From an uncultured beta proteobacterium (GTDB lineage Bacteria > Pseudomonadota > Gammaproteobacteria > Burkholderiales > Burkholderiaceae_C): DNA of 37,944 bases. A program made the position numbers and the translations under genes. Below the pieces are notes generated by a model. It saw only the letters and a list, made by a program, of their open reading frames with translations. It ran no database searches and was not told the origin of the DNA. The stretch is taken from contig CAITXW010000056.1 in the NCBI GenBank assembly GCA_903896425.1, positions 1-37,944 on the forward strand, in the 5' to 3' direction. Positions 1 through 37,944 of the stretch are shown in pieces (the stretch's first letter is position 1; every line of letters starts with the position of its first letter).

Positions 1-118
1 GACTCTTGCATGGTGTCCACTTAACCGGGCTGAGTGCACACCACCAATGGAGTGCAACTCACCCGATCTTGCACACCCCTTCAGGCTGGGGCAATAACGG
101 TACTCGGCGGACGCTTAC

Positions 119-1804
119 CTATTTTCCTGCCCGCAGCTCGCGACGCAAAACCTTCCCGACATTTGACTTTGGCAGTTCATCGCGAAACTCAATGTATTTT
201 GGCCGTTTGTAGCCGGTCAGATTGTGCTGGCAGTACTTGGCGACATCTTCCTCTGACAGATGGGGATCGTCTTTGACCACAAAAACCTTGATCGCTTCTC
301 CTTGTTTTTCGTCAGGGATGCCGATCACGGCACACTCCACTACGCCATCGCAAAGGGAAATTACATTTTCCAATTCGCTGGGGAACACATTGAACCCGCT
401 GACGAGGATCATGTCCTTTTTCCGATCAACAATTTTTGTGTAACCGCGTTCATCCATGATGCCAATATCACCGGTACGCATGAATCCATCAGCGGTGAAG
501 GCGCGCTTGTTTTCTTCAGGTTGATGAAAATAGCCCGTCATCACATTGGCGCCCCGAATGCAGATTTCACCCGACTCCCCCTGGGCAAGACTGTTCCCTT
601 CGTCGTCCTTGATGGCGATGTCAATGCCAGGCAGTGGCAAGCCAATGCTGCCTGAAAATTCCTTGGACATGACAGGGTTGTTGGTGCCGATCGCGCAGGT
701 CTCGCTCATGCCCCAACCTTCGACCATCGGGCAACCCGTGACCTCAAGCCAGTGTTTGGCGGTACCCGCCGATGCCGCCATGCCCCCGGCCTGTGATACA
801 CACAGACTGGAAAAATCAACGGTTTTGAACTGCGGCTGTTGCAGCAGTGCATTGAAAAGCGTATTGACCGCCGGCAGCAAATGGAACGGACGCATTTTGA
901 GTGTTGCAACGAAGCCGCCAAAATCCCTTGGATTGGGAATCAAGGTTAGAAATGAACCCCAACGGATCGCCAGCAGGGACAGGGTCAGCGCGAAGATGTG
1001 ATACAGAGGCAAGGCAGCGATGCTGTTGCTCTTGCGAATGTCGCCGATGCGTTCCAAGGCCGGTGTGAACCAGGCCTCGGCTTGCAAGACCGCTGCAACA
1101 ACACTTCGGTGTGTCAGCACTGCGCCCTTGCTCACACCAGTAGTACCTCCCGTGTACTGCAAAAACGCGACGGAATCGAGCGTGCTTGCCGCCGACTTGA
1201 ATGATTTTGACTTGCCTTCGTTGATGGCCTGTTTGAATGGGGTGACTGTTAACCCATTCGTCAGATTCAACTTGTACGCCGGAACCAGTCTGGCCAGGTG
1301 TCTGACGGCAAAAGTAATCCATCTTCCATACCAGAAACCCAGAAAATCCCCCATTGATGCCATCACCACATGCTTGATTGATGTGTTCTCAATGACCTCA
1401 CCCAGCACGGTGGCAAAGTTCTCCAGAATGACAATGGCGGTTGCGCCAGAGTCCTTGAGTTGGTGTTCCAGTTCACGTGCGGTATAGAGCGGGTTCACGT
1501 TCACACAGGTGAAGCCCGCGCGCAAGACGCCGGCCATGGTGACTGGGAACTGTGGAATATTCGGCAGCATGATGGCCACCCGGGCACCAGGCTCAAGTCC
1601 TTTTCCCTGAAGCCAGGCTCCCAATGCGGCCGAGAATTGATCGAGTTCGCCATAACTCATCCAGCTTTCCATGCAGACCGTAAAAGGACTGCTGGCATTT
1701 TTCTGGAAAGACTCTTCCAGCATGTGCGTCAACGAGCGGTATTGTTCCGGATTGATGTCCTGCGGTACCCCCGGCGGATAGCTCTTTAACCAGATTTTTT
1801 CCAT
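119..1804 (-). CDS. fadD: Long-chain fatty acid--CoA ligase (AMP-dependent synthetase/ligase)
   Basis: 561 aa; AMP-binding motif YTGGTTGVSKGAVLTH, YGxxE-like GWGMSETCAIGT, C-terminal RTGDIGIMDERGYTKIVDRKKDMILVSGFNVFPSELE and KSNVGKVLRREL. Confidence 0.95.
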   Translation of the reverse strand: MEKIWLKSYPPGVPQDINPEQYRSLTHMLEESFQKNASSPFTVCMESWMSYGELDQFSAALGAWLQGKGLEPGARVAIMLPNIPQFPVTMAGVLRAGFTCVNVNPLYTARELEHQLKDSGATAIVILENFATVLGEVIENTSIKHVVMASMGDFLGFWYGRWITFAVRHLARLVPAYKLNLTNGLTVTPFKQAINEGKSKSFKSAASTLDSVAFLQYTGGTTGVSKGAVLTHRSVVAAVLQAEAWFTPALERIGDIRKSNSIAALPLYHIFALTLSLLAIRWGSFLTLIPNPRDFGGFVATLKMRPFHLLPAVNTLFNALLQQPQFKTVDFSSLCVSQAGGMAASAGTAKHWLEVTGCPMVEGWGMSETCAIGTNNPVMSKEFSGSIGLPLPGIDIAIKDDEGNSLAQGESGEICIRGANVMTGYFHQPEENKRAFTADGFMRTGDIGIMDERGYTKIVDRKKDMILVSGFNVFPSELENVISLCDGVVECAVIGIPDEKQGEAIKVFVVKDDPHLSEEDVAKYCQHNLTGYKRPKYIEFRDELPKSNVGKVLRRELRAGK

Positions 1805-1849
1805 GAAAGCTCCTGTGTGCGCATTGTGACCCAGGCCCCCCTTCTGTCG

Positions 1850-2680
1850 CTACTGGGTTTGCCCCAGCAGGTGTCTGATTTTCGTCTCGCAGGCGACAGC
1901 GCTCGAGTCGAAAAGTTGATCGATCAGATAGGCTTCACGTTCCATCACCGTGTCAAGAAAATACTTGACTCGATCCACTTGCCGCCCCATTTCGGCAAAG
2001 GTGTCGAAGCCTGACTCCAGGAATCGCTGCAGGTCGCCCAGCCTAGCCAGTCTGGCAGGTACGCGCATCATCCGCAGCATCCGGCGTAAGCCCGGAGTGC
2101 GTGTCAATCGGTTCAATTCGTTGCCGATGTCGATGACAGTTGTCAGCTGCATATTACGGTCCGCACGCCGACCAACACAGTGCCAGGCCAGGATATAGCG
2201 TGCGATCGCCGGCTTTTCAGCATTGGCCATCCATTCCTCGGCCATGGCCCGATCAAGTTCTTCCGTCAGGCGGTGCAGTTGTGCCAGCGAAACAGCGGTC
2301 TGTACCACTTGCTGGGGAAAGAGTCGCTCCAGTGGACCGGCCATGCGTACGAATTGCGCGTCGCGTTCCGAGTAGTCCTTGTCGCTGTAGAGCTCTTCCA
2401 GAAAGAACAGGGCCGCCGCCCGGTATTGATCTGATTGCAGTAGATCAGAATAGGTGCCGGCAAATCGCTGCGCTTGAAAAAATTTAATCTCTGCAACGGC
2501 TTGCGCCAGCCCCGGTTTTTCTGCGGCAGTTTGTCGCATCAAAGTGACATGCATGAATGCATCGCGGATGATTTTTTTGGCTTCCATGGCTCCCCCGAGT
2601 CTATCTGCCTGCTCGGTGTTTTTGTCACGAACCTGATGATCAAGTAAATCCAGGTCTGATGAAGCGCGATGCGCGTTCAC
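1850..2680 (-). CDS. Conserved hypothetical protein of the FFLEELYS type
   Basis: 276 aa uninterrupted ORF; motif ALFFLEELYSDKDYSERDAQFVRM resembles a conserved proteobacterial hypothetical family; directly upstream of fadD on the same strand. Confidence 0.75.
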   Translation of the reverse strand: MNAHRASSDLDLLDHQVRDKNTEQADRLGGAMEAKKIIRDAFMHVTLMRQTAAEKPGLAQAVAEIKFFQAQRFAGTYSDLLQSDQYRAAALFFLEELYSDKDYSERDAQFVRMAGPLERLFPQQVVQTAVSLAQLHRLTEELDRAMAEEWMANAEKPAIARYILAWHCVGRRADRNMQLTTVIDIGNELNRLTRTPGLRRMLRMMRVPARLARLGDLQRFLESGFDTFAEMGRQVDRVKYFLDTVMEREAYLIDQLFDSSAVACETKIRHLLGQTQ

Positions 2681-2741
2681 CTACACTTGCGGCTCAAATA
2701 AACAAGGTTGCTTTGTCGATGATTCGTACAGCTCGAAACGC

Positions 2742-3980
2742 ATGAACCCGGACGCACAAAAGCTCTGGCGCGCGCCGCGCTGGGCACTCGCAGTCTTGCT
2801 GGCTGTTCTGGGCATGCTGGGCCCGTTTTCCATCGACACTTATTTGCCTGCTTTCTCGGGCATTGCCCAGTCGCTGGGTGCCTCGCCGGTACAGATGCAG
2901 CAGACTCTGTCAGCCTATCTATTCGGCTTTGCCTTCATGAGCCTTTTTCATGGTGCGATTTCCGACAGCCTGGGGCGCCGACCAGTCGTGCTGTGGGGGC
3001 TGGTTGCCTTCACGCTGGCATCGGCCGGTTGCGCCCTGTCGCAAAGCATTGGACAACTGGTTTTCTTCCGGGCCATGCAGGGACTGTGTACCGGGGCCGG
3101 CATTGTGGTGGCACGTGCTGTCGTGCGCGACATGTTCTCGCCCATGGAAGCGCAGAAAGTGATGAGTCAGATCACCATCTATTTCGGTGTTGCACCGGCC
3201 ATCGCTCCGATCATCGGCGGCTGGTTGTTTGTGAATTTGAACTGGCACAGCATCTTCTGGTTTCTGACGGCTGTCGGGATTGCACTGTGGATCGCCAATT
3301 ACAAATTGCTGCCCGAGACACTGCACATCACACAGCGCCAGCCGCTCAAGCTCAGTAATCTGATGCAGGGTTATTGGCAACTCGGGTTGGACCCGCGGTT
3401 TTTGTTGCTGGCACTGGCCAGTGGTGTGCCGTTCAACGGCATGTTTTTGTATGTCCTGTCGGCGCCGGTTTTTCTGGGACAGCACCTGGGTTTAGCGCCG
3501 ACACAGTTCTTCTGGTTTTTTATGCTCACCATTGGCGGCATCATGTGCGGCGCCTGGGTTAGCGGGCGCATGGCGGGGCGACTGGCGCCCAAGCGGCAGA
3601 TCAAATACGGGTTCGTCATCATGCTGCTGATAGGGCTTATCAACCTGGTCGCCAATTTGATGTTCAAAGCCCATGCGGCTTGGGCCTTGCTGCCATTGGC
3701 TATTTTCTCCTTCGGTTGGGCGATGATGGTTCCCGTAGTCACTTTGCTGGTGCTGGATCTGCACCCAACGCGACGCGGTATGGCGTCTTCCCTGCAAGCT
3801 TTTATCGCCGCCACCGCCAATGGCCTGGTGGCTGGCGTTATTGCACCGCTGGTCATGCACTCTACCGTTTATATGGCTGCGACGTCACTGCTCATGATGG
3901 GCGTTGGTCTATTGGCTTGGGTGTTTGTGCGCCGGCGCTGGCCAGCCATCGGGCAAACGGTCAGTCATCCCGTTCCATAA
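2742..3980 (+). CDS. Bcr/CflA family multidrug efflux MFS transporter
   Basis: 412 aa, ~12 hydrophobic segments; GPFSIDTYLPAF and GAISDSLGRRPVVLWGL motifs typical of Bcr/CflA. Confidence 0.92.
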   Translation: MNPDAQKLWRAPRWALAVLLAVLGMLGPFSIDTYLPAFSGIAQSLGASPVQMQQTLSAYLFGFAFMSLFHGAISDSLGRRPVVLWGLVAFTLASAGCALSQSIGQLVFFRAMQGLCTGAGIVVARAVVRDMFSPMEAQKVMSQITIYFGVAPAIAPIIGGWLFVNLNWHSIFWFLTAVGIALWIANYKLLPETLHITQRQPLKLSNLMQGYWQLGLDPRFLLLALASGVPFNGMFLYVLSAPVFLGQHLGLAPTQFFWFFMLTIGGIMCGAWVSGRMAGRLAPKRQIKYGFVIMLLIGLINLVANLMFKAHAAWALLPLAIFSFGWAMMVPVVTLLVLDLHPTRRGMASSLQAFIAATANGLVAGVIAPLVMHSTVYMAATSLLMMGVGLLAWVFVRRRWPAIGQTVSHPVP

Positions 3981-4040
3981 AGTTCTGCAAGGCCAAGCGC
4001 CACTTAATAGAAAGGACGCGACAACGCCCTGTCAAATCAC

Positions 4041-4064
4041 TATACTGTATTTTCGTACAGTATA
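4041..4064. promoter_or_regulatory. LexA-binding SOS box
   Basis: TATACTGTATTTTCGTACAGTATA; matches CTGT-N8-ACAG with 8-nt perfect palindromic arms (TATACTGT/ACAGTATA); sits directly upstream of imuA-like/dnaE2 sequence. Confidence 0.92.
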
Positions 4065-4090
4065 TTTTGATTTTTAGGCGTCTTGTCATT

Positions 4091-4165
4091 GTGTCCGAAT
4101 CCTCGTCATTTTCTTTGTCTCGCCTGAGCGATGTCGTCTGGCGTGCCGATAGCCTGGCCGGTGCA
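4091..4165 (+). pseudogene. imuA: Putative remnant of the imuA 5' end (about 25 codons), out of frame with the downstream dnaE2
   Basis: GTG 4091 gives VSESSSFSLSRLSDVVWRADSLAG..., resembling ImuA N-termini (VWRADxLA); 27 nt after the SOS box; frame continues as nonsense to a stop at 4379-4381. 3' boundary is approximate. Confidence 0.5.
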
Positions 4166-6611
4166 GCGGGTGGCTGCCCTGTATCCGCCGGAACTGCTGG
4201 CCAACACATTGCTGATTGCACAGCGCTGCAGTTTCAGCCTGGACGAATTGCGCTACCAGTACCCGCTGGAGACCGTGCTGCCGGGTCAAACCCCAGCGCA
4301 AACCCTGCGCCAATTCACTTTCGAGGGTGCAGCCAGACGCTATGGCGTTGGTATTGCGGCATCGGTGCAGGCGCTGCTTGAGCACGAACTCGCGCTGATT
4401 ACCGAGCTTCACTACGAGATGTATTTTCTGACCGTGCATGACATCGTGGCCTTTGCCCGTGCGCGCCACATTCTGTGCCAGGGGCGCGGCTCGGCAGCTA
4501 ATTCGGCGGTCTGTTATTGCCTGGGCATTACGGAGGTCGATCCTTCGCGTATGAGCATGCTGTTTGAGCGCTTCATCAGCCGCGAGCGCAACGAGCCGCC
4601 CGATATCGATGTTGATTTTGAGCACCAGCGGCGCGAGGAAGTGATCCAGTACATCTACGCCAAGTACGGGCGCGAGCGTGCGGCGCTGACGGCTGTGGTC
4701 GTCAGCTACCGACCGCGCAGCGCTCTGCGTGATGTCGGGCGCGCGCTCGGCATCGATGAATCTTTGATCACGGCCCTGGCCAGGGAACATCCCGGCATGT
4801 ACAGCCGCGTGGTGCTGACCGAGCGTTTGCAGTCGGCGCTGATGCGGCAGGGACAAGGCTTTCTATCGCCGGCGTCAAGTCGGCTGCAGCTTTGGTTGGA
4901 TCTGAGCACGCAGTTGCAGCGCTTTCCGCGGCATTTGAGCCAGCATGTGGGCGGCTTTGTGCTGACACAGGGCAAGCTCACGCGCCTGGTGCCGGTGGAG
5001 AACGCGGCCATGCCAGAGCGCTCCATCATCCAGTGGGACAAGGACGATCTGGACGCCATGGGCCTGCTCAAGGTTGACGTGCTCGCATTGGGCATGCTCA
5101 GCGCCATCCGCCGCTGCCTCGATCTGGTCAGTGCGCGCCGTGGCCGACCGATGTTGATGCAGGACATTCCGGCCGAGGATGCCGTCACCTACGACATGAT
5201 TTGTCGGGCCGATACCGTGGGCGTGTTCCAGATCGAGAGCCGGGCCCAGATGAGCATGCTGCCGCGCCTGAAACCCCGCTGTTTTTACGATCTGGTGATC
5301 GAGGTCGCCATCGTGCGCCCGGGTCCGATCCAGGGCGGCATGGTGCACCCCTACCTGCGTCGACGTTCCGGCATCGAGCCCGTCCACTACCCGAGCGAGG
5401 TCCTGCGCGAAGCTTTGCAGCGCACGCTGGGCGTGCCGATTTTTCAGGAGCAGGTGATGCAGATTGCGATGCTGGCAGCGGGTTTCAGCGCCGGTGAGGC
5501 CGACAGCCTGCGCCGCTCCATGGCAGCCTGGAAGCGCAAGGGCGGCGTGCACAAGTTCTATGAGCGGATGGTCAGCGGCATGTTGACACGCGGCTACACG
5601 CAGGAATTTGCCGACGACATTTTCAAACAGATCGAGGGCTTTGGTGAATACGGTTTTCCCGAAAGCCATGCCGCCAGTTTTGCGCTGTTGGTGTACGTGA
5701 GCGGCTGGCTCAAGCAGCATGAACCCGCCTGCTTTCTGGCCGCCATGCTCAACAGCCAGCCGCTGGGTTTTTACAGCGCTTCGCAACTGGTGCAGGACGC
5801 GCAACGCCATGGTGTGCTGGTGCGCCCAGTCGATGTCTCGCACAGCAATTGGGATTGCACGCTGGAAGATTGCGGACTCGTCAGCAACGGTCAAGCCGCC
5901 GTGCGCCTGGGCTTGCGCATGGCCAGCAGCCTGGCGCAAGCCACTGTGCAGCGCATCGTCGCGGCACGTTCGCAGCGTCCTTTCGCCAGCACCGAAGACC
6001 TGGCCTTGCGCGCCGAACTCGATCAGGGCGATCTCAAGGCGCTGGCCAGTGCCGATACGCTGCTGAGCCTGTCAGGCCACCGGCGCCAACAGGTCTGGGA
6101 CGCTGCCGCTTTGACGCCGGCGCCGGCCTTGCTCAAAAGTGTGGCGGTGAATGAACCGGTGCTCAATTTGCCACCGGCAGCGCTGGGGGAAGAGGTGTTC
6201 TTCGACTATGCTGCGCTCGGCCTGACTTTGCGCAGCCATCCGGTTTTGTTGCTGCGTCCTCAACTCGACAGGTTGCGCTTGCGCACCGCTGCGCAGTTGC
6301 GCGATCTGCCCAATGGTCGGTTGGTTCGTGCTGGTGGCATTGTTGTCATGCGTCAGCAGCCGCAGACGGCCAAGGGCGTGACCTTTGTTACGTTGGAAGA
6401 TGAAACCGGCAGTGTGAATGTGATTGTCTGGAAGTCACTCAAGGACCGGCAACGCAATGCCTTGCTGCACTCACGCCTGCTGGCAGTGTCCGGTGTCTGG
6501 CAGCGCGATGTCGAGAGCGGCGGCGAGGTGTGTCACTTGATTGCCCAGAGCCTGCAAGACCTGACGCCGCTGCTGGGCGATCTGCGCACCGCAAGTCGGG
6601 ACTTTCATTGA
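4131..6611 (+). CDS. dnaE2: N-terminally truncated error-prone DNA polymerase III alpha subunit (DnaE2/ImuC), PHP domain absent
   Basis: 826 aa; GRGSAANSAVCYCLGITEVDP, PPDIDVDFEHQRREEVIQYIY, LLKVDVLALGML, RPGPIQGGMVHPYLRRR, IFQEQVMQIA, C-terminal OB region ending TASRDFH. Canonical DnaE2 is ~1,000+ aa; homology seems to begin at RVAALYPPELLANTLLIAQRCSFSLDELRYQYP. Confidence 0.9.
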   Translation: MSSGVPIAWPVQRVAALYPPELLANTLLIAQRCSFSLDELRYQYPLETVLPGQTPAQTLRQFTFEGAARRYGVGIAASVQALLEHELALITELHYEMYFLTVHDIVAFARARHILCQGRGSAANSAVCYCLGITEVDPSRMSMLFERFISRERNEPPDIDVDFEHQRREEVIQYIYAKYGRERAALTAVVVSYRPRSALRDVGRALGIDESLITALAREHPGMYSRVVLTERLQSALMRQGQGFLSPASSRLQLWLDLSTQLQRFPRHLSQHVGGFVLTQGKLTRLVPVENAAMPERSIIQWDKDDLDAMGLLKVDVLALGMLSAIRRCLDLVSARRGRPMLMQDIPAEDAVTYDMICRADTVGVFQIESRAQMSMLPRLKPRCFYDLVIEVAIVRPGPIQGGMVHPYLRRRSGIEPVHYPSEVLREALQRTLGVPIFQEQVMQIAMLAAGFSAGEADSLRRSMAAWKRKGGVHKFYERMVSGMLTRGYTQEFADDIFKQIEGFGEYGFPESHAASFALLVYVSGWLKQHEPACFLAAMLNSQPLGFYSASQLVQDAQRHGVLVRPVDVSHSNWDCTLEDCGLVSNGQAAVRLGLRMASSLAQATVQRIVAARSQRPFASTEDLALRAELDQGDLKALASADTLLSLSGHRRQQVWDAAALTPAPALLKSVAVNEPVLNLPPAALGEEVFFDYAALGLTLRSHPVLLLRPQLDRLRLRTAAQLRDLPNGRLVRAGGIVVMRQQPQTAKGVTFVTLEDETGSVNVIVWKSLKDRQRNALLHSRLLAVSGVWQRDVESGGEVCHLIAQSLQDLTPLLGDLRTASRDFH

Positions 6612-6648
6612 GCGACTGCTGGGGGAGTCGGCGCGCTCCCAGAAGACT

Positions 6649-7239
6649 TCAGCCAGCGTGAAACTGGTCAGCGTTCTTGCCGGTGAAGGGTGCGTAGAAC
6701 GCCTTGATCGCGACCATGTCGGCTTCGATGTCGCCGGTCGGACGGAACACCGGACCGAGTCCGCTGAGTTTGCGCTTGTAATCCATGTAGGCCATCACGA
6801 TCGGCACCTGGGCGCCGACGGCGATGTAGTAAAAACCGGTCTTCCAGTAGCGTGTGTTGCTGCGTGTGCCTTCCGGAGGCACGACCAGTTGCAGTGGTCC
6901 GCGCGCCGCCTTGATGGCTTCGATCGATGCCGCAACCAGGTTGTTGCTTTTTTCGCGCTGCACAGGGATGCCACCGAGCCAGCGCATCAGGCCGCGAAAC
7001 GGCGGTTTGAAAATCTGTTCCTTGCCCATCCAGTAGATGTTGAGTCGCAGCACAAAAGCCACCATCAGCGTGTAGGGTAGGTCCCAGTTGCTGGTGTGGG
7101 GCGCGGCGATCAACACGCTCTTGTTGCCATCGGCGGGCAAACTGCCTTCAATCTTCCAGCCGCTGAGTTTCAGAAAAGTCACCGATAAGGCTCGCAGCAG
7201 TGTGTTGATGATGGGGGTGTCGAAAATGGTGTGGTGCAT
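6649..7239 (-). CDS. Lysophospholipid acyltransferase family protein (PlsC-like)
   Basis: LIAAPHTSNWDLPY (HX4D) and VVPPEGTRSNTRYWKTGFYYIA motifs; ORF opens at 7272 but MHHTIFDTPIINTLL at 7239 is the likelier start. Confidence 0.88.
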   Translation of the reverse strand: MHHTIFDTPIINTLLRALSVTFLKLSGWKIEGSLPADGNKSVLIAAPHTSNWDLPYTLMVAFVLRLNIYWMGKEQIFKPPFRGLMRWLGGIPVQREKSNNLVAASIEAIKAARGPLQLVVPPEGTRSNTRYWKTGFYYIAVGAQVPIVMAYMDYKRKLSGLGPVFRPTGDIEADMVAIKAFYAPFTGKNADQFHAG

Positions 7240-7434
7240 GGTGCTTCTTTTGTTGGACCAGAAGCAACTCACCAGGAGGCACCCAAGGCTTCAAATGAAG
7301 GTTCGATTATCGCGCACCACCGTTTTCACCCCGGGCATGGCGGCGCACCTTAAGATACAGCGTTGTGCCGACACGCGCCGCTCTGTTGCCGAAGTGCGTT
7401 CTTTCAATCCTTGTCCTGTGCCGAGTCTGAATCC

Positions 7435-8604
7435 TTGATAGCTCTTTTTGCCCGTTCTTTCACACTGCGACTGCTGCTTGCGGGGCTGGTTTGTGCTGCT
7501 CTGATCGCGCTGGAAATCGGACATCGCTCTGCGGCCAAACCAGCGCCGCAAGCGGTCTGGCCTGCTACTGGGATGGTGACGGGCGGCGCATTAACGCGCA
7601 CGGGCGGCGGTCTGATTCCCATGCCTGCCGATACGCTGAGTGCGCACGCCAGCAGTCTGCTGGCGCTGCCCGCGACTCATCCATCGACCCTGATGGCATT
7701 CTGGTTTGCTGGTACCCGCGAGAGTGCTGCCGATGTCCAGATTGCAGCTTCGAGCTTTGACCGCCTGACGCAACAATGGAGCGTGGCGCGTTTTGTGGTG
7801 AACCGCCAGGCGCTTGGCGCGCAGTTGGATTTCGGCGTGCGCCGCCTTGGCAACCCGGTAGCCTGGCTTGATGGCACGGGTCGGATTCATTTGTTTGTTG
7901 TGACGACCGGCTTGGGTGGCTGGGCCGCGGCGCGCATTGTGCACTTGCGCCAGAGTCAGCTCGGGCAGGATTTCGCTTCACTGTCGTTTGAAGTCGACCG
8001 GGTCCTACCCTTGTCGTGGTTGTGGAACAAGAGTTTTCTGGTGCGCACTTCACCGCTTCCTTTGAGGGACGGTGGCATGGTGCTGCCGGTGCACTTTGAA
8101 ATGGGCATCAAATACCCGGTTGCGTTGCGTTTTGACGCGAGTGGGGAATTTGTTGGAATGGCGCGAATTTCCAGTCGAAAGCACCTGTTGCAACCGACTC
8201 TGCTGATGGCATCCGAATCGCGTTGGTTGGCGCTGATGCGTGATCAACGCGTCGATGGCAAGGTGGCAGTGGCGCAAACGGTCGATGGCGGGCAGCATTG
8301 GACCGATCTGGCGGATTTGAGTTTGAACAATCCGAACTCATCGGTGGCCGGGTTGGCGTTGGCGCCAGGGCTTATGTTTCTGGCCCACAATTCCACGCCC
8401 CAGGGCCGCACGGTACTGGATTTAAGCGCTTCGGTCGATGGTCGGGACTGGCTTCTGGCGCAGCCACTTGTGCATGGCACTGGTCGGGATGAGTACTCCT
8501 ACCCCGCAATGGCCTGGGTGGATAACAGCTTGTGGGTGAGTTACACCGATCAGCGCCGGGTCATCGCCTGGCAGCGATTTTCCATTGCTGCGCCAGTACG
8601 CTAA
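7435..8604 (+). CDS. Sialidase / BNR-repeat-like exported protein
   Basis: N-terminal hydrophobic signal/anchor; Asp-box-like repeats (VAVAQTVDGGQHWTDL; LDLSASVDGRDWLLAQPL; DEYSYPAMAWVDNSLWVSYTDQRRVIAWQRF). Open from 7363; start uncertain, TTG 7435 proposed. Confidence 0.75.
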   Translation: MIALFARSFTLRLLLAGLVCAALIALEIGHRSAAKPAPQAVWPATGMVTGGALTRTGGGLIPMPADTLSAHASSLLALPATHPSTLMAFWFAGTRESAADVQIAASSFDRLTQQWSVARFVVNRQALGAQLDFGVRRLGNPVAWLDGTGRIHLFVVTTGLGGWAAARIVHLRQSQLGQDFASLSFEVDRVLPLSWLWNKSFLVRTSPLPLRDGGMVLPVHFEMGIKYPVALRFDASGEFVGMARISSRKHLLQPTLLMASESRWLALMRDQRVDGKVAVAQTVDGGQHWTDLADLSLNNPNSSVAGLALAPGLMFLAHNSTPQGRTVLDLSASVDGRDWLLAQPLVHGTGRDEYSYPAMAWVDNSLWVSYTDQRRVIAWQRFSIAAPVR

Positions 8605-8619
8605 CGGGGGCTATACGCG

Positions 8620-9765
8620 ATGGACATCAACGGCTATTTCAAATTCCTCTCTTTGGTCGAGCCTGCGCTACTGCCAAACGCCAGTGTCTTATGGTTGGCC
8701 TTGCATCTGGGTTGGGCCATCGTATTGGGTTGTGCGGTGCGATTGTTGTCTGGTCGTTTCGCGCCGCGCTATCAATCGGCCCTGGCTTTACTGGTGCTGC
8801 TCTGGACCCTCGTGCCTGGCGAGCTGTCACCTGCGTTCTGGCTCGGTCTGGCTTTTCAAAGCCCGAGCGTGATGACGGTGCTTCTCTGCATGGGTTGGCT
8901 ACAGCAGCAGTTCAGGCGCGCATCGGTAGACGCGGCTTTGAATGCAGCAAAAGACGCTCGGTCACTCCAATTGCTGATGGCCGCAGGCATTGTGCTGGGA
9001 TGGGTCTTGCTGCTCGACACACTGGCCGGGTTTTCGGTGTCGGTTTACGCCTGGGGTTTTTCGGTGGCAGCTGTTGCCGTCGCGCTTGCCTTGGCCGCGC
9101 TGTTCTGGTTGCAGCAGGGCTCGCGTGCCTCAGTCCTGCCACTTTGCGTGCTGGCCCTGTTTGTGCTGATGCGCCTGCCCAGCGGCAACTTGTGGGATGC
9201 TCTGCTCGATCCCTTGCTTTGGCTGGCGTTGCAGGCTATCTGGCTGATCAGCGTGGCGCGTCGGTGGCTGCTGGCAAGGCATTTCCAGCAGCCACTCGCG
9301 TCTGAACAGCCAGTGCTGCGGGTACCAGACGTTGCCCCAGTTGATCTCGCCGCTCTGGTGCCGTCCCTTGACTTCCCAGCGGCTGCCCAGTACGCGGCAC
9401 GCAGGCGCGCAGGGCGGCATCAGTTCCTGCGGATTGGACTGCAGCCAGACCACGGCGTCGTGCGTGGACAGCAGGCGTTGCAGGTCAGCGGCACCTATGC
9501 TGGCACTGGCACGCTCGTCACTGTCGTAGGCAATGAAATGATTGCCCGGCAGCAAGAATTCAAAGCGCTCGAATTGGCCGTTGAAACCGTTCGGTACTGC
9601 GATGCGGGCTTGCCGAAGTTGGGTCATGACCGCGCTGTCATACTGCCCGTCGGCGCCGTTCAGCGGCGCGGTGCTCAGGCTGAAACAGGCCAGCACGATC
9701 AGGCTTGCGGCCACACTGCAGGCACGCGTCCATGCCGGTTTGAATGTGCCTGCCAGGACCAGTAG
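8620..9765 (+). CDS. Polytopic membrane protein of unknown function (credible portion ends ~9290)
   Basis: Strongly hydrophobic first ~225 aa; last ~155 aa lie antisense to the GT39 coding sequence and look non-native. Confidence 0.65.
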   Translation: MDINGYFKFLSLVEPALLPNASVLWLALHLGWAIVLGCAVRLLSGRFAPRYQSALALLVLLWTLVPGELSPAFWLGLAFQSPSVMTVLLCMGWLQQQFRRASVDAALNAAKDARSLQLLMAAGIVLGWVLLLDTLAGFSVSVYAWGFSVAAVAVALALAALFWLQQGSRASVLPLCVLALFVLMRLPSGNLWDALLDPLLWLALQAIWLISVARRWLLARHFQQPLASEQPVLRVPDVAPVDLAALVPSLDFPAAAQYAARRRAGRHQFLRIGLQPDHGVVRGQQALQVSGTYAGTGTLVTVVGNEMIARQQEFKALELAVETVRYCDAGLPKLGHDRAVILPVGAVQRRGAQAETGQHDQACGHTAGTRPCRFECACQDQ

Positions 9766-11043
9766 CAAGCCCACTGCGACGGCGAGCAGGGTCAGACTCA
9801 ACTCAAGACGGCTGCCAATGCCCAGTTCGTGTGCGGCCCAGGCGATGCGGCCCAGGGCGCCGATCAGGATGCCGCACAACAACAAGGTCAGCAGAAACCA
9901 AGCGCGCGCAATACGCTGCCATTCCAGTGCAAGCAGTATCGCCAGCGCCGGCATGGCCGGGATCAGGTAGCGCGCCGAGCGCTGGCTCGGCAGTGTGAAG
10001 ACGATCAGCCAGACCGCCAGCCAGGTCAACAGGATGACCCGCTGCGCTGACTGCGCGCCATGGCCTGCTGCGCGAAAGCGTGTGCGCAGCCCGAGCAGCA
10101 TCCAGCCCAGCACGACGAAGGCCAGCAGCCCGGCGTTCTGCACGTAGGCCAGCAATTGCGCCCAGATGCTAAAGCCCCCGCCCAGCAGCGCGGTATGCCA
10201 GTAGCCTTGGGCATTGGACATCTTGCCCGCGTTCTCGCCGATGACGAACTCCTGCCAGACGGCCGCCGGGTTTGGGTCCAGCACAAACCAGAGGGCAAAA
10301 ATACCCAAGGCCAGCACTGCGCTCAGGCCCACCTTGAATGTGGTTTGCAGCAGCACGCGCCAGTTCAGCTTCGGACCGGTGAGCAGTTGCGCGCACCACA
10401 GCGTTGCGGCTGCGGGTGCAATCAGCGCGAATGACTTGTAGGCCAGTCCGATACCGAGCGACAGACCAAAAACGAGGTGGCTCAGCCAGCCCGGTGCCTG
10501 CTTCGATCTCCCGTCTGTTGGCTGCAGTGTGCCCGCGGTGCTGGATCCGCGTTGCCACAATAGCCAGAACATGGGAAGACCGAACCAGAATGTTTCGGGT
10601 GCGCTGGTCAGATAACTCCGGCCATACCGGTAGCTGCAGAAAAAAGCCAGGTACAAGCAGGCGGCGACACAGGCGCTACGCAGCGAGCCGGTGATGCTTT
10701 GCGTGCTCCAGGCCACGGCGGCTGCGATCAGCAGCGTATAGAGCAGGCTCGGCAACCGCAGCGCGGCCAGGTTCCAGTTTCGGCCCCAGTCCCCCGCCAC
10801 CATGGCCTGCCAGAACAGCAGCGGTGGCTTGGTGTTGCGCATGTGGTCCAGGTCCGATACCAGTGGCAGCCAGTGGCCGGAGGCGGCCGTCAGGCGCGCG
10901 ATGTGGGTGTAGACCAGTTCGTCACCGTTGCTCGGGTTGTATTGGCCGCCAAGTCCCAGCGCATAGATCAGGACAGCCAATGCCAGCATGGCGATCCAGC
11001 CCAGTGTCGTGGCGTCCTGCGTGTTAGACGACTTGACGCGCAT
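9130..11043 (-). CDS. Glycosyltransferase family 39 / ArnT-like membrane protein (credible portion ends ~9280)
   Basis: 637 aa; YNPSNGDELVYTHIARLTAASGHWLPLVSDLDHMRNTKPPLLFWQA typical of GT39/ArnT N-terminus, many TM segments; C-terminal ~50 aa antisense to the neighbouring membrane protein. Confidence 0.85.
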   Translation of the reverse strand: MRVKSSNTQDATTLGWIAMLALAVLIYALGLGGQYNPSNGDELVYTHIARLTAASGHWLPLVSDLDHMRNTKPPLLFWQAMVAGDWGRNWNLAALRLPSLLYTLLIAAAVAWSTQSITGSLRSACVAACLYLAFFCSYRYGRSYLTSAPETFWFGLPMFWLLWQRGSSTAGTLQPTDGRSKQAPGWLSHLVFGLSLGIGLAYKSFALIAPAAATLWCAQLLTGPKLNWRVLLQTTFKVGLSAVLALGIFALWFVLDPNPAAVWQEFVIGENAGKMSNAQGYWHTALLGGGFSIWAQLLAYVQNAGLLAFVVLGWMLLGLRTRFRAAGHGAQSAQRVILLTWLAVWLIVFTLPSQRSARYLIPAMPALAILLALEWQRIARAWFLLTLLLCGILIGALGRIAWAAHELGIGSRLELSLTLLAVAVGLLLVLAGTFKPAWTRACSVAASLIVLACFSLSTAPLNGADGQYDSAVMTQLRQARIAVPNGFNGQFERFEFLLPGNHFIAYDSDERASASIGAADLQRLLSTHDAVVWLQSNPQELMPPCAPACRVLGSRWEVKGRHQSGEINWGNVWYPQHWLFRREWLLEMPCQQPPTRHADQPDSLQRQPKQGIEQSIPQVAAGQAHQHKQGQHAKWQD

Positions 11044-11046
11044 GGC

Positions 11047-11544
11047 TTAGTCCCGCGTGCGCCGGCGAAAGGTCCAGCGGTCATTGGCCAGAAAATTGCT
11101 GACGCTGGCGCAAAGGATGGCGATGATGTTGGCGACGCGGTAATCCATATAGCCCGATAGCAGCAACGTTAGAAAGTACTGGACGGTGCTGCCAAAACTC
11201 GATGCCGTGACGTATTGACCAAACTCGGTACCCAGCAGTCGCAGGCTGACGTGAGCGCTGGTGCGCCCTCGTTCCATGGTCCGGACACGGTCAGACCAGG
11301 TCCACAGACGGTTCCAGGTGAAATTGCTGATGGTTGCCAGCGTGATGGCCAGCGCCAGCGATGCATACGGTTTCTTGTAAGCGGCTTCGAACGAATGGAA
11401 CAGGTATTCGTGCCCGATATGCAGTACGACCAGATTCACCACCGTGCCACTGGCACCGACGATGCCGAACTTGAGGTAACGGTAGCGCGCGATCCAGGCC
11501 AGCAGCCACAGCAGTGCGCGTTGTACCGGCTGCAGCGCGCTCAT
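11047..11544 (-). CDS. GtrA family membrane protein
   Basis: MSALQPVQRALLWLLAWIARYRYLKFGIVGASGTVVNLVVLHIGHEYL...ATISNFTWNRLWTW...SNFLANDRWTFRRR; start overlaps the upstream GT9 stop by 4 nt. Confidence 0.88.
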   Translation of the reverse strand: MSALQPVQRALLWLLAWIARYRYLKFGIVGASGTVVNLVVLHIGHEYLFHSFEAAYKKPYASLALAITLATISNFTWNRLWTWSDRVRTMERGRTSAHVSLRLLGTEFGQYVTASSFGSTVQYFLTLLLSGYMDYRVANIIAILCASVSNFLANDRWTFRRRTRD

Positions 11545-12782
11545 GTCACGGGCGTCACGCTGTCGCGGCGCAGGTATGCCAGAGCGTCGGCCAACACCGG
11601 ATCCGGCGCGATGCGTTGCAGACACTGGTTGTCGCCGTCGCAAAAAGTCAGACGGTGGTTGTAGGCCGACAGGCAGGGCGAGCAGGCGAGACCCGACTCC
11701 AGCACCTGGTTGCGTTGCCCCAGCGGTCCGTACAGCCGGCCGGTTTCCGGGCCGAAGAAGACCATGGTCTGGATCGGCGTCAGGGTGGCGAAATGACCGG
11801 GGCCGCCATCGTTGGTGATCAGCAAATCGCAGGCGTGAAACAGCATCAGCAGTTCGCGAATGCTGCGTGTGTAGCCGGTCAGATCAACGCATGCCGCATG
11901 GCCGATCTGATTGATCAGACTGCGCGCCAGCGCGGCGTCGTCCTTCAGGCCAATCAGCCCGACCGCATAGCCGGCCTGGCACAGGCCCTGGGCTACGCGG
12001 GCATAGTGCGGCGCTGGCCAGGCACGCTCGGGCAGGATGCCGCCGCCGGCGTACAGCAGCACCACCTTGCGCCCGGTCAGGGCGCTGTGATCGCGCATGA
12101 CCTGGTCGCGATAGTCCTGCAACTCAGCGGCCTCAAACGCCACCGACAACTCGGTATCCAAGGGCAGACTGCGAATCGGTGCCGCCTTGTTGCGTGGCGC
12201 CGCGCTAATGTCTTCGAGCGCATCGACCAGGGAGAGGAACTGCTTGCTGATGTGCTGGTAGGGGTTGTACGGGATGGCGTGGTTGATGAAACTGCCGCGG
12301 TACAGGCCTTCCTGCGTGTGGGCGGTAAAGCCAACGCGTACCGGCGCACCGCAGGCAAAGGAGAGTAGGGCGCTGACCCGCGAGAACAGTTCGCAGTCGA
12401 TCACCGCATCGAGCTTGAGGCCGCGCAGCAACAGGCTCATGCGCACGATGTCACGGATCAGGGACAGTCCGGAACTGTCATCCAGCCCATGCAGGTATTG
12501 GGCCTGCGTCAGGCTGAGCAGGCGCGAGACTTCCTGGTTCTTCTTGAGTTGCAGAACGTGGATGGCCGCGCCGGGGTAGTTGCGCCGCAGCGCGGCAAAC
12601 ATCGGCCCGGCCAGCACGATGCTGCCCATCTCGGAGAGCAGGATCACCAGAATGTGGCGCGGCTGGGGGGGCAGGCCGCGTGGCTTGCCAAACCAGCCTT
12701 TGACGCGCACCCATGCCGATACAAGGCTGCAAAGAAGCTGGCCGACCCAGCGGTCAATCCAGCGTTGTGTTTGCAGCTTCAT
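11541..12782 (-). CDS. Glycosyltransferase family 9 (heptosyltransferase-like)
   Basis: HILVILLSEMGSIVLAGPMFAALRRNYPGAAIHVL; LLITNDGGPGHFATLTPIQTMVFFGPETGRLYGPLG typical GT9; start MKLQTQRWIDRW at 12782 inside a longer ORF. Confidence 0.88.
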   Translation of the reverse strand: MKLQTQRWIDRWVGQLLCSLVSAWVRVKGWFGKPRGLPPQPRHILVILLSEMGSIVLAGPMFAALRRNYPGAAIHVLQLKKNQEVSRLLSLTQAQYLHGLDDSSGLSLIRDIVRMSLLLRGLKLDAVIDCELFSRVSALLSFACGAPVRVGFTAHTQEGLYRGSFINHAIPYNPYQHISKQFLSLVDALEDISAAPRNKAAPIRSLPLDTELSVAFEAAELQDYRDQVMRDHSALTGRKVVLLYAGGGILPERAWPAPHYARVAQGLCQAGYAVGLIGLKDDAALARSLINQIGHAACVDLTGYTRSIRELLMLFHACDLLITNDGGPGHFATLTPIQTMVFFGPETGRLYGPLGQRNQVLESGLACSPCLSAYNHRLTFCDGDNQCLQRIAPDPVLADALAYLRRDSVTPVT

Positions 12783-12801
12783 GCCTTGCCGTCTGGCTGA
12801 T

Positions 12802-13983
12802 TTACAGCCCGGCTGCGGCCCGCAGTGCCTGGGCCTTGTCGGTGCGCTCCCAGGTGAACTCGGGCTCTTCGCGGCCGAAATGGCCATAGGCGGCGGTCTT
12901 TTCGTAGATTGGGCGCAGCAGGTCGAGCATCTGGATGATGCCCTTGGGGCGCAGGTCGAAGAACTCGCTGACCAGAGCAGCGATTTTGTCGTCAGAAATC
13001 ACGCCAGTGCCTTCGGTGTAGACCGTGACGTTCATCGGGTGCGCGACGCCGATGGCGTAGGCGACCTGAATCTGGCATTGCCGCGCCAGGCCGGCAGCGA
13101 CGATATTCTTGGCCACGTAGCGCGCTGCGTAAGCGGCCGAGCGGTCCACCTTGGTTGGGTCTTTGCCCGAGAACGCGCCACCACCGTGTGGGCAGGCGCC
13201 GCCATAGGTGTCAACGATGATCTTGCGCCCGGTCAGGCCGCAGTCGCCTTGCGGGCCGCCGATGACGAAACGCCCGGTCGGGTTGATCAGGTACTTGGTG
13301 TCGGCCGTGATCCACTCCTTGGGCAGCACTGGCTTGATGATGTCCTCAATCACGGCCTCGGTGAAAGCCGGCTTCATCTTCAGGCCGTCACTCATTTCGG
13401 GGCTGTGCTGGCTCGACAGCACCACGGTGTCGATCGAGTGCGGCTTGCCATCGACGTAGCGCATCGTGACCTGGCTCTTGGCGTCGGGGCGCAGGAAGGG
13501 CATGCGCCCGTCCTTGCGCAACTGTGCCTGGCGTTCCACCAGTCGGTGCGCGTAGTAGATTGGCGCGGGCATCAGTTCCGGCGTCTCGTTGCAGGCGTAG
13601 CCGAACATAAGGCCCTGGTCGCCGGCACCGGTGTTGAGGTGATCGTCGGAGGCGTGGTCCACGCCCTGGGCGATGTCATTGCTTTGCTTGTCGTAGGCCA
13701 CCAGCACGGCGCAGCCCTTGTAGTCGATGCCGTATTCCGTGTTGTCGTAGCCGATGCGCTTGAGCACGTCGCGCGCCACCTGGATGTAGTCCACATGCGC
13801 GTTGGTGGTAATTTCACCGGCCAGCACGACAAGACCGGTATTGCACAGGGTCTCGGCTGCGACGCGGGATTTGGGGTCCTGCCGGAAGATTGCGTCCAGG
13901 ATCGCGTCAGAGATCTGATCGGCCACCTTGTCGGGGTGGCCTTCAGAGACGGACTCGGAAGTAAAGAGAAAATCGTTCGCCAT
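12802..13983 (-). CDS. metK: S-adenosylmethionine synthase
   Basis: 393 aa; [66 protein letters not shown]. Confidence 0.98.
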
Positions 13984-14171
13984 TGGGTTAGCTCCATTGA
14001 TGATTGCAACAAGTTAAATACCGCGTTGCTTGGGCTTGGAGGCTTCGGCGAACGCTTTAGCAGAATTGTCAAATCTGACAAGGCACAATGGCGGCTCGTG
14101 GCGAGCCCTCTTGTGTGCGTCGCCCTGCAAGTAGTTCCGTAACTCAGCGACGGCCTGATTTTATCCGAGTG

Positions 14172-15002
14172 ATGATCCGTTTTTTCAAAATTTTCTCGTT
14201 GCTTCCTTTGTGGTTGGCGCACGCGCTGGGCTGGTGCGCCGGTTGGCTCGCATTTGCTGCTTCCGGGACTTACCGCAAACGCTTTATAGCCAATGTGCGC
14301 CAGGCCGGTATCGGTTGGCCTCAATGGTGCCCTGCGGTGGGCGAAGCCGGCAAGTTGCTTGCTGAGTTGCCGCGTTTGTGGATGGGGCGACCGGTGCCGG
14401 TGCAAATCGAGGGCGCGCAGCATGTGCAAGAAGCACTGGCGCTGGGGCGTGGTGCGATATTCCTGACACCACATCTGGGCTGTTTCGAGATCGTCGGCCA
14501 GGCCTATGCAAAGCACTACGGTCAGCGAGGGCATCCGATGACGGCCCTGTTCCGACCGCCGCGCCAGCTCTGGTTGCGTGAACTGGTCGCCAACGCCCGC
14601 ACCCGTCCTGGCCTGATGACGGCGCCGACCACCCTGGCCGGTGTCAAGCAGATGATCAAGGCACTGAAGAGCGGCCAATCGGTCGGCCTGCTGCCGGATC
14701 AGGTGCCGCCACAGGGCCTGGGCCTTTGGGTGCCGTTCTTTGGGCGCGACGCCTATACCATGACGCTGTCGGCGCGCCTGGCGCAGCAGACTGGGGCTGT
14801 CCTGGTCCTGTCCTGGGGCGAGCGCCTGTCCTGGGGGCGCGGCTATCGTGTCCGCTTTTTGCCGTTTGCGCAGGCATTACCAGCCGATGGTGCGCAGGCG
14901 GCAGCGGTGATCAACCGTGCGATGGAGGATCTGATCCGTGCTTGCCCCGAGCAGTACCTGTGGGGTTATGCGCGTTACAAGCAACCGAGGCAGACACTCT
15001 GA
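14172..15002 (+). CDS. Lysophospholipid acyltransferase / lipid A biosynthesis acyltransferase (LpxL/HtrB family)
   Basis: MIRFFKIFSLLPLWLAHALGW...GAIFLTPHLGCFEIVGQAYAKHYG...LLPDQVPPQGLGLWVPFFGRDAYTMTL...YLWGYARYK; divergent from metK. Confidence 0.93.
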   Translation: MIRFFKIFSLLPLWLAHALGWCAGWLAFAASGTYRKRFIANVRQAGIGWPQWCPAVGEAGKLLAELPRLWMGRPVPVQIEGAQHVQEALALGRGAIFLTPHLGCFEIVGQAYAKHYGQRGHPMTALFRPPRQLWLRELVANARTRPGLMTAPTTLAGVKQMIKALKSGQSVGLLPDQVPPQGLGLWVPFFGRDAYTMTLSARLAQQTGAVLVLSWGERLSWGRGYRVRFLPFAQALPADGAQAAAVINRAMEDLIRACPEQYLWGYARYKQPRQTL

Positions 15003-15868
15003 TGCTCAGTAAATTCGGCATTCAGGTCATGCGGGTGTTGGGGCGTTTGCCGTTGGATTGGCTGCGTGCCTTGGGTTTATTGCTCGGCTGCGTGCTGTAT
15101 GTGCTGATCGTTCCGCGGCGCCGGGTCGCAACGACCAATCTCCGATTGTGTTTTCCGGCGCTCTCAAAGCGACAGATTCGCTCGCGGGTGCTGCGCACTT
15201 TTGTTCATTTTGCGCAAGCCTGGCTGGACCGTGGCTGGCTCTGGCATGGTTCGCCGGAGTTGGTGCGTGCGCGTCTGCAACTGACCGGTGCCGTGGACGT
15301 GTTGCAGGGCGATGCGCCGGTAGTCATCTTTGCGCCGCATTTCGTCGGACTTGATGCGGGCTGGACCGCACTGACCCAGCAGTTGCCGCGCCGCTTCACC
15401 ACCATCTACACCAACCAAGCCGACCAAGTGATCGATGCCTGGATTCTGGCCGGGCGTCAGCGCTTTGGCCGGGTGCGGCTTTTCGGGCGCGTGCAGGGGG
15501 TCAAGGCCATTGTGGCGGCGCTGCGCGCGGGGGATCCGTTGTATCTGCTGCCGGACATGAATTACGGGCCGCAGGAGTCGGTCTTTGTACCGTTTTACGG
15601 CGTAGCGGCGGCAACGGTGCCCTCGCTGTCGCGCTTTGCCCGTTTGGCGCACGCCAAGGTGGTGCCGGTGATCACGCGCATGACGCGCCAGGGTTACGAG
15701 GTCCAAGTTATGCCGGCCTGGACCGATTTCCCGTCCGATGATGCGCTGGCCGACACGGCTTTGATGAATCAGCGTCTGCAAGCGTACATCGACACCATGC
15801 CGGACCAGTATTTCTGGGTTCACAAACGCTTCAAGGACCGCCCGCCCGGTGTCCCCGGCGTCTATTAG
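15002..15868 (+). CDS. Second LpxL/HtrB-family acyltransferase
   Basis: MLSKFGIQVMRVLGRLPLDWLRALGLLLG...VVIFAPHFVGLDAGWTALTQ...LYLLPDMNYGPQESVFVPFYGVAAATVPSLSRFA...YFWVHKRFKDRPPG; start overlaps previous stop (TGATG). Confidence 0.93.
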   Translation: MLSKFGIQVMRVLGRLPLDWLRALGLLLGCVLYVLIVPRRRVATTNLRLCFPALSKRQIRSRVLRTFVHFAQAWLDRGWLWHGSPELVRARLQLTGAVDVLQGDAPVVIFAPHFVGLDAGWTALTQQLPRRFTTIYTNQADQVIDAWILAGRQRFGRVRLFGRVQGVKAIVAALRAGDPLYLLPDMNYGPQESVFVPFYGVAAATVPSLSRFARLAHAKVVPVITRMTRQGYEVQVMPAWTDFPSDDALADTALMNQRLQAYIDTMPDQYFWVHKRFKDRPPGVPGVY

Positions 15869-16800
15869 CTCAAGAAGGAACCGATCAGGGCGGCAATTTG
15901 TTGCGGCTGCTCATGCACGATCCAGTGGGAAGCATTGGGCACAGTGTGCAGTGTCAGTTGCTTGACGTAGAGGTCCAGACCATCGATCAGGCCAGGCGGC
16001 AGCGCGATGTCGTCAAGCGCCCAGATCACAAGTGTGGGCAGGTTTACGGTCAACAGTTCCATCGAAATGCTCACGCCTGTTGCTGCCGGATCCTGCGCAC
16101 TCGCTGGGCGCAAGGGTGAAGCGCGGTACAGGTTGCAGCCGCCGCGCAGGCCGGATTGCCAGACTTCCCGGTACTGTGCTTTGACTTCGTCGTTCAACCA
16201 TGTGGGCGCCGTGACGCCATTCGGACCGAGCGTCAGGAACTCCCAGAGCCGACGGTAGTCGTCCTGCGCCAGCAAATCTTCTGCGTCAGGTCGAATCAGA
16301 AAGTTCATGTACGCGCTCGCAGCCTGCTGTTCCGGGTTGTTTTGCAACTCGCGCAGGAATGTGCCCGGATGTGGCGAGTTGATGATGACCAGCTTTTGCG
16401 CCAGCTCAGGCAACTGATTGGCCAGATTCCACGCCACGGCGCCCCCCCAGTCATGCGCCACGAGAGCGGCCAATTGATCGCCTTGCGCCTGTGTTTCGAG
16501 CGCGATCAGTGCCGCGATGTCCTGTACCAGGTGTTTGGGCCGGTAGGCGCTGACGTCGGCTGGCGCACTGGAATCTGCAAACCCTCGCAAATTGGGTGCG
16601 ATGCAGCGGTAGCCACCGTTCTCCGGCCGGGCGAAGTAGGCCAGATGGAAATCCCAGACAAAGGCAGCTTCCGGAAAACCATGCAGGAACATCAGCACCG
16701 GGCGCCCCGGTTCGCCAACTGCGCGGCAACTCAGGCTAATGCCGTGCGGCAGCGTGCGGGTATAGGTTTCGATCATGGTGCCGGGTGTGCCCATTGCCAC
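15865..16800 (-). CDS. Alpha/beta hydrolase (epoxide-hydrolase-like)
   Basis: VLMFLHGFPEAAFVWDFHLAYFA (oxyanion HGFPE), LVAHDWGGAVAW nucleophile elbow, NASHWIVHEQPQQI catalytic His. Confidence 0.92.
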   Translation of the reverse strand: MAMGTPGTMIETYTRTLPHGISLSCRAVGEPGRPVLMFLHGFPEAAFVWDFHLAYFARPENGGYRCIAPNLRGFADSSAPADVSAYRPKHLVQDIAALIALETQAQGDQLAALVAHDWGGAVAWNLANQLPELAQKLVIINSPHPGTFLRELQNNPEQQAASAYMNFLIRPDAEDLLAQDDYRRLWEFLTLGPNGVTAPTWLNDEVKAQYREVWQSGLRGGCNLYRASPLRPASAQDPAATGVSISMELLTVNLPTLVIWALDDIALPPGLIDGLDLYVKQLTLHTVPNASHWIVHEQPQQIAALIGSFLS

Positions 16801-17465
16801 AAAAGGGTGGAGACCTCGTCAATACCCTGGCGTTTGGTTGCGGAAAACAACCGAACTTCGCCGCCGCCGGCCTGCAATTTCATGATTGACAACGCCTTGT
16901 TCTGCTCGACGCGGGTCAGCTTGTCCGCCTTGGTCAGAATGACCAGGAACTTAAGCCCTTCCTCCACCCGTGGGCGAATGATGTCAAGCAGGATTTCATC
17001 GAGTTCGGTCAGACCATGGCGCGGGTCGCACATCAACACGATCGCTTTCAGGTTCTCGCGTGTCACCAGGTAGTTGGCCATGACTTGCTGCCAGCGGATC
17101 TTGTCCTGCTTCGGCACGGCCGCGTAGCCATAGCCCGGCAAGTCGGCCAGCACCGCGTCCATCACCCCTTGCTTGCCAAGGGAAAACAGATTGATGTGCT
17201 GGGTGCGCCCTGGCTTTTTGGAGGCAAACGCCAGTTGTTTTTGCTGCGTTAGTGTGTTGATGCAGGTCGATTTGCCGGCGTTGGAGCGGCCGACGAAAGC
17301 AATTTCCGGAACATCGAGCGCTGGCAAGAAGTGCAGTTGTGGGGCCGTTGTGAGGAATTTCGCGGTGTGCAGCCAGCCCGATGCAATCGCCGTTGTGCTG
17401 GTGACCTCGCTGGGCGTGGATGTGGACAGAGGTGCCGGGGCGGTTGTGTTTGAGGGGGTGGTCAT
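16773..17465 (-). CDS. engB: Ribosome biogenesis GTP-binding protein EngB/YihA/YsxC
   Basis: PEIAFVGRSNAGKSTCINTLTQQKQLAFASKKPGRTQHINLF, DLPGYGYAAVPK, LTKADKLTR; start MTTPSNTT at 17465. Confidence 0.95.
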   Translation of the reverse strand: MTTPSNTTAPAPLSTSTPSEVTSTTAIASGWLHTAKFLTTAPQLHFLPALDVPEIAFVGRSNAGKSTCINTLTQQKQLAFASKKPGRTQHINLFSLGKQGVMDAVLADLPGYGYAAVPKQDKIRWQQVMANYLVTRENLKAIVLMCDPRHGLTELDEILLDIIRPRVEEGLKFLVILTKADKLTRVEQNKALSIMKLQAGGGEVRLFSATKRQGIDEVSTLLWQWAHPAP

Positions 17466-17543
17466 TGGGTAAAGGGATAAAACCCCAAGCTGCATTGTAG
17501 AATGCACCCTGTTTTGCCCAATCGACATGACCTGCCATCCCCT

Positions 17544-18218
17544 ATGAAGTTGCTTGCTTCCCTCCTATTTGCCGCCGTTCTGGCAGTGCCTGGTGTCACC
17601 ACATTTGCCCAAGAGGCCAAGCCGGTTGCGACTTCGGCGGAAGCCAAAGTCCCAGCTGCGCCTGCGCCTGCGGTGGCCAAACCGGATCTAGCCAAGGGCG
17701 AGGCCAGTTTCAACGCGGTTTGCGCGGCATGTCATGGTGCCGAGGGCAACTCGACCATTCCGGTGAATCCAAAGCTGGCGCAGCAGCATCCCGATTACCT
17801 AGTCAAACAGTTGACGGAATTCAAGTCAGGCAAGCGTGCCAGTCCGGTGATGTCTGGCATGGCGGCGTTGCTGTCAGAAGCCGATGCCAAGAATATTGCC
17901 TATTGGGTTGGCTCCAAAACGTCCAAACCGGGCTTTGCCAAAGACCGGGAACTTGTGATGCTGGGCGAGCGCATTTTCCGCGGTGGCGTAGCGGATCGCC
18001 AGATTCCGGCCTGCGCTGGCTGTCACAGCCCAAATGGCGCCGGCATACCGGCCCAGTATCCGCGTCTGAGCGGTCAGCATGCCGACTACGCTGTGGCTCA
18101 ACTGATCGCTTTTCGTAGTGGCGCGCGCAAGAACAGCCCGCAGATGACGCAGGTCGCGGCCAAGCTGAACGATGCCGAGATCAAGGCGGTCGCCGACTAC
18201 GTCGCTGGTTTACGCTGA
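17544..18218 (+). CDS. Dihaem cytochrome c4-type protein
   Basis: Signal peptide MKLLASLLFAAVLAVPGVTTFAQ, two CXXCH motifs (CAACH, CAGCH), paired c-domains. Confidence 0.93.
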   Translation: MKLLASLLFAAVLAVPGVTTFAQEAKPVATSAEAKVPAAPAPAVAKPDLAKGEASFNAVCAACHGAEGNSTIPVNPKLAQQHPDYLVKQLTEFKSGKRASPVMSGMAALLSEADAKNIAYWVGSKTSKPGFAKDRELVMLGERIFRGGVADRQIPACAGCHSPNGAGIPAQYPRLSGQHADYAVAQLIAFRSGARKNSPQMTQVAAKLNDAEIKAVADYVAGLR

Positions 18219-18242
18219 TCCTTTCTCGCCAAACCCTGACGG

Positions 18243-18280
18243 GGGCAGGTCCATTTTCAGATGGCCTGCCCTTTTCTTTT
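18243..18280 (+). terminator. Rho-independent terminator downstream of cytochrome c4
   Basis: GGGCAGG-t-CCAT-tttcag-ATGG-CCTGCCC followed by TTTTCTTTT. Confidence 0.87.
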
Positions 18281-18325
18281 GAGTTGACGACAATTGGCGC
18301 TGCTCACTGAACCGAGGACAGCAGC

Positions 18326-19327
18326 ATGCGCATCAACACCAGCCGCGACGGATTTTTGCACCCGCTCGCCAGTGAAATCACGCCGCAAACTGTTTATGAA
18401 GAGCGCCGCGATCTGATCAAGCTGATGGCGGGCGGCGTCGCCGGTGCCGCTATGGCTTCCTGGGCGTCGCGTGTCGCATTGGCGCAGGGTGCAACAACCC
18501 GGCCTGGCAAACTGGCCGCCCTCGCGGGTGCCAAGTCGGGCGTATCAGGTGCCGTGACGATGGAAAAGCTGACCGAGTACAAGGACGTCACCAGCTACAA
18601 CAACTTCTACGAGTTCGGCACCGACAAGGCAGACCCGGCGCAAAATGCCCATACCCTGGTCACCAGTCCGTGGACGGTTGAAGTCGAGGGGCTGGTCAAG
18701 AAACCGGCGCGCTACACGCTCGAAGATCTGCTCAAACTCAGTGCCCAGGAGGAGCGCATCTATCGTTTGCGTTGCGTCGAAGGCTGGTCGATGGTGATTC
18801 CTTGGGTTGGCTATTCATTGCGCGAGTTGATCCGAAAAGTGGAGCCGCTGGGCAATGCCAAATACGTCGAATTCGTAAGCCAGGCCGACCCGAAGACCAT
18901 GCCTTTTGTTGGTTCGCGCGTGCTGGACTGGCCTTATGTCGAAGGTCTGCGTCTGGACGAAGCCATGCACCCGCTGACGCTGCTCAGCTTTGGTATGTAC
19001 GGCGAAGTCCTGCCCAAACAGAATGGTGCGCCGGTGCGCTTGGTGGTGCCTTGGAAATACGGATTCAAGAGTGGCAAAAGCCTGGTCAAGATACGCTTTA
19101 CCGAAAAGCAGCCGGCCACCGCTTGGAACAAGGCCGCCGCCAACGAATACGGGTTCTATTCCAACGTCAACCCGGAAGTTGATCACCCTCGTTGGAGTCA
19201 GGCTACGGAACGGCGCATTGGTGAGGATGGTCTGTTTGCCAAAAAGCGGAAAACCCTGATGTTCAATGGTTACGAAGCCCAGGTTGGCCAGTTGTACGCC
19301 GGCATGGACCTCAAGAAGCTCATCTGA
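18326..19327 (+). CDS. msrP: Protein-methionine-sulfoxide reductase catalytic subunit MsrP (YedY, Tat-exported molybdoenzyme)
   Basis: [12 protein letters not shown] Tat-like signal, [61 protein letters not shown]. Confidence 0.96.
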
Positions 19328-19953
19328 TGTTGGCGGCGCAGCGGGCGCGGGCTTTGATGTTGCACGGCGCAGTTAAGCCAGTCCTGTTTGGCGTGCTGTT
19401 GCTGCCGTTTTTCTGGTTGCTGTACGCAACGCTCACAAATCAGTTGGGTGCCAACCCGGCCGAGGCGCTGATCCGCGCGTCCGGCGACTGGACGTTGCGT
19501 GCGTTGTGTCTGGTTCTGGCGCTGACGCCTTTGCGGGTCCTCACGGCGACACCGGCACTGGGGCGCCTGCGCCGGATGTCGGGCTTGTTTGTCTATTTTT
19601 ACGCCGTGCTGCATCTGCTGAGTTACAGCGGTTTCGACATGGGCTTTGAATTGGCCGACATTGCCAAAGACATTGCTAAACGCCCATTCATCCTGGTCGG
19701 GTTTTCGGCCTTTGTGCTGCTCACTTTGCTTGCTGCAACCTCATTTAATCGCGCCATTCGCTGGCTCGGCGGCAAGCGCTGGCAAGGGTTGCACCGGTTG
19801 GTATATGTGGTTTCCGGATTGGCCATGCTGCATTTCTTCTGGATGCGCGCGGCCAAGCACAACTATGCCGAGGTACTCGTCTATGCCGCTATCCTGGCCT
19901 CGCTACTGGGCTGGCGCGTCATTCGCTTCGTGAAGCAGCGCCGGTCGCGTTGA
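19327..19953 (+). CDS. msrQ: MsrQ haem-binding membrane subunit (YedZ)
   Basis: RASGDWTLRALCLVLALTPLRVLT, RRMSGLFVYFYAVLHLLSY, GGKRWQGLHRLVYVVSGLAMLHFFW; TGATG overlap with msrP. Confidence 0.95.
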   Translation: MLAAQRARALMLHGAVKPVLFGVLLLPFFWLLYATLTNQLGANPAEALIRASGDWTLRALCLVLALTPLRVLTATPALGRLRRMSGLFVYFYAVLHLLSYSGFDMGFELADIAKDIAKRPFILVGFSAFVLLTLLAATSFNRAIRWLGGKRWQGLHRLVYVVSGLAMLHFFWMRAAKHNYAEVLVYAAILASLLGWRVIRFVKQRRSR

Positions 19954-19956
19954 AAT

Positions 19957-21231
19957 TCAGAGTAGTTTTTCCTGGCGCATCTGGTCGGCAATGGTCTCAC
20001 GTTGGCGAATCAGGTGGGCTTGGCCGCCAGTGACCAGGACTTCGGGTGCGCGGCCGCGGGCGTTGTAATTGCTGGCCATGCTCATGCAAAAGGCGCCGGC
20101 TGACAGCACGGCAAGCAAGTCGCCGCTTTGCAGCGCCAAGGCGCGGTCATGGCCGATCCAGTCGCCGCTTTCACAGACCGGGCCGACCACGTCCCAGGTA
20201 ACGGGCGAGGTGTCGCGTACCTGCAGCGGCACTATCTGGTGATAGGCTTGGTACATGGCGGGGCGCGGCAGGTCGTTCATGGCGGCGTCAACGATGCAGA
20301 AGTTCTTTTGCGCACCTGGTTTCAGATAAAGCACCTCGGTCAGGCAGACGCCTGCGTTGCCGACCAGCGAGCGGCCGGGCTCAATCATCAACTGACGCTG
20401 GCCAAAACCGCGCGCGTCCAGACGTACCAGCAGTTTCTTCCAGAGTTGTTCGGCGTCAGGTGGCGTTTCGCCGTTGTAATTGATGCCCAAGCCGCCGCCA
20501 AAGTCGATGTGCTGAATCGCGATGCCAACGGCTTCGATTGCCTGCACCAGATCGATCATTCGCTCCACCGCCTCCAAATAGGGCGCTTCCTGCGTGATCT
20601 GGGAGCCAATATGGCAATCGATACCTATCACGCGCAGGCCATTGAGCGCAGCGGCGCGCTGGTAGGTTGGCAACACCTGTTCATGGGGGACGCCAAATTT
20701 GCTGCTCTTGAGGCCGGTTGAAATATAGGGGTGCGTTTTGGGGTCAACGTTCGGGTTGACACGGATGCTTACCGGCGCGCGTACGCCCATGGAAGAGGCC
20801 ACCTCGTTGAGGACCTCAAGTTCCGCCTCGCTCTCTACATTGAAGCAGCCAATGCCGACGTCAAGCGCGCGGCGCATCTCGGAGCGGGTCTTGCCGACGC
20901 CCGAGAAGATAATCCGGTCCGCCTGTCCACCGGCCGCCAGCACGCGCTCGATCTCGCCGCCCGAGACAATGTCGAAACCACAACCGGCCTGGGCAAAAAC
21001 CTGGATCACGCTCAGGCTTGAGTTGGCTTTGACGGCGTAACAAATCTGGGTATTCCTTCCGGAAAACCCGCGCTGGTAGGCCTGCAGGGCTGCCAGCATG
21101 GCGCCCTTGGAATAGACATAGAGTGGTGTGCCATGCTGCTTGGCCAACGCGCTCAACGCCACGTCTTCCAGAAAAAGTTCGCTGCCCCGGTAGGCAAGAT
21201 GGGGGTGGCCGGGGAGATTGGATAAGTTCAT
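19957..21231 (-). CDS. lysA: Diaminopimelate decarboxylase
   Basis: TPLYVYSKGAMLAAL, ICYAVKANSSLSVI (PLP Lys), IDFGGGLGINY, EPGRSLVGNAG, CESGDWIG; start [16 protein letters not shown] at 21231. Confidence 0.96.
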   Translation of the reverse strand: MNLSNLPGHPHLAYRGSELFLEDVALSALAKQHGTPLYVYSKGAMLAALQAYQRGFSGRNTQICYAVKANSSLSVIQVFAQAGCGFDIVSGGEIERVLAAGGQADRIIFSGVGKTRSEMRRALDVGIGCFNVESEAELEVLNEVASSMGVRAPVSIRVNPNVDPKTHPYISTGLKSSKFGVPHEQVLPTYQRAAALNGLRVIGIDCHIGSQITQEAPYLEAVERMIDLVQAIEAVGIAIQHIDFGGGLGINYNGETPPDAEQLWKKLLVRLDARGFGQRQLMIEPGRSLVGNAGVCLTEVLYLKPGAQKNFCIVDAAMNDLPRPAMYQAYHQIVPLQVRDTSPVTWDVVGPVCESGDWIGHDRALALQSGDLLAVLSAGAFCMSMASNYNARGRAPEVLVTGGQAHLIRQRETIADQMRQEKLL

Positions 21232-21410
21232 TGCGAGGGCGTTTGTGTGGCAGTGGCCGGGGGCCGGGTATGGGTGGGCGAGGGCGGTCGCGGCTGGGTG
21301 GCTGGCTCGGTTGGCAAGTACAGCGGACCCTGTTGGCCGCAGGCGCAAAGGCCTGCCACACTGCTGGCAAGGACAATCGCACTGACTAGAATCCGCTGAG
21401 AACGCAACAT
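21228..21410 (-). CDS. lptM: Small LptM/YifL-type lipoprotein
   Basis: 60 aa; [16 protein letters not shown] lipobox plus GPLYLP motif; 4-nt ATGA overlap with lysA; upstream of lysA and divergent from cyaY as in many proteobacteria. Confidence 0.85.
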
Positions 21411-21422
21411 GGTGAAATTGTA

Positions 21423-21746
21423 ATGACTGACACGGAATTTTTAGACCGCGCGGAAATGCTTCTGCACATGGTGGAGACTGCTTGCGATCGTATCAATGAC
21501 GAGGACCTTGCCGACATCGACAGCCAGCGTGTGGGCGGCATGGTAACGCTGACCTTTGCCAATCAGAGTCAGATTGTCATCAATCTGCAAAAACCGTTGC
21601 ACGAGGTCTGGCTTGCGGCCAAATCAGGCGGCTACCACTACAAGTTTGATGGAGCGGCCTGGATCGACACCAAGGGTCAGGGCGAGTTCTTTGCCAGCCT
21701 GACGCGCCTGGCCAGTGAACAGGCGGGTTGCTCGCTCAGTTTCTGA
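21423..21746 (+). CDS. cyaY: Iron donor protein CyaY (frataxin)
   Basis: 107 aa; [60 protein letters not shown]. Confidence 0.95.
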
Positions 21747-24123
21747 ACAGGTCGAGAATCTTTTTCTTTTCGTCGGCCGGCGGCAGGGCCAGCACACCTG
21801 ATGTTGTTCCCGCCTTGTCGTGCAGGCCCAGGCTGCTGATGCCGGCACCTTTGGCGTATTCGTCATAGAACCACTCCCCGCCGCTATGAACCACGCCTTC
21901 GGGCGCATCGGGTTCCATGACCGGGACGTTTTTCAGTGCGTGTTCCATGAAGCGGATCCAGACTGGCAGGCTCAAGCCGCCACCAGTTTCGCGGTCACCC
22001 AGCTTGTGTGGTGTGTCGTAGCCGATCCAGGTGATGGCTGTCAGGGTCGGTTGAAATCCGGCAAACCAGGCGTCCATCGAGTCGTTGGTGGTGCCGGTTT
22101 TCCCATACAGGTCCGGGCGTTTCAAGGTGGCCTGCGCCGAAGCGGCCGTGCCAAAGCGGGTCACCGATTGCAGCAGACTTTCCATCATGAACGCGTTGCG
22201 AGCATCGATAACGCGCAGGGATTCGTCCGGTGCCGGCGGTTTGGTTTCTACCAGTAGTTTGCCTTGTTGCTCGGTGACCTTCATGATCAACCAGGGATTG
22301 ATACGCAAACCGCCGTTGGCAAAGACCGAATAGGCGGAAGCCATTTGCATCGGAGTGACCGATCCAGCACCCAGCGCCATGGTCAAGTAAGGCGGATGTT
22401 TTTCTGGATCGAAACCAAAGCGCGTGATCCAGTCCTGCGCGTTCTGCGTGCCCACGGCCTGCAGAATACGGATCGAGATCATGTTTTTGGATTTTGCAAG
22501 TCCCTGGCGCAGTGTCATCGGGCCTTCAAACTTGCCATCGTAGTTTTTCGGCTCCCAGGGTTGGCCGCCGGTCACGCCAGCGTCAAAAAACAGTGGCGAG
22601 TCGTTGATGATCGTCGCCGGGGTAAAGCCTTTTTCCAGGGCCGCGGAATAGATGAAGGGCTTGAAGCTTGATCCTGGTTGTCGCCAGGCCTGGGTCACGT
22701 GGTTGAACTTGTTCTTCTCGAAATCAAAGCCCCCTACCAGGGCTTTGATTGAACCGTCGCGTGGATCGAGCGCAACAAAAGCGCCTTCAACTTCCGGCAA
22801 TTGCGTGATTTCCCACGTGTTCTTGGGCATCCGGGTAACGCGGATGATGGCGCCTCGGCGGATCTTGATTTTGGGTAGGGCCTTGTCTGATAAGCCCGAT
22901 TGCGCCGGTTTCAGGCCTTCGCCACTGATATCGACCGCCTCTCCGTTCTGGCGCACGGCCTTGATGTGCCTGGCATCGGCTTCAAGTACCAGCGCTGACA
23001 TGACATCGCCATTGTCCGGGTGATCCTCAAAAGCATCGTCGATGGCGTCCTCGAGTTCCTGCGGATCGTCAGGCAGTGTCACGAATTTTTCAGGCCCACG
23101 GTAGACCTGGCGTCGTTCGTAGTCCATGATGCCGCGGCGCAGCGAGCGGTAGGCCGCATCCTGATCTGCCGTACGCAGCGTGGTGTAGACGTTCAGGCCT
23201 CGGGTATAGGTTTCGTCGCCATACTGGGCAAACATCAGCTGACGCACGGTTTCCGCCACATACTCAGCGTGCACTTTGGTGGTATCCGAATTAGTTCTTA
23301 CCTTGAGTTTTTGCTCCTTGGCGGCTGCGGCCTGTGCCGTCGTGATGAAGCCGTTGTCCTGCATGCGCTCAATGATGTGCAACTGGCGCGAGCGGGCCCG
23401 TTTTGGGTTGCTGATCGGGTTGTAGGCAGAAGGCGCCTTGGGCAGACCGGCCAGCATGGCGGCTTCGGCAATCGTGATGTCCTGCAGGGGTTTGTCGAAA
23501 TAGGCCTCGGATGCGGCCGCAAACCCATAGGCGCGATTGCCCAGAAAGATCTGGTTCATGTAGATCTCGAGGATTTGGTCCTTGGTTAAGAGGTGTTCAA
23601 GCTTGAAAGTCAGCAGCAGTTCGTAAATTTTTCGTGTGTAGGTCTTCTCCGATGACAGGTAGACATTGCGCGCCACTTGCATCGTGATGGTTGAGGCGCC
23701 CTGGCTTTTGAAGCGCCCGATGTTGGCCAGTGCTGCACGCAGCACGCCCTTGTAGTCGACTCCGCCATGTTCATAGAAACGGGAGTCTTCGATGGCCAGG
23801 ACGGCGTCCGTCATGATCTTCGGGATTTCTTTGATCGGCGTAAAGTGGCGCCGCTCTTCGCCAAACTCGCCGATCAGGTCCCCCTCCACTGAGAACACGC
23901 GCAACGGTAGTTTCGGGCGGTAAGCCGACAGTTCCGAAATGTCGGGCAAGTTCGGGAAGGCAACCGCCATCGCCAATGCAACAATCATCAGGATAGACAG
24001 CAGACCGCCTACCGCGATGGCGCTCGCCCACAGCGCAAGACGCACGGACCAATGGACAGCGCGCTTGTGCGAAGGAGGATTGATGGACGAGCCAGCATCG
24101 CCGGCGGGTGATTTGGTGGGCAT
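21736..24123 (-). CDS. mrcA: Penicillin-binding protein 1A
   Basis: 795 aa; transglycosylase [47 protein letters not shown]; transpeptidase [43 protein letters not shown]. Confidence 0.97.
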
Positions 24124-24267
24124 AAGAGAACTATTGGAAGCGCGGCATCATTATAGAAATCGTGCCTCATGGATTGGCGCGCTAGTATCCGTTATTGTTG
24201 CGACTTGGTGCGGTGCCGTGTGCTTGTCGGCAAATCTATGTAACATCGGATCCCAAATCGTCAACTT

Positions 24268-24298
24268 TTGACAACGGTGAGCATTAGTAATTTATTAA
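24268..24298 (+). promoter_or_regulatory. Candidate sigma-70-like promoter for the pilM operon
   Basis: TTGACA at 24268-24273 with an AT-rich TAATTTATTAA about 14-17 nt downstream, in the divergent mrcA/pilM intergenic region; weak -10. Confidence 0.3.
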
Positions 24299-24389
24299 AG
24301 AAGCTATGCGGGACAAAGACCTTGCTGCTAGCATTGAAGTAGATTCTTAAGTATCGCTGATCATTGATCGGCCTTTTCAGGGGATAGTT

Positions 24390-25469
24390 TTGATCTCTTT
24401 GGGATCCTTGTTCAGTCGCCAATCATCGCCCATGCTGGGTTTGGATATCAGTTCTTCGAGTGTCAAACTGGTCGAACTGGGGCAAGATAAAGCCGGGACA
24501 CTGGTGCTCGAGCGCTGCGCGATTGAACCGTTGGAACGCGGATGGATCAGCGACGGCAATATTGAAAAATTTGACGAAGTAGCCGAGGCAGTACGTCGCG
24601 TTGTCCGAAAAAGCGGCACCAAAACCAGGAACGTTGCAATGGCGTTGCCGCCTTCGGCAGTCATTACGAAAAAGATCATTCTGCCGGGTGGCATGTCCGA
24701 CTCTGAGTTGGAACTGCAGGTCGAGATCGAGGCCAATCAGTACATTCCCTTCCCGCTCGACGAGGTGAGCCTTGATTTTTGTGTGGTCGGACCGAGCGCC
24801 AATTCGGCAGGCGACATCGAAGTTCTCATCGCTGCGTCACGCAAGGAAAAAGTCCAGGACATCCAGGGCCTGGCCGAAGCGGCTGGTCTGAAGCCGGTGA
24901 TTGTCGATGTTGAATCCTATGCGTCGCGACTGGCAACCAGTCGCCTGATCGAAAGTCTTCCGAAAAAAGGTGTTGGCAGCATCGTCGCCTTGTTTGAGGT
25001 CGGCGCGTTGACCACCAGCATGCAGGTTATCCGCAACGATGAGGTCTTGTATGACCGCGATCAGGCTTTCGGCGGCGCGCAATTGACGCAGTTAATCGTG
25101 CGCCAATACGGATTTTCTCTGGAGGAGGCCGAAAGCAAAAAGCGCAACGGGGAACTGCCAGATGACTATGAGTCCAGTGTCCTCAATCCCTTTGTTGAAA
25201 GCATGGTCCATGAAATCGGCCGTGCCTTGCAGTTCTTCTTTACCAGTACACCGCACAACAAAGTCGACTGCGTGATGCTGGCCGGTGGTTCGGCCGCCTT
25301 GCCCGGTCTAACGGCTGCAGTGACAAAACACACCACTTTTGCTTGCAGTCTGGTCAATCCATTCGAGGGGATGGAAATCGGTGACGGTGTTCGTTTGAAC
25401 AAAATGACGCGCGAGGCACCGTCCTACCTCACGGCATGCGGCTTGGCCCTGCGGAGGTTCGTGCAGTGA
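24390..25469 (+). CDS. pilM: Type IV pilus assembly protein PilM
   Basis: LGLDISSSSVKLVELGQDKAGTLVLERCAIEPL, VILIAASRKEKV-like region, actin-like fold motifs; operon position. Confidence 0.96.
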   Translation: MISLGSLFSRQSSPMLGLDISSSSVKLVELGQDKAGTLVLERCAIEPLERGWISDGNIEKFDEVAEAVRRVVRKSGTKTRNVAMALPPSAVITKKIILPGGMSDSELELQVEIEANQYIPFPLDEVSLDFCVVGPSANSAGDIEVLIAASRKEKVQDIQGLAEAAGLKPVIVDVESYASRLATSRLIESLPKKGVGSIVALFEVGALTTSMQVIRNDEVLYDRDQAFGGAQLTQLIVRQYGFSLEEAESKKRNGELPDDYESSVLNPFVESMVHEIGRALQFFFTSTPHNKVDCVMLAGGSAALPGLTAAVTKHTTFACSLVNPFEGMEIGDGVRLNKMTREAPSYLTACGLALRRFVQ

Positions 25470-26101
25470 TTCTGATTAATCTGCTCCCGCACCGGGAGGC
25501 GGCACGCAAGCGGCGCCGTGACCTATTCAACGTGGGCATGGGTAGTGCCGCGCTGATTGGAGGTCTTCTTGCCGGGATTGTTTTCCTTTGGTACCAAGGT
25601 CAGATTTCGGGCCAGCAAGCCAGGAACCAGGTGTTGCAAAACGAAATCAAAGGCTTCGATGCGCAGATCAAGGACATCGCCAGTTTGGAGTCCGAGATCG
25701 TGGCCCTGCGTGCGCGTCAGCAAGCCGTGGAGGATTTGCAGGCGGATCGCAATATGCCGGTTCATCTGCTGACGGAATTGGTCCGGCAAGTCCCTGATGG
25801 CATCTATATTGCCAGCATGCGCCAGGATAACCAGAGTGTGCTGCTGCAAGGCGTTGCGCAATCAAATGAGCGTGTGTCGGAGTTTTTGCGCAACCTTGGC
25901 AACAATACGCCCTGGTTTTCCAAACCGGAGTTGGTGGAAATTGTGGCCGGTACGGCCAACCTGTCGTTGCGGGAGCAGCGCCGGGTTGCCAACTTCACGA
26001 TTCGTGTTCATTTGACGCGTGCCAGCGAAGCTGAAAGCGCGCGCGCTGCTGCCAGCGCTGCCCTGCCCCAAGGCGCAGTTTCCTCTCCTGTCAAACCATA
26101 G
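25466..26101 (+). CDS. pilN: Type IV pilus assembly protein PilN
   Basis: VILINLLPHREAARKRRRDLF typical PilN start; GTG at 25466 overlaps the pilM TGA. Confidence 0.95.
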   Translation: MILINLLPHREAARKRRRDLFNVGMGSAALIGGLLAGIVFLWYQGQISGQQARNQVLQNEIKGFDAQIKDIASLESEIVALRARQQAVEDLQADRNMPVHLLTELVRQVPDGIYIASMRQDNQSVLLQGVAQSNERVSEFLRNLGNNTPWFSKPELVEIVAGTANLSLREQRRVANFTIRVHLTRASEAESARAAASAALPQGAVSSPVKP

Positions 26102-26112
26102 GAGCTGGCAGC

Positions 26113-26787
26113 ATGGCAAACAAGTTTTCTATCCAGTTTGATTTTCCTGCGCTGCAGGCGAAGTTGCTGAGCCAGTTTCGCAACCTCGATCCCAAGGAGC
26201 CTCATAACTGGCCGGTGCTTCCGAGGTACGCGTTTTTTGCCTGCATCACCATTGTTCTGGTGGTGGGCCTGTGGTTCGCCTGGTTGAACTCTTCACAAGC
26301 GGAGTTGGAGGCAGAGCAGGCCAAGGAAGCCACTTTGCGTGGCGAGTACAAGGTCAAGTTGTCCAAGGCGGTCAATCTTGATGCGTTGAAGAAGCAGCGC
26401 GAACAGGTTCAACAGTACGTCACACAACTGGAAAAGCAGTTACCAAGCAAGGCGGAAATGGATGCCCTGCTTTCAGACATCAATCAGGCTGGTTTGGGGC
26501 GCAGTCTGCAATTTGAACTGTTCCGTCCCGGGCAGGTCAGCGTCAAGGACTATTACGCCGAGTTGCCGATCGCCGTTCGTGTCAATGGGCGTTATCACGA
26601 CCTGGGCGCGTTTGCGTCCGATATCGCGAACCTTTCCCGCATCGTGACGCTTAATAATCTGAGTGTTGTGCCAGCCAAGGACGGGAGCTTGACGATGGAT
26701 GCCACGGCCAAGACCTTCCGCTATCTGGATTCCGACGAGGTTGCTGCACAGCGTAAGGCTATCGCGCCAAAAGGGGCGAAAAAATGA
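26113..26787 (+). CDS. pilO: Type IV pilus assembly protein PilO
   Basis: Single N-terminal TM, coiled coil, LLSDINQAGLGRSLQFELFRPG; position between pilN and pilP. Confidence 0.95.
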   Translation: MANKFSIQFDFPALQAKLLSQFRNLDPKEPHNWPVLPRYAFFACITIVLVVGLWFAWLNSSQAELEAEQAKEATLRGEYKVKLSKAVNLDALKKQREQVQQYVTQLEKQLPSKAEMDALLSDINQAGLGRSLQFELFRPGQVSVKDYYAELPIAVRVNGRYHDLGAFASDIANLSRIVTLNNLSVVPAKDGSLTMDATAKTFRYLDSDEVAAQRKAIAPKGAKK

Positions 26788-27326
26788 AACCGGCTAATGG
26801 ATTGATACTCGTCATCTCGGCCGTGACACTGGTTGCGTGTGGTGTTTCCAGCGAAGGTGAATTGCGCCAATGGATGGCAGAGCAGAAGACTCAGACCCGG
26901 CCCAGGGTGGCACCAATTGCCGAGCCCAAAATTTTCAAGCCGGAAACCTACGGCCAGGTGAGTGCGGTTGACCCTTTTAGCAACCAGAAACTGGCGCAGG
27001 CCTTGAAGCGCGATTCATCACAAGCCGCTGCAAACGGCGCATTGATTGCGCCTGAGCTTGCGCGCCGCAAGGAGGCCCTCGAGGGTTTTCCGCTTGACGT
27101 GATGGGGTTGGTAGGTACTTTGTCGAAGACGGGGGACCCGGTCGCGTTGGTCAGGGTTGAAAAACTCTTGTATCAGGTGCGGCTTGGCAATTACCTTGGA
27201 CAGAATTACGGGCGCGTGAGCAAGATCACGGAGACCGAGGTGACCCTGCGTGAAATCGTGCAGGACGCTGTCGGCGAATGGATTGAACGCACTGCCACGT
27301 TGCAGCTGCAAGAGAGGTCGAAATGA
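26784..27326 (+). CDS. pilP: Type IV pilus lipoprotein PilP
   Basis: Lipobox VTLVACG, YGQVSAVDPFSNQKL, FPLDVMGLVGTLSKTGDPVALVRV, YLGQNYGRV; ATGA overlap with pilO. Confidence 0.96.
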   Translation: MKPANGLILVISAVTLVACGVSSEGELRQWMAEQKTQTRPRVAPIAEPKIFKPETYGQVSAVDPFSNQKLAQALKRDSSQAAANGALIAPELARRKEALEGFPLDVMGLVGTLSKTGDPVALVRVEKLLYQVRLGNYLGQNYGRVSKITETEVTLREIVQDAVGEWIERTATLQLQERSK

Positions 27327-29464
27327 ACAAGCAGAATGATTCGATTGTTAGCCGGATGTGGCAACGGTTGTCACTGGCGGCCCTGCTGTCGCTGGTCGCT
27401 CTGGGCGCGCAGGCGCAGAGTGCGATCGAAGCCGTTTCGGGCTCGCTTCAGGGTGGGGTCGAAGTCGTCAAGATTGATTTTTCGCAGCCACTAACTGCGG
27501 TTCCGACCGGGTTTTCAATCCAGTCGCCAGCGCGAATTGCGCTTGACTTCCCGGGCATAGCCAATGCCATGGGGCGTTCAACGGTAGAGGTCAATCAAGG
27601 TAATTTACGCACAGTCAATGTGGTGCAGGTGGGCGAGCGCACGCGTGTCGTGCTCAATCTCAAGCAGGCGACACCTTACAAAGCGCAATTGCAGGGAAAG
27701 TCCCTGTTGATCGTGCTTGAGGCGGTGGCGGGTGGCGCTCCATCTGCCACTGTGGCGCCGGTTTTTGCCGAGAGCCGTAATCGTGACAATTTGCCGCTCA
27801 AGGACGTGGATTTTCGTCGCGGAGAGGAAGGCTCCGGGCGCATTGTTGTGGGGCTTCCCAATAACCAGGTTGGTGTCGATATCCGCCAGCAGGGGCAGAC
27901 CCTGGTTGTCGAGTTCATGAAGTCGAGTTTGCCCGAGGGCATGCGTCGACGCCTGGACGTAGCCGATTTCGCAACGCCGGTGCAAACGGTGACGACATTC
28001 CAAACAGGTGACCGCGTACGCATGGTGATCGAGCCCAGGGGGCAATGGACTCACAGTGCTTACCAAAGCGACGAGCAGTTCGTGGTCGAAGTCAAGCCGC
28101 TGAAAATCGATCCGTCCAAGTTGACCCAGGGACCTGGTTACAGCGGGCAAAAGCTCTCGCTCAACTTCCAGAATATCGAGGTTCGTTCGCTGCTACAGGT
28201 GATTGCCGACTTTACGAACTTCAACATCGTCACCTCGGATTCTGTGACCGGTGCCGTGACCCTGCGACTGCAGGATGTGCCATGGGATCAGGCGCTGGAC
28301 ATCATTTTGCAGGCCAAGGGTCTGGGCATGCGCAAGACTGAAAACGTGATCTGGATCGCGCCCAAGGATGAAATCCTGGCCAAGGAAAAACTCGAACTCG
28401 AGTCCAAGGTGTCGGTGCTCAACCTCGAGCCGGTGCGAACCCAGTCGTTCCAGATGAATTACGCCAAGGCAGACGACATTGCCAAGCAGTTGACCGGCGC
28501 TGGTGGCGGTGAAAAGAGCGCGGGCCGTACCCTGAGTCCGCGTGGCAGCGCGACGGCCGACCCACGCACCAATCAGCTTTTCGTCACCGATGTGCCTTCC
28601 AGGCTGGAGCAAGTGCTGCAATTGCTGCAAAAGCTCGATGTGCCGGTACGCCAGGTGATGATCGAGGTGCGCATCATCGAAGCGGGTGACTCGTTCGGGA
28701 AATCACTGGGCGTCAAATTCGGTGCCACTGATTTGCGAGCGCAAAGTGGCGGCGACGGCGGCTACCAGATCGGCAGCAGCAGCAACCGCATTGTTCTGGG
28801 CAACAGTTACAGCGATGCAGTGGCCTCCAGCGGTGCCGGTGGCAGCGTCAATACCAGTGGCAGCTTTGTCAATTTGCCGGCGACCGCGCCAATTGGCGCT
28901 ACTGGCCTACCGGCCACTTTTGCACTGTCGATTTTCAGCAGCCTGTCGAACCGCTTTTTGAATCTGGAAATCTCTGCACTCGAAGCGGACGACAAAGGCC
29001 GCGTGGTATCGAGTCCGCGTGTCGTCACGGCGGATGGCAAGAAAGCGGTGATCAAACAGGGCGACCAGATTCCGTACCAGACCTGCGACAAAAACGGCAG
29101 CTGCACCACGACCTTCAAAGACGCCAATCTGAAACTTGAGGTGACGCCGCAGATCACGCCCGAGGGCGCGGTCATCATGGACCTCGATGTCAGCAAGGAC
29201 ACCAAGGGTGTTGACACCGCCGCCGGCCCCGTCATCAGCGGCAAGAATGTAACCACCCAAGTGCTGGTAGAGAACGGCGGCACGGTCGTGATCGGCGGTA
29301 TTTTTGAGCAGACCGAGTCAACCAACGAGACCGGTGTGCCCTGGCTGCGCGGCTTGCCAGTGCTGGGCAACCTGTTCCAGAGCAAGAGCCGCTCCGACAA
29401 GAAGACGGAGTTGTTGGTGTTTGTGACGCCACGGATCATTACCGAGAAGACGGGTACCCGCTGA
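27323..29464 (+). CDS. pilQ: Type IV pilus secretin PilQ
   Basis: 713 aa; AMIN domain regions, LNFQNIEVRSLLQVIADFTNFNIV, VPWDQALDIILQAKGLG, secretin GGTVVIGGIFEQTESTNETGVPWLRGLPVLGNLF; ATGA overlap with pilP. Confidence 0.97.
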   Translation: MNKQNDSIVSRMWQRLSLAALLSLVALGAQAQSAIEAVSGSLQGGVEVVKIDFSQPLTAVPTGFSIQSPARIALDFPGIANAMGRSTVEVNQGNLRTVNVVQVGERTRVVLNLKQATPYKAQLQGKSLLIVLEAVAGGAPSATVAPVFAESRNRDNLPLKDVDFRRGEEGSGRIVVGLPNNQVGVDIRQQGQTLVVEFMKSSLPEGMRRRLDVADFATPVQTVTTFQTGDRVRMVIEPRGQWTHSAYQSDEQFVVEVKPLKIDPSKLTQGPGYSGQKLSLNFQNIEVRSLLQVIADFTNFNIVTSDSVTGAVTLRLQDVPWDQALDIILQAKGLGMRKTENVIWIAPKDEILAKEKLELESKVSVLNLEPVRTQSFQMNYAKADDIAKQLTGAGGGEKSAGRTLSPRGSATADPRTNQLFVTDVPSRLEQVLQLLQKLDVPVRQVMIEVRIIEAGDSFGKSLGVKFGATDLRAQSGGDGGYQIGSSSNRIVLGNSYSDAVASSGAGGSVNTSGSFVNLPATAPIGATGLPATFALSIFSSLSNRFLNLEISALEADDKGRVVSSPRVVTADGKKAVIKQGDQIPYQTCDKNGSCTTTFKDANLKLEVTPQITPEGAVIMDLDVSKDTKGVDTAAGPVISGKNVTTQVLVENGGTVVIGGIFEQTESTNETGVPWLRGLPVLGNLFQSKSRSDKKTELLVFVTPRIITEKTGTR

Positions 29465-29500
29465 CCCAGGCGGGCAGCGCTGCTTGTCGCATGTTGTGTT

Positions 29501-30043
29501 TTGAAATTGATACTTAGTTTGGTCGGCCTGCCAGGCTCCGGGAAATCCACCGTTGGACGTCAACTTTCCCGGCGCTTGCAGCTCCCATTCTTTGATTCTG
29601 ATCAGGTGATCGAACGTCAAATTGGCTGTTCGATCCGGGAGTATTTTGAGCGTGAGGGTGAGGATCGATTCCGCGACGTTGAGGAGTCGGTGATTGATGA
29701 GTTGACACAAAGCCCAAACGGTGTCTTGTCAACAGGTGGCGGTGCTGTTTTGCGACCGGCTAATCGCCGGCATCTGCGCGATCGCACTCAGGTGGTTTAC
29801 CTGAACTCGTCGCCGGACGAACTGTTTCGACGCCTGCGTCATGATGTCAATCGCCCCTTGTTGCAGGTGGCTGACCCCTTGAGCCGCTTGCGTGAACTGT
29901 ATGTGCAGCGGGACCCCTTGTACCGCGAGACTGCGCACTTTGTGATGGAGACCGGTCGCCCCTCGGTTGCGACGCTGGTCAACATGATTGTTGTGCAACT
30001 GGAGTTGGCAGGTTTGTTATTGCCTGAGCAGTCAGGGCGATGA
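29501..30043 (+). CDS. aroK: Shikimate kinase
   Basis: [32 protein letters not shown] (P-loop), [20 protein letters not shown] start inferred. Confidence 0.94.
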
Positions 30044-30349
30044 CTGAGGTGGTTTTGTGTGGCTTTGTGCTGAAGTGCCAAAGGCTTGCAGCGGAGTTTG
30101 GAATTAGTGATAGATCAGATTTTGATGCTATATTTTTAATAGCCGACTTTTGTTGTTTGGTAAGTGTTTTGGGGTGATTTGAATGCGGTTGAATGGCGTC
30201 TGATGACATTCGGTTGGTGGCCTACATGAAATGCTGCTTCCCGCTAGAATGTTCAGACTGTTGCATTTTCACTGCGCAAGATGGGTCTCAATCGTTAGCA
30301 AGTTGCGTGTGTAATATGAAAATTGAGCACAATTTCCCAAGGGTACAAA

Positions 30350-32845
30350 ATGAAGTTCATTAATGCGATCAGTTTTCAGGATAAATTGATCAGGTTACTG
30401 GTCGTATTCATTTCCACGCTTGCCCTTGCAGCCTGTGGTGGCGGCGGCGGTTCGGCGGGAACATCCTTGGGCAATCAGTTGACAGGCGGCGGTTCCACCA
30501 ATGTGGTTGCGCTGTTCACTTCCGCACCAGCATCTGTTGTCGTGGCCGTCGGCGCTGCACCAAGTTACACCATTGGTGGTGGCACTGCGCCTTACATCGC
30601 CAGCAGCAGTAATACCGGTGTGGCCACCGCAGTTGTCAATGGCACGAGTTTTTCCATCACCGGCGTTGCTGCGGGCAATGCACTCATCAATATTGTTGAC
30701 GCTGTGGGCAAGTCGCTGATTACCAATGTCACAGTTGGTACGAGCGCGGTGACGGCAGCACTGTTCGTCACGGCCCCAAGCTCTGTCGTCATCGCGACAA
30801 GTGGCTCAACAAGTTACCTTGTTGGCGGCGGCTCCGGGGCGTACGTCGCCAGCAGCAGCAACACCAGCATCGCGACCGCAACCGTAAGTGGAACCAGTTT
30901 GACCATCGCCGGCGTTGCCGCAGGCACGGCCCAGGTCAGCGTGTTTGATTTGACCGGCAACTCAGTCAAGGTCAATGTAACCATTGGCTCCGGTAGCCTA
31001 TCGAGTTTGTACATGACAGCGCCGAGTGCCGTTACATTGGCACCGGCGGCCACGCCGACTTACGTTGTCGGCGGCGGTACGGCGCCATACATTGTGAGCA
31101 CTAGCAATGCGCGGGTTGCGACAGTTACGGTCAGCGGGACGACCTTGACCATTACCGGTGTCGCGGCAGGCAGCGCGCAGATCTCCGTGTTTGATGCGAC
31201 GGGAGCGTCGGTCAGCACCCTGGCTACTGTTAGCGTGGACGCCACCCCGACACTGCAAACGACCGCACCCAGCGCCCTCACCATTGCAACCGGAACGGCT
31301 CTGCCCTACACCATCAGCGGCGGCACGGCACCCTATACCGTCGTCAGCAGCAATACCGTTGTTTCAACGGCGACCTTGGTGGGAAGCAATAGCTTGAACA
31401 TCGCGGGTACCACGACCGGATCGGCCCAGGTTGTGGTCTTTGATGCTGCTGGCAAATCGGTGACGGTATCGGTAACGGTTGTCGGCGTCGGTGGATCGGC
31501 GCTCTATACGACGGCGCCGCTTCTCGGTGTGACCATCGGCACGACCGGGACCGGCAGTTACACGATCGGCGGCGGTACGCCAGGCTACACCGCCAGTAGC
31601 AGTAACGCGAGCGTGGCTACCGCCAGTGTTGTTGGTAGCGGATTGACGATCACGGGAGTCGCCGGGGGGACCGCGACGGTCAGCGTGCACGATGGCGCTG
31701 GTGCCACTGTCTCAATCGCGGTAACTGTGGGGTCCGCGAACGCACTGTTCAGCACGGCACCAAACACGTTGACGATTGCGTTGGCTGCTGCGCCGACCTA
31801 CACCATCAGTGGTGGGAGTGCGCCCTATTCTGCGAGCAGCAGCAACGTGAGCGTTGCAACAGCCAGCGTGACCGGCACGACATTGACCATTGGCGCCGTT
31901 GCGGCGGGTACGGCGACTGTTACTGTTCTGGACGCAACCGGCAAGTCTGTCACGAGCAACGTGACCGTCAGCGCCAGTGCGCCAACGCCGCTGTTCACGA
32001 CCGCAGACACAACGGCCATTGCCTGTGTGAGTGCGGGCTACAACGGCTGTGTCACCATTGCCACAGGTGCAACACCAAGCTATGTGATCGGCGGCGGCAC
32101 CGCGCCTTATGTTGCAGTAAGTTCCAATGTTGTTGTTGCCTCAGCCAACATTGTGGGAACAGCGCTGACTATTCAAGGTTTGGCGGCGGGTGTCACCACG
32201 GTTCAAATCACGGACTCGCTGGGCGCCAAGAACACCATTTCAGTCACGGTGACGCCACTTGCGACGACACCGCTGAGTGTGCTGCCGAGTTCGGTAACTG
32301 CCAATGTGGGTGATGTTCTAAACTTCAGCGTCAGCGGCGGCACCCCCGGCTATAGCGTCACAGTTAACAACACCAGCATTGCAACGGTTTCTACGGGCTC
32401 AGTTGCTGCCAGCGGCGGCACGTTTACGGCGACATTGCGCAACGTAGGTACGACCACCGTTGCCATCGTTGACGCGTCCGGGCAGACGACGACCTTGACG
32501 CTGACCGTGGCGGCGCCGTCAACCCTGTTGCGCCTGTCGCCCAGTGCCATGATGGTGGGCGAGGACTATTTGGGAACGATCCCGCTCAGCATTTATGGCG
32601 GTACGGGTCCTTATCTGGCGTATACCAGCGATCTGGTGCTCAGTGGCGTTTCTGTTTCGGGTTCAACCCTGAATGTTGGCTTGGGCTCCAAGGGCACGCG
32701 TTGTGTCAACACGGTTGATTCGACGCTGGTTTACATTCCATCGGGGACCTATGACATCACGATCACCGTGGTCGATACGCTTGGCGCTTCAGCTATCAAT
32801 ACCTTGACAATTAAAGACAATGGCAAGGGCGGGGCTGGTTGTTAA
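30350..32845 (+). CDS. Large repeat lipoprotein with about nine tandem ~80-aa Ig-like (Big_2-like) repeats
   Basis: Lipoprotein signal ending LALAAC-GGGGG; repeated consensus Y.IGGGTAPY.ASSSN..VATA.V.GT.LTI.GVAAGTA.V.V.DA.GKSV...VTV; C-terminal Cys. Confidence 0.82.
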   Translation: MKFINAISFQDKLIRLLVVFISTLALAACGGGGGSAGTSLGNQLTGGGSTNVVALFTSAPASVVVAVGAAPSYTIGGGTAPYIASSSNTGVATAVVNGTSFSITGVAAGNALINIVDAVGKSLITNVTVGTSAVTAALFVTAPSSVVIATSGSTSYLVGGGSGAYVASSSNTSIATATVSGTSLTIAGVAAGTAQVSVFDLTGNSVKVNVTIGSGSLSSLYMTAPSAVTLAPAATPTYVVGGGTAPYIVSTSNARVATVTVSGTTLTITGVAAGSAQISVFDATGASVSTLATVSVDATPTLQTTAPSALTIATGTALPYTISGGTAPYTVVSSNTVVSTATLVGSNSLNIAGTTTGSAQVVVFDAAGKSVTVSVTVVGVGGSALYTTAPLLGVTIGTTGTGSYTIGGGTPGYTASSSNASVATASVVGSGLTITGVAGGTATVSVHDGAGATVSIAVTVGSANALFSTAPNTLTIALAAAPTYTISGGSAPYSASSSNVSVATASVTGTTLTIGAVAAGTATVTVLDATGKSVTSNVTVSASAPTPLFTTADTTAIACVSAGYNGCVTIATGATPSYVIGGGTAPYVAVSSNVVVASANIVGTALTIQGLAAGVTTVQITDSLGAKNTISVTVTPLATTPLSVLPSSVTANVGDVLNFSVSGGTPGYSVTVNNTSIATVSTGSVAASGGTFTATLRNVGTTTVAIVDASGQTTTLTLTVAAPSTLLRLSPSAMMVGEDYLGTIPLSIYGGTGPYLAYTSDLVLSGVSVSGSTLNVGLGSKGTRCVNTVDSTLVYIPSGTYDITITVVDTLGASAINTLTIKDNGKGGAGC
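30434..32842 (+). repeat. Tandem degenerate ~240-bp repeat array encoding Ig-like units (approximate bounds)
   Basis: About nine repeat units read in the translation, each with a variant of GGGTAPY and VATA.V.GT. Confidence 0.75.
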
Positions 32846-32950
32846 GCAGGCGTAGCGCTGTCTGATGGGCTGACGGCGTGGGCGGACGATGCACACGCCG
32901 CCAGTTCTACGCGAAAGGAAGATGCAGGAACAGTTGGTGGCTTGGCGAGG

Positions 32951-33289
32951 TCACTTGCCGGCGACCCAGTTCTCACCGCTCTTAACAAAGCGCATCGAGG
33001 CCGTGCCTTTGGCCAGGGTGCCGCCTTGGTTGACTTCAAGTTCCACTTCACAGCGATAGGCTTTCTCGCTGTCTGATTTGCAGTCGATTTTCCGCACGTT
33101 TTTCAGTTCGGGCTTTGTCGGCATGGCCTGCTTGCCGATGCTGCGCTCCAGGGTTTCAGAGTCGGCCTTCATCTTGGCCTCTACCGCCCCTTTTAGTTCG
33201 CCCTCGCTGGGTGCACTGTTGCAGGCACCAAGTGCCAGGCTGATTGCAAGCGATGTCCCTACCAAAGTGATGTTGCGAAGCTTGATCAT
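32951..33289 (-). CDS. Small hypothetical lipoprotein
   Basis: Signal peptide with lipobox ISLALGAC; 112 aa; no family recognised. Confidence 0.7.
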
Positions 33290-33415
33290 ATTGTTCCGGG
33301 TTGGACAGAAATTGGCCGCGCTTCAGTGCGAGCCTTCTTTTCAATAAGTCTAACCGTGCTTGCGCAATTGCGCCGGCGCGCGATGGCAAGACCATTAGCC
33401 TCTAAACTCACGGGC

Positions 33416-34528
33416 ATGAACGCCGCAGCCATTCAAACCGTCTCCATCAATCTGCAAGACCGCAGCTACCCCATCACCATCGGCCCCTCGCTTTTTGACG
33501 ACCCGCTGAGCTATGCGGATCTGCCGCCCGCCAGCAGCGCCTTGATCGTCAGCAACACCATGGTCGCGCCGCTTTATGCACAAAGGTTGGAATCGGCTTT
33601 GCGTGGCAAATACGGCCACATTCACCAGGTCGTCCTGCCCGATGGCGAGGCGTTCAAGACCTGGGAAACGCTGAACCTGATATTTGACGCCTTGCTGCAA
33701 CACGGCTGCGACCGCAAGACCGTGTTGTTTGCGCTCGGCGGCGGCGTCGTTGGCGACATGGCCGGTTTTGCTGCAGCCAGTTATATGCGCGGCGTGCCGT
33801 TTGTCCAGATTCCGACCACCTTGTTGGCGCAGGTCGATTCTTCCGTCGGTGGCAAGACCGGCATCAACCACCCGCTGGGCAAGAACATGATCGGCGCGTT
33901 TTACCAGCCGCTGCTGGTGGTGTGCGATCTTGATACGCTCAAGACCCTGCCAGCGCGTGAACTCAGCGCTGGCCTGGCCGAAGTGATCAAGTACGGGCCG
34001 ATTGCCGACTTGGTTTTCTTTGACTGGATTGAAGCGCATATTGACGCCTTGCTCGCGCGTGACCCTGCGGCGCTGGCGCACGCGGTCAAGCGCTGCTGCG
34101 AGATCAAGGCCTCGGTCGTGGCGCAGGATGAACGTGAATCGGGCTTGCGCGCCATCCTCAATTTTGGTCATACCTTTGGCCACGCCATCGAGGCCGGGCT
34201 CGGCTACGGCCAGTGGCTGCATGGCGAAGCCGTTGGCTGCGGCATGGTGATGGCCGCCTGTCTGTCCGAGCGCCTGGGTCTGGTCGATGCGGCGCTGGTG
34301 CGGCGTTTGAAAACATTGATTCAAAAAGCCGGCTTGCCGGTGACAGGGCCGGTGCTGGATGCCAGCGACAACGCCGGGCGCTACCTTGAACTGATGCGGC
34401 TGGACAAGAAATCGCTCGGCGGTGATATCCGTTTTGTCGTGATCGATGGACCGGCGCGCGCCAGCCTGCGCGGCGCACCGGATGCGCTGGTGCGCGAGGT
34501 GATCGATGCTTGCTGCCTACGCGTGTGA
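33416..34528 (+). CDS. aroB: 3-dehydroquinate synthase
   Basis: [92 protein letters not shown]; start MNAAAIQTV at 33416. Confidence 0.97.
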
Positions 34529-35660
34529 TCCGGCGCAGTCGCGCGGTCGGCGCTTTGCGCAGGTGCCGGCGCCCACGCGCAGCGAGTTCCAGCGCGACCG
34601 CGATCGCATCGTGCACAGCAGCGCGTTTCGGCGGCTGGTCTACAAAACCCAGGTCTTTCTGAACCATGAAGGCGATCTGTTTCGCACCCGTCTGACGCAT
34701 TCGCTGGAGGTGGCACAACTGGGGCGCTCCATCGCGCGCTCGCTCTCGCTCAACGAAGATCTGGTGGAAGCCATTGCGCTGGCGCATGATCTCGGTCACA
34801 CGCCGTTTGGTCACGCCGGGCAGGACGCGCTTAACGAATGTATGGCGGCCTTCGGTGGTTTCGAACACAACCTGCAAAGCCTGCGCGTGGTCGATCGGCT
34901 CGAAGAGCGCTACCCCCAGTTCGACGGCTTGAATCTGAGCTTTGAGACGCGCGAAGGGATTCTCAAGCATTGCTCGCGCGCCCATGCCGAGCAACTCGAG
35001 CGCCGCGAACCCGGTGGCGTCGGCCAGCGTTTCTTGACGCAGACCCGGCCCAGTCTGGAGGCGCAGTTGTGCAATCTGGCCGACGAGATTGCCTACAACG
35101 CGCATGACATCGACGACGGTGTGCGCTCCGGCCTGATCACGCTGGAACAACTGGCCGATGTGGCGCTGTTCGAAGATTGCCGCTGCGAGGTGCTGGTTGA
35201 GTATCCGCACTTGCAGGCGCAGACCCAGGACCGGCGCCTGCTTTACGAAACCATCCGGCGCATGCTCAGTGCTCAGGTCTATGACGTGATCGCCGCGACC
35301 CAGGCCGCTCTGGAGCAGGCAGTGCCGTGCAGCGTGGATGCGGTTCGCGCGCTGCCGCCCTTGCTGCAGTTCGGCTCCGACATGCGCCTCAAGTCGCAGC
35401 AGCTCAAACAGTTCCTGCTGCACCGGCTTTACCGCCACCCCAAGGTGCTCGTGACCACCGGACGCGCGCAGCAAACGGTGCGATTCCTGTTTGGCATTTA
35501 CCTTGCCAAGCCGCAGGAGATGCAGGCCCGTTTCCTCGCACGATCACAAGCGGCGCACGGTGCAGCAGACCCGCAGCGGGCTGCGGCGCGGGTTGTTGCC
35601 GACTACATTGCCGGCATGACCGATCGCTTTGCCGCGCGTGAGCACGAGCGTTTGATCTAG
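34506..35660 (+). CDS. dgt: dGTPase-like deoxynucleoside triphosphohydrolase
   Basis: HD motif [17 protein letters not shown]...[49 protein letters not shown]. Confidence 0.94.
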
Positions 35661-35670
35661 ACTGGCCAGC

Positions 35671-36228
35671 ATGGACCCTAACTCTCAAGTGGTGATTGAC
35701 GACACGCGCATCTGGCTCGAGCGCGCCGTGATCGGGCTGAATCTGTGCCCGTTTGCCAAGAGCGTGCACGTCAAAGGGCAGGTTCACTATGCCGTCAGTG
35801 CCGCCCGCAACGCCGCGCAACTGCAGGCGGATCTGGTGCTGGAACTCAAGGCCCTGGTGGCCGAAGATGCTTCGGTACGTGACACCACACTGCTGATCGC
35901 TCCCGACTGTCTGGCAGACTTTCTGGATTTCAACGATTTTCTGGAAGATGCCGACCAGGCCTTGGCCGATCTGGAACTCGACGGTGTCTTGCAGATTGCC
36001 GCTTTGCATCCTCTGTTCCAGTTCGCCGGCACCGACGTGGATGACATCACCAATTTCACCAATCGCTCACCTTACCCAACGCTGCATCTGCTGCGAGAGG
36101 AGAGCGTGGACCGGGCCGTTGCGGCCTTCCCGGAGGCTGAATCAATTTTCGAGAAGAACATCCAGACCATGGAGGAACTCGGCCTCGAAGGCTGGGCCAA
36201 ACTCGGGGTCGGGCGCTCACAAACATGA
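35671..36228 (+). CDS. DUF1415 family protein
   Basis: WLERAVIGLNLCPFAKSVHVKGQVHYAVS...DFLDFNDFLEDADQALADLELDGVLQIAALHPLFQFAGTDVDDITNFTNRSPYPTLHLLREESVDRAV. Confidence 0.92.
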   Translation: MDPNSQVVIDDTRIWLERAVIGLNLCPFAKSVHVKGQVHYAVSAARNAAQLQADLVLELKALVAEDASVRDTTLLIAPDCLADFLDFNDFLEDADQALADLELDGVLQIAALHPLFQFAGTDVDDITNFTNRSPYPTLHLLREESVDRAVAAFPEAESIFEKNIQTMEELGLEGWAKLGVGRSQT

Positions 36229-37100
36229 AGAACAAAAAAGCGCAGACCGTTGATGTTCCGCCGGAAATCAGGCCGGGTCAGTCGATCGAGTTGCTCAAGG
36301 AACTGCACATCCTGACACCCGATGGCCGGATGAATCAGGATTCGCGCCGCAAGCTCAAGCAGGTTTACCACCTGTTTCAGTTCATCGAGAAGATGCTGTT
36401 GGACTTGCCGCTGGAGCCCGGCGCCGGCATCACGCTGGCTGATCATGGCGCCGGTAAGTCGTATCTCGGTTTTATTTTGTATGACTTGTTTTTCAAGGCG
36501 CGGCCAAGCGGCCACATTTATGGCATCGAGACCCGCGCAGAGCTGGTGCAGAAATCGCGCGAACTGGCAACGCGGCTGGGGTTTGATTGCATGTCGTTTT
36601 TGAACCTGACGGTGGCCGAATCTGCCGGCGCGGACGAAATGCCTGAGCGCATCGATGTTGTGACCGCTTTGCATGCCTGCGACACGGCAACTGACGACGC
36701 GATTGCTTTTGGCCTGCAAAAACATGCGAAGCTGATGGTGCTGGTGCCCTGCTGCCAGGCCGAGGTTGCGCGCCGCCTGAGTGAGCACAAGGCGCTGTCC
36801 CTGTCACGCACGCCGCTGGCCGAACTCTGGCGCCACCCGCTGCACACGCGCGAGATTGGCAGCCAAATCACCAATGTCCTGCGTTGCCTGTACCTGGAAG
36901 CTTCGGGTTACCAGGTCACCGTGACCGAACTGGTGGGCTGGGAGCACAGCATGAAAAACGAACTCATCATGGCGCGCTACACCGGGCAAAGAAAGCGCAG
37001 CGCCGCTGAGCGACTGCGCGCCCTGTTGCACGAATTTGGCCTGGACGCCATGCTGGAAACGCGGTTTCGCCTCGTCGGGCCAGCAATCGAAGCGGACTGA
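36225..37100 (+). CDS. Class I SAM-dependent methyltransferase-like protein
   Basis: GITLADHGAGKSYLGFILYDLFF; IDVVTALHACDTATDDAIAFGLQKHAKLMVLVPCCQAEVAR (methyltransferase-like, PCC motif); ATGA overlap with the DUF1415 gene. Confidence 0.85.
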   Translation: MKNKKAQTVDVPPEIRPGQSIELLKELHILTPDGRMNQDSRRKLKQVYHLFQFIEKMLLDLPLEPGAGITLADHGAGKSYLGFILYDLFFKARPSGHIYGIETRAELVQKSRELATRLGFDCMSFLNLTVAESAGADEMPERIDVVTALHACDTATDDAIAFGLQKHAKLMVLVPCCQAEVARRLSEHKALSLSRTPLAELWRHPLHTREIGSQITNVLRCLYLEASGYQVTVTELVGWEHSMKNELIMARYTGQRKRSAAERLRALLHEFGLDAMLETRFRLVGPAIEAD

Positions 37101-37105
37101 ATCCG

Positions 37106-37801
37106 ATGGCGCGCCTGCCCCGCCTCACCTTGCCCGGTTTCACGCACCACGTGATCCAGCGCGGCAACAACCGGCAGGCTATCTTTGCAAGCAGTGCCGA
37201 CTACCAGATGCTGCTCGATCTGCTGGAGGAGAACGCGCGCAAGTTTGACGTTGCCATCCACGCCTATGTGCTGATGAGCAACCACTTCCATCTGCTGCTT
37301 ACGCCGCAGACACCTGATGGCTTGCCGCAGATGATGCAGGCGCTAGGCCGGCGTTACGTGCGCTACTTCAATGACAGCCAGCAACGCAGCGGAACTTTGT
37401 GGGAAGGTCGCTACAAGTCAGCGCTGATCCAGTCAGAACGCTATCTGCTGGCTTGCATGGCCTATATCGACCTCAATCCGCTGCGGGCTGGCTTGGTGGC
37501 GGCGCCGGGCGACTATCCGTGGTCCAGCTATGGGCACTACACCGGAGTGCGTGTCGACAAGCTGATTACGCCCCATGCGCTGATGTGGGAGCTTGGCAAC
37601 ACGCCCTTTGCCCGGGAGGCTGCGTATGCCGAATTGGTGCAAGCAGGCATCAATCCGACGCAACAATCGGCTTTGATCGACTCGGCTTTGCGCGGTTGGG
37701 CATTGGGTGAGCCTGATTTTGTGGCGGATTTGCAAAAGAGAACGGATCGTCGTGTCATGCGGCGCAGCGCGGGCAGACCGGTTTCGGCTTCCAAAAAATA
37801 G
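37106..37801 (+). mobile_element. REP-associated tyrosine transposase (RAYT, IS200-like Y1 family)
   Basis: MARLPRLTLPGFTHHVIQRGNNRQAIF, HAYVLMSNHFHLLLTP (HUH motif), YVRYFNDSQQRSGTLWEGRYKSALI, YLLACMAYIDLNPLRAGLVAAPGDYPWSSY. Confidence 0.95.
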
Positions 37802-37856
37802 CGCCAAAGGCTTTCTTTTGCTAAAAAAGCGTGTTACGGCGTCGATTTCAATATGT

Positions 37857-37911
37857 CCCCAATTATTTCTTGAATATTAAAGTCAACAAATAATTGGAAT
37901 CTGACCCCAAT
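37857..37911. repeat. Candidate REP-like hairpin with direct repeat next to the RAYT gene
   Basis: CCAATTATTT (37859-37868) / AAATAATTGG (37888-37897) perfect 10-bp inverted repeat; CCCCAATT repeated at 37857-37864 and 37904-37911; GAATCTGACCCCAATT resembles motifs often found beside RAYT genes. Confidence 0.6.
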
Positions 37912-37944
37912 TGTTTTGCTTGGCACTTTTGTTGCGTTGCGGTA

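Follow-up and report, generated by a model that had tools for sequence, protein, structure and literature searches.

Evidence for a multi-gene deletion placing a PHP-less dnaE2 remnant behind a LexA operator in an environmental Rhodoferax-like bacterium

The LexA operator, the imuA stub and the dnaE2 remnant

The window analyzed here, a stretch of 37.9 kb without any N bases, is contig C56 of an environmental Rhodoferax-like MAG (G000) that comprises 525 contigs and 3.55 Mb (84.9% complete, 3.75% contamination). It was compared with 90 genomes of the genus, 401 genomes of the family and 80 loci from GTDB. The closest relatives are four sister species (G069, G077, G063, and G075), whose DnaE2 proteins show 91-92% amino acid identity to the one encoded in the window. 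The following features, all on the forward strand, are relevant for the locus:

4018 to 4046, forward strand: sigma-70-like promoter, GCGACA-17-TATACT, which extends into the LexA box (predicted by consensus scan only)
4043 to 4062, forward strand: LexA operator TACTGTATTTTCGTACAGTA (TACTGT-N8-ACAGTA) with the core CTGTATTTTCGTACAG at 4045-4060 (consensus search)
4091 to 4172, forward strand: imuA stub, a GTG start and ~27 codons, followed by the junction (alignment to imuA of sister species)
4131 to 6611, forward strand: PHP-less dnaE2 remnant, 826 codons from the ATG at 4131 (list of open reading frames, family matches and identity to sister species)
4161 to 4173, forward strand: apparent deletion junction, with the breakpoint within GTGCAGCGGGTGG (matches of sister species to a junction query)

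A search of the window for TACTGT-N8-ACAGTA yielded the box at 4043-4062 as sole match, and none was found in 100 shuffles. The strict pattern CTGT-N8-ACAG gave the same single match, while the still stricter consensus CTGTATATAAAAACAG, a spelling that is too strict, matched nowhere in the window; the box is confirmed by the two former patterns. The promoter-like pair at 4018-4046 agrees with the consensus at 9 of 12 positions, with 0.2 such pairs expected in shuffles of the region. A gene for LexA is present in the MAG, and perfect LexA boxes were found at the equivalent place in G069 and G075. In G077 (L035, 1-150) and G063 (L036, reverse strand, 1-150), the sequence 5′ of imuA diverges within the LexA box: both retain the right half (ATACAG), and each has a different sequence in place of the left half. 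Both contigs stop ~140 bp upstream, as if at a mobile element.

Downstream of the operator, the frame opened by the GTG at 4091 translates to VSESSSFSLSRLSDVVWRADSLAG and aligns with the imuA start of all four sister species at ~76-82% nucleotide identity up to position 4170-4172. This imuA frame (mod 3 = 2) differs from that of the following DnaE2 open reading frame (mod 3 = 0), which spans 4131-6611 and encodes 826 amino acids uninterrupted by stops. Its first 12 codons derive from imuA read out of frame, and homology to the DnaE2 of the sister species begins at the Arg codon at 4167. The protein matches NF004225 (error-prone DNA polymerase) with 1236 bits against a cut-off of 939, however only over profile positions 244-1047. 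Pfam searches matched the polymerase, finger, HHH and OB domains of the remnant, but not the N-terminal PHP domain (PF02811) that is found in DnaE2 of G069. The catalytic Asp motifs of the palm are present (PDIDVDF, nt 4599; LLKVD, nt 5064). Pairing with the anti-SD sequence at the ATG at 4131 is weak (-1.9 kcal/mol); since imuA and dnaE2 of G069, which are intact, likewise show weak pairing at their starts (-2.5 and -2.9), this is a minor and non-decisive point.

An earlier note on this DNA, made from the sequence alone, had described a near-perfect LexA operator at 4041-4064, a GTG-started frame at 4091, and, in another frame, a long intact DnaE2-like open reading frame with homology from ~4167 that retains the polymerase carboxylates and the OB-fold C-terminus without a stop. 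All of these descriptions are borne out by the pattern searches and shuffles, the sister alignments, the list of open reading frames, and the motif and domain matches given above.

Comparison with intact cassettes in the sister species

The imuA-imuB-dnaE2 cassette is intact in all four sister species. In G069, imuA matches NF033429 (ImuA_translesion), imuB comprises 432 codons, and dnaE2 comprises 1055 codons and contains the PHP domain according to Pfam. No NCBIfam or Pfam model matched the G069 imuB frame at the threshold used; the name is assigned from the location of the gene between imuA and dnaE2, from the character of its sequence and from its conservation throughout the genus. The window and G069 are colinear over 119-4171 and again over 4167-11999, with the second block shifted ~2.68 kb onward in G069, and the gaps relative to G077, G063, and G075 are of nearly the same size. 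The span missing relative to G069 covers imuA beyond codon ~27, the whole of imuB and dnaE2 up to codon ~241. When a 141-nt junction query was compared with G077, the match to imuA ended at base 73 and that to dnaE2 started at base 62 (4161-4172 of the window), and therefore the breakpoint lies inside GTGCAGCGGGTGG. In the other genomes of the 90-genome genus set, no match spanning the junction was found.

These observations support a deletion, which the earlier note had proposed as a fusion of the 5′ end of imuA to the interior of dnaE2 with loss of imuB and the PHP domain and retention of SOS control. The comparison with the sister species agrees with this proposal in each of its parts and maps the apparent junction to imuA codon ~27 joined to dnaE2 codon ~242. 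Compared with the LexA-controlled imuA-imuB-dnaE2 cassette of Proteobacteria (DnaE2A type), the locus shares the operator, the imuA start, the polymerase, finger, HHH and OB domains, and the genomic position that the cassette occupies in the sister Rhodoferax-like species. It differs in having an imuA of ~27 codons, no imuB, no DnaE2 PHP domain and a new out-of-frame start.

Searches with imuA, imuB and DnaE2-PHP queries against the 85%-complete MAG, as suggested in the earlier note, yielded nothing beyond the locus except for the N-terminus of the replicative DnaE. To the latter belongs a PHP match at the end of contig C424, which was rejected as the PHP domain of a second DnaE2. An intact imuB is thus absent both at the locus and across the sequence of the MAG, and no further copy of imuA is found there. 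With the imuB query, the gene is detected in 61 of the 90 genus genomes, including all four sister species (84-100% identical), so the empty result for imuB is meaningful within a MAG of this completeness. As the MAG is 85% complete, a second copy of the cassette may reside on unbinned contigs. The MAG contains one Y-family polymerase, as do most of the sister species.

Selection on the remnant and fate of the mutasome

A two-ratio codon model comparing the terminal branch of the MAG with the rest of the tree (six sequences, 798 codons) gave a dN/dS of 0.095 on this branch and 0.081 elsewhere (2dlnL 0.45). An omega of 1 on this branch was rejected (2dlnL 95). The dN/dS analysis advised in the earlier note hence reveals purifying selection without detectable relaxation, and an old pseudogene under relaxed selection was discarded as an explanation. 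From the upper 95% profile limit of ~0.145 for the branch, it follows by a simple mixture estimate that neutral evolution could cover roughly 7% of it at most. For three downstream genes, the branch is not unusual either. Since the omega of the branch is close to the background, the remnant either broke very recently or stays constrained, two possibilities which sequence alone cannot separate.

We consider it probable that a single deletion of ~2.68 kb broke the cassette recently and that the mutasome is most likely dead. Such an event would have taken imuA after codon ~27, imuB, and dnaE2 codons 1 to ~241 in one piece, with the LexA operator and the promoter staying upstream of a polymerase frame without PHP domain. 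ImuA, ImuB, and the ImuB-docking domain of DnaE2 would disappear together, and mutasome function would be lost with them. Translation of the remaining polymerase would have to begin at an unoptimised ATG that lies in what used to be the imuA frame, and the product now driven by the SOS switch would at most be a fragment that is poorly translated and probably does not function. We infer the loss of function from the fact that ImuB, ImuA and the docking domain are all gone and that the start is unoptimised; the recency of the deletion relative to the divergence of the sister species would explain why the open reading frame looks clean. DnaE2-dependent mutagenesis in mycobacteria requires imuA′ as well as imuB, with ImuB acting as the clamp-binding hub (PMC10421592). 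In AlphaFold models, the largest interface between DnaE2 and ImuB lies on the PHP domain of DnaE2 (PMC12926913), and in E. coli Pol III, mutations of the PHP site reduce both stability and activity (PMC3666897).

The same data have to be weighed against the possibility that an SOS-induced, PHP-less DnaE2 of 826 amino acids is functional, alone or with other partners, the deletion having been tolerated or selected. The intact frame with its conserved catalytic motifs, the retained LexA operator, and a branch omega no different from that of the relatives would all be compatible with such a polymerase. DnaE2B polymerases occur in genomes without ImuA and ImuB, and DnaE2 PHP sites are usually degenerate (PMC12926913). 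The PHP domain of the sister DnaE2 is already short of one residue of the HxH motif (ELHCLS), so its removal probably costs no nuclease. However, DnaE2A-type polymerases are tied to ImuA and ImuB (PMC12926913), the integrity of the PHP domain supports the stability and activity of Pol III (PMC3666897), and the start, situated inside imuA, is not in register with it and has a weak SD. The locus has in common with DnaE2B genomes a DnaE2 without ImuA and ImuB in the genome, whereas it appears to have arisen by local deletion in a cassette of the ImuA/ImuB type and has lost the PHP domain as well; the portion of PMC12926913 available describes no PHP-less DnaE2B. Moreover, no second PHP-less DnaE2 was found among the 90 genus genomes, the best ~150 family matches listed and the 80 GTDB loci. 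A functional polymerase seems quite improbable, and the chance that a one-step deletion created a working SOS-induced DnaE2 independent of the PHP domain and of ImuA/ImuB, a stripped-down translesion polymerase of the C family, appears slimmer still. Because ImuA and ImuB are required, because the PHP domain is the predicted main dock for ImuB and a stabiliser of Pol III, and because the new start is out of frame, a recent lesion is more likely than a functional polymerase, the two alternatives that the earlier note had left side by side.

An old family of short DnaE2 proteins that share this start and are of independent origin, which the earlier note had named as an observation that would speak against a deletion, was not found among the 90 genus genomes, the best ~150 family matches and the 80 GTDB loci. 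The four nearest relatives are all full length, and the N-terminus of the remnant is out-of-frame sequence derived from imuA. The listed genus and family matches with full coverage have open frames of ~1,000 codons or more, except for those of G338 and G252, which lie at contig ends, and three of the 80 GTDB loci have short upstream frames, all still encoding PHP sequence. Accordingly, the short frames of G338, G252, L118, L068 and L129 were rejected as members of such a family, since they are explained by contig ends or by frame lesions downstream of sequence that still encodes PHP, and the existence of the family is extremely improbable. That the junction is an artefact of assembly or consensus, or a minority allele of a population in which most cells carry the intact cassette, is unlikely too. 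The junction is known from one assembly of a single MAG, and the fragmentation, incompleteness and contamination of the latter leave some room for such an error. On the other hand, both flanks are colinear with the sister species, and fragments of imuA, imuB and the PHP domain are absent from all other contigs of the MAG. The two breakpoints share only a short imperfect repeat; in the sister species, exact words common to both within 60 nt reach 6-7 nt at most, and exact direct repeats in the cassette region of G069 do not exceed 11 nt. A repeat-mediated misjoin was rejected, as no suitable repeat was found, and a k-mer misassembly at the junction is unlikely given the lack of N bases and the presence of only short repeats nearby.

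If the remnant is indeed a recent lesion, it provides a snapshot of the loss of an inducible mutagenesis cassette, in which the partners and the docking domain go in one step and the SOS switch stays. If, instead, the remnant worked, it would offer a direct test of whether DnaE2 truly cannot do without the PHP domain and ImuB, an assumption of current models.

Decay and rearrangement of the cassette in the genus

Loss and rearrangement of the cassette are common in the genus, and a decay event here would therefore be nothing out of the ordinary. An imuB match is absent from 14 of the 51 high-quality genus genomes. A literature search with all terms combined gave no published loss or pseudogenes of the cassette. 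Like the locus described here, other, sporadic broken cassettes of the genus (e.g., L139 of G001) show decay in related genomes, but these carry point or frame lesions, whereas the present locus is best described by one clean multi-gene deletion. At L139 (G001:C1:212000-226000, 4217-9494), in a near-complete genome, imuB contains internal stops and dnaE2 is in two pieces.

In several genomes (G004, G028, G002, G026, G035, G031, G040, and G060), imuB and dnaE2 are separated by roughly 9-30 kb. A split cassette is also seen at L146 (G036:C16:248500-266500, 1477-15388), where ~9.4 kb lie between imuA-imuB and the downstream dnaE2, which has a separate LexA box at 12213; judged by sequence, the intervening DNA appears to encode an ABC transporter of the branched-chain amino acid/urea type together with a two-component system. 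Finally, at L041 (G031:C1:4266000-4281000, 603-1057), an intact dnaE2 is preceded by a remnant from the 3′ end of imuB, and a fuller imuB is located ~22 kb away (4244567).
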